A stretch of 64,000 nucleotides of DNA from Gemmatimonadaceae bacterium (GTDB lineage Bacteria > Gemmatimonadota > Gemmatimonadetes > Gemmatimonadales > Gemmatimonadaceae): the NCBI GenBank assembly GCA_025934775.1, contig JAICWO010000011.1, positions 124,001-188,000 of the forward strand. The letters are read 5' to 3'. This document shows, piece after piece, positions 1 through 64,000 of this stretch; position 1 is the stretch's first letter; every line of letters begins with the position of its first letter. A model generated the notes under the pieces. That model had not been told where the DNA came from. It saw nothing but the letters and a program-made list of their open reading frames with translations, and made no database searches. The translations under genes and the position numbers were made by a program.

Positions 1-1
1 C

Positions 2-391
2 GCGACGCTCGAGAAAGGCCAGCTCATGGTGCGGCACCCGCACTTCACGCAGCCCATCTTCGTCCGCTTCCCGCGTCCGGCGATCATGCGCGGACGCGAT
101 GGCGCGGAGCGGTATCCGCAGGCGGCGGACGTGGAGCTCGAGGCCGCGGTGCTCCGCGGCCTGCGCACGCTCGATCCCTCCATCACCCTCGGCTGGGTGC
201 AGGACGCGATCGGCCTCCGGGACGACGACGAAGTGCTTCGCGCGCGCAATGCCGCGCTTCGCGAACGCCCCGCCGACGTGAAGCGGTTCTTTCTCGCGCA
301 GCTCAAGCCGGTCATCGCGCCGCAGACCGCCACGCGCGCCGCGGCCACCGCGCTCCGGCCCGCGCCGGCCGACGATCCGTACGGATTTTGA
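2..391 (+). CDS. HerA-like ATPase (DUF87 type), C-terminal part only
   Basis: Open reading frame already running at the window edge; the last 129 codons are visible and end in TGA at 389-391. The tail contains VRHPHFTQPIFVRFPRPA followed by a charged linker, which resembles the C terminus of bacterial HerA-type hexameric DNA-pumping ATPases. The Walker motifs would lie outside the window, so the family call rests on this tail and on context. Mre11-type and Rad50-type genes follow on the same strand, the classical partners of HerA in archaea. In that system HerA and the nuclease NurA work with Mre11-Rad50 to resect double-strand breaks. The last 60 residues are Ala/Arg/Pro-rich and probably disordered. 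Confidence 0.6.
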   Translation, partial: ATLEKGQLMVRHPHFTQPIFVRFPRPAIMRGRDGAERYPQAADVELEAAVLRGLRTLDPSITLGWVQDAIGLRDDDEVLRARNAALRERPADVKRFFLAQLKPVIAPQTATRAAATALRPAPADDPYGF

Positions 392-399
392 GCTGTTTC

Positions 400-1233
400 A
401 TGCGGACGTCCGGCTGGCTGCGGCTCTGCACCGTGATGCTGCTCGTCGCGACCGCGGCAGGCGCGCAGACGATCACGCTCCAGATCAAGCCGCAGGTGGG
501 TGACACGATTCGCATGCGCCTCGACCAGCAGAGCGAGATGAGCGGCGTGCGCCGAACGGAAAGCGGCGAGTCGAGCGCGCTCGTCGTGAACGGCATGAGC
601 ATGTTCTCACGAGCGATCGTGGAAGGCGCATCCGGCGCCGGCACGAACGTGCTCGCCGTCACGGACTCCGTGCGCATGTCCACGTCCGACGATCGCTCGC
701 GGCCGGCGGTGGTGCAGGCCGAACAGGCGCTCCGCGGCCAGCGCGTTCGGTTTCGGGTCTTTCCCGATGGAACGGTGGGCGTCGCCGGGGCCGGAGGTAC
801 GTCGCCGGGTGACGTGGCGCAGGTCGTCTCGTTGATGCCGGCGGCTTTTCCGCGGGCGCCCATCAAGGTCGGCGAGAGCTGGATGCGCGACATGCCGCTC
901 CCGGCGGGCAATCAGCTCGGTGCCCGAATCTCCGGCAAGCTGCACGTGACCTTTCGACTGGACTCGCTCACCCACTCCGGCGAGTGGGCGTTCGTGTCGA
1001 TGCGCGGCGAGATGGAGCCGGCCACGGGGCCCGGCGCGGCGGAGGAAGCGACGCTCGAGCGGGGCTACGTGAACGGCACGATGCTCGTGGACCGGAAGCG
1101 CGGCTGGCTCACGGAGTCCTGGTTCAACATCGTCGTCAACTCGACCGCCACGCCGCCGCCGTCGAGCGGCGTGCTCTCCATGCGGATGCAGATGCGCATC
1201 ACGCAGCACATGCACGCATTCGATCGGCGTTAG
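400..1233 (+). CDS. Exported protein of unknown function
   Basis: 277 residues from ATG 400. A TTG at 388 overlapping the upstream stop would add four residues, but ATG gives the cleaner signal peptide (MRTSGWLRLCTVMLLVATAAGA, cleavage before Q). The mature part is predicted mostly beta: it opens with TITLQIKPQVGDTIRMRLDQQ and contains a VGESWMRDMPLP segment typical of secreted proteins of this kind in soil phyla. No catalytic motif is visible. It sits between the HerA-like gene and sbcD without an obvious terminator, so it may ride in the repair operon by position only. I do not recognise a named family with confidence. Confidence 0.75.
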   Translation: MRTSGWLRLCTVMLLVATAAGAQTITLQIKPQVGDTIRMRLDQQSEMSGVRRTESGESSALVVNGMSMFSRAIVEGASGAGTNVLAVTDSVRMSTSDDRSRPAVVQAEQALRGQRVRFRVFPDGTVGVAGAGGTSPGDVAQVVSLMPAAFPRAPIKVGESWMRDMPLPAGNQLGARISGKLHVTFRLDSLTHSGEWAFVSMRGEMEPATGPGAAEEATLERGYVNGTMLVDRKRGWLTESWFNIVVNSTATPPPSSGVLSMRMQMRITQHMHAFDRR

Positions 1234-1257
1234 ATTACGGCGACGCACACTCGCCGC

Positions 1258-2463
1258 ATGCGCCTGGTCCATCTCTCAGATCTCCACCTCGGCTACCGGC
1301 AATATCAGCGGCTGACTCCCGGCGGCGTCAATCAGCGGGAGGCTGACGTCGCCGCGACGTTCCGCGCGACGATCGATCGCGTGATCGCGCTCGCGCCCGA
1401 CGCGATCGTGATCGCGGGCGACATCTTTCATACGGTGCGCCCGACGAATCAGGCGATCCTCCACGCCTTCATCCAATTCGGTCGACTCACGCGGTCGCTC
1501 CCGGACGCGGTGGTCGTGCTCGTCGCCGGCAACCACGATACCCCACGCTCGGCGGAAACTGGTGGCATTCTGCCGCTCTTTCGCCAACTCGGAATCCAGG
1601 TCGTCGATCGCGACGCGGAGCTCCTCACGTTCCCCGATCGCGATCTGTCGATCCTTGCCGTGCCCGACGTGCTGGGCATTCAGCGGCCGTCGCTCAAGCC
1701 GGCGGCGGGCGGCGGCGGGACGCGATACAACGTGTTGCTCCTTCATGGAGAAGTGCAGGGCATGCTTCCCGCGAGCGTCGCGGCCAGCGACCGCGCCGCG
1801 GTCGAGATCGCGCGCGAGGATCTGCACGCGAAAGAGTGGGACTACGTCGCGCTCGGCCACTATCACGTGTATCGCGAGATTGCGCCGAACGCGTACTACT
1901 CGGGCTCGATCGACTACACGAGCGCGAATACGTGGGGCGAGCTGTACGAGGAGCGCGTCGCCGGCGTGCCGGGCAAGGGCTTCGTCGAGCACGATCTCGA
2001 GAGCGGCGCGCATCACTTCCATCCGATTCCGCCAGCCCGATCGCTCATAGACCTGCCGCACGTCAACGCGCACGGTCTGGGGCCGGCGGAGGTCGATGCA
2101 CGCATCCGCGCCGCGATCGACATGTGTGAAGGCGGCATCGATGACAAGGTCGTGCGGCTCACCATTCGCGAGATTCCGCGGTCGATCGTGCGCGAGCTGG
2201 ATCACAAGGCGATCCGCGAGTACAAGCGGCGCGCGCTCAACTTCAATCTCGATCTGCGCGCGCCCGAGCGGCGCGCGAGCGGCGCGCCAGGCGCGCCCGG
2301 ATCGCGGCGCCTGATCGAGCTCAAGGACGTCGTGCGCGAGAAGCTCGCCGGCCGTCCGCTCGACGCCGACATCGATCGCGCGGCGTTCGTTCAGCGCGCG
2401 CTCGACTACATCGACCAGGCGCAGGCCGCGGAAGTCGCGCCGGCGGCGCTCGCCGAGACGTAA
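1258..2463 (+). CDS. sbcD: DNA double-strand-break exonuclease subunit SbcD (Mre11-type)
   Basis: 401-residue calcineurin-like phosphoesterase. The two-metal site is intact: SDLHLG near residue 7, GDIFH near 49, GNHD near 83, LLLHGE and GHYH near 200. Mre11/SbcD nucleases bind two Mn ions here and act with the SbcC/Rad50 ATPase to open hairpins and trim protein-blocked DNA ends. The C-terminal third (from about residue 270) is the capping and SbcC-binding part and carries a basic stretch REYKRRALNFNLDLRAPERR. The stop codon overlaps the sbcC start (TAATG), which implies translational coupling. DNA hairpin cleavage is a known SbcCD activity, and this chromosome carries long palindromes elsewhere in the window. 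Confidence 0.93.
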   Translation: MRLVHLSDLHLGYRQYQRLTPGGVNQREADVAATFRATIDRVIALAPDAIVIAGDIFHTVRPTNQAILHAFIQFGRLTRSLPDAVVVLVAGNHDTPRSAETGGILPLFRQLGIQVVDRDAELLTFPDRDLSILAVPDVLGIQRPSLKPAAGGGGTRYNVLLLHGEVQGMLPASVAASDRAAVEIAREDLHAKEWDYVALGHYHVYREIAPNAYYSGSIDYTSANTWGELYEERVAGVPGKGFVEHDLESGAHHFHPIPPARSLIDLPHVNAHGLGPAEVDARIRAAIDMCEGGIDDKVVRLTIREIPRSIVRELDHKAIREYKRRALNFNLDLRAPERRASGAPGAPGSRRLIELKDVVREKLAGRPLDADIDRAAFVQRALDYIDQAQAAEVAPAALAET

Positions 2464-4904
2464 TGCGGCTCCATAGCCTCCGGCTGTTCAACTTCCGCCA
2501 GCACCTCGACACCCGCATCGAGTTCGACGCCGGGATCACCGGGATCATCGGGCCGAACGGCGCCGGAAAATCGACGTTGCTCGAGGCGATCGCCTGGGCA
2601 TTGTACGGCATGCCGGCCGCGCGCGGCACGCGCGAGTCGATCCGCGCCTATCGTGCGCCGGCGCGCTCGCAAGTCAAAGTGGAGCTCGACTTCGAGCTCG
2701 GCGGCCACCGCTACCTCGTCGCTCGCGGGCTGACGGGCGCGGAAGTCTTTCTCGACGGCTCGTCGGCCCCGGTCGCGAACTCGATCAGCGGCACGACGGA
2801 ATTCCTGCGGCGGCGGCTCGGGATGTCGCAGCAAGAGTTCTTTAATACGTATTTTACCGGCCAGAAAGAGCTGAGCATCATGGCCGCGATGGGGCCGGCC
2901 GAGCGCGCGCAGTTCCTCTCGCGCGTGCTCGGGTACGAGCGGCTCCGGACCGCGCAGACGCTCGTGCGTGATCGTAAAAAGACCATCGTCGCGGAGAGCG
3001 CCGGACTCCGCGGCGCGCTGCCGGATTCGGAGAGCGTCACGCGCGCCATCACCCTGGGCGAGGCTCGCGCCGCGACGGCCGGTGCGGCCGCGCTCGCCGC
3101 GGGCAGCCGCCGCGCCGCCGCACGTGCGGCGCTCGACGCCCTCGCGCCGCAGTGGGAGTCGATGCAGCGCGAGCGCGACGCCGTGCAGGCGTTGATCGCC
3201 GACACGCGCGTCGCCGAAGGCGAGCGCGCGTCGCTCGTCCGCGAGGCCGACCGGCTCGATCGCGAGCTCGCCGCGATCGCGGCCGCGCGCGGCCAATTGG
3301 CGACGCTCGCCGTGGAGCTCGCGCCCGTCCACTCGCTCGAGATCGAAGCGCGCGAGCTGGAGCGCGCGTGCAACGAAGATGCGCGCCGCGGCACGTTGGT
3401 CGACACGGAGGCATCGCTCCGCGAGGAGATCACGCGGCTGCGCGAGCGGCGCGGAAAGATCGAGAGCGCCCCGACGCTGGAAGGCGAAATGGCGACGGCG
3501 CTCGAGCAGGCGCGCGCGGAGCTGGTGCAGGCGCAGCGCGATTTCGAGGCCGCGCAAACCGATTGGGTGCGCGACCGCCAGGAGGCGGAGACCAAGCGCC
3601 AGGCGCTGCTCGACCAGCTCCGCGAGGCGGAGCACAATCGCGACCACATCATCGAGCTGGGAGAGAACGGGACGTGTCCCATCTGCGCGCGGCCGCTGGG
3701 CACGCACTTCCGCACCGTGCTCGATCTCTTCGAGAGCCAGATCGAGACGATCACGATCGATGGAAAATATTATCGCGCGCGAATCGAGCAGCTTCAGGAC
3801 ACGCCGCCCGAGGTCGCGGCGTTCGACGAACGCCGCCGCGCTGCGTTCGAGAGCGTCTCGCGCCTCGAGCGGCGGCTGGCGAAGGTGCAGGCCGCGGTGC
3901 AGGAGCTCTCGTCGGTCACGCGCGATCTCACGGCGAAAGAAGAGCGACTCGTCGCGGTCTCCGCGGAGCTCGCGACGATTTCCGTGATCTATGATCCGGC
4001 TCGTCATGCGGAAGTGAAAGGCACGCTCGCGCGGCTCGCGCCGCTCGTCATGCGCGCGAATGCGCTCACGAGTCAGCTCGATCGCGAGCCGCAGCTCGTC
4101 ACCGATCGCGACCGAACCCGTGCGGCGCTCGCGCTGGCCGACGCGCGCCTCGCCGAGCTCGCGGCGATGCGCGCCCAGTCGGCATTCTCCGAGCAGACGT
4201 TCGCCGAGATGCGCGATCGCTACGAGCGGGCGGCCGCCGAGCTGCGATCGGCGGAGCTCGCGGCGGTGACGGCCGACGCGGAGCTGGCGGCGGCGACACA
4301 GGCGCTCGACGGCGCGCGGCAGGCCGGACTGGATCTCGAGCGCGGACTGGAGCAGCTCGCGATGCTCGATCGCGAGCGCCGCCTGCACGATGAGCTCGAC
4401 CGCGCATTCGGCGATCTGCGCACCGATCTGAATCAGGAGCTGCGGCCCGAGATCTCGGATCGCGCGAGCACGTACATTCGCGATCTCACCGACGGACGGT
4501 ACACCGGAATCGATCTCGACGAGCAGTACAACGTGACGCTCGTCGAGGACGCCATCCCCAAGCCGGTCATCTCCGGCGGCGAAGAGGATCTGGCGAACCT
4601 GGTGCTCCGCCTCGCAATCTCAGAGATGATCGCGGAGCGCGCCGGCCAGGCTTTCTCGCTGCTCATCCTCGACGAGGTCTTCGGCTCGCTCGACGAGACG
4701 CGGCGGCACAACGTCGTCGATCTGCTGCGCCGGCTGCAGGATCGATTCGAGCAGGTCATCCTCATCACGCACATCGAGACGGTGCGCGAGGGCGTGGACC
4801 GGGCGGTGACGGTGCGCTACGACGATGAAACCGGCATCTCGCGCGTGGAGACGGAGCCCGTGCCGGGCAACGCCCTCCTCGAGCACATGGGAGCAGCCGA
4901 CTGA
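2463..4904 (+). CDS. sbcC: SbcC/Rad50-type SMC-like ATPase
   Basis: 813 residues. The N-terminal ABC half has Walker A GPNGAGKST near residue 35. Two long Ala/Glu/Arg-rich coiled-coil arms flank a zinc hook, CPIC, at about residues 404-407. The C-terminal half has signature SGGEEDLANLVLRLA near 705 and Walker B LLILDEVFGSLDE near 730. It is shorter than E. coli SbcC (about 1050 aa) and closer to archaeal Rad50 (about 880 aa), meaning shorter arms. Family role: ATP-driven opening and closing of the Mre11 nuclease at DNA ends and hairpins. Start ATG overlaps the sbcD stop by one base; its own TGA overlaps the next ATG by one base. Confidence 0.93.
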   Translation: MRLHSLRLFNFRQHLDTRIEFDAGITGIIGPNGAGKSTLLEAIAWALYGMPAARGTRESIRAYRAPARSQVKVELDFELGGHRYLVARGLTGAEVFLDGSSAPVANSISGTTEFLRRRLGMSQQEFFNTYFTGQKELSIMAAMGPAERAQFLSRVLGYERLRTAQTLVRDRKKTIVAESAGLRGALPDSESVTRAITLGEARAATAGAAALAAGSRRAAARAALDALAPQWESMQRERDAVQALIADTRVAEGERASLVREADRLDRELAAIAAARGQLATLAVELAPVHSLEIEARELERACNEDARRGTLVDTEASLREEITRLRERRGKIESAPTLEGEMATALEQARAELVQAQRDFEAAQTDWVRDRQEAETKRQALLDQLREAEHNRDHIIELGENGTCPICARPLGTHFRTVLDLFESQIETITIDGKYYRARIEQLQDTPPEVAAFDERRRAAFESVSRLERRLAKVQAAVQELSSVTRDLTAKEERLVAVSAELATISVIYDPARHAEVKGTLARLAPLVMRANALTSQLDREPQLVTDRDRTRAALALADARLAELAAMRAQSAFSEQTFAEMRDRYERAAAELRSAELAAVTADAELAAATQALDGARQAGLDLERGLEQLAMLDRERRLHDELDRAFGDLRTDLNQELRPEISDRASTYIRDLTDGRYTGIDLDEQYNVTLVEDAIPKPVISGGEEDLANLVLRLAISEMIAERAGQAFSLLILDEVFGSLDETRRHNVVDLLRRLQDRFEQVILITHIETVREGVDRAVTVRYDDETGISRVETEPVPGNALLEHMGAAD

Positions 4905-5875
4905 TGGCGACTTCGCGCTCGTGGCGCCCGCATCCCATCGAAGGCCCGTTCCGCGCGCAGCTCGACGACGTGGGCGACCTGAATCACGTCTTCAGCGATT
5001 CCTTCACCGAACGCTACCGCCGTGATGGGATGGTCGGCGTACGCGTGCCGTTCCTGAACGTCGCGATCTGGCGCTACGCGATCGAAGATGCCGACGGCGG
5101 CGCGATGCTCTGGCGCGACGATCGCGGTCACGTCGTCGCGTTCAACATGGTGCATCGTTCCGGAACTGAAGGGTGGATGGGCCCGCTCGCGGTGCGCACG
5201 GAGCACCAAGGACTCGGCACGGGGAAGGAGATCGTCGCGCGCGGTATCGAATGGCTCAAGGCGCAGGGCGCGACGGTGATCGGCCTCGAGACGATGCCGC
5301 GCACGATGGACAACATCGGCTTTTACTCGAAGCTCGGCTTTCTCCCTGGCCGGCTCACGCTCACCACGACCCTCGATTCGGGCTATGCGGAGATGCCGTC
5401 CAAGCTGCTCGGACGCCTGTCGCCGCAAGCGCGCGACGACGCGATCGCCGAGTGCCGCGATCTCGCGCAGCGGCTGCTGCCCGGCTACGACTACAGCCGG
5501 GAGATGTCGCTCACCCAGGAGCTCTCGCTTGGCGATACCGTCCTGTTGTATGACGGAGACCACCTCGCGGGCTTCGCCCTCGCGCACGCGGCGCCGCTGG
5601 TCGAAGGACGCACGCGCGAGGAGCTTCGCGTCCTCAAGCTCGTCGTCGAGGACCCGTCGCGCTTCGTCGATCTCGTGCGCGCGGTCGCGGATTTCGCGCG
5701 CCGGAGCGGCACGCGCCGCGTCTCGTTCCGGATGCAGGGGGAATTTCTGCCGGCGTACCAGCGGTTGATCTCGCTCGGCGGCCACGTGCGCTGGACCGAC
5801 TTGCGGATGTCACTCGCCGACTACGAGGAACGGCGTCCCGCGCACGGACTGGTCTTGTCGAACTGGGAGATCTGA
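4904..5875 (+). CDS. GNAT-family N-acetyltransferase, probably two tandem domains
   Basis: 323 residues. The first half shows the acetyl-CoA loop region of GNAT enzymes: MGPLAVRTEHQGLGTGKEIVARG followed by the beta strand and helix ending in NIGFYSKLGF. The second half (from about residue 170) repeats the general alpha/beta layout and ends in FRMQGEFLPAYQRLISLGGHVRWTD, but its acetyl-CoA loop is not obvious, so it may be a non-catalytic copy. The substrate is unknown. Its ATG overlaps the sbcC stop by one base, making it the last gene of the repair operon; whether it acts in repair is not shown by the sequence. Confidence 0.82.
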   Translation: MATSRSWRPHPIEGPFRAQLDDVGDLNHVFSDSFTERYRRDGMVGVRVPFLNVAIWRYAIEDADGGAMLWRDDRGHVVAFNMVHRSGTEGWMGPLAVRTEHQGLGTGKEIVARGIEWLKAQGATVIGLETMPRTMDNIGFYSKLGFLPGRLTLTTTLDSGYAEMPSKLLGRLSPQARDDAIAECRDLAQRLLPGYDYSREMSLTQELSLGDTVLLYDGDHLAGFALAHAAPLVEGRTREELRVLKLVVEDPSRFVDLVRAVADFARRSGTRRVSFRMQGEFLPAYQRLISLGGHVRWTDLRMSLADYEERRPAHGLVLSNWEI

Positions 5876-5904
5876 CTCCCCGGTCACGGTGGGCGCGATT
5901 GATT

Positions 5905-5910
5905 TATAAT
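5905..5910 (+). promoter_or_regulatory. Possible -10 element in the AT-rich gap before the lipoprotein gene
   Basis: The 191-bp gap between the GNAT gene and the next start contains an AT-rich island at about 5899-5935. It includes a perfect TATAAT at 5905-5910, but the -35 position (GGTCAC at 5882-5887) is poor. A transcript would have a leader of about 150 nt before the ATG at 6067. Weak prediction. Confidence 0.3.
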
Positions 5911-6066
5911 GACCATCGCGTAATTAAAAAACTAGCGTACTCGGACGTTGCCAGCCCGTCTGCTCGATCTGGGCGACCGGGCCCCGCGGCATCCCCGCGA
6001 CCGCGCCTGATCGTCGTGCGGCCAACCGGCGCTTGCCATTTCCGCCGCGGCGGATCATCATCCGCG

Positions 6067-6444
6067 ATGCGCCTTCGCCCCGCCGTTCTGTTCCTCGCGC
6101 TCGTCTCGTCGGCCTGCGCCAATCACAATGCCAACGAGCAGCCCGCGCCACGCATGCCCCCCATTCCCGTTCACGTCCGGAATGAGAATTTCCTGGACAT
6201 GAACGTCGCGGCCGTGGTGACCGGAGTGAGCCACCGCCTCGGGACGGTCTCCGGCAATGGCTCGGCGAATTTCCAGATCGCGTGGAACCTCGTGCAGTCC
6301 GAGTCGTTCACGCTCATGGCCACGCCCATCGGCGGAGCCGGGCGCTTCGTTTCCCCGGCGGTGAACATCGGGCAGGATCAGGAGATCGAGATGCGCATCG
6401 GGTCCGACGTCCGACAGAGCACGGTGGTCGTGCACGAGCCGTAG
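6067..6444 (+). CDS. Small lipoprotein of unknown function
   Basis: 125 residues from ATG 6067. Longer in-frame starts exist upstream, but only this one begins with a lipoprotein signal peptide: MRLRPAVLFLALVSSAC, lipobox SSAC with Cys17 as lipid anchor. The mature part (about 109 aa) has a short Pro-rich linker (APRMPPIPVHV) and then a compact, mostly beta region with FLDMNVAAVV and VSHRLGTVSGNGSANFQI. Proteins of this layout are frequent unannotated lipoproteins in Gemmatimonadota-like genomes. The next gene starts 9 nt downstream, so co-transcription is likely. Confidence 0.75.
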   Translation: MRLRPAVLFLALVSSACANHNANEQPAPRMPPIPVHVRNENFLDMNVAAVVTGVSHRLGTVSGNGSANFQIAWNLVQSESFTLMATPIGGAGRFVSPAVNIGQDQEIEMRIGSDVRQSTVVVHEP

Positions 6445-6453
6445 CCGCATCGC

Positions 6454-7698
6454 TTGGCCAACGCGCGACTCGTCATCCTGATCGTCACGTACCTGCTGAT
6501 CGCGGTTCAGCGGGTCCCCTTCCTCCGGCTCAACCGCCCCGCGGCGGCGCTCCTCGGCGCCGTCGCGATGGTCACCATCGGCGGCCTGCCGCTGCGCGAC
6601 GCGTACGCGGCGATCGATCTCGACGTGATGGTATTTTTACTCGGAGTGCTACTAATTACCGGGTACCTCGAGCTCGGCGGATTCTTCGAGTGGGCGGCCC
6701 GGCACGTCGTCGTTCGCGCGCGGTCGCCGCGCATGCTGCTCGCCACGGTCGTCGCGACGAGCGGATTGCTCTCGGCGTTCTTCGTCAACGACACCGTCTG
6801 TCTCGTCCTCACGCCGCTCGTCATCGCGGCCATCCGGCCGCTCGGGCTTCGGCCGTTGCCGTTTCTGCTCGCGGTCGCCCTCGGCGCCAACGTCGGCAGC
6901 GCGATGACGCCGACGGGCAATCCGCAGAACATGCTGATCGGCGTGTCGAGCGGAATTCATTTCGCGCGGTTCGTCGGCACGCTCGCGCTCCCGTCGCTCG
7001 GCGGACTCGCGATCGTGTACGGCGTGCTCGCGGTCATCCATCGGCGCGATCTCTCGATCGGCTTTGTCGCGGCCCCGGCCGCGCAGGCGCCCGCGCTCCC
7101 GTTCGACCGGCCGCTCGTTGTGAAAACACTCATCATCTTCGCCGGCGCGCTCGCCGGTTGGCTCGCCGGACTCTCGCTGCCGCTCGTCGCGATCTCCGCT
7201 GCCGCGGTGCTCCTCGCGATCGCGCAGCGCGACCCCGCGCAGGCGTTCGCCGAAGTGGAGTGGTCGCTGCTGCTCTTCTTCGGCGCGCTGTTCGTCGTGA
7301 TGCGCGGCGTTCGCGATCTTCCGCTTGTCGCGTCGCTCACGTCGGTCGCGGGGTCGCAGCTGCACGGTGCGCTGGTGCACGACGCGGTGGTGACATCCGG
7401 CGCGATGCTCGCGCTCTCGAACCTCGTCTCGAACGTGCCGGCGGTGATCCTCTGGCTGCCCGTGGTGCCCCACGTCGCCGCATCCGCGTTCGTCTGGCTC
7501 GTGATGGCCATGAGCTCCACGTTCGCGGGGAACCTCACGCTGCTCGGCTCGATGGCCAATCTCATCGTCGCCGAGCGAGCCGAAGCGCGCGGCGAGCGGA
7601 TTGGCTTCGGCGATTATCTGCGCGCGGGACTCCCCGTCACGCTGCTCACGCTCTGCTGGGGCATCGCGACCATCGTTCTCGTGTGGCCGCCTGTGTGA
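6454..7698 (+). CDS. ArsB/NhaD/SLC13-like membrane transporter
   Basis: 414 residues, about ten to eleven membrane segments. TTG 6454 is chosen because it places the first helix (LVILIVTYLLIAVQ) at the N terminus and the next ATG would delete it. Motifs of the ion transporter superfamily are clear: FFVNDTVCLVLTPLV in the first half and ALGANVGSAMTPTGNPQN, a re-entrant loop with the TPTGNPQN-type signature. The second half repeats the fold with NLVSNVPAVILWLP and SSTFAGNLTLLGSMANLIVAE. Family members move arsenite, sodium/protons or di- and tricarboxylates; the substrate cannot be told here, and no ars genes are adjacent. Confidence 0.85.
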   Translation: MANARLVILIVTYLLIAVQRVPFLRLNRPAAALLGAVAMVTIGGLPLRDAYAAIDLDVMVFLLGVLLITGYLELGGFFEWAARHVVVRARSPRMLLATVVATSGLLSAFFVNDTVCLVLTPLVIAAIRPLGLRPLPFLLAVALGANVGSAMTPTGNPQNMLIGVSSGIHFARFVGTLALPSLGGLAIVYGVLAVIHRRDLSIGFVAAPAAQAPALPFDRPLVVKTLIIFAGALAGWLAGLSLPLVAISAAAVLLAIAQRDPAQAFAEVEWSLLLFFGALFVVMRGVRDLPLVASLTSVAGSQLHGALVHDAVVTSGAMLALSNLVSNVPAVILWLPVVPHVAASAFVWLVMAMSSTFAGNLTLLGSMANLIVAERAEARGERIGFGDYLRAGLPVTLLTLCWGIATIVLVWPPV

Positions 7699-7722
7699 GC
7701 GGCTGCGATCGCGACGCGCGCG

Positions 7723-7890
7723 CTACTTGGGCGTGGGATGTCTGCGATCACCGCGCACGACGATGCGATAGATGATCAGGAACATGCCGACGGTGAGCAG
7801 TGCGTGAATCCACCCCGGCGCGTCGAAGACGAATGCGCCGATGCCCCACACGACGATCAGAGCGATGCCGACGAGAAGACCGAGATCCAT
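7723..7890 (-). CDS. DUF5670-like small membrane protein
   Basis: 55-residue gene that is easy to miss. Start ATG at 7890, stop TAG at 7725-7723. The product is one hydrophobic hairpin: MDLGLLVGIALIVVWGIGAF, then VFDAPGWIHALLTVGMFLII and a basic tail ending RRHPTPK. The pattern of helix, short turn with GWIHALL, second helix, then charged tail matches the small Lmo0937/DUF5670 family found singly or in multiples across many phyla, of unknown function. A GTG three codons upstream (7899) is an alternative start. It is convergent with the transporter gene, 24 nt away. Confidence 0.75.
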   Translation of the reverse strand: MDLGLLVGIALIVVWGIGAFVFDAPGWIHALLTVGMFLIIYRIVVRGDRRHPTPK

Positions 7891-7984
7891 GATGCTCACC
7901 GCGGCAATGCCGCTCGAAAATTATTGACCGGCCGAGTGCTGGTCCCTAAATTGCTTTTCTGAGAACCAGAAGCAACTACTCGGG

Positions 7985-8002
7985 ACGGAGAACTCCGTTT
8001 TT
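7985..8002 (+). terminator. Short hairpin followed by T run
   Basis: ACGGAG, loop AA, CTCCGT, then a T run (7998-8002). Six base pairs with a U tract is a minimal intrinsic terminator on the + strand. No + strand gene ends just before it; the transporter stops at 7698, so it would end either read-through or a small RNA starting nearby. Confidence 0.4.
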
Positions 8003-8140
8003 GAGCCAACAAGTCCACCGAGTGGGTTCGATAATCTATCACCGACGTCATGCCCCCAGTGCGGGGGAAGGCGGAAGGTTGGTGGTGAGGACCTCATAAT
8101 TCGACTGGGCTTCACAAAACCCTCTCCGGACCGAACTCTC

Positions 8141-8168
8141 GAGCCCCGCGGCGAACGCCGTGGGGCTC
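8141..8168 (+). terminator. Strong GC-rich hairpin, possible terminator
   Basis: GAGCCCCGCGGCG (8141-8153), loop AA, CGCCGTGGGGCTC (8156-8168): 13 pairs including one G-T wobble, followed by GTACTTTTGT. This is the most stable hairpin in the gap and lies directly before the heptamer element that abuts the queD start. It may end an upstream transcript, or be the closing hairpin of a structured RNA. Confidence 0.5.
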
Positions 8169-8182
8169 GTACTTTTGTGGCG

Positions 8183-8275
8183 GAGAGTGGAGATTGGAGA
8201 GTAGAGAGTGGAGCAGGGCGCCGTCCAACCCGCGCCTCCACCCTCCACACTCGACTCTCTACTCTCGACTCTCTC
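8183..8275. repeat. Heptamer palindrome A, directly before the queD start codon
   Basis: Left arm 8183-8210 is four tandem 7-mers (GAGAGTG, GAGATTG, GAGAGTA, GAGAGTG). The loop is 8211-8234. Right arm 8235-8275 is CCTCCAC twice, then ACTCGAC, TCTCTAC, TCTCGAC, TCTCTC. The left arm plus three bases matches the reverse complement of the right arm at 26 of 31 positions, with mismatches scattered through the heptamers. The right arm ends on the base before ATG 8276, so the start codon has no conventional Shine-Dalgarno sequence. It shares its organisation, but not its sequence, with other loci in this window. Confidence 0.8.
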
Positions 8276-8689
8276 ATGGCCACCGTCACCATCACCCGCC
8301 GGCTCCTCTTCAACGCCGCGCACCGGGTCCACAATCCGGCGCTCTCCGAAGAAGAAAACCACCGCCTGTTCGGCAAGTGCAACAATCCGAACTGGCACGG
8401 GCACAATTACACGCTCGACGTGTCGGTGACCGGCGAAGTCGAAGAGCGCACGGGATACGTCATCGATCTCGGCGCGCTCAAGCAGATCGTCGAGCGGGAA
8501 GTGATCAACAAAGTCGACCATCGCAATTTCAATCTCGAGGTCGACTTCATGCGCGGCGTGATCCCGACGACGGAGAACATCATCGTCGGCATGTGGCGCG
8601 TGCTCGAGCCGGCGATTCGCCCCGCGCGGCTCACCAAGCTCGTGCTCTGGGAGACGCCCAACAACTACGTCGAGTACGACGGCCAGTGA
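8276..8689 (+). CDS. queD: 6-carboxytetrahydropterin synthase / PTPS family (QueD-like)
   Basis: 137 residues. The zinc-binding histidines of the PTPS/QueD fold are present: FNAAHRVH near residue 12, then NWHGHNY with the HGH pair near residue 40. Further family marks are GYVIDLGALK, VDHRNFN and PTTENI. QueD converts dihydroneopterin triphosphate to 6-carboxytetrahydropterin in queuosine synthesis; close relatives make 6-pyruvoyl-tetrahydropterin, and the two cannot be separated by reading alone. No other que genes are adjacent. ATG 8276 follows a pyrimidine-rich repeat arm rather than a ribosome-binding site. The stop overlaps the start of the following SDR gene, implying coupling. Confidence 0.88.
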   Translation: MATVTITRRLLFNAAHRVHNPALSEEENHRLFGKCNNPNWHGHNYTLDVSVTGEVEERTGYVIDLGALKQIVEREVINKVDHRNFNLEVDFMRGVIPTTENIIVGMWRVLEPAIRPARLTKLVLWETPNNYVEYDGQ

Positions 8690-9396
8690 GTGCGCCGCGC
8701 ACGGCCCTCGTCACCGGCGCCTCACGCGGCATCGGCCTCGCCGTGGCGCAATCGCTCGGCGATCGCGGCGTGCGCGTCGCGATGCTCGCGCGCGATGCGA
8801 CGCGGCTGCACGAGGCCGCGAGCACGATCGGCCAGCGCGCACTCGCGATTCCATGCGACGTCGGCCATACGGCCGAGCTCGATGCGGCGCTCCAGCGTGT
8901 GCGCGACGGGTTGGGCGACGCGCCCGACGTCGTCGTGAACAACGCCGGGCTGTTCGCCCTCGCTCGCGTCGACGAGACCGAGCCCGCGGACTTTCTGCGC
9001 GCGCTCGAGACGAACCTGGTCGCCGCGTTCCGCGTCGTGCACGCGTTTCTTCCCGCGATGCGCGAGCGCGGCGGCGGCCACCTGGTCACGATCGGCTCGA
9101 TCGCCGATCGATTCGCGTTTCCTGAAAACGGCGCGTACTCCGCGAGCAAGTATGGCCTGCGCGGGTTGCACGAGGTGCTCCGCGCCGAGCTCGCGGGCAC
9201 CGGAGTGCGCGCGACGCTCATCTCGCCCGGACCGGTCGATACGCCGATCTGGGACGCGATCGACCACACGCGGCACAGTGGTCTCCCGACCACATCGCGC
9301 ATGCTGGGCGCCGACGCCGTCGCCGATGCGGTGGTGTACGCGGTCATGCAGCCGTCGAGCGTGAACGTCGACGAGCTGCGCCTCTCCCGAAGCTGA
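8686..9396 (+). CDS. Short-chain dehydrogenase/reductase (SDR)
   Basis: 236 residues from GTG 8686, overlapping the queD stop by 4 nt. Classical SDR motifs: TGASRGIG cofactor loop near residue 11, NNAG near 85, catalytic Ser in TIGSIADRFAF, and YSASKYGLRG with the YxxxK pair, followed by SPGPVDTPIW. The charge pattern after the first beta strand (LARDATRL) suggests NADP preference, which is an inference. SDRs paired with PTPS-fold enzymes include sepiapterin reductase-like proteins, so a pterin ketone substrate is an attractive but unproven possibility given the tight coupling. Confidence 0.88.
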   Translation: MSAPRTALVTGASRGIGLAVAQSLGDRGVRVAMLARDATRLHEAASTIGQRALAIPCDVGHTAELDAALQRVRDGLGDAPDVVVNNAGLFALARVDETEPADFLRALETNLVAAFRVVHAFLPAMRERGGGHLVTIGSIADRFAFPENGAYSASKYGLRGLHEVLRAELAGTGVRATLISPGPVDTPIWDAIDHTRHSGLPTTSRMLGADAVADAVVYAVMQPSSVNVDELRLSRS

Positions 9397-9399
9397 TCG

Positions 9400-10023
9400 A
9401 TGTTTCTCTCACTCGTCGATTCACTCCGCTGCCCCAAGGTGCACGCCGAGACCTGGCTGGTCGCGTCGATCGAGCGACTCGACGATCGCGACATCGTCGA
9501 GGGTGTGCTCGGCTGCCCCGAGTGCCTGGCGGAGTATCGCATTCACGACGGCGTGGTCGAGTTCGGCGGCGGCGTGCGCCCGCCGTTCACGGCGCCCACG
9601 GAGCACGACGCGCTGCGGCTCGCCGCCGCGCTCGACCTCACCGATGCGCGCATGACGGCGGTCCTGCACGGGACGTGGGGCGCGTGCGCGCCGATCATCG
9701 CCGGAATCAGTCCCGCGCACCTGCTGCTCGTGAATCCACCCGCGGGGATCGTGAGCGGCGACGGCGTCTCCATCGTCGCCGGAGAGATCGTGCGATTCGC
9801 CAGCGCGTCGATGTCCGCCGCGGCGCTCGACACGACCGCGACGGCGGAGCAGATCGCGGCGACGCGCGCCGCGGTGCGCGGGGGCGGCCGCATCGTCGGT
9901 CCGGTCGGGCTGGAAATGCCGGGGGATCTGGCGGAGCTCGCGCGCGATGAGGATATTTGGATAGGCCAGGTGCCCGCCGGCACGATCAGCCAACCGGTGA
10001 TGCCGGCGCGCCGAAGCAAATGA
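9400..10023 (+). CDS. Protein with N-terminal Trm112-like zinc ribbon, unknown function
   Basis: 207 residues. The first 55 resemble the Trm112/UPF0434 zinc ribbon: LVDSLRCPKVH (Cys11), a beta hairpin, then GCPECLAEYRIHDGVVEF with Cys39 and Cys42. The remaining 150 residues form an alpha/beta region with several glycine-rich turns (GTWGACAPIIAG, NPPAGIVSGDG, GGGRIVGPVGLEMPGD) that I do not recognise; it has no SAM-binding GxGxG motif. Trm112 proteins are small activators of methyltransferases, so this could be a fusion or a stand-alone scaffold. It starts 3 nt after the SDR stop. Confidence 0.7.
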   Translation: MFLSLVDSLRCPKVHAETWLVASIERLDDRDIVEGVLGCPECLAEYRIHDGVVEFGGGVRPPFTAPTEHDALRLAAALDLTDARMTAVLHGTWGACAPIIAGISPAHLLLVNPPAGIVSGDGVSIVAGEIVRFASASMSAAALDTTATAEQIAATRAAVRGGGRIVGPVGLEMPGDLAELARDEDIWIGQVPAGTISQPVMPARRSK

Positions 10024-10035
10024 GGGAAGCGAGTC

Positions 10036-11841
10036 ATGCGGTGGCCTGTCGTCATCATGATGATGCTCGCGCCAACCGTGCTGCGTGCGCAGCGCGTTCG
10101 CGTCGAGCTGCACGACGCGGCTGATCAGTCGCCGATCGCCGGCGCGCTGGTGTCGCTCGTCTCGAGCGCCGGCGCGACCGTTACCGAAGGGCTGAGCGAC
10201 GCCGCCGGATCTCGCGTGCTCGCGGCGACGTCGCCGGGTGTGTACCGCGTGCGCGTGCGGCGCATCGGCTACGAGCCGTTTCTCTCGGATTCGGTGGCAC
10301 TCCAGGCGGGAGCAACGATCCCGCTCGCGCTCACCATCCCAGCGCGCAAAGTCGATCTCGCGGCCGTTCATGTCACCGGTTCGCGCACCGCCTGCGGCAC
10401 CAACGCCGCGGACGCGCTCGGCGCGGCGACGCTCTGGGATCAGATCACCACGGCGCTCGCGAGCTCCGAGGTCGCGCGACGCGATACCGTGCTGCGCACC
10501 GAGATCCACCGCTTCGACCGCGAGCTGCGGCCGAACGGCACACCGTTCGACGCGACCGTGAAGGATCTCGGAACGTCCGAGGGCCGCCCGTTCGAGACGA
10601 AGGATCCCGAGTCGCTTTCGCGCGATGGGTATGCGTCGCTCACCCTCGGCTTCGGGGGCACCTTCTGGGCGCCCGATGAGCGCGCGCTGCTCTCGCCGGA
10701 GTTCGTCCACGACCACTGCTTTCACGTGGTGCTAGGGCAGGGCGCCGACTCGGCGCTGGTCGGCATCGCGTTCGAGCCGGCGCCCGACCGTGCGGTGGTC
10801 GACATCGCCGGTACGCTCTGGGTCGATCGCGCGCGCGCCACGTTGAGCCGCGTGGATTACCAATATGAGAATTTGCATCTCCCCGTGCGCGCGAAGGACG
10901 TCGGCGGCGACGTGCGCTTCGCGGTCGCGCCGAACGGCGCGTGGTATCCGAGCGTCTGGCGCATCCGCATGCCGCGCATTCGGCAGATTGGCGTGAGCAC
11001 GACGCAGTACACGCTCGGCGGCTACACCGAAGTCGGCGGCACGGCGCAGCCAATCGGTGTGGCGGCGTCGCAGGCCGTGCTCGCGGCCGAGCAGAGTGCG
11101 ACGTCGACGGTCGACGTGAGCGTGGTCGTTCGCGATGCGCGCACCGGTGCGCCGGTGCCCAACGCATCCGTGCGCCTCGCCGACGCGAACCGCGACGCGC
11201 GCTCGGACTCGGCGGGCACGCTCCGCTTCGCCGGACTGCCGGCGGGGGCGCATCAGCTCTCGGTGCGCGAGGTCGGCTACGTGCCGGTCGACACGACGGT
11301 CGCGCTGTCGGGTGAGCGCGCCCGGCTCACGATCGAGCTGCTGCACACGGCGCCCATTCTGGACACGATCCGCATTCGCGCGGCGCCGCTCTCGGTGCGC
11401 ATGGAAGAATTCGAGGCGCGGCGGAAGCTCGGCATCGGCGACTTTCTCACGGACTCGATGCTCGCCAAGGAAGGGAACCGGCCGATCACGACCGTGCTCG
11501 TGTCGCGTTTGCCGGGGCTGCGCTTGGTGTCGCCGCCGCCAGACATCAATCCGCGAGATCTGGGCTGTGGCCACAGCATCGACAACGCCTGCGGCACGGA
11601 TGTCGACCACGGCGGTATGCGTCTCGTGGCCACGGGCACGTCAGCCATCTTGTACGACAACAAGCCAGGCTGCCCGCTCGACGTCTACGTCGACGGCTTC
11701 TACTACACCGACAATCTCGAGGCGGTCCCGACCGAGAGCATCACCGCCGCGGAGCTGTACAACAAAGGGAGCGAGCCGCCCGCGTATCGCCGGCAGGGCA
11801 AGGCGTGCAAGGTCCTCCTGCTCTGGACCAAGAATAAGTAA
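10036..11841 (+). CDS. Exported carboxypeptidase-regulatory-like / plug-domain protein
   Basis: 601 residues with signal peptide MRWPVVIMMMLAPTVLRAQ. Two beta-sandwich modules of the carboxypeptidase regulatory-like type are visible: about residues 20-110 (VELHDAADQSPIAGALVSLV through YRVRVRRIGYEPF) and about 355-430 (VVRDARTGAPVPNASVRLAD through REVGYVPVD). The C-terminal 150 residues resemble a TonB-receptor plug remnant with paired cysteines (DLGCGHSIDNACG, KPGCPLDVYVDG) but no barrel follows, so this is not a full TonB-dependent transporter. Such proteins are abundant in Gemmatimonadota-like and Bacteroidota genomes; their role is unclear. It faces the acyl-CoA synthetase gene convergently with an 11-nt gap. 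Confidence 0.75.
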   Translation: MRWPVVIMMMLAPTVLRAQRVRVELHDAADQSPIAGALVSLVSSAGATVTEGLSDAAGSRVLAATSPGVYRVRVRRIGYEPFLSDSVALQAGATIPLALTIPARKVDLAAVHVTGSRTACGTNAADALGAATLWDQITTALASSEVARRDTVLRTEIHRFDRELRPNGTPFDATVKDLGTSEGRPFETKDPESLSRDGYASLTLGFGGTFWAPDERALLSPEFVHDHCFHVVLGQGADSALVGIAFEPAPDRAVVDIAGTLWVDRARATLSRVDYQYENLHLPVRAKDVGGDVRFAVAPNGAWYPSVWRIRMPRIRQIGVSTTQYTLGGYTEVGGTAQPIGVAASQAVLAAEQSATSTVDVSVVVRDARTGAPVPNASVRLADANRDARSDSAGTLRFAGLPAGAHQLSVREVGYVPVDTTVALSGERARLTIELLHTAPILDTIRIRAAPLSVRMEEFEARRKLGIGDFLTDSMLAKEGNRPITTVLVSRLPGLRLVSPPPDINPRDLGCGHSIDNACGTDVDHGGMRLVATGTSAILYDNKPGCPLDVYVDGFYYTDNLEAVPTESITAAELYNKGSEPPAYRRQGKACKVLLLWTKNK

Positions 11842-11852
11842 CGAATTGGTAC

Positions 11853-13700
11853 TTAATGTCCCGCCGTCTCCGGCTCGTGCTCGGCGGAGGCGTACAGCGC
11901 GTCGATGATCGTCTTGTAGCGCGCGTCGATCACGCGCCGCTTCACCTTGAGCGTCGGCGTGAGCTCGCCGCTCTCGACGGTGAAATCGCGCTCGATCAGC
12001 GCGACTTTCTTTGGCATCTCGAACCGCGCGAGCCCTTGCACCTCGCCGAGCACCTCGCGCTCCATCTTCTCGCGCACGAGGGGCATCTCGAGGAGCTGCG
12101 CGTGGTCGGCCGTGGAGACGTTCTGCTGCCGCGTCCATTTCTCGAGCGAATCCCAGTTCGGCACGATCAGCACGACCGGGAACTTGCGCTTGTCGCCGAT
12201 CATCACCGCCTGGCTCACGTACTTGTTCGTCTTGATTTTGTTCTCGATCGGCTGCGGCGCGATGTTCTTGCCACCCGCGGTGACGATGAGGTCCTTCTTG
12301 CGGTCGGTGATCGCGAGAAACCCGTCGCGCAGCTCGCCGATGTCGCCCGTGTGGAACCAGCCGTCGGCGTCGATCGCGTCAGCCGTCGCCGCGGGTTTGT
12401 TGAAGTAGCCTTTCATCACGTGCGGGCCGCGCGTGAGGATCTCGCCGTCCGCCGCGATGCCGACTTCCACGCCCGCGACGGGCTGTCCCACCGTGCCGAT
12501 GCGAAAGTGCGCCGGCGTGTTCACCGCGATCACCGGCGACGTCTCGGTCAGCCCGTAGCCCTCGAGCACCACCAGCCCCGCCGCGTAGAAGAACTTGTTG
12601 ATCTCCGCCGCCAGCGGCGCGCCGCCCGAGACGAAGTAGCGGAGCCGCCCGCCCGTGCGCGCCTTGAGTTTCGAGAACACTAACTTCTGCGCGAGCCCGT
12701 ATTGCATCGCGAGCAGTCCGCGGGGCGCGTGGCCGGCGAGCGTCGCATCGGCCCAGCGGTCCGCCACGGCGCGCGCCCAGAAGAAAATCCGCTTCTTCAC
12801 CGCGCCGCCGGCGAGCGCGCTGTCGAGCACGCGCGCGTACATCTTCTCGTACAACCGCGGCACCGAGAGCACGAGCGTCGGCCGCACCTCGACGAGATTC
12901 GCCGGCACGGTGTCGACCGATTCCGCGTACGCGATGCTGGTGCCGGTGCGCATCATCAGGTAGTGCCCGGCCATCCGCTCGAAGATGTGCGATAGCGGCA
13001 GGAAGCTCAGGCACGTGTCCGCGCCGGCGAACGGAATCGCCGCGCAGCCCGCTTCAACGTTCGAGAAGATGTTGTCGTGCGTGAGCATCACGCCTTTGGG
13101 CTCGCCCGTCGTCCCGGAGGTGTAGATGATCGTCGCCACGTCGTCGGGCTTGACCGCGAGTGCGCGCCGCTTGAACTCCGCGCGCCGGTCCTCGTCGTCG
13201 GGTGTCGCCCCCGCGCTCTCGAGCGCGGACAGCGTCCGGTCGGCGCCCTCGGCGCTGTCCGCGAACGTGATGACGTGCCGAAGCGCCGGACAGCTCGCGC
13301 GCGCTTCGGCGATCTTCGCGCCCTGCGCCGCGTCGGAGACGAAGATCGCGACCGCGCTCGAGTCGCGCAGGATGTACGCGACCTGATCGCTCGGCAGATT
13401 CGGATAGATCGGCACGTCGGTCACGCCGATCGCGAGGCACGCGTAGTCGGTGAGCGCCCACTCCGGCCGATTCTCCGAGAGGATCGCGACGCGATCGCCG
13501 GCGCGCACGCCGAGCGCGCCGAGTCCGAGCGCGATGCGGCGAACGCGCTGGAGCATGGTGTCGTGGGAGATCGGCTCGTAGCGGCCCGCGCGCTTCACCT
13601 GCAGCGCGTCGGGCTTGGCGAAGCGTTCGACCGCGTCGAAGAAGATCTGATTCAACGTGCCCGGCGACGAGTTGCGGGGACCGCCTGACGTGATCATCAT
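11853..13700 (-). CDS. Long-chain fatty-acid--CoA ligase (AMP-forming)
   Basis: 615 residues from ATG 13700, placed 7 nt after GAGGG; a GTG two codons earlier is possible. Adenylation motifs are intact: IIYTSGTTGEPKGVMLTH (P-loop), LPLSHIFER, EGYGLTETSPVIAVN, GWFHTGDIGEL and ITDRKKDLIVTAGGKNIAPQ. Length and the motif spacing match the FadD15/ACSL-type long-chain ligases, which activate fatty acids with ATP and CoA for degradation or lipid assembly at the membrane. An enoyl-CoA hydratase occurs elsewhere in the window, not adjacent. The following gene on the - strand side is an unrelated lipoprotein 22 nt upstream. Confidence 0.92.
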   Translation of the reverse strand: MMITSGGPRNSSPGTLNQIFFDAVERFAKPDALQVKRAGRYEPISHDTMLQRVRRIALGLGALGVRAGDRVAILSENRPEWALTDYACLAIGVTDVPIYPNLPSDQVAYILRDSSAVAIFVSDAAQGAKIAEARASCPALRHVITFADSAEGADRTLSALESAGATPDDEDRRAEFKRRALAVKPDDVATIIYTSGTTGEPKGVMLTHDNIFSNVEAGCAAIPFAGADTCLSFLPLSHIFERMAGHYLMMRTGTSIAYAESVDTVPANLVEVRPTLVLSVPRLYEKMYARVLDSALAGGAVKKRIFFWARAVADRWADATLAGHAPRGLLAMQYGLAQKLVFSKLKARTGGRLRYFVSGGAPLAAEINKFFYAAGLVVLEGYGLTETSPVIAVNTPAHFRIGTVGQPVAGVEVGIAADGEILTRGPHVMKGYFNKPAATADAIDADGWFHTGDIGELRDGFLAITDRKKDLIVTAGGKNIAPQPIENKIKTNKYVSQAVMIGDKRKFPVVLIVPNWDSLEKWTRQQNVSTADHAQLLEMPLVREKMEREVLGEVQGLARFEMPKKVALIERDFTVESGELTPTLKVKRRVIDARYKTIIDALYASAEHEPETAGH

Positions 13701-13722
13701 CGACACACCCTCGGGTGACGCG

Positions 13723-14514
13723 TTAGAAAACGAGCTTCACCGGGATCTTGATCGGGACCGGAGCGTTGGCCAGCGGCACGCCGCGATACGTCGCGGTCGC
13801 GAGCACGACCACCGAGTCGGGCTGATTCGGATTCGCAAGTCGGCTCGCGATCACCACCACCGTGCGGGCCGCCTGCCCCGACGCATCCGTCGTGTCGATC
13901 GACGACAGCTTCTGATTGTCGTCCAGCAGATAGACGGCGCGCGGCGCCTTCGATGTGCTGGCGGTCGTATCCGGTGTGTGCATGATCGAAAAGTGTACGA
14001 CCATTCCCTGGATCGGGGTATGGCCGTCAGCGGCGAAAACTCTCGCCGGCGCGGCCTTCGTCCCGCGGCCCGCCGTCGTATCGGCGGCACCGGTCACCTG
14101 CAGCGTATCCGTCGGCAGCACGGCGCTCACGATCTGATTCGGCGCGTCCGTCACGAAGATCGTGACCGCCGGCGTCTGAATGCCGCCCGTCTGCCCGACG
14201 ACGTGCACCAGTCCCGTCGTGTCGTTCGCGACGACGATGTTGCCGGGCGAGATCGTCGCGATCTTCCCCGTGTCGGTGATGAAGAACTGGAACTGCACGC
14301 CGCTCACCGGATTCCCGTTCTGGTCGAACGCGGTGACCGAGAGCGGCGCGGCCTTGCCCGCGCTGTCGCGCATGGAATCGCCGCGCACCACGAACGCCGC
14401 CGGCGACTGGAGCGTCGAGATCGACGCCGCGCCGCTCGGCGCGGACATGTCAATGCACGACACGCCGCCGGCGACGGCCAGAGCGATCAACAATTGTGTG
14501 GCGCGAAGATTCAC
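13723..14514 (-). CDS. Ig-like-domain lipoprotein
   Basis: 263 residues from GTG 14514, overlapping the ParA stop by 4 nt. Lipobox GVSC gives Cys20 as anchor. The mature part consists of two or three bacterial Ig-like repeats: PLSVTAFDQNGNPVSGVQFQF with VVANDTTGLVHVVGQTGG, and APARVFAADGHTPIQGMVVHF with IDTTDASGQAARTVVV. Both show the layout of invasin/BIG domains (variable linker, then GxAxxT-like strand). Function is unknown, probably surface or periplasmic. Linkage to a ParA-type gene is by translation coupling, yet no functional link is evident. Confidence 0.75.
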   Translation of the reverse strand: MNLRATQLLIALAVAGGVSCIDMSAPSGAASISTLQSPAAFVVRGDSMRDSAGKAAPLSVTAFDQNGNPVSGVQFQFFITDTGKIATISPGNIVVANDTTGLVHVVGQTGGIQTPAVTIFVTDAPNQIVSAVLPTDTLQVTGAADTTAGRGTKAAPARVFAADGHTPIQGMVVHFSIMHTPDTTASTSKAPRAVYLLDDNQKLSSIDTTDASGQAARTVVVIASRLANPNQPDSVVVLATATYRGVPLANAPVPIKIPVKLVF

Positions 14515-15278
14515 TCGAGTCGTCCTGCGAGCTGTGCGGCCAGATCGCGGTACGCGATCGCCGCCGCGTCATCCGGCGCCCGCAGCACCACGGGCTGTCC
14601 GGCCGCGAACGCGTCGACGGACGCCGCGGTGCGCGGAACCGTCATGTCCAGTACCAGACCGGCGGGCAGCTGTTCCCGAACGTACGCCGCCACCCGTTCC
14701 GACGCCGCGTTTCCCGGTTCGACCATCGTGAGCAGGATCCCGGCCATCGACAGGCTTGGATTCGCGGCGAGGGCGGCTCGAATCCCGCGCAGGATCTGCG
14801 TCGTCGTCTGGAGCGCGAGCGGCTCGCACTGGAGCGGCACGAGCACGTGCTGGCTGGACGAGAGCACGCGGTGCACGACGGGCCCGAGCCCCGGCGGCGT
14901 ATCGACGACCACCGCGTAGCCGCGCGCGCGCGCGCGGTCGAGCAGCTCGGCGGTGCGCGGCGAGTCCGCGAGCATTTTTTGATACTGATCGTGTGATGCG
15001 CTTTCGCTCACGCTCCCCACGGAGACGACGCGAAGCCACGGCAGCGTGGTGGGACGCACGATCTCGTGCATCTCGTGCGTGCCGCTGAGGAAATCGGAGA
15101 GTCCCAAGCGTGTCGCCGAGGCGCTGAGGCCCAAGCCGAAGCGAACCGAACCTTGCGGATCGGCGTCGACGAGGAGCGTCTTGAGCCCGCGGCGAGCGAG
15201 CGCGGCCGCAAGATTGATCGCCGTCGTGGTCTTCCCGACGCCGCCCTTCTGGCTGACGACCGCGATGACCTGGCCCAC
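14511..15278 (-). CDS. ParA/Soj-family partition ATPase
   Basis: 255 residues if it starts at GTG 15278, one base after the upstream TPR stop; an ATG at 15317 would add 13 residues and overlap that gene by 38 nt. The deviant Walker A KGGVGKTTTAINLAAALA, the DADPQGS strand and VVDTPPGLGPVV Walker B are all present. ParA ATPases bind DNA non-specifically and position chromosomes, plasmids or protein clusters. No ParB gene or parS-like array is visible nearby, so a role in positioning a membrane or cytoplasmic complex (as for orphan ParA/MinD proteins) is as likely as chromosome partition. Confidence 0.88.
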   Translation of the reverse strand: MGQVIAVVSQKGGVGKTTTAINLAAALARRGLKTLLVDADPQGSVRFGLGLSASATRLGLSDFLSGTHEMHEIVRPTTLPWLRVVSVGSVSESASHDQYQKMLADSPRTAELLDRARARGYAVVVDTPPGLGPVVHRVLSSSQHVLVPLQCEPLALQTTTQILRGIRAALAANPSLSMAGILLTMVEPGNAASERVAAYVREQLPAGLVLDMTVPRTAASVDAFAAGQPVVLRAPDDAAAIAYRDLAAQLAGRLE

Positions 15279-15279
15279 G

Positions 15280-15732
15280 CTAGCGCTCGGACTCGTCGGA
15301 AACGACGTCGCCGTCACGCAGCACGTTCAGCGTCTCCTCCGCGTGCCGGATCCACCGGTCCGATTCCGCGCCGGACGGCGGCTTGGCGAGGAACGCCTCG
15401 AGATGCGTCTGCGCGCCCGCGCGATCGCCACGCTTGAGGAGCAGGAAGGCGAGACCATAGTGTGCCCCCGACAGCTCCGGCGCGATGTCCAGCGCGTGGC
15501 GGTAGCATCGGATCGCCTCTTCCGGCTGGTTCGTCTTCGTGAAGGCGATCGCCATGTTCTGAAGGATCTTGGTATCGTTCGGGCGGTCGCGAAGCGCCAG
15601 CCGGTACGACGTCAACGCCGCGTCGAAGTCGCCCTGCCGCTCGAGCGCCATCGCCTCGCTGAGGTAGTCCAGGCGTGTCGGCTTGATGTCGCCACCAGAA
15701 CGGCCGCCGATCAGGCGACTCCACCAAGACAT
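15280..15732 (-). CDS. TPR protein
   Basis: 150 residues. Three tetratricopeptide units can be read: YLSEAMALERQGDFDAALTSYRLALRD, MAIAFTKTNQPEEAIRCYRHALDIAPE and YGLAFLLLKRGDRAGAQTHLEAFLAKP. The N terminus MSWWSRLIGGRSGG is short and aromatic and looks like a membrane-touching or docking peptide rather than a signal sequence. It is upstream of the ParA gene with almost no gap, so it is a plausible partner or adaptor of that ATPase, though this is inferred from position only. Confidence 0.75.
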   Translation of the reverse strand: MSWWSRLIGGRSGGDIKPTRLDYLSEAMALERQGDFDAALTSYRLALRDRPNDTKILQNMAIAFTKTNQPEEAIRCYRHALDIAPELSGAHYGLAFLLLKRGDRAGAQTHLEAFLAKPPSGAESDRWIRHAEETLNVLRDGDVVSDESER

Positions 15733-15928
15733 ACGACTCAGAGGTGTGCGAGAGACGAAAGGTGCCTAGAGCAGGCGAGCCGGGGGAGCAACATGGCGTG
15801 GGGCAAAGCTATGCAGTCAATGGACCTGGAGCAACCGCGCCCCCTTGCATGAAGCGTCCCACCGCGTAGTGCGCTTCGGGTGCTTCGTGTGCTTCCACGC
15901 CTCTCCCGTGCACCGTAGGTTACGGGTC

Positions 15929-16462
15929 ATGAGCCCACGTCGAGCAACGGTCGAACTGTCGAAGGGTGTGTTCGAGGTCGATTGGCCGCTGTTCGGGGAG
16001 CTTTCCCGCGGCCTCGCCCTCAAGGTCGCACGCGCATACGATCCGGAGCTCGTCGTCGGCATCGCGACCGCGGGCGTCGTCCCCGGTGCGGTGATCGCGG
16101 CGATCCTCGGCCGCGAGTTTCACTCGATGGTCGTGAGCCGCCGGTTCGGAGCGGAGACGGTGCGCGAGACGCCCGCCATCTTGAGCGCGGTCCCGACCGC
16201 GGTGCGCGGCCGCCGCGTGCTGGTCGTGGACGAGACGTGCGACACCGGCGACACGATCCGCCTCGCCGTCGCCGCGATGGTCAACGCCGGCGCGGCCGAG
16301 GTGAAGACCGCCGTCGCATTCCAGACGGGCCCCTACACCCCAGACTTCCACGCGCTCGCGACGGAGAGCACGATCGTGCTGCCATGGGATCGCGAGGTGC
16401 TGATCGACGGGGAGCTGCTGGCGAATCCGTTGTACGCTGAGGCGTTGAAGGCGAACGGCTGA
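15929..16462 (+). CDS. Phosphoribosyltransferase-fold protein (hypoxanthine/xanthine PRTase-like)
   Basis: 177 residues from ATG 15929. The PRPP-binding loop RRVLVVDETCDTGDTIRLA near residue 90 is diagnostic of type I phosphoribosyltransferases. LVVGIATAGVVPGAVIAAILG corresponds to the pyrophosphate loop region, and the C-terminal part (PWDREVLIDGELLANPLY) resembles purine PRTases of the Gpt/HPRT group. Such enzymes salvage hypoxanthine, xanthine or guanine with PRPP. Substrate assignment is uncertain. The gap upstream (15733-15928, divergent from the TPR gene) shows no strong promoter match. Confidence 0.8.
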   Translation: MSPRRATVELSKGVFEVDWPLFGELSRGLALKVARAYDPELVVGIATAGVVPGAVIAAILGREFHSMVVSRRFGAETVRETPAILSAVPTAVRGRRVLVVDETCDTGDTIRLAVAAMVNAGAAEVKTAVAFQTGPYTPDFHALATESTIVLPWDREVLIDGELLANPLYAEALKANG

Positions 16463-16504
16463 CGGGCGAGGCGCTCGGGGCGTCTCAGGAATCTCAACGT
16501 CGCG

Positions 16505-16646
16505 TCTCGAGACCAGTTTCGAGAATCGAGATGAGAGATCCGAGATTCGAGACTTCGTTGGAACGAGCTCGGCTGCCGCTGCGCGCAACGAAGCAATCTG
16601 ACTCGCATCTCGCGTCTGCCATCTCGCGTCTCGGAACTGGTCTCGC
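16505..16646. repeat. Heptamer palindrome B between convergent genes
   Basis: It fills most of the 234-bp gap between the PRTase and V4R genes. Left arm 16505-16560 holds tandem 7-mers TCGAGAA, TCGAGAT, GAGAGAT, CCGAGAT, TCGAGAC, TTCGTTG (16519-16560). Right arm 16586-16646 is its imperfect complement and carries one additional heptamer. Both arm ends match well: GAGACCAGTT outside and TTCGTTG inside. The loop is about 25 bp and contains CGAGCTCG. The single-heptamer length difference between arms points to slippage in units of seven. The flanks of the gap (16463-16504 and 16647-16696) show nothing else I can name. Confidence 0.8.
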
Positions 16647-16696
16647 CCTCGGCGTCGCGATCTCACCCCGCCCACCAGACCGCCGCCCGGCGCGCC

Positions 16697-17254
16697 TTAT
16701 GCGCCGTTTCCGACTGCCTCCTGATAACTGGCCCCTCGCCCCATCTCGTCGTACACCTTCTGCATCATCTCCCCCGTCCCGACGAGAAACCGGCATCGCG
16801 ACGCTCCCATCGAGCGGCATTCCACTTCCATCACCGCGAGCGGCTCGCCCGCGAGGCGGCCGAAGAAATCCGCCAGCACGCCCGACGTGTAGTAGCATCC
16901 CGGAAATTCGAGCGGCTGCGACGGATCGCTCTCGGCCCAATCGCTCGAATCGATCGTCGCCACGCCGTCGAGCGCGCCGAGCTCGATCGATCCCCAGCCG
17001 GCATCGCGAAAGAATTCCGCCGCGCGCGCGCTGAACTCCGCGGCGGGAAGCGCTTCCGGCGCCGGTAGCCGGCGCGCGGCGAGCCACTGCGCGAACGCCC
17101 CGAACAGCGCCGGCCCGCCGGCGAAGCCGGCCTCCTGCAGCAGCGCCGCCGCGTTCGGGCCGACGTCGCGAAAGAGCGCCAACCGCAGCGCGGTGAGCGA
17201 ATCACGGGTCATCGCGACGAGCGCGTTTTGCGACATCTCGATCGACAATGGCAT
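16697..17254 (-). CDS. V4R-domain (4-vinyl reductase) protein
   Basis: 185 residues from ATG 17254, with GAGGAG 7 nt upstream. The C-terminal half carries the V4R signature: PLAVMEVECRSMGASRCRF, with the paired cysteines seen in this small-ligand-binding domain. An aromatic/Cys segment (GCYYTSGVLADFFGRLAG) precedes it. V4R domains occur in BchJ, in regulators of aromatic degradation and as stand-alone proteins that bind hydrocarbons or other small molecules. The gene follows ligA by 16 nt in a - strand cluster with a diguanylate cyclase and a GAF protein, so a sensory role is plausible. Confidence 0.8.
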   Translation of the reverse strand: MPLSIEMSQNALVAMTRDSLTALRLALFRDVGPNAAALLQEAGFAGGPALFGAFAQWLAARRLPAPEALPAAEFSARAAEFFRDAGWGSIELGALDGVATIDSSDWAESDPSQPLEFPGCYYTSGVLADFFGRLAGEPLAVMEVECRSMGASRCRFLVGTGEMMQKVYDEMGRGASYQEAVGNGA

Positions 17255-17270
17255 CGATGATCTCCTCAGG

Positions 17271-20164
<2,894 letters not shown>

Positions 20165-21135
20165 CGTCCGCCGCAAGGTGCTCGTTGAACTCGTCGCTGG
20201 CGAAGCGCACGACCCGGTTGCGGCCGGTCTCCTTCGCGACGTACAGCGCGTCGTCTGCGGCGCGCACCAGCGTGTCGCAGTCGCGAATCCGCGGATGCGG
20301 CCAGGCCGACACACCGAAGCTCGCCGTCCGGCGAATCTCGGAGTCGTCGAACGTGAATGTATGCCCCTCGACCTGTTTCCGCACCCTTTCCGCGAACGTC
20401 ACCGCGGCGTCGAGCACCGTGCCGGGAAGCAGCAGCATGAACTCCTCACCGCCGTACCGCCCCGCGCGGTCGATCTCGCGCACCTCGTTGCGGAGGATGC
20501 GCGCGAACTGCTTGAGCACCGCGTCACCAGCCTGGTGCCCGTGCGTGTCGTTCACGCTCTTGAAGCGATCGAGATCGCACATCACGCAGGCGAACGGCTC
20601 GTTCAGCCGGTGCGCGTGCTCGAACATCTCGTCCAGCCGCTCCTCGAGATGCCGTCTATTGTCGAGCCCCGTGAGGGAATCCGTCTGTGACATGTGTCGC
20701 AGACGTTCGTTCGCCTCGAGCAACTGGCGTTCGCGCTCCTCGAGCTCTTCCTGGAGACGCTTGATGCGCAGCATCGAGTTGAGCCGCGCCTTGAGCTCGG
20801 GGAAATCGATTGGCTTCGTGATGTAATCGTCAGCGCCCGCCTCGAGCCCTTCGACCTTGTTCTCGGTCGCGTCGAGCGCCGTCTGCATGATGATGGGAAT
20901 GAACGGCAGCGCGGCGTTCCCCTTGATGCGGCGCGCGACTTCGATGCCGTCGAGCTTGGGCATCATCACGTCGAGCAGGATCAGATCGGGCGGCGACGAC
21001 TCGACCTTCTCGAGCGCTTCCAGGCCGTCGCCCGCGGACTCCGGCCTGTAGCCCCACGAGGCGAGCCGCGCTCTCAGCAGCTCGACGTTGTCTTCGTGAT
21101 CATCGACGATCAGGATGCGCGCTGGTCGATCCGAT

Positions 21136-21531
21136 TCACGCGGCGTTTCCATCACCCTTCCCAAGGAACCGCTGTACTTCCGCGACGACTGCCCTGGGCT
21201 CGCAGGGCTTCGCGAGGTAGCCGTCGCATCCCACCTCCATCGCTTTCTCTCGATCCGACGCGAGCGCGTGCGCCGTGAGCGCGATGATCGGGATCTCGCG
21301 CGTCTGCGGATCGTGCTTCAGCACTTGCGTCGCTTCCCATCCGTCGATCACGGGAATCGAGATGTCCATCAAGATCAAATCCGGCCGCTCCGTTCGCGCC
21401 TTGGCGATGCCTTCCTCGCCGTTCAGCGCCTCCGTCACCGAGTAGCCGAAGTGCCGCAAGATCGTGGAATAGACGATGCGGTTGTCTTCGTTGTCTTCGA
21501 CCAGAAGTACCGTTTTACCGTTCGCGGTCAT
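21136..21531 (-). CDS. CheY-like single-domain response regulator
   Basis: 131 residues from ATG 21531. Complete receiver domain: VLLVEDNEDNR, phospho-acceptor Asp in LILMDISIPVIDGWEA, Thr in PIIALTAHA, Lys in GYLAKPCEPR. There is no output domain. Its last 17 nt overlap the start of the diguanylate cyclase gene, so the two are translated together; a phosphorelay in which both receivers take phosphate from one histidine kinase is likely, but no kinase gene is in the window. The 196-bp divergent gap to the YtxH gene (21532-21727) should hold both promoters; I see no clear consensus there. Confidence 0.9.
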   Translation of the reverse strand: MTANGKTVLLVEDNEDNRIVYSTILRHFGYSVTEALNGEEGIAKARTERPDLILMDISIPVIDGWEATQVLKHDPQTREIPIIALTAHALASDREKAMEVGCDGYLAKPCEPRAVVAEVQRFLGKGDGNAA

Positions 21532-21727
21532 GCGTATCCTCACACCATCCACTGTGGGCCAGCGGTGCATCGGCGTCGAGGCGTGAATTCAGCGGTTGGC
21601 ACAGTTGGGCTGGGAACGTGGCGAAGTGGCGGGGAGGAGCAGACGCTCCAGCCCGGCCACCGTGAATTAGTCCAATGGCTGCCGATCGTCGCAATTTCCT
21701 TACCACGGATGAAGGAGAGCAAGTCCA

Positions 21728-22108
21728 ATGTCCTACGCCGGCCCAGCCTCTCGCGGCAAGCGCACTGCCACGCATAGCGTTACGCCCATTGGCCCCTCCC
21801 GGACGCGATCCAGCACCGGCGCGCCGAATGCCCTCAGGGCAAGGCCCGAGCTGCAAAGTGTCGAGTCGAATCCCGCGGTTTTTGCCGCCGGGATGGCAGT
21901 TGGAGCGCTCCTGGGTGCCGGCGTGGCGCTCCTGTTCGCCCCGAGGAGCGGCGCAGAAACGCGCCACGCCATCGGTCGCCGTGGCCGAGTCCTGAGTCGC
22001 CGGGGCCACGAGTCCTGGGAAGACCTCCGTGACGAGCTCCGGCGCGCACGCCGTCGCGCCAAACGCGCCTGGGCACGCAGCCACGAATCCGACTACGAGG
22101 ACGACTAG
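21728..22108 (+). CDS. YtxH-domain membrane-anchored protein
   Basis: 126 residues. A Ser/Arg-rich N terminus is followed by one membrane segment, VFAAGMAVGALLGAGVALLFAPRSGAETR (about residues 50-78), which is the YtxH/GvpP signature (glycine-rich helix ending in LFAPxSGxExR). The tail is highly basic and then acidic (RRARRRAKRAWARSHESDYEDD). YtxH proteins are small stress-associated proteins of unknown mechanism. The stop TAG shares the tetranucleotide CTAG with the stop of the convergent TPR gene. Confidence 0.8.
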   Translation: MSYAGPASRGKRTATHSVTPIGPSRTRSSTGAPNALRARPELQSVESNPAVFAAGMAVGALLGAGVALLFAPRSGAETRHAIGRRGRVLSRRGHESWEDLRDELRRARRRAKRAWARSHESDYEDD

Positions 22109-22866
22109 CGCAGTTCGGCCAGCCGCTCCGCGGCTTCCTGCTTGTAATGCTTGTCGTTGTACTCGGTGATCGGCGCCCGCAAAATCCACTCATACTGCTC
22201 GATCGCTTTGGCTTTCATACCGCGATCCGCATACACTCCCGCCAGATCGCGATGGTGCGTGATCCGGTTCGGATCCTCCTGCACCGCCTCTTCGAGATAT
22301 TTCTGCGCGTTGTCCCAGTTCGCCTCGCCAAAGACCTGACCACCGAGAAAATTCTTCGCAATCATGCGTGAGAGGCCGTTCAGCCGCATGACTTCCGCGT
22401 TCCACATCCCGAGCACGTGGAGCGCGCCGGAGTGCTTCGGGTTGAACTCGAGCGCGTCGAGCGCGTCCTGGCGAACCTCTTTCGCGTACTTGATCCGATC
22501 GCGCGTGCCGAGCGTCAACGCGTATCGCCCAACGGCTCGCGCCAGCTCGAAATGTCCTTCGGCGTCATTCGGGTTCGCCGCCACCGCGCGGCGGGCATAT
22601 CCTTCGGCCTTCTTGTACAACGCATTGCGCTCGTTGGTATTCGGATCGAACTCGCCAAGGTCCACGGCATCGTATGCCGCCTTGTTCAGCGCATCGTAGT
22701 TGGTCGGGTCCACGGCGAGCGCCGCTTCGTAGTGCGCGAGCGCCGTCGTGAGATCAAGCGAGGCTTGCGCGCGGTCGCCTTCCGCAATGTGACCGGACGC
22801 CGTCTGCGCGTTCGCGATGCCGCCAACGCACGCGAGCATGGCGGTGGCGAGTGCGACTAATTTCAT
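22105..22866 (-). CDS. Exported TPR protein
   Basis: 253 residues from ATG 22866, where a clean signal peptide begins (MKLVALATAMLACVGGIANA, cleavage before Q). The mature part has about four TPR-like units, for example LDLTTALAHYEAALAVDPTNYDAL and AEGYARRAVAANPNDAEGHFELARAVG, then the AKIAIEQYEWIL-like C-terminal unit. A conserved-looking central stretch (NPKHSGALHVLGMWNAEVMRL) is typical of exported TPR proteins of Bacteroidota and Gemmatimonadota. Function is unknown. It is divergent from the thymidine phosphorylase gene with a 53-bp gap. Confidence 0.8.
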   Translation of the reverse strand: MKLVALATAMLACVGGIANAQTASGHIAEGDRAQASLDLTTALAHYEAALAVDPTNYDALNKAAYDAVDLGEFDPNTNERNALYKKAEGYARRAVAANPNDAEGHFELARAVGRYALTLGTRDRIKYAKEVRQDALDALEFNPKHSGALHVLGMWNAEVMRLNGLSRMIAKNFLGGQVFGEANWDNAQKYLEEAVQEDPNRITHHRDLAGVYADRGMKAKAIEQYEWILRAPITEYNDKHYKQEAAERLAELR

Positions 22867-22919
22867 ACGATGCTCCCACGGTTCGTGACTCGAAGCGGTC
22901 ATACCCCAAACATGAATGA

Positions 22920-24254
22920 ATGCTCGCGCATCGGCTGATCGAGCGAAAGCGTGACGGCGGCAAGATCGAGGCGGGCGAGTGGCGCGCGCTCGCGTCGGCC
23001 TATGCCAAAGGGCATGTGCCGGATTATCAGATGGCGGCGCTCCTCATGGCCTGCTATCTCCGCGGACTCGATCGCACGGAGACCGCTGCGCTCACCGAGG
23101 CGATGATCGCGAGCGGCGATACGCTCGACCTCTCGGACATCGATCGACCGCGTGTCGACAAGCACTCCACCGGCGGCGTGGGCGACAAGGTCTCGCTCGT
23201 CCTCGCGCCGCTCATCGCGTCGCTCGGCGTCGCCGTGCCGATGATGTCGGGCCGGTCGCTCGGCCACACCGGCGGCACGCTCGACAAGCTCGAATCGATT
23301 CCCGGATTCCGCACCGACCTCTCGCTCGAGCAGGCGCGCGCGCACGTGAAGCGGCTCAATTGTGCCCTCATGGCGCAGACGCCCGAGATCGCGCCGGCCG
23401 ACCGCAAGATGTACTCGCTGCGCGGCGCGACCGCGACGATCGAATCGATGCCGCTCATCGCGTCGAGCATCATGAGCAAGAAGCTCGCGGAAGGACTCAC
23501 CGGATTGGTGCTCGACATCAAGCGCGGCAGCGGCGCCTTTCTCCCCGAGCTGGATCGCGGACTGGAGCTCGCGAAGACGATGATCGAGCTCGGCGCCGAC
23601 CACGGGTGTCCCGTCGTGGCGCTCGTCACCGCGATGGACCGGCCATTGGGGCGGGCGTGCGGCAACGCGCTCGAAGTCGAAGAGTCGATCGCGACGCTCA
23701 AGGGCGAGGGCCCGTCCGATCTCCTCGAGGTGACCTACGCCCTGGGTGCGGAGATGCTCCTGCTGGCGGGCACGGTTCCGGATCGCCCGACCGCTCGGCG
23801 CGAGATGGAAGAATCAATTGGCACCGGGGCCGCCGCGGCGCAATTTCAAAGAATCATCGAGGCGCAGGGCGGGAATCCCGGTGTCGTCGACGACCCGGCG
23901 GTGCTGCCGCAGGCCAACGAGTGCGAGATCTTTCCGGCGCCGCGTCGCGGATTCATCGCACGCGTCGAGCCGCGTACGATTGGCCGCGGAATCATCGAGA
24001 TGGGCGGCGGCCGCAGCACCGTCACGGATCGCGTCGACCCGACGGTCGGGTTCGTCATTACCGCGCAACCGGGTGACTTCGTGGAGGGTGGCGAGCCGCT
24101 GGCGACGATCTTCGCCGCCGACCGCGCCGGCATCGAGATCGGACGGCGGACGCTGCGCAACGCGATTCACCTCGCTGACGAAGCCGACCTGCCGCTCCCG
24201 CTCGTATCGCACCGCGTCACGGCAGCGGGAGTGGAGCTGTACACGCCGGACTGA
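22920..24254 (+). CDS. deoA: Thymidine/pyrimidine-nucleoside phosphorylase
   Basis: 444 residues. The N-terminal helical domain starts LIERKRDGGKIEAGEW, followed by the phosphate-binding signature KHSTGGVGDKVSLVLAPL (near residue 80), then SGRSLGHTGGTLDKLESIPGF and the C-terminal domain with QPGDFVEGGEPLATIFA. Family reaction: thymidine (or uridine) plus phosphate to base and deoxyribose-1-phosphate, in nucleoside salvage. Whether it is thymidine-specific or the broader Pdp type is not decided by reading. It heads a + strand run that continues into a small membrane protein and an M3 peptidase. Confidence 0.93.
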   Translation: MLAHRLIERKRDGGKIEAGEWRALASAYAKGHVPDYQMAALLMACYLRGLDRTETAALTEAMIASGDTLDLSDIDRPRVDKHSTGGVGDKVSLVLAPLIASLGVAVPMMSGRSLGHTGGTLDKLESIPGFRTDLSLEQARAHVKRLNCALMAQTPEIAPADRKMYSLRGATATIESMPLIASSIMSKKLAEGLTGLVLDIKRGSGAFLPELDRGLELAKTMIELGADHGCPVVALVTAMDRPLGRACGNALEVEESIATLKGEGPSDLLEVTYALGAEMLLLAGTVPDRPTARREMEESIGTGAAAAQFQRIIEAQGGNPGVVDDPAVLPQANECEIFPAPRRGFIARVEPRTIGRGIIEMGGGRSTVTDRVDPTVGFVITAQPGDFVEGGEPLATIFAADRAGIEIGRRTLRNAIHLADEADLPLPLVSHRVTAAGVELYTPD

Positions 24255-24320
24255 CCGCGCACGTTGCATGCAACGCGGGGTTTGCCGAGCTTTCGGATGC
24301 AACCGCACACCGAGGATTGA

Positions 24321-24566
24321 ATGTCACCTAAGATCGCACGCCTGACCGGACTCGGCGCGTTCGGCGCCATCGGGTTTTTCATTTTGCTCTACGCGCTCAT
24401 CGCGTGGGTCAGTCGTCACACGTCGCGCGGCGGGATGATGGTCTCCATGTCGGTGGTGACGTGGATCTCGGTCGGCCTCGTCGTGATCGCGCTCATCGTG
24501 GTGCACGTGAACGTCGGAAAGCAGTTGATGTATCTCGCGCGCGGCGGCGGACCTCGCGGCGTGTGA
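24321..24566 (+). CDS. Small two-helix membrane protein
   Basis: 81 residues with two membrane segments (LGAFGAIGFFILLYALIAWV and VVTWISVGLVVIALIVVHVNVG) and a short glycine-rich tail. It resembles no family I can name. It ends 4 nt before the M3 peptidase start, which suggests coupled expression. Confidence 0.6.
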   Translation: MSPKIARLTGLGAFGAIGFFILLYALIAWVSRHTSRGGMMVSMSVVTWISVGLVVIALIVVHVNVGKQLMYLARGGGPRGV

Positions 24567-24570
24567 GCGT

Positions 24571-26739
24571 ATGACCGCCGAGCCGCGCCCGATCCCCGGG
24601 CGCGAGGTCGCGCCGTCGTCGCCCGCTGACCGCTCGCTCATGACGGATCCGCACCGCCGCGCACCCGGCGCCACCGCCGACTTCGACGAGAATCCGTTCG
24701 CGCGGCCGAGCGGGCTCCCGTTCGGAGCGCCGCCGTTCCATCGGATCGATGACGCGGACTACGAGCCGGCGATCGACGAAGGGATGCGCAAGCACCTCGC
24801 CGAGATCGAGGCCATCGCGGCGGATCCGGCGCCGCCGACGTTCGACAACACCATCGTGGCGCTCGAGCGGTCCGGCGACCTGCTCACCCGGGTGCTCAAG
24901 GCGTTTAGCGGCGTCACGTCGACGAACACCAACGACCTGCTCCAGAGCGTGCAGAGGCGCGTCGCGCCCAAGCTCGCCGCGCATCAGGACGCGATCTATC
25001 TGAACGCGGCGCTCTTCGCGCGCGTGCGGCACCTCTACCAGAGGCGGGACACGCTGCGTCTCTCGGACGAAGCGCGGCGGCTCGTCTATCGCTACCACCT
25101 GGAGTTCATCCGCGCCGGCGCGCAGCTCTCCGACGCCGACAAGGAACGCCTGCGCGCGCTGAATCAGGAAGAGTCGACGCTCACGAACGAGTTTCAGAAC
25201 AGGCTCCTCGCCGCGAACAAAGCGGGAGCGCTCGTCCTCGATGATCGTACGGAGCTCGATGGGCTGAGCGAGACGGATGTCGCCTCCGCGGCGCAAGCCG
25301 CGGCGGAGCGCGGGCTCGATGGCCATTGGGTGCTGCGCCTCCAGAACACCACCCAACAACCGCCGCTCGAGTCGCTCCGGCGGCGCGATGTGCGCGAGCG
25401 ACTCTTCCGAGCATCCGTCGCGCGCGCCGAGCGTGGCGACGCCAATGATACGCGCGGCATCATCACCCGACTCGCGCAGCTCCGCGCGGAACGCGCACGC
25501 TTGCTCGGCTTCGCCTCGGCGGCGGCGTACTCGCTCGACGATCAGATGGCGAAGTCGCCCGACGCCGCGATGGCGCTCCTCACCCAGCTCGGCGCGCCCG
25601 CGTTCGCCAAGGCGCGCCGTGAAGCGGCGAAGATGCAGGCGATCATCGACGCCGATGGTGGCGCGTTCGCGCTCGCGCCGTGGGATTGGCAGCTCTACGC
25701 CGAGCGCGTGCGCAAGTCGGACTACGACCTCGACGAGTCGGAGATCAAGCAGTACTTCCCGCTCGAGCGCGTCGTCCGCGACGGCGTGTTCTTCGCCGCG
25801 AGTGAGCTCTACGGACTGCGCTTCGAACCGCGCCACGACCTGCCGGTCTATCATCCCGACGTTCGCGTCTTCGAGGTGTTCGATGCCGACGGATCGCCCC
25901 TCGCACTCTTTTATGCTGATTTCTTCAAACGCGACAACAAGAGCGGCGGCGCATGGATGGACAGCTTCGTCGATCAATCGCGCCTGCTCGCCGCGAAGGC
26001 CGTCGTCTACAATGTCTGCAACTTCAACAAGCCGGCCGGCGACCAACCGGCCCTGCTGACGTTCGACGAGGTCGCCACACTCTTTCACGAGTTCGGGCAC
26101 ACGCTGCACGGCATCCTCTCGAACGTGCACTTCCCGATGCTCTCCGGCACCGCGGTGCCGCGCGACTTCGTCGAGTTCCCGTCGCAATTCAACGAGCACT
26201 GGGCCCTCGAGCCCAAGGTGTTCGCGAGCTACGCACGCCATCATCGCACCGGCGAGCCGATGCCCCAGGCATTGTACGAGAAGATCAAGCGCGCGCGCAC
26301 GTTCAATCAAGGCTACGCGCTGAGCGAGTACATCGCCTCCGCGGTCATCGACATGGCGTGGCATTCGCTGCCGCCGGGAGCACCGCCGACCGACGTGCGC
26401 GCGTTCGAGGAGCACGCGCTTCGCACGCGCAACATGCTGATGCCCGAAGTCCCGCCGCGCTACCACACGCCATACTTCGCGCACATCTGGGACGGCGGTT
26501 ACGACGCCGGCTACTACGCGTATCTTTGGGCCGAAGTGCTCGACCACGACGCCTTCGCCTGGTTCATGGAGCAGGGAGGCATGACGCGCGCGAACGGCGA
26601 CCGCTTTCGGGAGATGATTCTCTCGCGCGGCGGCACCGCGGACCCGGCCGAGCTCTATCGCGCGTTCCGCGGGCGTGAGCCGCGGATCGAGCCGCTCGTG
26701 GCGCAGCGCGGACTCACACTTCCCGAACCTGGCACCTGA
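24571..26739 (+). CDS. M3-family metallopeptidase (peptidyl-dipeptidase Dcp / oligopeptidase A type)
   Basis: 722 residues from ATG 24571; an ATG 24 codons later (24643) is also possible, since the extra N terminus is Pro-rich and family members usually begin near NPFARPSGLPF. Zinc site HEFGHTLHGIL at residues 506-516, with EFPSQFNEHWALE supplying the downstream conserved segment. PFHRIDDADYEPAIDEGM at the N terminus is typical of Dcp-like enzymes, as is the YAYLWAEVLDHDAF segment near the C terminus. M3 enzymes cut short peptides in the cytoplasm. No signal peptide is seen. Confidence 0.93.
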   Translation: MTAEPRPIPGREVAPSSPADRSLMTDPHRRAPGATADFDENPFARPSGLPFGAPPFHRIDDADYEPAIDEGMRKHLAEIEAIAADPAPPTFDNTIVALERSGDLLTRVLKAFSGVTSTNTNDLLQSVQRRVAPKLAAHQDAIYLNAALFARVRHLYQRRDTLRLSDEARRLVYRYHLEFIRAGAQLSDADKERLRALNQEESTLTNEFQNRLLAANKAGALVLDDRTELDGLSETDVASAAQAAAERGLDGHWVLRLQNTTQQPPLESLRRRDVRERLFRASVARAERGDANDTRGIITRLAQLRAERARLLGFASAAAYSLDDQMAKSPDAAMALLTQLGAPAFAKARREAAKMQAIIDADGGAFALAPWDWQLYAERVRKSDYDLDESEIKQYFPLERVVRDGVFFAASELYGLRFEPRHDLPVYHPDVRVFEVFDADGSPLALFYADFFKRDNKSGGAWMDSFVDQSRLLAAKAVVYNVCNFNKPAGDQPALLTFDEVATLFHEFGHTLHGILSNVHFPMLSGTAVPRDFVEFPSQFNEHWALEPKVFASYARHHRTGEPMPQALYEKIKRARTFNQGYALSEYIASAVIDMAWHSLPPGAPPTDVRAFEEHALRTRNMLMPEVPPRYHTPYFAHIWDGGYDAGYYAYLWAEVLDHDAFAWFMEQGGMTRANGDRFREMILSRGGTADPAELYRAFRGREPRIEPLVAQRGLTLPEPGT

Positions 26740-26754
26740 TCGAGGCACCCAACG

Positions 26755-27693
26755 ATGAGAAAACCCGGAACGATCGCCGCCGGAATTATAGTTCTCGTCA
26801 TCGCCGCCGCGGCATGCTTCTACTACGTGCGAAATCCGGAGCGTCAGACCCTGGACGCTGCCGCGCGCACGGGCGTGCCGGGCAAATTCGTCGCCTTGCA
26901 CGACGGCGTCACGCACTACCTGCTCGACGGTCCGGATACCGGCCGCGCGGTCGTGCTCGTGCACGGGTTCTCCGTTCCCGCATACATCTGGGATTCCACG
27001 GCGTCGTTTCTCGCCGCCCAGGGCTATCGCGTCGTGCGCTACGATGAATACGGCCGCGGATGGTCCGATCGGCCGAACATCGACTACACCGCCGATCTCT
27101 ACGATCGCCAGCTTGGCGAGCTACTCGATTCACTTCGGATCCAACAGCCGGTCGATCTCGCCGGCGTCTCGATGGGCGGCTGGGTCACGGCGACGTTCGC
27201 GGGCCGGCATCCATCGCGCGTTCACTCGTTGATCCTCGTCGACCCCGTCGCCGGCACCGCGTCGCGCGACCTCGGCGCGATGTCGTATCCTCTCATCGGA
27301 TCGTACCTCTGGCAGACGACCGCGGTGCCGAAGATGGCGGAAGGGCAGGCGTCCGATTTCCTGCACCCGGAACACTTTCCTGATTGGGCGGATCGCTACC
27401 GCCCGCAGATGCGGTTCAAGGGGTTCGGCCATGCGCTCCTCTCCACGCGGCGCGCCGAAGCGGGCGTCGCGATGGATTCGGTCTATCGCGCGGTCGCGCG
27501 CGGCGGCGTGCCGGTGCTCCTGCTCTGGGGCACGTCCGACCAGACGGTGCCGTTCGCGCGCAACGCGAGCGTACGCGCCGCGATCCCGTCGGCCGAGTTC
27601 CATCCGATCGACGGCGCCGCGCACCTGCCGATTCTCGAGCGGGCGGCGCGCACGGATTCGCTCGTTCTACAATTTTTGAAAGCGCGCGGCTGA
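26755..27693 (+). CDS. Alpha/beta hydrolase, membrane-anchored
   Basis: 312 residues. N-terminal anchor helix GTIAAGIIVLVIAAAACFYYV (residues about 4-24). Hydrolase core: VVLVHGFSVPAYIWD oxyanion-hole strand, nucleophile elbow GVSMGGW, acid in LLLWGTSDQTVP, and His in IDGAAHLPILE. The triad Ser-Asp-His is complete. The cap region is short, resembling meta-cleavage product hydrolases and epoxide-hydrolase-like enzymes. It precedes the MarR-DoxX-dioxygenase module by 80 bp but has a separate promoter situation, so participation in aromatic degradation is a guess. Confidence 0.85.
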   Translation: MRKPGTIAAGIIVLVIAAAACFYYVRNPERQTLDAAARTGVPGKFVALHDGVTHYLLDGPDTGRAVVLVHGFSVPAYIWDSTASFLAAQGYRVVRYDEYGRGWSDRPNIDYTADLYDRQLGELLDSLRIQQPVDLAGVSMGGWVTATFAGRHPSRVHSLILVDPVAGTASRDLGAMSYPLIGSYLWQTTAVPKMAEGQASDFLHPEHFPDWADRYRPQMRFKGFGHALLSTRRAEAGVAMDSVYRAVARGGVPVLLLWGTSDQTVPFARNASVRAAIPSAEFHPIDGAAHLPILERAARTDSLVLQFLKARG

Positions 27694-27739
27694 GCGCCGG
27701 CGCGCGCGGGGCGCACGCGGCGCCCGGGATTCACGTGTC

Positions 27740-27768
27740 TTGACATTCAGTGTTATAACACGTATTAT
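27740..27768 (+). promoter_or_regulatory. Sigma70-type promoter of the marR gene
   Basis: TTGACA (27740-27745), 17-bp spacer, TATTAT (27763-27768): a near-consensus promoter, rare in this GC-rich sequence. The predicted start point would fall at about 27775, immediately before ATG 27776, so the marR message is probably leaderless. Confidence 0.75.
27750..27761. promoter_or_regulatory. MarR-type operator 1
   Basis: Perfect 12-bp palindrome GTGTTATAACAC inside the promoter spacer, where a bound repressor would block RNA polymerase. A related copy lies in front of the doxX gene. Autoregulation is inferred. Confidence 0.7.
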
Positions 27769-27775
27769 CCCAGGC

Positions 27776-28240
27776 ATGGCATCCGCGCTCCGCGAGGAGA
27801 TCAAACAGCAGAAGCCGTTCAAGAGCCTCGAGCAGGAGGCCTACTTGAGCATCGAGCGAACGGCGGCGGTGCTCACGCACGCGTTCGCCGAGGTCCTGAA
27901 GCCGCACGACATCACGCCGACGCAGTACAACGTGCTGCGAATCTTGCGAGGTGCCGGCCGTTCGGGGCTCTGCCGCAACGAAGTGCGGGACCGGCTCGTC
28001 GCCCAGGTGCCCGATGTCACACGACTGCTCGATCGCTTGGAGGAGTCCGGTTTGATCGAACGCGAGCGCAGCGCCGCCGACCGGCGGCTCGTCACCACCC
28101 GGATCACCGCCAAGGGCAGCGCGCTGCTCCGCTCGCTCGATGGCCCGATCACCCGGCACGAGAAGCGCCTCGGCCACATGACGCGGGCACAGCTCGCGTC
28201 GCTGATCGAGCTGCTGGCCCTCGCCCGCGGCGGCGCCTGA
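27776..28240 (+). CDS. MarR-family transcriptional regulator
   Basis: 154 residues from ATG 27776; earlier in-frame codons lie inside the promoter and are excluded. Winged-helix core: LKPHDITPTQYNVLRILRGAG, recognition helix VPDVTRLLDRLEESGLIERERSAADRRLVTTRITAKG with the wing residues DRR. MarR dimers repress until they bind a phenolic ligand or are oxidised at a cysteine; one Cys is present (SGLCRNEV), near the position of the single redox Cys of some quinone sensors, which is suggestive only. It heads the doxX-VOC module. Confidence 0.92.
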   Translation: MASALREEIKQQKPFKSLEQEAYLSIERTAAVLTHAFAEVLKPHDITPTQYNVLRILRGAGRSGLCRNEVRDRLVAQVPDVTRLLDRLEESGLIERERSAADRRLVTTRITAKGSALLRSLDGPITRHEKRLGHMTRAQLASLIELLALARGGA

Positions 28241-28256
28241 ACGACCGGCTCAATAG

Positions 28257-28268
28257 GTGTTATCACAC
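28257..28268. promoter_or_regulatory. MarR-type operator 2
   Basis: GTGTTATCACAC, matching operator 1 at 11 of 12 positions, 36 bp before the doxX ATG. It probably allows separate control of doxX-VOC by the upstream MarR. No clear -35/-10 pair is visible around it. Confidence 0.6.
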
Positions 28269-28304
28269 TGGTACGCACGACATCGAAGCAGAGAGGAAGA
28301 TCAC

Positions 28305-28766
28305 ATGAATACCACGCCTTCATCCAGACAGATCGACACGGCCCTGCTCGTCCTTCGGCTCGCGCTCGGCGCGATCTTCATCGCGCATGGCGCGCAGAAG
28401 CTCTTCGTCTTCGGCATCGCCGGCGTGACGAGCGGCTTCGCCCAGATGGGCATTCCGATCCCCGCCGTCACCGCACCGCTCGTCGCGGTCGTCGAGTTCG
28501 CCGCCGGATTCGGGGTGCTCTTCGGGCTCCTCACCCGCCTCGCCGCGCTCGGGCTGGCGATCGACATGCTCGGCGCGATCACCTTCGTCCATGGCAAGAA
28601 CGGATTCTTCCTGCCGACCGGAGCGGAGTTCGCGCTCGCCTGTCTGACTCTCGCGCTCGCGGTGCTCATCGCCGGGGCGGGAGCGTGGTCGCTCGACGCG
28701 GTGATCGGCGGCAAATTGCGGACGTCCAGGGCTGACCGGGACGGGACCTTTCGCCGCGCGGCGTGA
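28305..28766 (+). CDS. DoxX-family membrane protein (CatD/MhqP-like)
   Basis: 153 residues, four membrane helices: LLVLRLALGAIFIAHGAQKLF, then VTAPLVAVVEFAAGFGVLFGLL, LAALGLAIDMLGAITFVH and FALACLTLALAVLIAGAG. The RxxLGxIFIAHGxQKLF start is the DoxX signature. ATG 28305 has AGAGGAAG about 7 nt upstream. DoxX proteins called CatD and MhqP in Bacillus are made together with ring-cleaving dioxygenases under MarR-type quinone sensors, the same arrangement as here. Confidence 0.88.
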   Translation: MNTTPSSRQIDTALLVLRLALGAIFIAHGAQKLFVFGIAGVTSGFAQMGIPIPAVTAPLVAVVEFAAGFGVLFGLLTRLAALGLAIDMLGAITFVHGKNGFFLPTGAEFALACLTLALAVLIAGAGAWSLDAVIGGKLRTSRADRDGTFRRAA

Positions 28767-28795
28767 ATGACCCGCGCGACCACGGAGGAGATCGC

Positions 28796-29716
28796 ATGAC
28801 GAACGTGGAAATGGTGGATCTCGCGTACGGTGTCGCTCCGTCCGGCTTCCGCCTGCCGTCGGCGACGCATCTGGGACGCGTGCGCCTGCAAGTCGCGGAT
28901 CTCGCGAGATCGATCGCGTATTATGAAACTGTGATTGGATTGCGCGTCTTGCGGCGCGACGCGCAACACGCATCGCTCGCTCCGCACGACGATGACGCGG
29001 TCATCGTCGAGCTTCACGAGAAGCCCGGCGTCAACGCCGTCCCGCGCCGCGGCCGGATTGGCCTCTATCACTTCGCGATCCTGCTCCCCGATCGCGCCGC
29101 GCTCGGCCGATTCGTGCGGCACCTGAGCGAGCTCGGAGCGTACGCGGGCATGTCGGACCACCTCGTGAGCGAAGCGGTGTATCTCACCGATCCCGACGGA
29201 CTCGGCATCGAGGTCTACGCGGATCGCCCGCGGAGTGCCTGGCGGCACGAAGACCGGCAGCTCGCGATGACCACGGCGCCGCTCGACGTGCAGAATCTGC
29301 TCGCGGCGGCGGGCGACGCGCCGTGGACCGGCGCGCCGGCGAGCACGCGGATTGGACACGTGCATCTCTACGTGCGCGACATCGATGCGGCCGCGGCGTT
29401 CTATCATACCGCGCTTGGCTTCGACAAAGTCGTATGGAGCTACCCGGGCGCGCTGTTTCTATCGGCGGGCGGGTATCACCATCACCTCGGCACCAACACG
29501 TGGGCCGCGGGCGCGCCGACCGCGAGCGACGACGACGCGCGGCTGCTCGAGTGGGAGATCGTGGTGCCCGATGCCGCGGCGGTCGACGCCGCGGCCGCGA
29601 GTCTCGAGAACGCCGGCTACTCGGTGGATCGAGAGGGCGAAGGGGACAACGCGACCGCCGCGGTCCGTGATCCGTGGGGCACGCGGGTGCGGCTCGTGGC
29701 GCCGGCGCGCGGATGA
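28796..29716 (+). CDS. Two-domain VOC protein, catechol-2,3-dioxygenase-like (CatE-type)
   Basis: 306 residues from ATG 28796 (GGAGGAG 6 nt upstream). Two vicinal-oxygen-chelate halves: residues about 18-140 (ATHLGRVRLQVADL to DPDGLGIEVYAD) and 180-300 (TRIGHVHLYVRDI to DPWGTRVRLVAP). Candidate metal ligands are the His in GLYHFAIL, Glu in GIEVYADRP and His in IGHVHLYV. The last domain has Arg where a ligand Glu is common, as in two-domain enzymes with a single working centre. Together with DoxX and MarR this fits the Bacillus CatDE/Mhq thiol-quinone detoxification module. Confidence 0.85.
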   Translation: MTNVEMVDLAYGVAPSGFRLPSATHLGRVRLQVADLARSIAYYETVIGLRVLRRDAQHASLAPHDDDAVIVELHEKPGVNAVPRRGRIGLYHFAILLPDRAALGRFVRHLSELGAYAGMSDHLVSEAVYLTDPDGLGIEVYADRPRSAWRHEDRQLAMTTAPLDVQNLLAAAGDAPWTGAPASTRIGHVHLYVRDIDAAAAFYHTALGFDKVVWSYPGALFLSAGGYHHHLGTNTWAAGAPTASDDDARLLEWEIVVPDAAAVDAAAASLENAGYSVDREGEGDNATAAVRDPWGTRVRLVAPARG

Positions 29717-29744
29717 CGCGCTCGGCGCACGAGCCGCGTGCGAC

Positions 29745-30515
29745 TCAGCGCTGCGTCAACGAGTCGAGCGACACGCGAATCGTGCCGTCGGACGCCGTCT
29801 TCACGCTGTAGTACGTCGGGTAGCGTCCCGCGGTCTGGAACTGCTGCGGCTGCTTGACCGGCGCGGTCACGTCGGGATGGCCGGCCAGAAAGGTCCGCGT
29901 GACCATCGGCTCGATGAACATCATCTTGCCGTGATAGAATCCGTAAATGAGCGTATGGTCAAACGTCTGGCCGTGGAACTCCGCCGACGTCGTGTCGACC
30001 CAGTGGACGCCCATGTCCGGCACGGCCTCCACGCCCGAGATGTAGTCCGTCGGCACGTTTGCCGCCGGCACGGTGACCGTGTCGGGTCCCGGCTGGACCG
30101 ATGCCTGCTCGCTGCGGCTCACGGAGTAGAAGTGGAAGTCGAAGTGCGGTAGCATGTACATCGCCGGCGGATGGCCCTGCACGTTCCAGTTGATCTCCAC
30201 GTGATCCCATGGTGCCGCCGCCGAGCCAGCGGGGAGCGGCAAGTCCCACATGCTGTCGACGGACGGCAAGCCGTTGAGCGCGCTGGGCGAGAGCGCGACG
30301 CCAATGCTCGACATGCCGCCCGGCGCCGTCACGACGAACGCGTGCGCGGTGCCGTTGCCAACCGTGACGGGAGCGCCGCTGACCTCGACCGTCCCCTCGG
30401 GTCCCGTATCCGAGCTGCACGCTGCGGCAAACGCGATGACCGCGACTGCCGCCGGGATGGTGAGCGCGCCGGAGCGGCGGACGCGGCTCCCAATCCGCCA
30501 AACTGCATCCAACAT
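29745..30515 (-). CDS. TTHB210/DUF5602-like lipoprotein
   Basis: 256 residues from ATG 30515, with GGAGG 5 nt upstream (a GTG at 30527 is less likely). The signal has an N-terminal Arg-rich stretch and lipobox AAAC (AVIAFAAAC). The mature protein carries DHVEINWNVQGHPPAMYMLPHFDFHFYSVS, His-rich, plus VPDMGVHWVDTTSAEFHGQTFDHTLIYGFYHGKM. This His-dense pattern matches the DUF5602/TTHB210-like family of secreted proteins from Thermus and many soil bacteria. Metal binding is likely by composition; function is unknown. A short Cys-free mature region argues against redox chemistry. Confidence 0.75.
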   Translation of the reverse strand: MLDAVWRIGSRVRRSGALTIPAAVAVIAFAAACSSDTGPEGTVEVSGAPVTVGNGTAHAFVVTAPGGMSSIGVALSPSALNGLPSVDSMWDLPLPAGSAAAPWDHVEINWNVQGHPPAMYMLPHFDFHFYSVSRSEQASVQPGPDTVTVPAANVPTDYISGVEAVPDMGVHWVDTTSAEFHGQTFDHTLIYGFYHGKMMFIEPMVTRTFLAGHPDVTAPVKQPQQFQTAGRYPTYYSVKTASDGTIRVSLDSLTQR

Positions 30516-30629
30516 TCGATCCTCCACTGATACTGAACGGATTCATGGCGCCGTGCGTCCGGCGCAGGACGGAGGATCGAGAATCGAGCACCGCTGCGGT
30601 ATCCCGATTTCTAGGGACACGCCGCGCGG

Positions 30630-33098
30630 TCAGTCGCTCCGGAGCGCGATGGCCGGGTCGAGACGCGATGCCCGGCGGGCCGGAATCCAGCTCGCCGCGA
30701 TGGCGGTGATGAGGAGGACGACCGCTGCCGCGCCGAGCATCGACGGGTCGGACGGACTCACATTGCTGAGCGTCGCCCGCAACGCGCGTGACAGCGCCAA
30801 CGCGCCGACCACGCCGATCGCGACGCCGGTCGCGGCATCGACGAGCGCCTGCCGGGTCACCATCAACCGCACGTCGTTCGCTTCGGCGCCGAGCGCGAGC
30901 CGGACGCCGATCTCGCGCGTCCGGAGGCTCACCAGATACGAGATGACGCCATAGATGCCGCACGCGCCGACGATCATCGCGACGACCGCGGCGATTCCCA
31001 ATAACAGAATCGTAAACGTCGTCCGTGCCGTCGCGCCGGCGAGGAGGTCGCGCAGCGCCATCACGCGATAGAGCGGCAGACCGGGGTCGATCGCCGCCAT
31101 CGCGCGCTCGGCGCGGACGACGACGCCGGGTTGCTCGGCGTCGGTGCGTACGACGAACGCGAGCTCCCGCGGGATCCATGGCGCGCCGGCGGCGTTCAGC
31201 GTCACGAGCGGGCAGTACACGTCGGAGGTAACCGGCTGATCGAGCCCGTCGCCACGCACATCGCCAACGACGCCGACGATGGTATGCCACGGGTCCGTCT
31301 GATTCATGCGCACGCGCCGGCCGATCGCGTTCGTCGCGGGGCCGGGCCAATAGCGCGCCGCGAACGCGGCGCTCACGACCACTTCGGGCGGTCCTTTGTC
31401 TGGATTGCCGCTGGGGTCGGGGGCGGCGAACAATCGGCCCGCCCGCAGCGGAATTCCCATCGCGACGAAATACGACGGCGTCGCGAATTCGATCTCGTGC
31501 AGATCGGGGATCGAGCCTTTTCTAATTGGATGATCCTCGATGAACACGGCGCTGTCCTGCCGCGCTTCTGCGTCGAGCGGGAGCTTCGTGATCGCACCGG
31601 CCGATCGCACGCCTGGGATCGAGCGCAGCGCGCCGAGCGAGCGCACGACGAGCGCCGCGGCGTTGCGTGTGGTCGGATAGCTGACGGACGGCAGCGCGAC
31701 GCGAAAGCTCACAGCCCGGCGCGCGTCGAAGCCGGGATCCACGTCGCGGAGCCGGGCGAAGCTGCGTACGAACAGACCGGCCGTGAACACGAGCACGAGC
31801 GCGATCGCGACCTGTACCATCACGAGCGACCTCCGCGCACGGTGCCTCGATCGCGTCGTCGCCGTGCGTCCGCTCGACACGAGCGCCTGGGCGAGCGAGC
31901 CGCGATCCAGCCGGGCGAGCGGCAGTGCGCTCACGACCAGCGCGCAGACGGCCGCGATCGCCACCGTCACCGCGCACACCGGTGCGTCCACGTGCACGTC
32001 TGAAAGGCGAGGTATCGCGGATGCCGCGGCCAGCGATTTCAACGCGCGAACGCCCATGACGGCGCCGGCGAGTCCGAGCGCGCCACCCGCTGCGGCGACG
32101 ATGGCTCCGTCGGCGAGAAGCTCGGCGAGCAAGCGGCTGTGCGCGGCGCCGAGGGCACTTCGCACCGCGAGCTCGCGGTGGCGCGACTCCGCGCGAGCCA
32201 GGAAGAGATTCGCGACGTTCGCGCACGCAATGGCGAGGAGAAGCGCCACGGCGCCGAGCACGAGCCAGAGCACGCGGCCCACGTCGCCGATGATCACGTC
32301 GCGGAGTGCGCGAACCTCGGGATGCATGTGGGTCGCGGCAATCGCGCCGGCGGTGAGCCGGCCGGGAAAGACCTCGGGGACGTGCGGCAAGATGCGATCG
32401 AGATCGGCGGCCGCGCTCGAGAGCGGAACGCCATCGCGAAGCCTCCCGATCCCCTTGTAGTCGAACGCCGCCGACCGGGTGTTCGCGGGGTCGAGCTGCA
32501 GCGGCAGCCACAACCGCGCGGCATCAGGAAACTCGAAATCGCCCGGCATCACCCCGACGATGCGTCGTTGCACGCCGTCGACGGTCATGGTGCGATCGAG
32601 GATTCGATCGTCGCGACCAAATTGCCGTTGCCAGAGTGCATCGCTGATCACGGCGACGGCCGGCGCGCCGAGCTCGGCGTCGGCTTCCGACAACAGCCGT
32701 CCACGCTGCGCATGCGCGCGCAGCACTCGAAACAGACTGGGCGTCGTCACGGCCGCGTCGATGCGTCTCGCGCTCGTTCCGGAGCTCGACGCGGAGGCTG
32801 CGTTGACCGCGGTCGAGCGATACGCCGCGATGTCGACGAACGCGCGATTGTCGCGACGGTACAACAGATAGGTCGCGTCCGACTGGTCCACGCTGAGGAG
32901 GCCGGACACGGCGAGAGTGTGCGTGATCTCGACCAGCCGGTCCGACGCGGGGAAGGGCAGCGGTTCCAGGAGCACGCCGCGCACTACCGTGAACACGGCG
33001 GCCGTGCCGCCGATGCCAAGCGCCAGTGTGGCGACGGCCGCGGCGGTAAAACTACGTGCTCGGAGGAGACCGCGAACGGCGTGTCGCAGCATGAGCAT
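30630..33098 (-). CDS. ADOP-type ABC transporter permease (MacB/FtsX)
   Basis: 822 residues. Two copies of a MacB-periplasmic-core plus FtsX-permease unit: first copy begins RSFTAAAVATLALGIGGTAAVFTVVRGVLLEPLPF and has VLWLVLGAVALLLAIACANVANLFLARAESRHRELAVRSALGA; second copy ends RTTFTILLLGIAAVVAMIVGACGIYGVISYLVSLRTREIGVRLALGAE. This duplicated layout without an adjacent ATPase gene defines the orphan permeases of Acidobacteria and Gemmatimonadota. The exported substrate is unknown. The 102-bp gap to the lipoprotein gene upstream shows no signal. Confidence 0.88.
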   Translation of the reverse strand: MLMLRHAVRGLLRARSFTAAAVATLALGIGGTAAVFTVVRGVLLEPLPFPASDRLVEITHTLAVSGLLSVDQSDATYLLYRRDNRAFVDIAAYRSTAVNAASASSSGTSARRIDAAVTTPSLFRVLRAHAQRGRLLSEADAELGAPAVAVISDALWQRQFGRDDRILDRTMTVDGVQRRIVGVMPGDFEFPDAARLWLPLQLDPANTRSAAFDYKGIGRLRDGVPLSSAAADLDRILPHVPEVFPGRLTAGAIAATHMHPEVRALRDVIIGDVGRVLWLVLGAVALLLAIACANVANLFLARAESRHRELAVRSALGAAHSRLLAELLADGAIVAAAGGALGLAGAVMGVRALKSLAAASAIPRLSDVHVDAPVCAVTVAIAAVCALVVSALPLARLDRGSLAQALVSSGRTATTRSRHRARRSLVMVQVAIALVLVFTAGLFVRSFARLRDVDPGFDARRAVSFRVALPSVSYPTTRNAAALVVRSLGALRSIPGVRSAGAITKLPLDAEARQDSAVFIEDHPIRKGSIPDLHEIEFATPSYFVAMGIPLRAGRLFAAPDPSGNPDKGPPEVVVSAAFAARYWPGPATNAIGRRVRMNQTDPWHTIVGVVGDVRGDGLDQPVTSDVYCPLVTLNAAGAPWIPRELAFVVRTDAEQPGVVVRAERAMAAIDPGLPLYRVMALRDLLAGATARTTFTILLLGIAAVVAMIVGACGIYGVISYLVSLRTREIGVRLALGAEANDVRLMVTRQALVDAATGVAIGVVGALALSRALRATLSNVSPSDPSMLGAAAVVLLITAIAASWIPARRASRLDPAIALRSD

Positions 33099-33201
33099 TC
33101 ACTCGAGTCGAAGGGGGGCTGCCGGTTCGATTCGAGAATACTCGACATCGCGCCGCGCGTCTGCGCCGCGAATGTCAGAATCATGTGAGAGCCAGCTTAC
33201 A

Positions 33202-33915
33202 TCAATGCGCTGCCAGCGCCGCGGTCGCGAGGTGCGTTGACGCGATGAATTGAATCGGGTCCACCGCTTTGCCGTGCACGAGCACCTCGAAGTGCAGGTG
33301 CGGCGCGGTCGCGAGCCCCGTCGCGCCAACCAGGCCGATCGTCTGGCCCATCGCGATCGTATCGCCGCGTTGGACGAGCGCGGCACGGCAGTGTGCATAG
33401 CGCGTGACGACCCCGCCCGAGTGCGCGAGCTCGATCGTCATCCCGTAGCCGATGCGCCAACCCACGGACCTGACCACTCCCTCAGCCGGCGCGCGGATCC
33501 GCGTCCCCGCCGCCGCGGCGAGATCGACGCCAAGGTGCGGGCGAAAGATCTGCAGGATCGGATGGAAGCGAGACCGGGAAAACCGGCTCGTGATCTCGCC
33601 GTGAATCGGCATCATCATGCCGACGGGCGGCAGGTTCCGCGCGTGTTCGGCCAGCGATGCCGCCCGGAGCGACTGCACGGTATCGTTGAGGGCGATCGTG
33701 AGGCGCTGCTGTGCGGCCAGACGATCGGCCATGAACGCCGTCGCCCTGGAAGCGGACATCGTCCACGCCCATGGCGCGGCGGCGATGGCGACCAGCAGCA
33801 ACGCGCAGACTGGCAGCGTTCGCTTGCGCAGTCCAACGCGCCGCGGCGATCCGCCCGGTGCGGACGGGACGATGATCAACGTCCACGCGGGCGTGAGTGT
33901 GTTCCGGAATCCCAT
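33202..33915 (-). CDS. M23-family peptidase (LytM-type), membrane-anchored
   Basis: 237 residues from ATG 33915. One membrane segment (TLPVCALLLVAIAAAPWAWTM), a short coiled coil, then an M23 domain: RPHLGVDLAAAAGTRIRAPAEG (HxxxD zinc ligands), GYGMTIELAHSGGVVTRYAHC and TGLATAPHLHFEVLVHGKAVDP (HxH). Zinc ligands are complete, so it is likely an active glycyl or D,D-endopeptidase of peptidoglycan. It is followed upstream by bactofilin in the same operon (11-nt gap), the pairing known from Helicobacter Csd1/CcmA and Caulobacter LmdC/BacA, where bactofilin positions the hydrolase and sets cell curvature or stalk shape. Confidence 0.92.
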   Translation of the reverse strand: MGFRNTLTPAWTLIIVPSAPGGSPRRVGLRKRTLPVCALLLVAIAAAPWAWTMSASRATAFMADRLAAQQRLTIALNDTVQSLRAASLAEHARNLPPVGMMMPIHGEITSRFSRSRFHPILQIFRPHLGVDLAAAAGTRIRAPAEGVVRSVGWRIGYGMTIELAHSGGVVTRYAHCRAALVQRGDTIAMGQTIGLVGATGLATAPHLHFEVLVHGKAVDPIQFIASTHLATAALAAH

Positions 33916-33926
33916 CGTCGGAGACC

Positions 33927-34361
33927 CTAGCCTTGCGATAACGCCGCGGCGGCATGACTCGGCGTGAGCGCAATTCGCCGCTCCGGCTCGACCACGGCCT
34001 CGTGCTGCCGCGGCCACACGACAAGATGCCCATGGACCGTGCCGCCGTCCTCGAGCATCACCGCGGCGGCGTTGATGTCGCCGTTCACGGTCGCGGTGCG
34101 CTTCACCTCCACGCGGCCGTCCACGCGCAGATCTCCCGAGAGCGTGCCGGCGATGATCACCTCATGCGCTTCGATCTCGCCGACCACCGTGGCATTCGCG
34201 CCGATGATCAGTTTGCCGGCGCGATGCTGCGTCCCCTCGAGCCGGCCCTCGACCCGGACGGTGCCGTCGGTCGACACGTTGCCAACGACGGCGAGCTGGT
34301 GATCGACGAGCGAGTAGCCATCACCGATGCGCTTGGCCGATCGACGCGTGAACCACTTCAT
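33927..34361 (-). CDS. Bactofilin
   Basis: 144 residues from ATG 34361 (AGGAG 8 nt upstream; GTG 34364 also possible). Single bactofilin domain of short beta-helix repeats: QLAVVGNVSTDGTVRVEGRLEG, KLIIGANATVVGEIEAHEVIIAGTLSGDLRVDGRVEVKRTATVNGDI. Bactofilins polymerise without nucleotide into cytoskeletal filaments. The N terminus (MKWFTRRSAKRIG) is basic and may touch the membrane. The Pro/Arg tail (EPERRIALTPSHAAAALSQG) is likely disordered and could bind the M23 partner. Confidence 0.93.
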   Translation of the reverse strand: MKWFTRRSAKRIGDGYSLVDHQLAVVGNVSTDGTVRVEGRLEGTQHRAGKLIIGANATVVGEIEAHEVIIAGTLSGDLRVDGRVEVKRTATVNGDINAAAVMLEDGGTVHGHLVVWPRQHEAVVEPERRIALTPSHAAAALSQG

Positions 34362-34370
34362 CACGACTGC

Positions 34371-34415
34371 TCCTGAGGCGGGTGCGACAGAACTCGATAC
34401 ACAGACGCCTCAGGA
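34371..34415 (-). promoter_or_regulatory. Hairpin that can sequester the bactofilin ribosome-binding site
   Basis: A perfect 10-bp inverted repeat, TCCTGAGGCG (34371-34380) with CGCCTCAGGA (34406-34415), loop 25 nt. Read on the bactofilin message, the 3' arm ends in CAGGA and the AGGAG of the ribosome-binding site lies in that arm, 8 nt before ATG. Formation of the hairpin would hide the site. Perfect symmetry at this position suggests regulation rather than chance, but binding of a protein to DNA is an alternative reading. Confidence 0.55.
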
Positions 34416-34526
34416 TGGCGAACGGCACATGCCGGCGCGTGTGCGCCAGCGCACAAAAGGATCGTGGTGTTTGCCCGCACTCCCGGCGCGCGGCGCGGTC
34501 GGTGACGCGCGCCGAATCAACGAGAG

Positions 34527-35924
34527 TCAATTATAAATGGCAAATGAGTAAATACTGTCCATCGACTCCGGCCAGCCGTAGCTGATTGGCGCGACGACGA
34601 GGAACCCGATGAATGCCGCGCCAAGAATGCACCAGTACATGGCGGCCGATCGGCGCGACGGGAACGCGAACGGGCGCTCGGTATCATCTGTCCAATGAAA
34701 CATCACGCCGGCCCCGTACGACGCGAGCGCAATCGCGAGGAGTAGAGCGGGAAGGTACGAGTACAGAAACAGCTCGCGTCGCACGAATGCGAACGGCGCA
34801 TAGTTGATCGCCAGCCCCGCACCGAGGAATGCAAGTGCCCAGCGACGACCCCGAAATCCCTCGGCGCTCCGCATCCACGTCGCGAGCGTCGCGATAGTGC
34901 CGACGATCGCGCCGTACCATACGACCGGATTGCCGAATAGATGCACGTTGGCGACGCGCCCGTTCGCGAGCGGTGGGCTGTGCCAGTAGTGCAGCGGACG
35001 AAACATGAACGGCCACGTGTACCAGCGCGATGCGAACGCGAGGTGCGCCGGCGGGATCGACCGCTGCGCGAGCGCCATGCTTCGGTTGAGCGCGATAGCG
35101 CTCGCCACCAACGAATAGCGAGCGGACGAGTCGAAGCGCGGGTTGCCGCGCAGCGTTGCTTGAAACGCCGCCGGCATCCATGCATCCCCCGAACCGCTGG
35201 TGCGGAGCAGTGCGAAATGAATGGCGAAGCTCGCGACGTACACGCCGAGCGCGGGCAGCACGACGACGAGCGTATCGAGAGCGGCACGTCGCAACGCACG
35301 CCGCTCGTGAATGCCCTCGGCGACAAGAGCGAGCACAACGAGTCCGAGCGCCGCGAGGCCGGTCCACTTGATGCTCGTCGATGCGCCGGCACACATGCCG
35401 CACGCGGCGAGCAGCACGACGCGCGCGGCGCCCGCTCGCGGCCTCGCCGCCAGGAACAACGTGATCGCGCCGAGGCTGAATGCCATCAACAGCGAATCGA
35501 GTAGAATGAATCGCGACTGAACCAGCAGCGCGTTGTCGAGCAGCACGAGCGAGGCAGCCAGCGTGGCAACCGTTCGGCCTGCGCCAAGCTGGCGCAACAT
35601 CGACCACGTGAGCGGCACGAGCATCGCGCCCGCGAGCGCCGGCAAGATGCGCAATGCGACCGCTGGCTCTGCGTGCACGAGCGTGCTCCCCGAGACGCCG
35701 AGCAGCTTCGCCGCCGCGGCGATGAGGAGCTTTCCCAACGGCGGGTGAACGTCGAAGTAGAATCGACCGGTGAAATACGATCCTGCGTACACCTCGAACA
35801 GCCGCTCGTCGAAGATCACGCGATGCGGGCGGAACAGATCCCAGCAGCGCGTGAGCGCGGCGAGCGCCGCGAGGATCCAGAGCTCGGGAGTGCGAAGATG
35901 TCTGAACCGCTGTGCCAGGGACAT
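34527..35924 (-). CDS. PMT/GT39-type mannosyltransferase-like membrane protein
   Basis: 465 residues from ATG 35924; the start is uncertain because in-frame ATGs at 35966 and further upstream also exist. About ten membrane segments. The first luminal loop contains VIFDERLFEVYAGSYFTGRFYFDVHPPLGKLLIAAAAKL, with the DE pair and the HPPLGK motif of protein O-mannosyltransferases (GT39), and SRFILLDSLLMAFSLGAI matches the second conserved segment. These enzymes move mannose or other sugars from a polyprenyl phosphate to proteins outside the membrane. The C terminus carries APISYGWPESMDSIYSFAIYN. Confidence 0.85.
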   Translation of the reverse strand: MSLAQRFRHLRTPELWILAALAALTRCWDLFRPHRVIFDERLFEVYAGSYFTGRFYFDVHPPLGKLLIAAAAKLLGVSGSTLVHAEPAVALRILPALAGAMLVPLTWSMLRQLGAGRTVATLAASLVLLDNALLVQSRFILLDSLLMAFSLGAITLFLAARPRAGAARVVLLAACGMCAGASTSIKWTGLAALGLVVLALVAEGIHERRALRRAALDTLVVVLPALGVYVASFAIHFALLRTSGSGDAWMPAAFQATLRGNPRFDSSARYSLVASAIALNRSMALAQRSIPPAHLAFASRWYTWPFMFRPLHYWHSPPLANGRVANVHLFGNPVVWYGAIVGTIATLATWMRSAEGFRGRRWALAFLGAGLAINYAPFAFVRRELFLYSYLPALLLAIALASYGAGVMFHWTDDTERPFAFPSRRSAAMYWCILGAAFIGFLVVAPISYGWPESMDSIYSFAIYN

Positions 35925-36139
35925 CAGTGCTCTGAAATGGTGAACACCAACGGTATCGCTCGCCATCGCGCGAGAGGAAGTAGGTTGCCTCGCGCTGTCG
36001 ACCACCCTATCGTGGAGCATGCGCTTCGGGGCGCGCCCGTCCGCGGAAAGGACTCAGTCCACCCGTAGGCCGTCGAAGTCACAACGACCTTCTTTCAGCC
36101 CGAACACGCGGACGACGGGCATACACGAAAGGAGGTTTC

Positions 36140-37236
36140 ATGTCCGCGCTCATCGTTCCGGCGCATCCCAGCCTCGAGCATCTCGAGCACGAGGCCAAGG
36201 TGCTCCACAGATCGCGGGGGGCGGCGATCCGAACGCGCGGGAGGCGACGTACGGACTCCCCGCGCTGTTCGCGGTCACGGGCCAGCGCAGTGTGCTGCCG
36301 ATCGCGCGGCTCCTCCTCGACGCCGGCGCCAATCCGACGGACGGCGAGTCGCTGCATCACTCGGCGGAACGATTCCACGAGGACGCATTGGAACTGCTGC
36401 TCGAAGCAGGCGCGGATCTCAATGCGAAGGGCGACTGGGAAAATACACCGCTCTATTTCCTGATTCGATGGTACCATCTGGAGCGGCACGAGACCACGAA
36501 GCGCGGCGTCGTCTGGCTCCTCGAGCACGGCGCCGATCCCAACGTGCGCTGCGGGCGCGAGAACGAGACCGCGCTGCACCTCGCGGCGCGCCTCGGTCAG
36601 AAGCCGTTCGTCATTCGACTCCTCCTCGATCACGGCGCGGACGTGCGCGCGGGGCGCGGCGATGGTCTCACGGCGTGGCATCTCGCCGCGCGCGGTGGTT
36701 TCGACGACGTCGCGTCGGTGCTCGAGGATGCGGGTGCGCCGCCCGAGCCGCTCACGCCGGCCGACGCGCTGCTCGCGGCCTGCGGCCGCGGCGACGCCGA
36801 TGCGGCGCGGGCGCTCTCGTCGCCTGAGCTGATCGGCTCACTCTCCGCCGACGACCGCGCGCTCGCCGTGTTCGCCGCCGCGACCGAGCGCGACGCGACC
36901 GTCGTCGCGTGTCTCGCGGCCGGCTTCCCGGTCGACGCGCTCGATCCGGGCGGCGCGACGGCGCTGCACTACGCCGCGCTCCGCGGCCGGAGCGATCTGG
37001 TGCGCGCGCTGCTCGACGCGGGCGCCGATTACAATATCGTAGATAAAGAACACTCATCAGGACCGCTCGGCTGGGCGTGCTGGGCCGCGGAGTTCAAGCG
37101 GGATCCGGCGGGCGACTACGCCGGCACCGTGCGCGCGCTCGCTCGAGCGGGCGCACGGCTCATCGACAACGGCTGGCTGCCGGAGAGCCCCGACGTGCGG
37201 GCGGAGCTCGAACGCGTCGGGCGCGCGCGCGGCTGA
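36140..37236 (+). pseudogene. Ankyrin-repeat protein, reading frame broken at a G6 tract
   Basis: ATG 36140 has a perfect ribosome-binding site (AAGGAGG, 6 nt upstream) and begins MSALIVPAHPSLEHLEHEAKVLH, the usual start of ankyrin proteins of this type. After about 25 codons this frame runs off; the continuation (GDPNAREATYGLPALFAVTGQ, then about eight ankyrin units to residue 365) is in another frame. Both meet at a run of six Gs, 36216-36221; one more G would restore a single frame. Units include NPTDGESLHHSAERFHEDALELLLEAGADLNAKGDWENTPLY and ALHLAARLGQKPFVIRLLLDHGADV. Sequencing error, phase variation or true loss cannot be told apart here. Confidence 0.7.
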
Positions 37237-37267
37237 CCGAGCCGCGGCGCCGCCGAGCGCCGTTCGG

Positions 37268-39718
37268 TCACCCGATCGGCGTTCCCGGCGGCAGCGGAAT
37301 CACCTCCGTCGGACGCGGCGGCGCGATGCGGCGATCGAGCCAGTTCCGCACGTCGCGAACGACTTCGGCATTCGCCGAGCGGTCTTCCGCGTTGTCGGCG
37401 GTCGTCATCGAGAGCCGGACCGCCAGGCGGTTCAGGGCGTCGTCCGCCGCGGATCGCACGTCGTCCGTCGCGCGTTGATCGGTCGCGAGCGCGAACAGCG
37501 CGTCCACGACCGCACGCCGCGCCTGCCGGCGCACGCCTCGCTCGTACGCGCTCGCCGCTTGCGCGTTGTACACTCCATTGATCAACTCGCCGATCACCTC
37601 GTCCGCCGACGGCGACGCCGCGTCGCGCGCGTGAAACGAGAACACACGCTCGATCCGGTCCGGCTGCAGAATGCCCTCCGCGACATTGCTCGCGAGCGAG
37701 CGCGCGACCGCGAGCGGATCGTACACGATGCCCGCCGGTGTCGTTGCGAAGCCCCACCCGCCGCTGTATCCGTACGGCGACGGCGGAATCATCTTCACGA
37801 TGCGCTCCGGAACGGCGAGCTCTTTCGGCTGGATCGCCGCGATCAGCTCGTGCAATGCGGCCCGCTGCTTCGCCGGCGCAATCACCGTCGCCGGCGTCTG
37901 TCCATCGCCGCGCAGCGCAAACGTGTACTCCATGCCGCCGATCGCCTTCGTCGCCGCCTCGATCGCGTAGCGATGGTGCAGGTACACCGGCACGAAGCGC
38001 TCGTTGATCTCCCACATCGGATCGCCCGGCCGAATGACGGTTTCATTGAACTTTGAAATCAGCACGTCGCGCACGGCGCTCTGGCGCGCGAGCTCCTTCA
38101 CCGCATCGTTGCCGTTCAACCAGCGCGTCACCTCGGGGATCACGCCCGCGGATGCATCGCGATCCGTGAGAAAGCGCGCGCCGCCGGCGATCGCCTGGTG
38201 CACCAGCGAATCCCGCCCCGCGCGCTCGGCGGCGTCGTTGGGGTACTGGGTGTACGCGAAGCGAATGGCCAACGTGTCGTACCCGCCGGTGCCTGTCGCC
38301 CACGCGTGCGACACGTCGAGCGTGCCGTTGGGACGGAGCGTCACCAGCGGACCCGGATAATCCATCACACTGGCACGGCCGTACGCGTGCGAGATGTAGT
38401 TGTGCGCCAGGCCGAGCGTGTGGCCGATCTCGTGCGCGACGTGCTGGCGTCGCCGCGACATCGCGAACTCGGTGCCGTTGACGGCCGGATCGAGCGACGC
38501 CCACCAGTTTGCCGATGGGCCGTCCTGCTCCATCGCCGGCTCCATCCCAGCGAAGATGTTGTAATCGGTGATCGAGCGATACGTGTCCATCTTGAGCATC
38601 GCTTTGATGATCTCACCGGTGCGGGGATCGGTGAATGACTGGCCGACCGAGAAGCCCGGATCGCTCCGATGCACCCACTGGATGATCGAGTAGCGCGCGT
38701 CCATCGGATCGACGCCCGGCGGCAGGTCCTCGACGCGAAAGGCGTCCTTGAATCCGGCCGCCTCGAACGTCTTCGTCCACCACGATGCGCCCTGCTTGAA
38801 CGCGGTGCGATACGGCTCGGGGATGCCCGGATCGAGATAGTAGACGATCGGCTTCACCGGCTCGGACATCGCGGCCGACGGATCCTTCTTCTCGAGTCGC
38901 CAGCGCTGGATCCAGCGTACTTCCGGCTTCTCCGTGAACGGGCGTGAGAAATCCGTGAAGGTGAGCGCGAACATCCCGATGCGCGGATCGAACGCGCGCG
39001 GCTTGTAGTTGGCGTCGGGCAGCTCGACGAACGAGAAGTGCTCGCGGAGCGTCAGCGCTTCCGGATCCGGCGTGTGCCGCGCCACCTCGCGGCCGGGCGC
39101 GTCGCTCTGAAACGTGAGGAGCGTTTCGACTTCAGTGTTCTTGGGAAACGCTTTCGTGTGCGGCAGGTAGATCGCGCTGCGGTTGCGATCGACGCGAAAC
39201 GTGCCCTGCTTCTGCCGCTGGATCGTCGAGGCGACGTTCATCGCATCCTGGAGCAGGAAGTCCGTCGCGTCGACCAGCAGCCGGTTGCCGTCCTCGGCGA
39301 CGATCGGCATCGCGGCGAGCGTCGACGTCGCGAACGACTCCTCGACGGAGTGCGCCTGGAGCGAGTCTGCCGTCGCGCGATAGCGCATGTTCTGGCCGAT
39401 CAGCAGCACCCGCGGTCCGAACCGCTCGAATCGAACCACCTGTTCGCCGCCGGTGGTGCCACGATCGAGCCCGAGATCGTTCGAGCCGAGGCCAGAGGCG
39501 AGCGTCGGGAGATAGAGAAAATCCTGATCGAGTCGCTGGACCTCGAGCAGGAGCTTGCCCGTGCGCTCGTCGTAGTAGAACGGGATGAAGCCGTCGTGGC
39601 GCTCGAGACCGGCCGTCTGCGAGGCGATGGTGCGCGGCGCGGCGGGTTGCTGCGCGCTGAGCGCGACCGGCGCGGCAGCGAGAATGAAACCGAGGAGGGC
39701 GTACGGAAAGAGCCGCAT
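37268..39718 (-). CDS. Exported zinc-dependent metalloprotease (DUF5117/DUF4953-like)
   Basis: 816 residues from ATG 39718 with signal peptide MRLFPYALLGFILAAAPVALSA. The active-site motif VAHEIGHTLGLAHNYISH (near residue 430) has all three His ligands and Glu of the metzincin type; SVMDYPGPLV supplies the Met-turn. Upstream domain: DGFIPFYYDERTGKLLLEVQRLDQDFLYLPTLASGLGSNDLGLDRG, as in DUF5117; the C-terminal 300 residues match the companion DUF5118-type region. Such large periplasmic or outer-membrane proteases are common in Gemmatimonadota and Bacteroidota; their substrates are unknown. It is convergent with the ankyrin gene (31-bp gap). Confidence 0.85.
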   Translation of the reverse strand: MRLFPYALLGFILAAAPVALSAQQPAAPRTIASQTAGLERHDGFIPFYYDERTGKLLLEVQRLDQDFLYLPTLASGLGSNDLGLDRGTTGGEQVVRFERFGPRVLLIGQNMRYRATADSLQAHSVEESFATSTLAAMPIVAEDGNRLLVDATDFLLQDAMNVASTIQRQKQGTFRVDRNRSAIYLPHTKAFPKNTEVETLLTFQSDAPGREVARHTPDPEALTLREHFSFVELPDANYKPRAFDPRIGMFALTFTDFSRPFTEKPEVRWIQRWRLEKKDPSAAMSEPVKPIVYYLDPGIPEPYRTAFKQGASWWTKTFEAAGFKDAFRVEDLPPGVDPMDARYSIIQWVHRSDPGFSVGQSFTDPRTGEIIKAMLKMDTYRSITDYNIFAGMEPAMEQDGPSANWWASLDPAVNGTEFAMSRRRQHVAHEIGHTLGLAHNYISHAYGRASVMDYPGPLVTLRPNGTLDVSHAWATGTGGYDTLAIRFAYTQYPNDAAERAGRDSLVHQAIAGGARFLTDRDASAGVIPEVTRWLNGNDAVKELARQSAVRDVLISKFNETVIRPGDPMWEINERFVPVYLHHRYAIEAATKAIGGMEYTFALRGDGQTPATVIAPAKQRAALHELIAAIQPKELAVPERIVKMIPPSPYGYSGGWGFATTPAGIVYDPLAVARSLASNVAEGILQPDRIERVFSFHARDAASPSADEVIGELINGVYNAQAASAYERGVRRQARRAVVDALFALATDQRATDDVRSAADDALNRLAVRLSMTTADNAEDRSANAEVVRDVRNWLDRRIAPPRPTEVIPLPPGTPIG

Positions 39719-39812
39719 GAGACTCTGGGCAGAGCGGGAGGTTGGACGGATGGCGAAGTGGCCGAACTGCACAATAGTATCGTTCGACCCGATCGAGCGC
39801 ACCGCCGACCGC

Positions 39813-41006
39813 TCACCGCCGCGGCCTGCCGACGCACACGCGCCCGGTGCTGTACGAGAGAAAGAGCACGCGATCGCGGAACTGATCCAATCCGATAAGT
39901 ACCTTCGGCACGGACTCGGGACCCGACGTTGGACTCGTGAACTTGTAGTCCGAGATGCGGATCGGAGTCCGCGAGAGCTGCAGCGTTCGATCGCTATGGA
40001 TCGTGATCGCCACATCGGCAATGTAGCTCGTATTCGGGATCCCGAAGCGTGTGTACGCTTCGGCGCGAGGGGAGACGCCGGCGCTCGTCCGCGTGAGCCC
40101 GAGCCGGGCCGCCTCGGGCCAGTTGATGATCGTCTCGTGAATGCCTGAGTCGAACTCGGCGAGCGTTGAACTTCCATTCAACTCGACGGGCAGCAGCATC
40201 TGCTGCTGGTTCCAGAACTGCTGCCCAACGGCGGCAATCGCCTCGCTGACCGCTTCTGCCGCGCCGCCGGTCGTGTCCGTCCCCCGCGCGACAGCCTGTT
40301 TGGCTGCCGCACCAAACGCCGAGTCGAACGCCGCCTTCGGCGCGCCCGGATTTACGGCTGCCGCGGCACAGTCACGCGAAGTCATGCCGCGCGGCAGCCA
40401 CGGCGGCGCGCGATCGCGGCCGACGCGCGAGGGCGGCACACGTTCGTACAGCCGCACCGTGCGCGCTGCGACGTCGAATTCGATATCGAACTGCGACATC
40501 AGGTCGAGGCCGAACAGACCGTGGAACGGAGCGAGCGTCGAATCGGGTTGCTCGTCGGCGACATGGAAGTCGCGCTGCAGCGATCGGCCGACTCTCAGCG
40601 AATCGAGTACGATCGGAGAGAAGTCTCCCCAGTATTCTGTAATGACGTCGCCCGCTTGGATGACCACGTCCGCGGTGGTGTCGACCGCCAGTACGTCCGC
40701 GGGATGCCTTCGCGTGAGCACGACGGTGCGCCGCGCATTCGCGTAGCGGTGCGGCGCGTGTAGCGAGTCCATCGCACCGTCGCTGATGAGACTCCCGTTT
40801 GTGCCGTGATCCAGCACGAAGTTCAACGCGCGGCCGTGGATCAGGACCGGCACACCAAAGAGCGTGTCGCCGTCGCGGTCCGCGTATGGCGTTCCTTCCG
40901 CGATGAGCCGGGGCCCGGTATCTGACTGATGTACCGCGCGCAGCGTGGCGCAGGCCGCGGTGCAAAGCGCGGCGGCGCACGTGAGCACACGCGCCGCCGC
41001 CGCCAC
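39813..41006 (-). CDS. Retropepsin-like aspartic-protease-fold lipoprotein
   Basis: 397 residues from GTG 41006. Lipobox TAAC (AAALCTAAC). Two pepsin-like halves: FGVPVLIHGRALNFVLDHGTNGSLIS near residue 50 and LLPVELNGSSTLAEFDSGIHETII near 270. Both contain the strand-plus-Asp layout, but the first motif reads DHGT instead of the usual D[ST]G and the second DSG. The structural hydrophobic-glycine element follows in HGLFGLDLMSQFDIEFD. An aspartic protease fold is clear; activity is uncertain because the first motif is altered. It lies 95 bp upstream of the metalloprotease start and may be co-transcribed with it. Confidence 0.72.
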   Translation of the reverse strand: MAAAARVLTCAAALCTAACATLRAVHQSDTGPRLIAEGTPYADRDGDTLFGVPVLIHGRALNFVLDHGTNGSLISDGAMDSLHAPHRYANARRTVVLTRRHPADVLAVDTTADVVIQAGDVITEYWGDFSPIVLDSLRVGRSLQRDFHVADEQPDSTLAPFHGLFGLDLMSQFDIEFDVAARTVRLYERVPPSRVGRDRAPPWLPRGMTSRDCAAAAVNPGAPKAAFDSAFGAAAKQAVARGTDTTGGAAEAVSEAIAAVGQQFWNQQQMLLPVELNGSSTLAEFDSGIHETIINWPEAARLGLTRTSAGVSPRAEAYTRFGIPNTSYIADVAITIHSDRTLQLSRTPIRISDYKFTSPTSGPESVPKVLIGLDQFRDRVLFLSYSTGRVCVGRPRR

Positions 41007-41008
41007 GC

Positions 41009-42955
<1,947 letters not shown>

Positions 42956-43013
42956 TCACCTGGAAAAGACTGCCCGTACAAATGCCGAAAATCGGCCGGA
43001 AATCAACCTGTTC

Positions 43014-43042
43014 AATTTAACGAAATACGCGGCGGGATGCAA
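43014..43042 (-). promoter_or_regulatory. Predicted gyrB promoter
   Basis: Read on the - strand: TTGCAT (43042-43037), 17-bp spacer, TAAATT (43019-43014), about 60 nt before ATG 42952. The DNA around it is AT-rich compared with the window, and two direct copies of GCAAATC lie just upstream of the -35 (about 43058-43075), which could be a binding site for a regulator. Confidence 0.55.
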
Positions 43043-43150
43043 TGATTTGTGATCGTCGCAAATCGTTGCAAATCAGTGACTTAGAGAATCTCCTCGCCGC
43101 CAGGAAATCCCGCTTGCGTCTCGCGCCGCGGACACGTGAATCGGACGCAG

Positions 43151-43459
43151 CTACTTCGCGAGCACCCAGCGAATTCGCCGGACCGGCTTGCGCGCCGGAT
43201 CGGCATTCACCGAACGGAGCAGTTCAGGCTCCAATAATGAGAGTTCGTTCATCCACGCGTTCGTCGTCACCTGTACGAACAGCGTTCCATTCGCGGTGAT
43301 CGACTGCGGGTTGGTGACCTGCGCGATCTGTGGGCCCACCAGCTTCGGCCAGTCTGGAATGACGGAGGCTTGATCTACGCGATCGGCCAGCCCGCTCTCG
43401 CCGAGAAAGCTCGCCACGATCTTGCCGAGCGGCTCGGGCCTCTTCTTTCGGTCGCTCAC
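43151..43459 (-). CDS. dciA: DciA-like protein (DUF721)
   Basis: 102 residues from GTG 43459, overlapping the recF stop by 4 nt. Compact domain with VASFLGESGLADRVDQASVIPDWPKLVGPQIAQVTNPQSI and LFVQVTTNAWMNELSLLEPELLRSVN; the W at the end of helix 1 and the NELSLL segment are typical of DUF721. DciA is the ancestral loader of the replicative helicase DnaB in most bacteria that lack DnaC/DnaI, which fits this phylum. Its placement between recF and gyrB is common. Confidence 0.88.
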   Translation of the reverse strand: MSDRKKRPEPLGKIVASFLGESGLADRVDQASVIPDWPKLVGPQIAQVTNPQSITANGTLFVQVTTNAWMNELSLLEPELLRSVNADPARKPVRRIRWVLAK

Positions 43460-44589
43460 TCTGCACGCGCCGGCGCCAGCGTCCCCGCACGCACGCGCAC
43501 GCGCTCGAGCTGCGTCAGCTCATTCGGAATTTCGTGCTCGCGCGGCACGGCGAGAATCGTCTGACCGTGCGCGCCGCCGGCGCGCGTCAACAGAGCCAGT
43601 ATGCGAGACGCGCGGCCGACGTCGAGCTCGGCGAATGGGTCGTCGAGCAGGAACACCGGCGCCCGACCCGTGCGCTCCGTGAACGTCGCGGCCTCGAGCA
43701 TCCGAAGCGCGATCGCCGCCGTACGCTGCTGCCCCGCCGATCCAAACGTGCGCAGCTCGCGTCCGTCGAGCGTGATCACGATGTCGTCGCGGTGCGGGCC
43801 GGCGTGCGTCAGGCCGCGGCGGACGTCGATCGAGCGCTTCGTATCGAGCGCCGCCGCGAGCGCGCTCTGCGCATCGGGCTCGTCACCGGTCGTGCACGCA
43901 TATCTGAGCTCCACCCGTTCCTCCTCGCCGATCTCGCGGCAGAGTTCCGTGAATCGCTCGGCGACACATGCAATCCACGCGCGACGATGTTGCACGATGA
44001 GACCGCCGTGCAACGAGAGCGTCGGCTCCCAGACGCCGATCGCGGCGTGCGATTCGCGGTGACTGCGCGCCGCTTCACGCAACGCCGCATTGCGCTGCGC
44101 GAGCGCGGCGCGATAGTGCTGCAAGTCATTCAGGTATCCGCGCGAGGTGAGCGCGAGCATCACGTCGAGAAATCGACGTCGCGCGGCAGGCGAGCCCGCG
44201 ATCAACTCCACGTCGGCGGGAGAAAACATCACCGATGGCAGCGCGCCGAGCGCGAGGCTCAACTTCTGCGGCACGACGCCGTCGATGCGCACGCGCTTGC
44301 GCTTGGTCGAGCGCTCGAATCCGACGCCGATCTCGTGCGGCACGTCCGTCTCGGCGCGCGCGCCGATGTGGAACGCGTCCGCGCCGAAGCGCACGAGATC
44401 CGGATCGCGTGCGCCGCGCACCGAGCGGAGGATCTGGAGATACGCGATCGACTCGAGCACGTTCGTCTTGCCCTGGCCGTTGTCGCCGATGAGCACCACG
44501 CCGTTCGGCGGCGGCGCCAACTCGGCGCGCGCAAAGTTGCGAAAGTCGCGCAGCTCGAGATGGACGAGCCGCGCCGCGTCCGGCGTCAC
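43456..44589 (-). CDS. recF: DNA replication/repair protein RecF
   Basis: 377 residues from GTG 44589. Walker A LIGDNGQGKTNVLESIAYL, signature-like FGSAGQQRTAAIALRMLEA, Walker B VFLLDDPFAELDVGRASRIL; the N terminus VHLELRDFRNFARAEL is typical. RecF recognises gapped or stalled DNA together with RecR and RecO and loads RecA. The ATG-less start is supported by the 4-nt overlap with the enoyl-CoA hydratase stop. dnaA and dnaN, the usual upstream neighbours of recF, are not in the window; the upstream gene is unrelated. Confidence 0.94.
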   Translation of the reverse strand: MTPDAARLVHLELRDFRNFARAELAPPPNGVVLIGDNGQGKTNVLESIAYLQILRSVRGARDPDLVRFGADAFHIGARAETDVPHEIGVGFERSTKRKRVRIDGVVPQKLSLALGALPSVMFSPADVELIAGSPAARRRFLDVMLALTSRGYLNDLQHYRAALAQRNAALREAARSHRESHAAIGVWEPTLSLHGGLIVQHRRAWIACVAERFTELCREIGEEERVELRYACTTGDEPDAQSALAAALDTKRSIDVRRGLTHAGPHRDDIVITLDGRELRTFGSAGQQRTAAIALRMLEAATFTERTGRAPVFLLDDPFAELDVGRASRILALLTRAGGAHGQTILAVPREHEIPNELTQLERVRVRAGTLAPARAE

Positions 44590-45365
44590 GCGCCCTTGAA
44601 CGCGGGCGACCGCTTCTCGAGAAAGGCGCGCGTGCCCTCGCGCTTGTCGTCCGTTGAGGCGAGCAGGCCGAACGCGGTTGCCTCGAGCGTGAGCGCTTCG
44701 CTGAGCGGAAGATCGTATCCCGAGTTCACGGCTTCGATGCAATGTGCGAGCGCGAGCGGGCCGTTCGCGAGCATCGCTAGGAGCATCGCCGTCGCGGACG
44801 CGATGAGCTCCGCGGCGGGAACGACCTTGTTCACGAGTCCGATCCGATACGCCTCGTTGGCGTCGATCATCTCGCCCGTGAGCAGCAGTTGGAGCGCGCG
44901 TCCTTTGCCGACGAGCCGCGGCAAGCGTTGCGTGCCACCGTAGCCCGGAAGCAGTCCGAGCTTCACCTCGGGTTGGCCGAACTTCGCCGCCTCCGATGCG
45001 ATCCGCACGTGACACGACATCGCGAGCTCGCATCCGCCGCCGAGCGCGAAGCCGTTCACGGCGGCGATGACGGGCTTCGGCGACGTTTCGAATCGGCGAA
45101 GGACCGATTGGCCACGCTCGGCAAGCGCCTTTCCCGAGATCGCGCCGAGGCTCTGCAACTCCGTGATGTCCGCACCCGCGACGAACGCGCGTCCCGCGCC
45201 TGTCACGATCACGCCGCCCACCTCGCCGCTCGCGCGCGCTGCCTCGATCGCCTCACCCAACTCCGCGATCACGCGGTGGTTCAGCGCGTTCAGCTTGTCC
45301 GGACGATTGACCGTGATCGTCGCGATTCGGTCGGTGACGGAGTAGGAGATGGTGTCGTAGGGCAT
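44586..45365 (-). CDS. Enoyl-CoA hydratase/isomerase family protein
   Basis: 259 residues from ATG 45365. Crotonase fold: NRPDKLNALNHRVIAEL, oxyanion-hole strand GAGRAFVAGADITEL, AVNGFALGGGCELAMSCHVRIASEAAKFGQPEVKLGLLPGYGGTQRLPRLVG. Glu residues expected for hydration (in GGGCELAM and QPEVKLG) are present, so it should hydrate 2-enoyl-CoA in fatty-acid breakdown. It shares no obvious function with the downstream recF, with which its stop overlaps by 4 nt. Upstream lies heptamer palindrome C, which occupies the divergent promoter region. Confidence 0.92.
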   Translation of the reverse strand: MPYDTISYSVTDRIATITVNRPDKLNALNHRVIAELGEAIEAARASGEVGGVIVTGAGRAFVAGADITELQSLGAISGKALAERGQSVLRRFETSPKPVIAAVNGFALGGGCELAMSCHVRIASEAAKFGQPEVKLGLLPGYGGTQRLPRLVGKGRALQLLLTGEMIDANEAYRIGLVNKVVPAAELIASATAMLLAMLANGPLALAHCIEAVNSGYDLPLSEALTLEATAFGLLASTDDKREGTRAFLEKRSPAFKGA

Positions 45366-45421
45366 GAGGGGAATCTGGGGTGGAGAAGGTGGCGACGCGA
45401 GGGCGCGGGAGTGGTTGCGGT

Positions 45422-45530
45422 GGGGCGGTCGCTTTTGTCGCGAGTTGTGTGTGACGGGTAATGGGTTCTGCGTTCGAAACCCAACACCTGAAACGCGCAA
45501 CCCACGACCCGCAACAAAAGCGACCGCCCC
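45422..45530. repeat. Heptamer palindrome C in the divergent promoter region
   Basis: Left arm 45422-45474 and right arm 45477-45530 begin with 17 identical complementary bases (GGGGCGGTCGCTTTTGT) and continue as degenerate 7-mers: TTTTGTC, GCGAGTT, GTGTGTG, ACGGGTA, ATGGGTT on the left; complements of TTTTGTT, GCGGGTC, GTGGGTT, GCGCGTT on the right. Partial pairing extends outwards (GGCGCGGGA near 45402 with TCCCGCGCC near 45550). The loop is almost absent, so the arms meet. The 229-bp gap between the hydratase and topoisomerase genes (45366-45594) should hold both promoters, yet almost all of it is palindrome. Confidence 0.75.
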
Positions 45531-45594
45531 CAGAACCCGCCGTCCGCTTTCCCGCGCCGTTCCCCCCGGACTGGATTTTGCCGACCGCGTTCGT

Positions 45595-46623
45595 ATGCCA
45601 ACGCGTTGGATTCGCCGCCTCGGCACCAAGCGATCAGGGTTCAGGTATGTCGATGAGAACGAGCGCGCGGTTCGCGATACACGGCAGCTCGCGCGCATCG
45701 ATGCCCTGCGCGTGCCGCCGGCGTGGCGTGACGTGCACGTTGCCGCGTCTCCGCGGTCCGCGATCCAGGCGTGGGGTTTCGACGCGCGCGGCCGCAAGCA
45801 ATACCGCTACAACGATCGCGCCGTCGAGCGGCGCGAGCTGCGCAAGTATCATCGTGTGAGGCAGCTCGCCAAGGAGCTGCCTCGCGTCCGCCGCACGATC
45901 GCGTCGGACGCGAAACCCCGCGCACGCTCCGAATCGCTCGACGTGGATGCCGTCGCGGCGACGGTCCTCCGGCTCATCAGCGAGACGTTCTGCCGGGTGG
46001 GCGGCGAGAAGTATCTCCGCGAGAACGGCACGTTCGGCATCACGACGCTTCGCAAGTCGCACGTGGAAGACTTGGGCGCGGTGCTCCGGCTCGAGTATCG
46101 AGGGAAAGGAAAGATTCGGCAGCGACAAGTGATCGCGCAGCCGGAGCTGATGCGACTCGTACGACGTCAGCTCCGGACGCCCGGCCCACAGCTTTTTCGA
46201 TATCTTTGCGACGGCGAGTGGCGCGTCATATCGGCGCGCGACGTCAACGCGTACTTGCAACGACGGATCGGGCGATACAGCGCGAAAGACTTTCGTACAT
46301 GGGGCGGCACGCTGCGCGCCGCGACGGTGCTCGCCGAGCTGGGCCCGGCGCGGAGCGCGACGGAGGCCAAGCGCAACGTGGCGCTCGCGATGCGGCTCGT
46401 CTCGACCGAGCTCGGAAACACGCCGACGATCTGTCGAAAGTCGTACGTGCATCCGATGATCGTCGCGCGATACCTCGATGACGGGGAGACGATTCCGCTC
46501 CCGCGCGCGCGCCGCCGCGCGGCGGATCGTGGGCAGGCGCATTCGTCCGAGGAGCGAGCGCTCATTGCGTTCCTCGACCGCCACTTTCCGGATCGCCGAA
46601 GGGCGCCGCGTCGGGATTCGTAG
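45595..46623 (+). CDS. Eukaryotic-like DNA topoisomerase IB
   Basis: 342 residues from ATG 45595. Catalytic set of the poxvirus/bacterial type IB enzymes: RYNDRAVERRELRKYHRVRQLAKELP, RTWGGTLRAATVLAE, and the active-site Tyr in GNTPTICRKSYVHPMIV. SETFCRVGGEKYLRENGTFGITTLRKSHVE is the conserved core. These enzymes relax positive and negative supercoils through a 3'-phosphotyrosine; in bacteria they are optional and spread by transfer. The C-terminal tail is basic. It begins 65 nt after palindrome C. Confidence 0.92.
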   Translation: MPTRWIRRLGTKRSGFRYVDENERAVRDTRQLARIDALRVPPAWRDVHVAASPRSAIQAWGFDARGRKQYRYNDRAVERRELRKYHRVRQLAKELPRVRRTIASDAKPRARSESLDVDAVAATVLRLISETFCRVGGEKYLRENGTFGITTLRKSHVEDLGAVLRLEYRGKGKIRQRQVIAQPELMRLVRRQLRTPGPQLFRYLCDGEWRVISARDVNAYLQRRIGRYSAKDFRTWGGTLRAATVLAELGPARSATEAKRNVALAMRLVSTELGNTPTICRKSYVHPMIVARYLDDGETIPLPRARRRAADRGQAHSSEERALIAFLDRHFPDRRRAPRRDS

Positions 46624-46636
46624 TACGTTGGTGGCC

Positions 46637-47659
46637 ATGGACGTCGTTCAGCCCATCATGTGGTCGCCGGTAGGCGACGGTGTACGCATCCTCGATCAGC
46701 GCGAGCTTCCGACGCGCGAGCTGTATCGCGATCTGCGCACGGTCGACGATGTGTATCAGGCGATCCGCACGCTCTCGGTTCGAGGCGCGCCGGCGATCGG
46801 CATCGCGGGCGCGATGGGCCTGACGCTCGCTCTATCCGACGACGCGCTCGATCGCACCCAGGCCATGTCGGCGATCGCCGGGGCGGCGGCGCGGCTCAAG
46901 TCGTCGCGCCCCACGGCCGTGAATCTCGCGTGGGCGGTCGACCGCGTGTATCGCCTCGCGCTGCGGAATAGCGGCGACACGCGTGCGCTGCGCGAATGTC
47001 TCCGCGATGAAGCGACGCGGATTCTCGAGGAAGATCGGGCGATGTGCCGCCGGATCGGCGAGCACGGCGCGACGCTCATCCCGGACGGTGCGCGCATCCT
47101 CACCCATTGCAACGCCGGCGCGCTCGCGACGGGCGGCATGGGAACGGCGCTCGCCGCGATCTACGTGGCGCGCGAGCAGGGTAGAACGCTCGAGGTGTAC
47201 GCCGACGAAACGCGCCCGCTCCTGCAAGGCAGCCGCCTCACCGCGTGGGAGCTCTCACGCGCCGGAATTCCCGTGACGGTGCTCGTCGACGGCGCGGCGG
47301 CCTCGCTGATGCGTGACGGCGAGATCGACCTTTGTATCGTCGGCGCGGATCGCATCGCCGTGAATGGCGATGCCGCGAACAAGATCGGAACGTATCCGCT
47401 CGCGATTGCGGCGAAGCATCACGGCATTCCGTTCTACGTCGCGGCGCCGGCGAGCACGTTCGATCCGTCGACGAGCACGGGTGATGAAATTCTCATCGAG
47501 CAGCGCGACGCCAGCGAGGTTCGCTGCGGCTTCGGCGCGCCCACCGCGCCGGACGGCGTCGGCGTCTACAATCCCGCGTTCGACGTCACGCCGTCCACGC
47601 TGATCTCCGCCATCATCAGCGACCGCGGCGTGCACCGGCCGCCATATCATTTCGAATGA
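46637..47659 (+). CDS. mtnA: S-methyl-5-thioribose-1-phosphate isomerase
   Basis: 340 residues from ATG 46637. Family signatures: VRGAPAIGIAGAMGL near residue 53, catalytic Cys in ILTHCNAGALATGGMGTAL, YADETRPLLQGSRLTAWEL and catalytic Asp region VGADRIAVNGDAANKIGTYPLA. It isomerises 5-methylthioribose-1-phosphate to the ribulose form in methionine salvage (also relevant to isoprenoid-linked variants). The start of glpK overlaps its stop by 4 nt, which is unexpected for pathway logic but clear in sequence. Confidence 0.94.
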   Translation: MDVVQPIMWSPVGDGVRILDQRELPTRELYRDLRTVDDVYQAIRTLSVRGAPAIGIAGAMGLTLALSDDALDRTQAMSAIAGAAARLKSSRPTAVNLAWAVDRVYRLALRNSGDTRALRECLRDEATRILEEDRAMCRRIGEHGATLIPDGARILTHCNAGALATGGMGTALAAIYVAREQGRTLEVYADETRPLLQGSRLTAWELSRAGIPVTVLVDGAAASLMRDGEIDLCIVGADRIAVNGDAANKIGTYPLAIAAKHHGIPFYVAAPASTFDPSTSTGDEILIEQRDASEVRCGFGAPTAPDGVGVYNPAFDVTPSTLISAIISDRGVHRPPYHFE

Positions 47660-49140
47660 AGCACGTCCTCGCGATCGACGCCGGCACGACTGGAATCACC
47701 GCGCTCGTGATCGACGAGAAGGGCCGCGTCGCCGGACGCGCGTACCGCGAGCTGAAACAGTACTTCCCGCGGGCGGGGTGGGTGGAGCACGACCCGCTGG
47801 AGATATTCTCGTCCACCGTTGCCGCGGCGCGGGATGCGGTCGACGCGGCGGGGCACGTACCTGATGCAATCGGGATCACGAATCAACGTGAGACTATTGT
47901 CATATGGGAACGCACCGGCCGCCCGGTGCACCACGCGATCGTGTGGCAGGATCGACGAACCGCGGACCGGTGCGCGCAGCTCGCGCCGCGCGCCGAGTTG
48001 ATCGCGCAACGGACCGGCCTGCTTCCCGATCCCTACTTCTCGGCGACCAAGATCGAGTGGCTGCTCGAGCATTATCGACTGCGCGAGACATACGATCCGC
48101 GCGAGCTCGCGGTCGGGACGATCGATTCATGGCTCGTCTGGCGGCTCACGGGCGGCGCGCTGCACGCGACGGACCCGACGAACGCGTCGCGCACGATGCT
48201 GTACGACATCGATCGCCTCGCGTGGAGTGAGGAGCTCTGCGCGCTGTTTGGCGTCCCCGTCGAGATGCTGCCCGAAGTACGCGCGTCAAGCGGTTCGTTT
48301 GGCTCGACGCGCGCGGACGTGATCGGCTTCGAGGCGCCGATCACCGGAATCGCCGGGGATCAACAGTCGGCGCTCTTCGGCCAGGGCTGTTACGCTCGCG
48401 GGACGGGAAAGAATACGTATGGAACGGGCGCATTCCTCCTGCTCAACGCCGGAGAGGAACGACCCACCGGCGGTCCCGGTTTGTTGACGACGATCGCGTG
48501 CGACGCACAGGGTGGCGTCGCGTACGCGCTCGAGGCCGCAATCTTCATCGCCGGGGCCGCCGTGCAATGGCTCAGGGATGGACTCGGCATCGTCGAGCAC
48601 GCGAGCGATACGGAGCCGCTCGCGCGCTCGATTCCATCGACCGAAGGCGTGTACTTCGTGCCCGCGCTCACCGGGCTCGGCGCGCCGAACTGGGAGCCGC
48701 AGGCGCGTGGCACCATCGTTGGCCTCACCCGCGGAACGACTCGTGCCCATCTCGCGCGCGCGGCGCTCGAGGCGATGGCGTACGGCACCGCGGACGTGCT
48801 CGCGAGCATGCGGCGCGCGAGCGGCGCGCCGTTCGAGCGACTGCGCGTGGATGGCGGCGCGACGACCAACGATTGGTTGATGCAATTCCAAGCGGATATG
48901 CTCGGCGTCCCCGTGGAACGACCGGACATGGTCGAGACGACAGCGCTCGGCGCCGCCGGACTCGCCGGTCTTGGGGCCGGGGTATGGCGCGATGCCGACG
49001 AATTTCTCGCGACGCGCGAGTTCGCGACGTTCACACCGTTGCTCGAGCCCGCGCGTGCGGACGAGTTGATGGCCGGCTGGCATCGGGCGGTTCGTGCCAC
49101 GCTCTCGTGGGCGCGTGACACCGGGACGGATGGCGCGTGA
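47656..49140 (+). CDS. glpK: Glycerol kinase
   Basis: 494 residues. FGGY-family motifs: LAIDAGTTGITALVID at the N terminus, GWVEHDPLEIF, ITNQRETIVIWER, AIVWQDRRTADRCAQL, and GVYFVPALTGLGAPNWEPQARGTIVGLTRGT, plus RVDGGATTNDWLMQFQADMLG at the C-terminal ATP site. It phosphorylates glycerol to sn-glycerol-3-phosphate. FGGY members are close to each other, but the EHDPLEI and AxNWxxxARG signatures favour glycerol as substrate. No glpF or glpD is adjacent. Confidence 0.93.
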   Translation: MKHVLAIDAGTTGITALVIDEKGRVAGRAYRELKQYFPRAGWVEHDPLEIFSSTVAAARDAVDAAGHVPDAIGITNQRETIVIWERTGRPVHHAIVWQDRRTADRCAQLAPRAELIAQRTGLLPDPYFSATKIEWLLEHYRLRETYDPRELAVGTIDSWLVWRLTGGALHATDPTNASRTMLYDIDRLAWSEELCALFGVPVEMLPEVRASSGSFGSTRADVIGFEAPITGIAGDQQSALFGQGCYARGTGKNTYGTGAFLLLNAGEERPTGGPGLLTTIACDAQGGVAYALEAAIFIAGAAVQWLRDGLGIVEHASDTEPLARSIPSTEGVYFVPALTGLGAPNWEPQARGTIVGLTRGTTRAHLARAALEAMAYGTADVLASMRRASGAPFERLRVDGGATTNDWLMQFQADMLGVPVERPDMVETTALGAAGLAGLGAGVWRDADEFLATREFATFTPLLEPARADELMAGWHRAVRATLSWARDTGTDGA

Positions 49141-49769
49141 CGCGCCGGCTCCAGACGCTCGAGACCCACTGCCGCGCACTCGCCGAGTGCCGCATGTGCG
49201 GATACGCGCCGCACGTGAAGCCGATTCTATCGCACGCGACGAACCCGCGCGTGATGATCGTCGGCCAGGCGCCCGGCAAGGTGGAGGTCGAGGGAGGCAA
49301 ACCGTTCGCGGGGCGCGCCGGGCGCACGCTCTTTCGCTGGCTCGAGCGCGCCGGCATCGACGAGGAAGGCGCGCGTCGCTCGATCTACATCGCCGCGATC
49401 ACGCGCTGCTTCCCCGGTCCGAGCCCCAGCGGCCGCGGTGACCGCGTGCCGTCGCCGGCGGAGCAGGACGCGTGCGCGGTGTGGCTCGACGCGGAGCTTC
49501 GAATTATTCGCCCAAAGTTACTAATTCCGGTCGGCCGGCTGGCGATCACGCGCTTTCTCCCTCAACGCCCGCTGGACGAGCTCATCGGGCGGCGTCACGT
49601 CGTGGAGCATGCCGGCGGGCGATGCGACGCCATCCCGCTGCCGCACCCGTCGGGGGCGAGCAGTTGGATCCATCAAGGCGATCACCCGCAACTGCTCGAC
49701 CGCGCGCTCCGGCTCATCGCGAAGGAGCTTCGCGATCTCGGGCTGACGCAACGCAGGAGCGTGGCGTGA
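49137..49769 (+). CDS. Uracil-DNA glycosylase, Fe-S (family 4/5-like)
   Basis: 210 residues from GTG 49137 (4-nt overlap with glpK). Four Cys fit the 4Fe-4S pattern of these enzymes: Cys18 and Cys21 (LAECRMCGY), then RCFPGP and QDACAVW. Motif A is MIVGQAPGKVEVEGGKPFAGRAGRTLF and motif B PLPHPSGASSW. The acidic residue usual in motif A is shifted, and GQAPG with no E/D directly after G leaves open whether this is a family 4, family 5 or UDGX-like member; UDGX marker KRRIH is absent. It removes uracil, possibly also deaminated purines. Confidence 0.88.
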   Translation: MTRRLQTLETHCRALAECRMCGYAPHVKPILSHATNPRVMIVGQAPGKVEVEGGKPFAGRAGRTLFRWLERAGIDEEGARRSIYIAAITRCFPGPSPSGRGDRVPSPAEQDACAVWLDAELRIIRPKLLIPVGRLAITRFLPQRPLDELIGRRHVVEHAGGRCDAIPLPHPSGASSWIHQGDHPQLLDRALRLIAKELRDLGLTQRRSVA

Positions 49770-50170
49770 TGCGGGCGCTCGTGGTGGTGCTCGCCCTCTG
49801 TGGGAGGTTGGATGTTCGAGGTTGCAGGTTGGCAGCAGCGAGCGGCGACAGCGGGGGCCGTCTCCGCTCTCCACTCTCTACTCTCAACTCTCCGAACGTC
49901 CAACCTCCCGATTCGTGGTTCGCCCCTGACAAAGCGAAGCACTTCTTCACCGCTGCGTTCGTCCAGACCGCGTCGTTCGGCGGACTGCGCGCGATGGGGG
50001 CGAGTCATCGGGCATCGCTGGCTGGCGCAACGGCGGTGACGGCAGCGGTGAGCATTGGAAAGGAGCTCTACGATCGCCAGTTTGGCGGCGATCCGAGCTG
50101 GAAGGATCTCGCGTGGGACGCGGCGGGTTTACTGGTGGCGAGCGCGATGCTGCACCAGACGAAACCGTAA
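49769..50170 (+). CDS. YfiM-like (DUF2279) protein carrying an in-frame repeat insertion
   Basis: 133 residues from ATG 49769 (overlaps the previous stop). The C-terminal 84 residues match the YfiM/DUF2279 family: DSWFAPDKAKHFFTAAFVQTASFGGLRA, then SIGKELYDRQFGGDPSWKDLAWDAAGLL. In E. coli YfiM this follows directly on a short lipoprotein leader. Here residues 12-47 between the leader (MRALVVVLALC) and the domain are encoded exactly by heptamer element D, translating to GRLDVRGCRLAAAS and onwards. Removing the element leaves the frame open (LALC joined to DSW). The inserted peptide is polar and interrupts what should be a signal sequence, so export is doubtful. Confidence 0.75.
   Translation: MRALVVVLALCGRLDVRGCRLAAASGDSGGRLRSPLSTLNSPNVQPPDSWFAPDKAKHFFTAAFVQTASFGGLRAMGASHRASLAGATAVTAAVSIGKELYDRQFGGDPSWKDLAWDAAGLLVASAMLHQTKP
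49802..49909. repeat. Heptamer palindrome D, inserted in frame within a gene
   Basis: 108 bp, exactly 36 codons. Left arm starts GGGAGGTTGGATGTTCG and runs in 7-mers GAGGTTG, GATGTTC, GAGGTTG, CAGGTTG (49804-49831). Right arm has 7-mers CGCTCTC, CACTCTC, TACTCTC, AACTCTC (49865-49892), then CGAACGTCCAACCTCCC. The ends are complementary over 17 bp with one mismatch; the inner parts use two different heptamers and pair poorly. The CTCTC 7-mers equal those of palindrome A, linking the two loci. No target-site duplication is visible. Confidence 0.8.
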
Positions 50171-50210
50171 ATCATCGCGAGCGCAGCAACCATTATATTG
50201 AATCCGACGG

Positions 50211-50235
50211 ACCGTCGCGTACCGAACGCGACGGT
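50211..50235 (+). promoter_or_regulatory. Perfect 9-bp hairpin upstream of ccmE
   Basis: ACCGTCGCG (50211-50219), 7-nt loop, CGCGACGGT (50227-50235), 33 bp before the ccmE start. An AT-rich patch with TATATT (50194-50199) lies just upstream and could be a -10. No U tract follows, so an operator or leader hairpin is more likely than a terminator. Confidence 0.45.
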
Positions 50236-50268
50236 GCCGCTCCGTTCTGGGGCAGAGGCACTGTAACT

Positions 50269-50718
50269 ATGAAGCCGCGCACGAAATTCCTCATTGGCGG
50301 CGCCATCATCCTTGGCGTCGCCGCCTATCTCATGGTGAGCTCGATCCGTCAGACCGGCGTCGCGTATCTCACGCCGACCGAGCTTGCGCAGCGCGTGAAA
50401 GCCGATCCCGCCTTCGTCGATGCGGGCGTGAAGGTTGGCGCGCGGGTGGTGCCGGGCTCGATCCAACGCATGGCGGGCGGCAAGGAGTATCTGTTCCGCG
50501 TCACTGACGGGAGCTACACGTTCCCGGTCCTCTATCGCGGCATCGCGCCGGACACGTTCACCGACAGCGTCGATGTCGTCGTCGGCGGCCGGATGGGGAC
50601 CGACGGGACCTTTCAGGCGACGGAGCTGCTCGCCAAATGCGCGTCGCGCTATGAGAATGCGCCGACTCCGAAGTACCGCAACACGGCGGGCTACAAGGCC
50701 GCATCGAGCCGCGCGTGA
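50269..50718 (+). CDS. ccmE: Cytochrome c maturation protein CcmE, Cys-type haem site
   Basis: 149 residues from ATG 50269. N-terminal anchor FLIGGAIILGVAAYLMVSS and an OB-fold with FRVTDGSYTFPVLYRGIAPDTFTDSVDVVVGGRM, as in CcmE. In the haem-binding motif near the C terminus, most CcmE proteins have HxxxY; here it is CASRY, with Cys124 and Tyr128. CcmE holds haem covalently on that residue and hands it to CcmF for attachment to apocytochrome c. A Cys version is known from some archaea and sulfate reducers. It starts the ccmEFH cluster and its GTG/TGA junction overlaps ccmF by 4 nt. Confidence 0.93.
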   Translation: MKPRTKFLIGGAIILGVAAYLMVSSIRQTGVAYLTPTELAQRVKADPAFVDAGVKVGARVVPGSIQRMAGGKEYLFRVTDGSYTFPVLYRGIAPDTFTDSVDVVVGGRMGTDGTFQATELLAKCASRYENAPTPKYRNTAGYKAASSRA

Positions 50719-52757
50719 TTCTCATTGGAGAGTTGTCACTGTGGGTCGCGCTGCTGATGACGGCGTGGACCGCGACGGTGTCGTTCGCCGGCGGAGCGCT
50801 GCGGCGTGATGATCTGATCGCGAGCGGTGTGCGCGGCGTCTATGCCACGTTCGCGATGATCCTGCTGGCCTCCATCGGTCTCTGGACCGCGCTGCTCACC
50901 AAGGATTTTTCGGTCGCGTACGTCGCCGGCCACATCGCGTCGAACATGCCGAGCGCGTACATCTTCACCGCGTTCTGGAGCGGACAGGAAGGATCGATGC
51001 TGTTCTGGGCATTGATCCTGTCGATGTACGCATCGATCGCGATGTTCACGAATCGGAAGAAGAATCACGAGCTCGTGCCCTGGGCGGCGGGGACGCTCTC
51101 CGCCATTCTGCTGTTCTTCATCGTGACGATCTGCTTCAAGGCGAATCCGTTCACGCGCCTCGATTTCATTCCCGCCGACGGCCGCGGCATGAATCCGCAG
51201 CTTCAGAATCCGGGCATGGCGATTCACCCGCCCAATCTCTACCTCGGCTACGTCGCGACGGCGGTCCCGTTCTCGTTCGCGATCGCGGCGCTGTTCACGC
51301 GCCGGCTCGATGCCGAGTGGCTTGGCGTGGTCCGGCGGTGGTCGCTGCTGTCCTGGTTCTTCCTCACCGTCGGCATCCTCCTCGGCATGTGGTGGGCGTA
51401 CGTCGAATTGGGCTGGGGCGGTTACTGGGCCTGGGATCCGGTCGAGAATTCGTCGTTTCTGCCTTGGCTCACCACGACGGCGTTCCTGCACTCGATCATG
51501 ATTCAGGAAAAGCGCGGCATGCTGCGCAAGTGGAACGTCGTGCTCGTCGTCGTGAGCTTCCTGCTCGCCATCTTCGGGACGTTCATCACGCGCAGCGGGG
51601 TGATCGAGAGCGTGCACTCGTTCGCGCAGTCGCCGGTGGGGCCGTGGTTCGCGACGTTCTTCTTCCTGTCGGTCGGCATCACCGCGTTTCTGGTCGGCAC
51701 GCGGCTCCGGGACCTCGAGGCGAAGGCGGAGCTCGAGAGTCTCGTCAGCCGCGAGGCGGCGTTCCTCTACAACAATCTCGTGCTCGTCGGCATCGCCTTC
51801 GCCGTGATGTGGGGAACGATCTTCCCGATCATCTCGGAGTGGGTGAAGGGGACGAAGATCACCGTCGGGCCGCCGTTCTTCAATTCAGTGAACGTGCCGC
51901 TCGGACTGCTGCTGCTCCTCCTCACCGGCGTCGGTCCGCTCATCGCCTGGCGCAAGGCGTCGGCGTCGAATCTCAAACGGCAGTTCCTCACGCCGACCGT
52001 CACCGGTGTCGTCGTCGGGGGGGCGCTGCTCGCGCTCGGCATGCGGAACGGCTATGCGCTCATGGCGTACGCGCTCTGCGGCTTCGTCACGGGCACGATC
52101 GTGCAGGAGTTCTACAAGGGCATTCGCGCTCGCCAGACGATTCATGAGGAATCGCTCATTGTCGCGTTCTTCCGGCTGATCGGCCGCAATCGGCGGCGGT
52201 ACGGCGGCTACATCGTGCACGCGGGCGTGGTGATGCTCTTCGCGGCGTTCGCCGGCCTCGCGTTCAAGACCGACCACGACGTGACGCTCAAGCCCGGCGA
52301 ATCGTACCAGGTGCAGGACCCGTACGGCCACACCTGGCGCTTCGTGAGCCAGGGCGTGTCGACGAATCAGCAGCCGAATCGCGACGTCATCGCGGTCGCA
52401 CTCGAGACGTACCGCGACGGCAAGCCGATGGGTCTCACGACGAGCGAGAAGCGGCAGTACCTGGATTCGCAGGGGCAGCCGCTCTTTCAGCCGATCACGC
52501 AGGTGGCGATTCGCACCACGCCGCAGCTCGACACCTACGTCGTGCTCGCCGGTGTGCGCGGCGCGGACACCGCCGAATTCCGTGTCACGTTCAATCCGCT
52601 CGTGGTGTGGGTGTGGACCGGCGGCTACCTCATGCTGCTGGGCGGTCTGATCGTGATGTGGCCCCAAGCGGAGAAGCGCCGGCCGCAATCGGGCTACGTC
52701 GCCGTGATGCCGCCGAAGAGCGCGGGCGCCTCGGCGGAAGTTCCAGTGGCGGTATGA
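50715..52757 (+). CDS. ccmF: Cytochrome c haem lyase subunit CcmF
   Basis: 680 residues from GTG 50715. Polytopic, with the tryptophan-rich WWD signature WWAYVELGWGGYWAWDPVENSSFLPWL near residue 230 and AFWSGQEGSMLFWALILSMY upstream. Conserved external His in AIHPPNLYLGYV and in FLHSIMIQEKRGMLRKWN are the haem ligands expected for CcmF; the periplasmic domain near the C terminus carries TDHDVTLKPGESY. CcmF takes haem from CcmE and ligates it to the CxxCH motif, with CcmH. It overlaps ccmH by 4 nt. Confidence 0.95.
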   Translation: MILIGELSLWVALLMTAWTATVSFAGGALRRDDLIASGVRGVYATFAMILLASIGLWTALLTKDFSVAYVAGHIASNMPSAYIFTAFWSGQEGSMLFWALILSMYASIAMFTNRKKNHELVPWAAGTLSAILLFFIVTICFKANPFTRLDFIPADGRGMNPQLQNPGMAIHPPNLYLGYVATAVPFSFAIAALFTRRLDAEWLGVVRRWSLLSWFFLTVGILLGMWWAYVELGWGGYWAWDPVENSSFLPWLTTTAFLHSIMIQEKRGMLRKWNVVLVVVSFLLAIFGTFITRSGVIESVHSFAQSPVGPWFATFFFLSVGITAFLVGTRLRDLEAKAELESLVSREAAFLYNNLVLVGIAFAVMWGTIFPIISEWVKGTKITVGPPFFNSVNVPLGLLLLLLTGVGPLIAWRKASASNLKRQFLTPTVTGVVVGGALLALGMRNGYALMAYALCGFVTGTIVQEFYKGIRARQTIHEESLIVAFFRLIGRNRRRYGGYIVHAGVVMLFAAFAGLAFKTDHDVTLKPGESYQVQDPYGHTWRFVSQGVSTNQQPNRDVIAVALETYRDGKPMGLTTSEKRQYLDSQGQPLFQPITQVAIRTTPQLDTYVVLAGVRGADTAEFRVTFNPLVVWVWTGGYLMLLGGLIVMWPQAEKRRPQSGYVAVMPPKSAGASAEVPVAV

Positions 52758-53380
52758 TGATTTCGAGAAGAGCGTTCTTTGTACGCGCCGCGGCGAGCGG
52801 CGCGGCGATCGCGGGCGGAGCCGCGGCGCTCCGCGCGCAGCAGCCGACGGTGCACGACAGCAGTCTCGTGCCGACGGACACCGGCAATCTGTTCGCGATG
52901 AACCAGATGGCGGCGAAGTCGGTCGTGCTGCCGCCCAAGCCGGGCGCCACGGCGTCGATGTCGAACGACCAGCGCGACGCGCTCGAGCACCGGATCCGCT
53001 GTCAGTGCGGCTGCACGCTCGACGTGTACACCTGCCGCACCACCGACTTCTCGTGCCAGGTATCGCCGGCCATGCATGGCGACATCATGGCCCTGGTTCA
53101 GGGCGGCTACTCGGCGCAGGAGATCATCGACGCGTTCCAGAACGTGTACGGCGAGCGCGTGCTCATGGCGCCGACGAAGTCGGGGTTCAACCTCGTCGGC
53201 TGGTTCACGCCCGGCATCGCGCTGATCCTCGGCGGCATTGCCGTGGCCGGGCTGCTCCGGCGCTGGCGTGCGCGGTCGACCGTCGCGGCCCAGCCGACGT
53301 CTTATACGCCGCACGTCGACGCAACGCCGGAAGAATTGGCGCAGCTCGAGGCGGCGGTCCGCGCGGAGGACGATCGGTAG
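52754..53380 (+). CDS. ccmH: CcmH-type thiol protein with a twin-arginine signal
   Basis: 208 residues from ATG 52754. N terminus MMISRRAFFVRAAASGAAIAGGAAALRA: SRRAFF matches the Tat motif, then a hydrophobic stretch, so export in folded state is suggested; CcmH is usually Sec-exported. The CcmH domain has HRIRCQCGCTLDVYTC, containing the LRCxxC-like pair, plus an additional Cys in DFSCQV. SAQEIIDAFQNVYGERVLMAPTKSGFNLVGW and one C-terminal membrane helix complete the family layout. CcmH keeps apocytochrome cysteines reduced. It is coupled to ccmF. Confidence 0.9.
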   Translation: MMISRRAFFVRAAASGAAIAGGAAALRAQQPTVHDSSLVPTDTGNLFAMNQMAAKSVVLPPKPGATASMSNDQRDALEHRIRCQCGCTLDVYTCRTTDFSCQVSPAMHGDIMALVQGGYSAQEIIDAFQNVYGERVLMAPTKSGFNLVGWFTPGIALILGGIAVAGLLRRWRARSTVAAQPTSYTPHVDATPEELAQLEAAVRAEDDR

Positions 53381-53880
53381 TGGGAGCGCTGATCGTCGGA
53401 ACGCTGCTCGCCGTCGGCGCGCTCGCGTTCGTGCTCTATCCGGTCTTCTTCGGCGTTGCGCGCTCTGTGCCGACCGCGCCGGCGACCGCGCCCAACGAAC
53501 GCGAGTCGGCGGTAATCGCACTGCGTGAGATCGAATTCGATCGTGCCACCGGCAAGTTGTCCGAGGCCGACTACGCGGAGCTCAAGGCGCGCTACACCAA
53601 GCAGGCAATCGCGGCGATGCGTGAGTCGCGCGATGGCGCGACCATGACGACGGGCGACCGGCCGAGCGATGACGAGATCGAGGCGGCGGTGCAGGCGTAT
53701 CGCGCGCGCGCGAAAGCTGGCGCCGTGTGTGTGAGCTGCGGTCCCCGACCCGAGCCAGACGCGGCGTACTGCTCCAACTGCGGCCGGTACTTACACGACA
53801 GGTGCGCCGATTGCGGCGCACCTGTCGTCGCGCATGACGCGCGCTACTGCCTGAAATGCGGGAAAGCGCTCGCCGCGTGA
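53380..53880 (+). CDS. CcmI-like N terminus fused to a double zinc ribbon
   Basis: 166 residues from GTG 53380, one base into the ccmH stop. The start, LIVGTLLAVGALAFVLYPVFFG, then ALREIEFDRATGKLSEADYAELKARY, matches the membrane-hairpin/leucine-rich start of CcmI (CycH), but the TPR part of CcmI is missing. Instead the C-terminal 60 residues hold two zinc ribbons (CVSCGPRPEPDAAYCSNCGRYLH and CADCGAPVVAHDARYCLKCGKAL). CcmI binds apocytochromes with its TPR domain; here the replacing ribbons could serve a different partner. Function is inferred from position and the N terminus. Confidence 0.75.
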   Translation: MGALIVGTLLAVGALAFVLYPVFFGVARSVPTAPATAPNERESAVIALREIEFDRATGKLSEADYAELKARYTKQAIAAMRESRDGATMTTGDRPSDDEIEAAVQAYRARAKAGAVCVSCGPRPEPDAAYCSNCGRYLHDRCADCGAPVVAHDARYCLKCGKALAA

Positions 53881-53906
53881 AGCGGCGAGCGAGCGGCTGA
53901 TCCGCG

Positions 53907-54233
53907 TTACGGCTTCTTCGCGGTCGTGTCTTTGCCCGCGCCCGCCTTGCCGGGCTTGTGCGTCGCGGACTTTGCGCCGGTCTTGGCGTCGGCGGGCTTG
54001 GCGCCTTTCGCGGCGGGAGCCTTGGTCGAGGTCTTCGTGTCCGCCTTGGCGTCAGCCTTCGTGTCCGGCTTGGCGTTGGACTTCACGGCCGGCTTGGTGG
54101 TGTGCTTCGCGGCGCCCGCCTGCTTGGCGGCGGCGGCCGGCTTCTTTGCAGTGTCCTGCTTCGCGGCTTGCGCGTGGAGTTGCGCGCCGGCGAACAGCAG
54201 CGCGGCCGCGGCCAGGAAGGAAATACGCTTCAT
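53907..54233 (-). CDS. Exported lysine/alanine-rich low-complexity protein
   Basis: 108 residues from ATG 54233 (GGAGGAG 5 nt upstream). Signal peptide MKRISFLAAAALLFAGAQLHA, cleavage before Q. The mature part is an alternation of Ala, Lys, Thr and Asp (for example AKKPAAAAKQAGAAKHTTK and DTKADAKADTKTSTKAP), similar to histone H1-like tails. It has no fold prediction. A cationic secreted or periplasmic chain could bind peptidoglycan, lipopolysaccharide or nucleic acid. It is the only gene on the right side of the giant palindrome that faces away from it; the region upstream contains the hairpin GATCCCCGAACCGTTCGGGGTC at 54270-54291. Confidence 0.65.
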   Translation of the reverse strand: MKRISFLAAAALLFAGAQLHAQAAKQDTAKKPAAAAKQAGAAKHTTKPAVKSNAKPDTKADAKADTKTSTKAPAAKGAKPADAKTGAKSATHKPGKAGAGKDTTAKKP

Positions 54234-54330
54234 ACCACTCCTCCGGAGGGTGGGGGACAATCAACCGTAGATCCCCGAACCGTTCGGGGTCTCGAAAGCG
54301 GACCCTCGCTGGGACGGCGGCGTCACACGG
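54234..54330. other. Short non-coding stretch with a hairpin
   Basis: Promoter side of the Lys/Ala-rich protein gene. Contains ATCCCCGAAC with GTTCGGGGTC (54271-54291), a small hairpin, and then a GC-rich run up to the first repeat unit of the giant palindrome. Nothing else is recognisable. Confidence 0.5.
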
Positions 54331-54914
54331 CGGCAAACGCCGCAAACAACTAACGGCGCAAACAACTAACGGCGCAAACAACTAACGGCGCAAACAACTA
54401 ACGCCGCAAACAACGAACGGCGCTGACCTCCAAACAGCGCTGACTTCCAAACGGCGCCGACTTCCGAACGGCGCTTCCTTCCAAGCGGCGCCGACCTCCA
54501 AACGGCGCAGCCTGCGGCAGACCCATAACGGCGCAAACAACCACCCGCGCAACGGCAAACTGCGGGGCGGGCGCGGCGCTGCGCGCGCGCCCCGCGGCGG
54601 CTTGCCCCGTCACTCGCCGTGTGCCGTGGCGAGGTTACGCGCCGCTGCGCCGTTCGGCGCCGCTCGCCGCTGCGCCGTCGCCCGCCGTGCGCTTCTTGCG
54701 CCGTAATGCCTCTGCCGAACGGCGCAGCCGTTCGTGCCGCGCCCTTTGGAAGCGCCGCGCCGTTCGGAAGTTGGCGCTGTTCGGAAGTCAGCGCTGTTTG
54801 GAAGGCAGCGCCGTTTGGAGGTCAGCGGCGTTCGTTGTTTGCGCCCTTAGCTGCTTGCGGCGTTTGTTGTTTGCGGCGTTTGTTGTTTGCGGCGTCTGTT
54901 GTTTGCGCCGTTAG
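54331..54914. repeat. Giant palindrome E with mirrored blocks of 16-mers and 17-mers
   Basis: About 584 bp, no credible gene. Left arm: five tandem 16-mers with consensus CGCAAACAACTAACGG (54341-54420), then five 17-mers with consensus CGCTGACTTCCAAACGG (54421-54505). Right arm mirrors this: four clear 17-mers CTGTTTGGAAGTCAGCG-like (54760-54827), one degenerate, then five 16-mers complementary to the left ones (54829-54908). The 236-bp centre is extremely GC-rich with further small palindromes. The outermost right unit supplies the TAA stop of the adjacent permease gene. Arm identity is high over the inner 80 bp of the 16-mer/17-mer boundary. Not CRISPR: no spacers. Confidence 0.85.
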
Positions 54915-56638
54915 TCGTTCAACCGCCGCAACGCAATTTCAATCGGCACGAGCGTTGTCGCCGCGCAGACGAGCGCCGCCACTCCGAACCCGACGATCAT
55001 CGCCACCGGCTCGGCCGGCGTTCCGAACGCCTCGGCGCTCAAGTACGAGTAGACCGGCCGCGCCTCGAGAATGATCACGATCCCGATCAGCGCGATGGAG
55101 CTCATCATGAACACGAGGCCGCCGAACGAGGTCGGGATCTGCGCCGCGTTCTCCGTTTCGTATTGTGGAAAGAGCGTTCCGAAACCCATCGCGAGGCCGG
55201 CGATCGCGAACGTCATGAAGGTGATCGAGAAGATCGAGACGGCCATCATGAACTCGCTCACCTCGAGCAGGTAATCCGTCACGCTCACGATCGCGAGCGC
55301 GAGGATGAGCAGCGGCAGCGTGCCGACCCAGAACTTCGACCAGAGGAGCGCCCGCATCTGCATCGGGCTCGAGCGGAGGAGCCAGAGCGTGCGCCCCTCG
55401 AGGCTCACGCCGGGAAAGATGAATCGCGCCGCGATGGACGCGAGCACGAAGCCGGCGAGCACCAGGTTCAGAAACGGCACGACGTTCATCAGGAAGAACG
55501 TCAATCCGCCGCCGCGCAGCGGCAGGAACTTGATGTTGTACACGTACACCAGCACGAGCACCGCGAGCAGGATGAGCTGCGACCACTGCGTGGTGTCGCG
55601 GAAGAAGAGCCGGAGCTCCTTGAGCACGAGCTCGCGGCGCACGATACCGAAGGGCCGCAGCAGTCCGCGGCCGGCGCGCGACATCGGGCCGCTGCGCACC
55701 CAGCGCTGCGCGCTCTCCTGCGCTTTGCTGAAGCCCTTCGCGTAGAACACGCGATGCAGCACGGCGCCGAGGACGAGCGATGCGGCCGCGGTGGACCAGA
55801 GCAGGTAATACGGCAGCGGATCGGGATGGCCGCCGACCCACGACATCACCGCGCGCTGCACCCAGTCGCTCGGCAGCATCGGCGACGTGGGGCCGCGCAG
55901 GATCGTGATGAAATCGACCAGCGAGCGGAATCCCTCGGGCCGCGCCAGGCGCTCCGGGCGTACTAGTCTAAATAAGACGACGATCCCGCCGGCGGCGAGT
56001 ACCGCGATCACGCTCAGGATGTCGCGCGTGCGGCGGGCGGGGAAGATGTTGACCAGGAGGAGCGTGACCGCGCTTCCGATCACCGCCGGCACGACGAGAA
56101 ACGGCACGAACGTCACGAGCACGACGATCGGGAAGAGAATGCCGCCGCGGTACACGACGCCGTACGCCGCGAACATCGGGATGGCCATGAGCACGACCAT
56201 CCAGCTCGAGTGGACGAGCGTCTCGAGCATCTTCGCGAGATAGAGCTTGAGCCAATCGACGGGCGCGGAGACGAGCAGGTCCAGATCGCGCGCCAGAAAG
56301 AAGCTCGAGAGTGCGGTGATGACGTTCGAGAGCAGCAGGATGGAGAAGAAGCCGACCAGGATCAGGCCGAGCAGCTTGCCCGCGAGCAGCGGCCCGATCT
56401 CCTGCACGCCACGGAAGTAGCGGAGCAGCCGATAGAGCATCGCGAAGATGAACGCCCAGAACGCGAGGCCGAAGAGCGCGAGGAAGAACATGCGCAGCCC
56501 GTGGCCGCGCTCTCCGGACACCGCGCGCGCGCGCGCCGTGAGCCATTTGGGCATGAGCAAGTGCAGCGTCGACGGATCGGGAAGCCTCGATCCGACGGGC
56601 GCGCTCGACGCCCGCGCCGGCGTCGTCAGCTCCTCCAA
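54911..56638 (-). CDS. ABC exporter membrane subunit
   Basis: 575 residues from TTG 56638, with GGAGG 9 nt upstream inside heptamer tract F; ATG 56552 is an alternative start that would drop 29 residues. About twelve membrane segments in two halves, for example MFFLALFGLAFWAFIFAMLYRLLRYFRG and IPTSFGGLVFMMSSIALIGIVIILEARPVY. Large unclassified permeases of this kind occur with a single ATPase in Gemmatimonadota and Acidobacteria. The stop codon lies in the first unit of palindrome E. Substrate unknown. Confidence 0.8.
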   Translation of the reverse strand: MEELTTPARASSAPVGSRLPDPSTLHLLMPKWLTARARAVSGERGHGLRMFFLALFGLAFWAFIFAMLYRLLRYFRGVQEIGPLLAGKLLGLILVGFFSILLLSNVITALSSFFLARDLDLLVSAPVDWLKLYLAKMLETLVHSSWMVVLMAIPMFAAYGVVYRGGILFPIVVLVTFVPFLVVPAVIGSAVTLLLVNIFPARRTRDILSVIAVLAAGGIVVLFRLVRPERLARPEGFRSLVDFITILRGPTSPMLPSDWVQRAVMSWVGGHPDPLPYYLLWSTAAASLVLGAVLHRVFYAKGFSKAQESAQRWVRSGPMSRAGRGLLRPFGIVRRELVLKELRLFFRDTTQWSQLILLAVLVLVYVYNIKFLPLRGGGLTFFLMNVVPFLNLVLAGFVLASIAARFIFPGVSLEGRTLWLLRSSPMQMRALLWSKFWVGTLPLLILALAIVSVTDYLLEVSEFMMAVSIFSITFMTFAIAGLAMGFGTLFPQYETENAAQIPTSFGGLVFMMSSIALIGIVIILEARPVYSYLSAEAFGTPAEPVAMIVGFGVAALVCAATTLVPIEIALRRLND

Positions 56639-56667
56639 TCTCCAACCTCCATCATCCAGCCTTCGCC
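56633..56667. repeat. Heptamer tract F (single arm)
   Basis: Five tandem 7-mers CTCCAAT, CTCCAAC, CTCCATC, ATCCAGC, CTTCGCC; no complementary partner nearby. On the coding strand of the exporter gene this reads as a purine run containing GGAGG and the TTG start codon itself, so the tract doubles as ribosome-binding site. Length changes of one unit would shift the start region by 7 nt. Confidence 0.7.
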
Positions 56668-56671
56668 GTCC

Positions 56672-57430
56672 TCACGCATCCAGCACATCCACGAGCGCCC
56701 GCGCCGCGTTCTCGCCGGTGAGCCGCAGGAAGATCTGCTCGAGCCCCGCGGCGCCGCCTTCGGCGCTCTGCTTCAATTCGGCCATCGAGCCGCAGGCGCG
56801 AATCACGCCGGCCTGGATGATCGCGATGCGATCGCAGAGCGTCTCCGCCACCTCGAGGGTGTGCGTCGACATCATGATCGTGTGCCCGCGATTCGTGTAT
56901 TCTCGAAAGAGATCTTTGAGAATGCGCGCGGCCTTCGGGTCGAGCCCGACCATCGGCTCGTCGACGACGATCACCTCGGGGCGATGCACGAACGCGCTCG
57001 AGATGATCAGCTTCTGCCGCATGCCGTGGCTGTAGCTCTCCACCAGCTCGTCGCGCCATTCCTCCAGATCGAAGAGCGCGAGCAGCTCGCGCGCGCGGTG
57101 CTCCACCTGCGCGCCTTCCTGGTTGTACAATCCTGCCACGAAGCGCAGAAACTCGGCGCCCGTGAGCTTCTCGTAGATGAACGGCCGGTCGGGGATGAAG
57201 CCGAGCTTCGACTTGGCCGCGATCGGGTCGGTCCAGAGATCGATCCCGCCGATGTCGACGCGGCCGCTCGTCGGCCGCAGGATCCCGGCGATCATGCGCA
57301 GCGTGGTCGTCTTGCCGGCGCCGTTGGGACCCAGAAAGCCGAACAACTCGCCGCGCGGCACGTCGAGATCGATCGCGTTCACCGCCGTGAAGGAGCCGTA
57401 GCGTTTGGTGAGCTGTGTCAGCGTGATCAT
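56672..57430 (-). CDS. ABC transporter ATP-binding protein
   Basis: 252 residues from ATG 57430, overlapping the stop of the transglutaminase-like gene. Walker A FLGPNGAGKTTTLRM, Q-loop IPDRPFIYEKLTG, signature YSHGMRQKLIISSAF (C-loop of the SHGMRQK type), Walker B VIVVDEPMVGLD. It energises the large permease encoded next to it, with the heptamer tract between them. ATPases of this type drive export of peptides, drugs or lipids. Confidence 0.93.
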   Translation of the reverse strand: MITLTQLTKRYGSFTAVNAIDLDVPRGELFGFLGPNGAGKTTTLRMIAGILRPTSGRVDIGGIDLWTDPIAAKSKLGFIPDRPFIYEKLTGAEFLRFVAGLYNQEGAQVEHRARELLALFDLEEWRDELVESYSHGMRQKLIISSAFVHRPEVIVVDEPMVGLDPKAARILKDLFREYTNRGHTIMMSTHTLEVAETLCDRIAIIQAGVIRACGSMAELKQSAEGGAAGLEQIFLRLTGENAARALVDVLDA

Positions 57431-58974
57431 CGCGCCGCCGGTGAGGAATCGCCGCGCTCGTTCAGCACGTCGATGTGAAGACTGCCCATGAGCCGAAGCA
57501 GCTCGGTCTGTCGCGTGAGGCCGCCGATGACGAATCGGAGATGCGCCGCGTCGGCGGGGAACTGGCCGAACGTTGGATCGACCGCCACCCAATCGCGCAG
57601 CAACACCTCCGGCCACGCGTGGTAGTAGAACTTGCCGTCCACGTACGCGAGTCCGGCGGCGATGCGCGCCGGCAGGCCGAGCGACCGCGCGAGCGCGACG
57701 TAGAGCTGCGTGTGCTCGTTGCAGTCGCCGGCTCGCGTACGCAGCACCTGAACCGCGCTCGGAACGCCGAACGTGATCCGCGCGGCGATCGAATCGTGCA
57801 CCCACTGATTCAGTTTCTCGGCGACGATGTGCGGATCGCGTTCATTGCCGACGATCGTGCGAGCGAGTGCTTTGATGCGCGGGTCGTCGCTCTGGAGCAG
57901 CGGCTCGGATTGCGTGAACGCGCGCATCGTCATCGACGGCAGCCTGTACACGGCGGCCAAGGTCCGCGCGTTCACCGGCGCGATCAACAACGTGTCGTGC
58001 GAGAGCCGTTGGCGCTGGCCGTTCAGGTCGAAGCCGGTGAGGTCGACGCCGGTCAAGCGAACGGCGAGCGAGTCGACGCGCCCGTCCATCCGCTCGTTGG
58101 CGGCGATCGCGGTGGTCTCGAGGATGTCCCGGCCGCTCGTCACGGCGAGCTTGCCGGCGTCGGATCGCCAATTCTCGAATGCGACTTCGTACGGAAGACG
58201 TCGGAGATCGAGGCCGAGCTGCGTCGTCTCGACGATCCGCCCCTGCTCGTCGATCCACCCGCTGAAGCCGCCGCCGGTTTCGGAGCTCACCTGCCAGGCG
58301 CGGATGGTGTCGGGGAGCACGCCGTGCCAGCGGCCGGTGGTCGAATCGTACGCCGAGCTGTCGTCGAGGACGAACAGGGACTCGGCGCGCACGTCGATCC
58401 CGACGTTCTTCGGCGACATGCTCGCCGGATCGAAGATCGGCAGCACGTACCGCTTGCCGACCTTTGGGCGCTCGCCCAGTGCGACCGCGATCGGCACGAG
58501 GGTCGGGAGCAGGATCGGGCCGGAGAGCGCGACGCGCTGGGTGTCGGGCTTCGCGTTGCCGGAGGTGATCGCGAGCACGAGCGTCGAATCACCGTCGACG
58601 CGGCCGGTGGCGCGAATCGGCGGTCCCTCGGTCTCGAGCGCGAGATCGAAGTCGCGGACGCGGAGCGCGCGCGAGAGCGTGACGTTGGTGCGCGCGGTCG
58701 CGCGGCGCGCCTTGCCGCCGACGGGGAGGTCGGCGACGAAATAGTCGGAGACGGTGATCGTGGATTCCGCGGTGTCGATCGTGGACGAGGCGAATCCGAT
58801 CTGCTGGTTGCCCTGCATCACGCCGTAGAACACCGCGCCCGGATTGATTCTCAGCGCGGCTTCCGAGAGCCGGTCGAGCTCCGGCTGGAAATATTCGCGG
58901 CGGACGAGGAGCCCGAGGCCGGCGAGCCACGCGGCGATCACGAGCACACCGATCACCGCGCGGCGGCGAATCAC
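57427..58974 (-). CDS. Exported transglutaminase-like cysteine protein
   Basis: 515 residues from GTG 58974. One N-terminal membrane helix (AVIGVLVIAAWLAGLGLLVRR), a beta-rich middle with two DTAEST-type repeats, and a transglutaminase-like core at the C terminus: TRAGDCNEHTQLYVALARSLGLPARIAAGL, catalytic Cys in GDCNEH, His in YYHAWPEVLL and Asp in WVAVDPTFGQFPADAAHL. The triad is complete. These proteins often act on cell-wall peptides or as processing enzymes for exported products, which would suit a place in an ABC exporter operon. Confidence 0.85.
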   Translation of the reverse strand: MIRRRAVIGVLVIAAWLAGLGLLVRREYFQPELDRLSEAALRINPGAVFYGVMQGNQQIGFASSTIDTAESTITVSDYFVADLPVGGKARRATARTNVTLSRALRVRDFDLALETEGPPIRATGRVDGDSTLVLAITSGNAKPDTQRVALSGPILLPTLVPIAVALGERPKVGKRYVLPIFDPASMSPKNVGIDVRAESLFVLDDSSAYDSTTGRWHGVLPDTIRAWQVSSETGGGFSGWIDEQGRIVETTQLGLDLRRLPYEVAFENWRSDAGKLAVTSGRDILETTAIAANERMDGRVDSLAVRLTGVDLTGFDLNGQRQRLSHDTLLIAPVNARTLAAVYRLPSMTMRAFTQSEPLLQSDDPRIKALARTIVGNERDPHIVAEKLNQWVHDSIAARITFGVPSAVQVLRTRAGDCNEHTQLYVALARSLGLPARIAAGLAYVDGKFYYHAWPEVLLRDWVAVDPTFGQFPADAAHLRFVIGGLTRQTELLRLMGSLHIDVLNERGDSSPAAR

Positions 58975-59300
58975 CGCCGGTGCGCCTCGCGCGCGCGCTG
59001 GTACGCGGCGGTCGCCTCCTGCGGACGTCCGAGCCGATCGAGCACGATTCCGACGCCCTTGAGGGCGCGCCAGTGCGCGGGCTCGAGGCGCGCGGCTTCC
59101 TCGTACGCGGTGAGCGCTTCGACCAGACGATCCGTCTGGTTGTAGGCCTCACCGAGCTGGTAGTGCGCGGCGGCTTTCGTGGGATCGATGCTCACGGCTC
59201 GCTGCAAGGGTTCGATGGCTTCGCGCCACCGCGCGCGCCGGCACAGGGAGATCCCGAGCTCGAGCTGTGCGCCGGCGCGGTCTTCGTCTTCCTTCGTCAT
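58971..59300 (-). CDS. Small TPR protein
   Basis: 109 residues. Two and a half TPR units: ELGISLCRRARWREAIEPLQRAVSIDPTKAAAHYQLGEAY and VEALTAYEEAARLEPAHWRALKGVGIVLDRLGRPQEATAAY. No signal peptide. It opens a - strand run with the transglutaminase-like gene and the ABC exporter, overlapping the next gene by 4 nt. Confidence 0.8.
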   Translation of the reverse strand: MTKEDEDRAGAQLELGISLCRRARWREAIEPLQRAVSIDPTKAAAHYQLGEAYNQTDRLVEALTAYEEAARLEPAHWRALKGVGIVLDRLGRPQEATAAYQRAREAHRR

Positions 59301-59345
59301 GTGGACTGCATCAACCGGCCAAGAGTTACGTCGAGTTCCGTCGAA

Positions 59346-59681
59346 TCAGGTCAACGCGAGCGTCGTCTCGCCGTTGATCCATTCAAGGTACTTATCCAGG
59401 CCCGCTTCGACCGGGAGCGCGAGCAGCTCGGGCACTTTGTAGGGGTGCAGCTCCTCGAAGGCGGCGCGAAGCGAGTCGAGGCGCGCCGAGCGTGTCTTGA
59501 GCATCACGATCACTTCGCGCTCGTCCGCCACCTTGCCTTGCCAGCGGTAGAGCGATCGCGCTCCCGGGAACAGCGTTCCACAGGCGATCAGCCGCCGATC
59601 GAGCAGCGTGCGGACGAGATGAACGGCCTCCTCGTCCGAAGCGACGGTGGTGAGAACGACGATGGCGTCGGTGTGCGGCAT
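59346..59681 (-). CDS. cutA: Divalent-cation tolerance protein CutA
   Basis: 111 residues from ATG 59681. Family signatures: [56 protein letters not shown] and [26 protein letters not shown], with the Cys in IACG as in other CutA proteins. CutA trimers bind Cu and other metals; the gene is often linked to stress loci but its role remains partly understood. It faces uvrA divergently with a 127-bp gap. Confidence 0.93.
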
Positions 59682-59808
59682 CGGGGTGTCGCGGGTGTAT
59701 GAAGGGGAGGGAGATGCGGGAAACCTACAGGCCAACGCTCCGCGTCGCATTGACGTTCGATCCCCGCGGCTTGTCACGACCACGTCCGAACGCGAGCTTT
59801 CTCTGGCT

Positions 59809-62652
59809 ATGGCAGAAGATGCGTTGATCGTCCGCGGTGCCCGCGAGCACAACCTTCGCAACGTCGACGTCGTCATCCCGCGCGACAAGCTGACGGTGAT
59901 CACCGGCTTGTCGGGATCGGGCAAATCGTCGCTCGCGTTCGATACGATCTACGCGGAAGGCCAGCGGCGCTACGTGGAGTCGCTGTCCGCGTACGCGCGG
60001 CAGTTCCTCGGCTTGATGGAGAAGCCGGACGTCGATTCGATCGAGGGGCTCTCGCCCGCGATCTCGATCGAGCAGAAGACCGCCGGCCACAATCCGCGAT
60101 CCACCGTCGGCACCGTCACCGAGATCTACGATTATCTCCGCCTGCTCTGGGCGCGCGCCGGCACGCCGCACTGTCCCAACTGCGGGCGCGCGGTGCAGCG
60201 ACAGAGTGCGGCGCAGATCGCGGATCTCGTGCTCGCGTGGCCCGCGGGCGCGCGGATCGAGGTGCGTGCGCCCTTGGTGCAGGGGCGCAAGGGCGAGTTC
60301 CGCGAGCTGTTCGAGAACGTGCGCAAGCAGGGCTTCATTCGCGCGTACGTCGACGGGGAGCTCGTCGAGATCGCGACGCCGCCAAAGCTGAATCGGCGAC
60401 AGAACCACTCGATCTCGGTGATCGTCGATCGGCTCGCGGCGCGATCGGAGGACCGCGCACGGCTCGCCGACTCGGTCGAGACCGCGCTCAAGCTCGCGGA
60501 CGGCGTGGTCGAGGTGAGCAACGCCGACTCCGGCGCGGTGGAGCTCTTCTCGGAGCGGTACGGCTGTCCGACGTGCGGGATCTCGCTCCCCGAGCTCGAG
60601 CCGCGGCACTTCTCGTTCAATTCGCCATTCGGCGCGTGCCCGACGTGCGGCGGACTTGGCACCAAGCGCCGGGTGAGCGAGCAGCTCATCCTCGGCGACG
60701 CGCGGATCTCGCTGCTCGAAGGGGTGATCCTGCCGTGGGGCGAACCGGGCGGGTATCTGCGAAAAGTCGTGCTCCCGGCGCTGGCGCGCCAGCTCAAGTT
60801 CGATCTCAACACGGCGTGGGGCGAGCTGCCCAAGAGTGTGCGCGACGCGATTCTGCACGGCGAGAAGAAGGGCACGGCGAAGGCGCGCGGCGGCATCGAG
60901 TGGGAGGGCGTGCTCGCCAACGTCGAGCGGCGGTACGAGGAATCGGAATCCGACACCGTGCGGATGGAGCTTCAGGAATTCATGATCGAGGTGCCGTGCC
61001 CCGCGTGCGAGGGGAAGCGGCTCAAGCGCGAGGCGCTGTCCGTCACCGTGAACGAGAAGAGCATCGGCGACGTGGTGGCGTGGCCGGTCACGGATACATT
61101 AGCGTTCTTTGAACGCGTGCCGGTGCGCGCCAACGGCACGCCGGGGCTCGATCGCGAGATCGCCGGACCGATTCTCAAGGAAGTGCGCGAGCGGCTCCGC
61201 TTCCTCGTCGACGTCGGCCTCGACTACCTGACGCTGGGACGCGCCGCGGAATCGCTCTCCGGCGGCGAGGCGCAGCGCATTCGGCTGGCGACGCAGATCG
61301 GATCGCGCCTGGTCGGCGTGCTCTACATCCTCGACGAGCCCTCGATCGGGCTGCATCAGCGCGACAACGCGCGGCTCCTCGGCACGCTCGAGCAGCTCCG
61401 CGACCTCGGCAACACCGTGATCGTCGTCGAGCACGACGAGGAGACGATGCGGGCCGCCGATCACGTCATCGATCTCGGCCCCGGCGCGGGCAAGCACGGC
61501 GGCGAAGTGATCGCGGCCGGGACCGTGGCCGAGATCATGGAGAATCCGGCGTCGATCACCGGCAAGTTCCTGAGCGGCGAGGTGAAGATCGTCACGCCGG
61601 CGGCGCGGCGGCCGCGCGATCCGAATCGCATCGTGCGGATCGAGGGCGCGCGCGAGCACAACCTGCGGAACCTCACCGTGGAGATTCCGCTCGGGCGCTT
61701 CGTCACCGTGACCGGCGTCTCCGGCTCGGGCAAGTCGACGCTCGTCGAAGACATTCTCCATCGCGCGCTCGCACGGCACTTCTATCGTGCACGCGTCATC
61801 CCGGGCGCGCACGACCGGATCACGGGGCTCGAGCAGATCGACAAGGTGATCGACATCGATCAGAGCCCGATCGGACGCACGCCGCGCTCGAATCCCGCGA
61901 CCTACACCGGCGTGTTCACGCCGATCCGCGAGCTGTTCGCCGAGATGCCCGAGGCGAAGATCCGCGGCTATGGGCCGGGTCGCTTCTCGTTCAACGTCAA
62001 GGGCGGACGGTGCGAAGCGTGTCAGGGCGACGGCCTCGTGAAGATCGAGATGCACTTCCTGCCCGACGTCTACGTGCCATGTGAAGTCTGTAAAGGCAAG
62101 CGCTACAACCGCGAGACGCTCGAGGTGCGGTTCCGCGGGCTCACGATCTCGGACGTGCTCGAGCTGACCGTGGAAGATGCATGTGAGTTCTTTCAAAACC
62201 AGCCGCGGATCTCACAGAAGCTGCAGACGCTCGCCGATGTCGGCCTGGGCTACATCCACCTTGGCCAGAGCGCGACGACGCTGTCGGGCGGCGAAGCGCA
62301 GCGCGTGAAGCTCGCGTCCGAGCTCTCCAAGCGCGACACGGGCCGGACGTTCTACATCCTCGACGAGCCGACGACCGGTTTGCACTTCGAGGACGTGCGC
62401 GTGCTGCTGGACGTATTGCATCGCCTGGTGGACCGCGGCAACACCGTTCTGGTGATCGAGCACAATCTCGACGTGATCAAGACGTCGGATTGGCTGATCG
62501 ATCTCGGTCCGGAAGGCGGGAACCGCGGCGGGTCAATCGTCGCGGCGGGAACGCCGGAAGAGGTGGCGCGTGTGGAGGGGAGCCATACGGGCGCATTCTT
62601 GAAACGACTGCTCGGGCGGACGGGAAAGGGGCGGAAGGCGATTGGGGCGTAG
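59809..62652 (+). CDS. uvrA: Excinuclease ABC subunit A (UvrA)
   Basis: 947 residues from ATG 59809; an upstream ATG would add 54 unconserved residues. Two ABC modules with zinc fingers: [78 protein letters not shown]; second half [60 protein letters not shown]. UvrA dimers find bulky lesions and load UvrB for nucleotide excision repair. The 127-bp gap before it contains GGGAGGGAGA near 59706 and TTGACG at 59752-59757, possibly part of its promoter. Confidence 0.96.
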
Positions 62653-62720
62653 GGCCGCCGCGCGACGCGCCGCCGATTCTACGGCGAGCAACTCGAGCGA
62701 CCCCACGCTACTTTCGACAT

Positions 62721-63389
62721 ATGGTCTCACTCCTCGACATCATCGGCCCCGTGATGGTCGGGCCGTCATCCTCGCACACCGCCGGTGCCTGTCGTCTCGG
62801 GCTGCTCGCGCGGGGTCTCGTCGGCGGTACGCCGGATCGCGCGAAGCTCGAGCTCCACGGCTCATTCGCGCGCACGGGCGAAGGGCATGGCACGGACAGG
62901 GCGCTGGTCGCCGGTCTGATGGGCTTTCGCCCCGACGACGACCGCATTCGCACCGCGCTCGAGATCGCCGAGCGCGAGGGGCTCGACTATCGATTCGAGA
63001 AGACCACGCTCGACGAGGAAGCGCATCCGAACACCGTGCGCATCACGCTCGAGCGCGGCGAGCGCCACGCGGTCATGACGGGGTCGTCGCTTGGCGCGGG
63101 CCGCGTGCTCGTCACGGCGATCGACGGCTTCCCGGTGGAAGTCTCCGGCAACTATCACACGATCGTGCTCGTGGCCGAGGACATCCCGGGTTCCATCGCG
63201 AAGATCGCGACGCTGCTCGCGGACGACGGCCTGAACATCGCGAACATGCGGCTCACCCGGCAGCGGCGCGGCGGCGACGCGTTCATGGTGATCGAGCTGG
63301 ACGACTATCCGGACGAAGGCGTGCGCGACCACATTCGCGCGCTCCCGTGGGTGCGCTGGGCGTTCCGGCTCGATAAAGTTTCGGCATAA
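62721..63389 (+). CDS. sdaAB: L-serine dehydratase, Fe-S-dependent, beta subunit
   Basis: 222 residues from ATG 62721. VSLLDIIGPVMVGPSSSHTAGACRLGLLARGLVGG near the N terminus is typical of the beta subunit of the 4Fe-4S L-serine dehydratases (it binds the partner and a phosphate-like loop). The C-terminal ACT domain is clear: HTIVLVAEDIPGSIAKIATLLADDGLNIANMRLTRQ. The alpha subunit gene follows 24 nt later, as in Gram-positive and Deinococcus-type two-subunit enzymes. Reaction: L-serine to pyruvate and ammonia. Confidence 0.92.
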   Translation: MVSLLDIIGPVMVGPSSSHTAGACRLGLLARGLVGGTPDRAKLELHGSFARTGEGHGTDRALVAGLMGFRPDDDRIRTALEIAEREGLDYRFEKTTLDEEAHPNTVRITLERGERHAVMTGSSLGAGRVLVTAIDGFPVEVSGNYHTIVLVAEDIPGSIAKIATLLADDGLNIANMRLTRQRRGGDAFMVIELDDYPDEGVRDHIRALPWVRWAFRLDKVSA

Positions 63390-63413
63390 CACTACTGGAA
63401 TTACATAACAGTC

Positions 63414-64000
63414 ATGTATCACTCGCTCGCCGCTGCCGTGCGCGACGCCGAGGCGCGCGGCCTCTCGCTCGCGCGGCTCGCGCTCGAAACCGAGTCCGAG
63501 GACCAGGCGCGGCCCGTCGGCGAGATCCGCGACCTGCTCGGGCGCGCGCTGCACGTGATGAAGGGCGCCGTGGCCCAGGGGCTCACGGGAGATCTCAAAT
63601 CGTCATCGGGGCTCGTCGGCGGCGACGCGGCGAAGCTCGTGCACGGTCCCGCTGGCCCGCTCGCCGGCACCCCCTTCCGCGACATCCTCGCGCGCGCGCT
63701 CGCGGTGCAGGAAGTGAACGCCGCGATGGGCGTGATCGTCGCCGCACCCACCGCCGGCGGCGCGGGCGTGCTGCCCGCGGTGATCACCGGACTCGCGGAA
63801 GCGAAGGGCTTGTCGGATGACCATCTCATCGACGCGCTCGCCACGGCGGGACTCATTGGCGCGGTGATCGCCGAGCGCGCGTCGCTCTCCGGTGCGGAAG
63901 GCGGATGTCAGGCCGAGACTGGGGCCGCCGCGGGCATGGCGGCCGGCGCCGGCACCGAGATGATCGGCGGCAGCCCCACGCAGGCGATGCACGCGGTCGC
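63414..64000 (+). CDS. sdaAA: L-serine dehydratase alpha subunit, cut by window end
   Basis: Begins at ATG 63414 and is open to the edge (195 codons). MYHSLAAAVRDAEARGLSLARLALETESED starts the family domain; VIVAAPTAGGAGVLPAVITGLAEA and AERASLSGAEGGCQAETGAAAGMAAGAG carry the Cys region that binds the 4Fe-4S cluster (CQAETG). Length so far agrees with a normal alpha subunit of about 290 residues. The preceding ribosome-binding site is weak; coupling with the beta gene is likely. Confidence 0.93.
   Translation, partial: MYHSLAAAVRDAEARGLSLARLALETESEDQARPVGEIRDLLGRALHVMKGAVAQGLTGDLKSSSGLVGGDAAKLVHGPAGPLAGTPFRDILARALAVQEVNAAMGVIVAAPTAGGAGVLPAVITGLAEAKGLSDDHLIDALATAGLIGAVIAERASLSGAEGGCQAETGAAAGMAAGAGTEMIGGSPTQAMHAV

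Follow-up and report, generated by a model that had tools for sequence, protein, structure and literature searches.

A start-abutting heptamer palindrome ahead of a eukaryote-type PTPS gene is probably a lineage-specific spacer-filling repeat

Introduction

How is a bacterial gene translated when an inverted repeat runs up to the very base before its start codon? This question is raised by a locus in a Gemmatimonadaceae bacterium, in which a palindrome built of heptamers precedes a gene for a eukaryote-type 6-pyruvoyl-tetrahydropterin synthase (PTPS). An earlier note on this DNA proposed that the right arm could pair with the left arm and so present or hide the start, and that the gene must be translated either from a leaderless message or through the hairpin. 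The analysis described here points to a different reading: the palindrome is probably a lineage-specific heptamer repeat that fills the spacer and is tolerated by the PTPS gene, which would be translated independently of a Shine-Dalgarno (SD) site and possibly from a leaderless message. Such a reading would explain away one apparent regulatory hairpin. Coordinates are positions of the window, the whole 64,000-nucleotide stretch that was analyzed (G000:C12:124001-188000, source genome G000), and the features of the locus are collected in Table 1.

Table 1. Features in and around the palindrome, in window positions
Feature	Position	Strand	Basis
Promoter-like TTGACC-17-TAAATT ahead of the 6S-like RNA	7924-7952	+	promoter scan
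Conserved 6S-like structured RNA upstream of PTPS	7955-8139	+	nhmmer, covariation alignment, sub-threshold Rfam 6S
Intrinsic terminator, 13-bp stem, 4-nt loop, tail TACTTTTG	8140-8176 (tail after 8169)	+	sequence, fold, scan
Heptamer palindrome	array about 8182-8275; paired stem about 8183-8213/8243-8273	+	
Left purine-rich arm, GAGAGTG-type heptamers	8182-8213	+	sequence, repeat pairing, fold
Central non-heptameric part, loop with small inner hairpin	8214-8242	+	RNA fold
Right pyrimidine-rich arm, CACTCTC/TACTCTC-type heptamers, to the base before ATG	8243-8275	+	sequence, repeat pairing, folds
TACTCT, TANNNT-type -10-like hexamer in the right arm; candidate leaderless promoter element	8260-8265 (-16; 10 nt before ATG)	+	
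Eukaryote-type PTPS	8276-8689	+	profile scores, structure relatives, orthologues, coding potential
Short-chain dehydrogenase, overlapping the PTPS stop at GTGA	8686-9396	+	sequence, profile search

The palindrome and its predicted fold

The palindrome does extend to the base before the start codon, as the earlier note had it. The sequence at 8241-8278 ends in cactcgactctctactctcgactctctc and is followed by ATG, whose A lies at 8276. The last heptamer had been given as TCTCTC, a slip, as this string has six letters. In a repeat search, 8190-8213 and 8250-8273 match as inverted copies, with 88% pairing over 24 nt. RNA folding of 8178-8305 yields -60 kcal/mol against -42.5 +/- 3.6 for shuffled sequences (z -4.8), and the longer segment 8130-8330 reaches a z of -7.3 against shuffles, so the fold is well beyond chance.

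Pairing in the stem stops at about 8272-8273, leaving the final two bases of the array unpaired. AUGG forms a four-base bulge in the longer fold, and part of it pairs weakly downstream in the shorter one; in neither of the two folds is the PTPS AUG paired with the palindrome arms. A search of Rfam at gathering thresholds gives no match in the window. At loose thresholds the palindrome matches only miRNA hairpins, by shape, and these matches were judged to be due to chance.

The PTPS gene and its start codon

The gene had been named queD, a label that the profile scores make doubtful. Its product scores 61.5 bits against the NCBIfam QueD equivalog, below the cut-off of 89.25, and 90.6 bits against the 6PTHBS family TIGR00039, below the curated cut-off of 125.5. 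The best solved relatives found by phmmer are the mammalian PTPS structures 1b66 and 3i2b (E about 1e-35, residues 5-137), with the bacterial QueD 4ntm far behind (E 1e-7). The segment KCNNPNwHGHNY aligns with KCNNPN-HGHNY of eukaryotic PTPS, as expected of a eukaryote-type enzyme. The gene is best described as a eukaryote-type PTPS and not as a clear QueD. Together with the overlapping short-chain dehydrogenase (8276-9396) it looks like a putative pterin pathway pair. A more distant second PTPS/QueD-like gene lies elsewhere in the genome, at G000:C6:122451-122762.

Two lines of evidence favor the start at 8276: coding potential begins there, and orthologues from about 30 genomes align to PTPS from residue 1-3. 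A GTG at 8177 opens the same frame and reads through the palindrome, but a longer protein beginning there can be set aside: orthologues have their starts at or beside the ATG, coding potential begins at the ATG, and nothing SD-like precedes the GTG.

A 6S-like RNA and its terminator lie upstream

The palindrome is preceded by a structured RNA, which the terminator ends just ahead of the palindrome. With nhmmer, related RNAs turn up ahead of most of the PTPS orthologues examined; at one locus (L048) the RNA is far from the start. An alignment of 14 sequences contains 55 predicted pairs, 12 of them with compensatory changes, and this covariation supports a long rod whose 5' and 3' ends close in a stem. 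Sub-threshold matches to Rfam 6S occur in the window (E 0.16, 17.9 bits) and at L029 and L036. The best score, 27.5 bits at L029, lies below the gathering score of 46.4 bits for RF00013, and the RNA is therefore called 6S-like only. At L036, which belongs to another genus, a palindrome of more than 200 nt (about 1218-1469) sits between the 6S-like RNA and PTPS, with pyrimidine-rich right-arm units such as CTCCCACT.

Heptamer palindromes are dispersed through the source genome

The element at PTPS is one of many. A 100-base palindrome query returns 102 BLAST pieces from its own genome. The survey of palindromes covers 2.05 Mb of the 4.88 Mb source genome (42%), plus 0.4 Mb of G004. The source portion holds 58 period-7 arrays, and for 40 of these an inverted copy lies nearby. 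Each of the other periods between 4 and 20 yields 0-24 arrays, except the harmonic 14 (38), and a second-order Markov copy of the same DNA yields 0 arrays at period 7. A looser catalogue lists 52 candidate period-7 palindromes in the 2.05 Mb, about 38 of them in gene spacers, including a few inside genes or of great length that are likely false. The elements probably arose by repeat expansion or copying.

Several unit classes coexist, comprising GAGAGTG, CCGTGGA, CGTTNTC with GGTCGCTGTCGTT ends, GAGGTTG and CGAGATN. Three further palindromes in the window illustrate this variety. A CGAGATN-type heptamer palindrome at 16508-16645 has conserved ends, CGAGACCAGTT and AACTGGTCTCG, and resembles an element at G000:C6:86543. 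A near-symmetrical palindrome of 109 nt at 45422-45530 has GGGGCGGTCGCTTTTGT and ACAAAAGCGACCGCCCC ends, the end sequence resembling the CGTTNTC class. At 49803-49908, a single palindrome mixes GAGGTTG-type and GAGAGTG-type heptamers.

Elements follow stop codons and often reach the next start

Elements are placed unevenly among gene pairs. Of neighboring pairs, those with an element number 31 among 1112 in tandem, 7 among 210 convergent and none among 206 divergent, counted on gene calls from our own coding-potential caller, which is also the source of gene starts outside the conserved genes; gene names at the flanking loci were read from translated sequences. Of the 31 tandem cases, 23 have no more than 8 nt between the upstream stop and the element, and 13 have no more than 8 nt between the element and the start codon. 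Where the spacer leaves at least 30 nt free, the element is stop-proximal in 12 of 17 cases, against 1.5 expected from random placement. Both edges are tight in several short spacers, with stop/start gaps of 2/1, 0/-1, 4/4, 3/4 and 3/5 nt. Arm polarity is fixed, the purine arm being 5' in all 21 GAG-class elements.

The starts that are abutted or approached include those of atpD (behind atpG), an argF-like gene, pdhC, pilT, a cox3-like gene and pilC, with hslU 10 nt off. An SD-like motif is present in only 1 of the 14 start-adjacent cases listed, at window position 30515, where the element itself is doubtful. Core genes of this lineage can thus have a start codon immediately after a repeat arm and no SD site. 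At L410 (G000:C20:3382-3404), the pyrimidine arm of an element reaches the start region of an apparent rpsS (ribosomal protein S19).

The PTPS palindrome fits this stop-to-start pattern, except that what precedes it is the terminated RNA and not a stop codon. In the reading preferred here, elements directly follow upstream 3' ends, usually a stop codon, and extend to the next start codon where the spacer is otherwise empty; at PTPS, one copy fills the whole gap between the terminator of the 6S-like RNA and the start.

The same spacers differ between related species

The PTPS spacer varies sharply among relatives. In G003, the closest congener (89% protein identity), the gene begins at the same codon, and no palindrome or SD site lies ahead of it; G005 likewise lacks both. 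In G004, the spacer holds a palindrome of GGGCGTAT octamers. G024, from another genus, has a TTGGTAG-type heptamer palindrome that ends at the base before a GTG start. G002, of the same genus, has the same start behind an SD site (CGGAGGGAGCGAC-ATG) and no palindrome. A close relative of this kind, with a normal ribosome-binding site in place of the arm, was what the earlier note had named as evidence against its proposal.

Other spacers behave similarly. At atpD, G004 has a spacer of 10 nt and G002 one of 2 nt, and in G005 the spacer is palindromic with another unit. At pdhC, octamer palindromes are present in G004 and G005 and a TTTAGGG-type heptamer palindrome in G002; the spacer in G003 is short, with GGAGAGAG. 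The pilT spacer is filled in G000 only and measures 0-6 nt in congeners. Across congeners, 8 of 33 spacers reach a palindrome score of at least 18 in a 170-nt window, against 6.25% for the null (P=0.0008), a comparison in which the use of G000 tandem upstream regions as the null is a weakness and in which this cut misses two visible cases, atpD in G005 and cox3 in G002. Lowering the cut to 16 weakens the refilling signal, with 9 of 33 spacers passing and a null of 13% (P=0.02).

In this reading, elements are gained and lost, or rewritten, quickly: in one and the same spacer, related species have other 7- or 8-nt units or none. Refilled spacers would either attract such elements or retain old elements whose units become rewritten. 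The replacement of units at the same spacers makes the origin of heptameric repeats testable by comparing closely related genomes.

Refilling, stop-hugging and arm polarity are more orderly than expected of pure junk, and the elements may have some generic role at the ends of genes. A stronger version holds that gene spacers of this lineage are rebuilt repeatedly and independently with species-specific 7- or 8-nt palindromic arrays, the purine arm lying after an RNA 3' end and the pyrimidine arm able to serve the next gene as a leaderless promoter or initiation region as well; the elements would then form a fast-turning, genome-wide class with a shared generic function and some mechanism of copying. 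This version is judged unlikely.

A narrower proposal, somewhat less doubtful yet still on the unlikely side, is that the hairpin acts after the stop for the upstream RNA, in 3'-end stability or termination as in REP elements, and that its abutment on the next start is incidental. The strong anchoring to stop codons, the consistently 5' purine arm, the lack of elements between divergent genes and the position of the PTPS palindrome directly after a terminator all agree with it. Against it, the RNA upstream of PTPS already has its own terminator, and many relatives have no element at the same loci.

Placement also bears on translational coupling. A hairpin could loop out the spacer and bring the upstream stop beside the start, and termination-reinitiation would then stay possible after a spacer has expanded; the title of one paper (PMC10666635) names overlaps or very short intergenic distances as a requirement of reinitiation. 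Elements that hug both stop and start in several short spacers would suit such a role, as would the 0-10 nt spacers at the atpD and pilT junctions of congeners. Convergent pairs, in which coupling is impossible, are nevertheless filled at the same rate as tandem ones (7/210 and 31/1112), many elements occupy long spacers, and PTPS has only a terminated RNA upstream and no cistron. Coupling is thus an improbable explanation.

No sign that the arms are tuned to each other

The idea that the arms pair to hide or present the PTPS start draws on the stable fold (z -4.8 to -7.3) and on the position of the AUG at the foot of the stem. Several findings count against it. The same element type occurs at dozens of unrelated loci, the AUG lies outside the stem, and the palindrome is not conserved at PTPS among congeners. 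In addition, arms pair within elements no better than between them: for the 21 GAG-class elements, the own-arm alignment score is 23.4 and the cross-element score 23.0 (P=0.21), and for the PTPS element 85% of the cross-pairs score higher than its own two arms. As a test for arm co-variation, this comparison is negative. There is no sign of a tuned hairpin switch, since the arms of an element are no more complementary to each other than to those of other elements. The arms appear to pair as a side effect of being built from one set of units in opposite orientations. The first half of the earlier proposal holds, in that the arms could pair in a stable predicted hairpin with the AUG at its foot; the present-or-hide device is not supported, given the dozens of copies and arms that show no sign of tuning, and a gene-specific switch is highly improbable. 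A gene-specific function of any kind would probably be absent.

Translation without an SD site

That the gene has no SD-type ribosome-binding site is confirmed: the SD tetramers GGAG, GAGG and AGGA are absent within 20 nt upstream of the ATG, and GGAG near PTPS occurs only in the left arm, at least 60 nt away. SD tetramers precede 20-31% of called starts, compared with 11% in a control stretch, values diluted, like the TANNNT signal discussed below, by start-calling errors. Because SD motifs mark only 20-31% of called starts, the SD-less PTPS start is ordinary here, and PTPS would be translated without an SD site, as apparently are most genes called in this genome. The earlier choice between a leaderless message and translation through the hairpin therefore keeps its common ground, SD-independent initiation, and stays two-way: the message may start at or near the AUG, or it may carry a hairpin leader whose foot leaves the AUG free.

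The right arm hints at how a leaderless message might arise. It could supply a -10 box, TACTCT, from which a leaderless or nearly leaderless PTPS mRNA would be made without the left arm. Genes of this genome have an excess of TANNNT-type hexamers at -15 to -11, which rises to about 4-fold in first genes. Among 29 PTPS orthologues, 7, including that of G003, have TANNNT at -17 to -10 (P=0.0008), and 5 have an SD site. Of 8 start-facing GAG arms, 5 have AGAGTA at a distance of 6-10 nt from the start, as does none of 16 stop-facing ones. Before ATG, TACTCTC is counted 8 times and CACTCTC 10 times, against 38 and 131 times in the whole of the 2.05 Mb (P=0.035), although this mild enrichment was found post hoc in small numbers, with the idea formed on part of the same data, and some of the matched ATGs are not real starts. 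On the other side, TACTCT has no -35 partner, a promoter scan finds no promoter-like site for PTPS at the palindrome, a distance of 10 nt is near the upper limit for a leaderless start, and several abutted genes (atpD, rpsS) have CACTCTC instead. A leaderless promoter in the right arm is possible without being probable, and it is treated as a lead rather than a result. It is compatible with the spacer-filling repeat favored above.

Comparison with known repeat systems

REP elements are dispersed extragenic palindromes, often near gene 3' ends, that are mobilized by RAYT (Y1) transposases. The elements described here share the dispersed extragenic palindromic nature of REP elements and differ in their heptad build and variable unit. 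A search for Y1_Tnp (PF01797) finds no match in G000 at E <= 0.001, whereas five of the control genomes match; by this search, a Y1/RAYT mobilizer is absent. The short tandemly repeated repetitive sequences (STRR) of heterocystous cyanobacteria are heptanucleotide arrays dispersed in spacers, to that extent similar, with different units. A literature search returned no paper on such palindromes in relatives of Gemmatimonas.

The closest descriptions are the heptamers of Xanthomonas and Nostoc and the TAACTGA repeats of Maribeggiatoa. GGGAATC and GGGGA(C/T)T repeats are known from Xanthomonas and Nostoc (Rehm et al. 2015, PMC4692102), with 70-75 convergent inverted heptamer pairs per Xanthomonas genome. 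These G-rich repeats lie within 50 bp after stops (sense) or before starts (antisense), are scarcer between divergent genes, and differ in length and sequence between close species; the same paper mentions tandem heptanucleotides in Calothrix (PMC4692102). The elements in G000 likewise have a heptamer unit, intergenic dispersal in inverted convergent pairs, under-representation between divergent genes and variation between close species, and they follow the placement of such repeats, near stops (sense) and starts (antisense) and absent between divergent genes. Unlike the Xanthomonas and Nostoc repeats, their main class is GAGAGTG, without GGG tracts. This consensus lacks the GGG unit capable of forming a G-quadruplex, and GGG units do occur in congeners, for example G004 and G002. 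A further difference is the presence of several unit classes per genome, and the 7- or 8-nt units in a given spacer change from one congener to another. The elements can be classed as the same kind of repeat as those of Rehm et al., a heptameric one, and not as the same sequence family.

In Maribeggiatoa, direct TAACTGA heptamer repeats end a few nucleotides from start codons, with an SD site in about 10% of repeat-bearing spacers against 25% of genes overall, and the genes concerned include presumably essential ones (MacGregor 2015, PMC4679880). Heptamers in G000 similarly adjoin the starts of mostly SD-less genes, presumably essential ones included. The Maribeggiatoa repeats are direct (with one indirect repeat only), have a single unit and no hairpin, and are anchored to starts, whereas the elements described here are anchored to stops. 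Both papers leave function open (PMC4692102; PMC4679880). What sets the present case apart is the coexistence of several units, the palindromic build and the replacement of units among sister species. GAGAGTR arrays themselves are found in many phyla among the matches listed.
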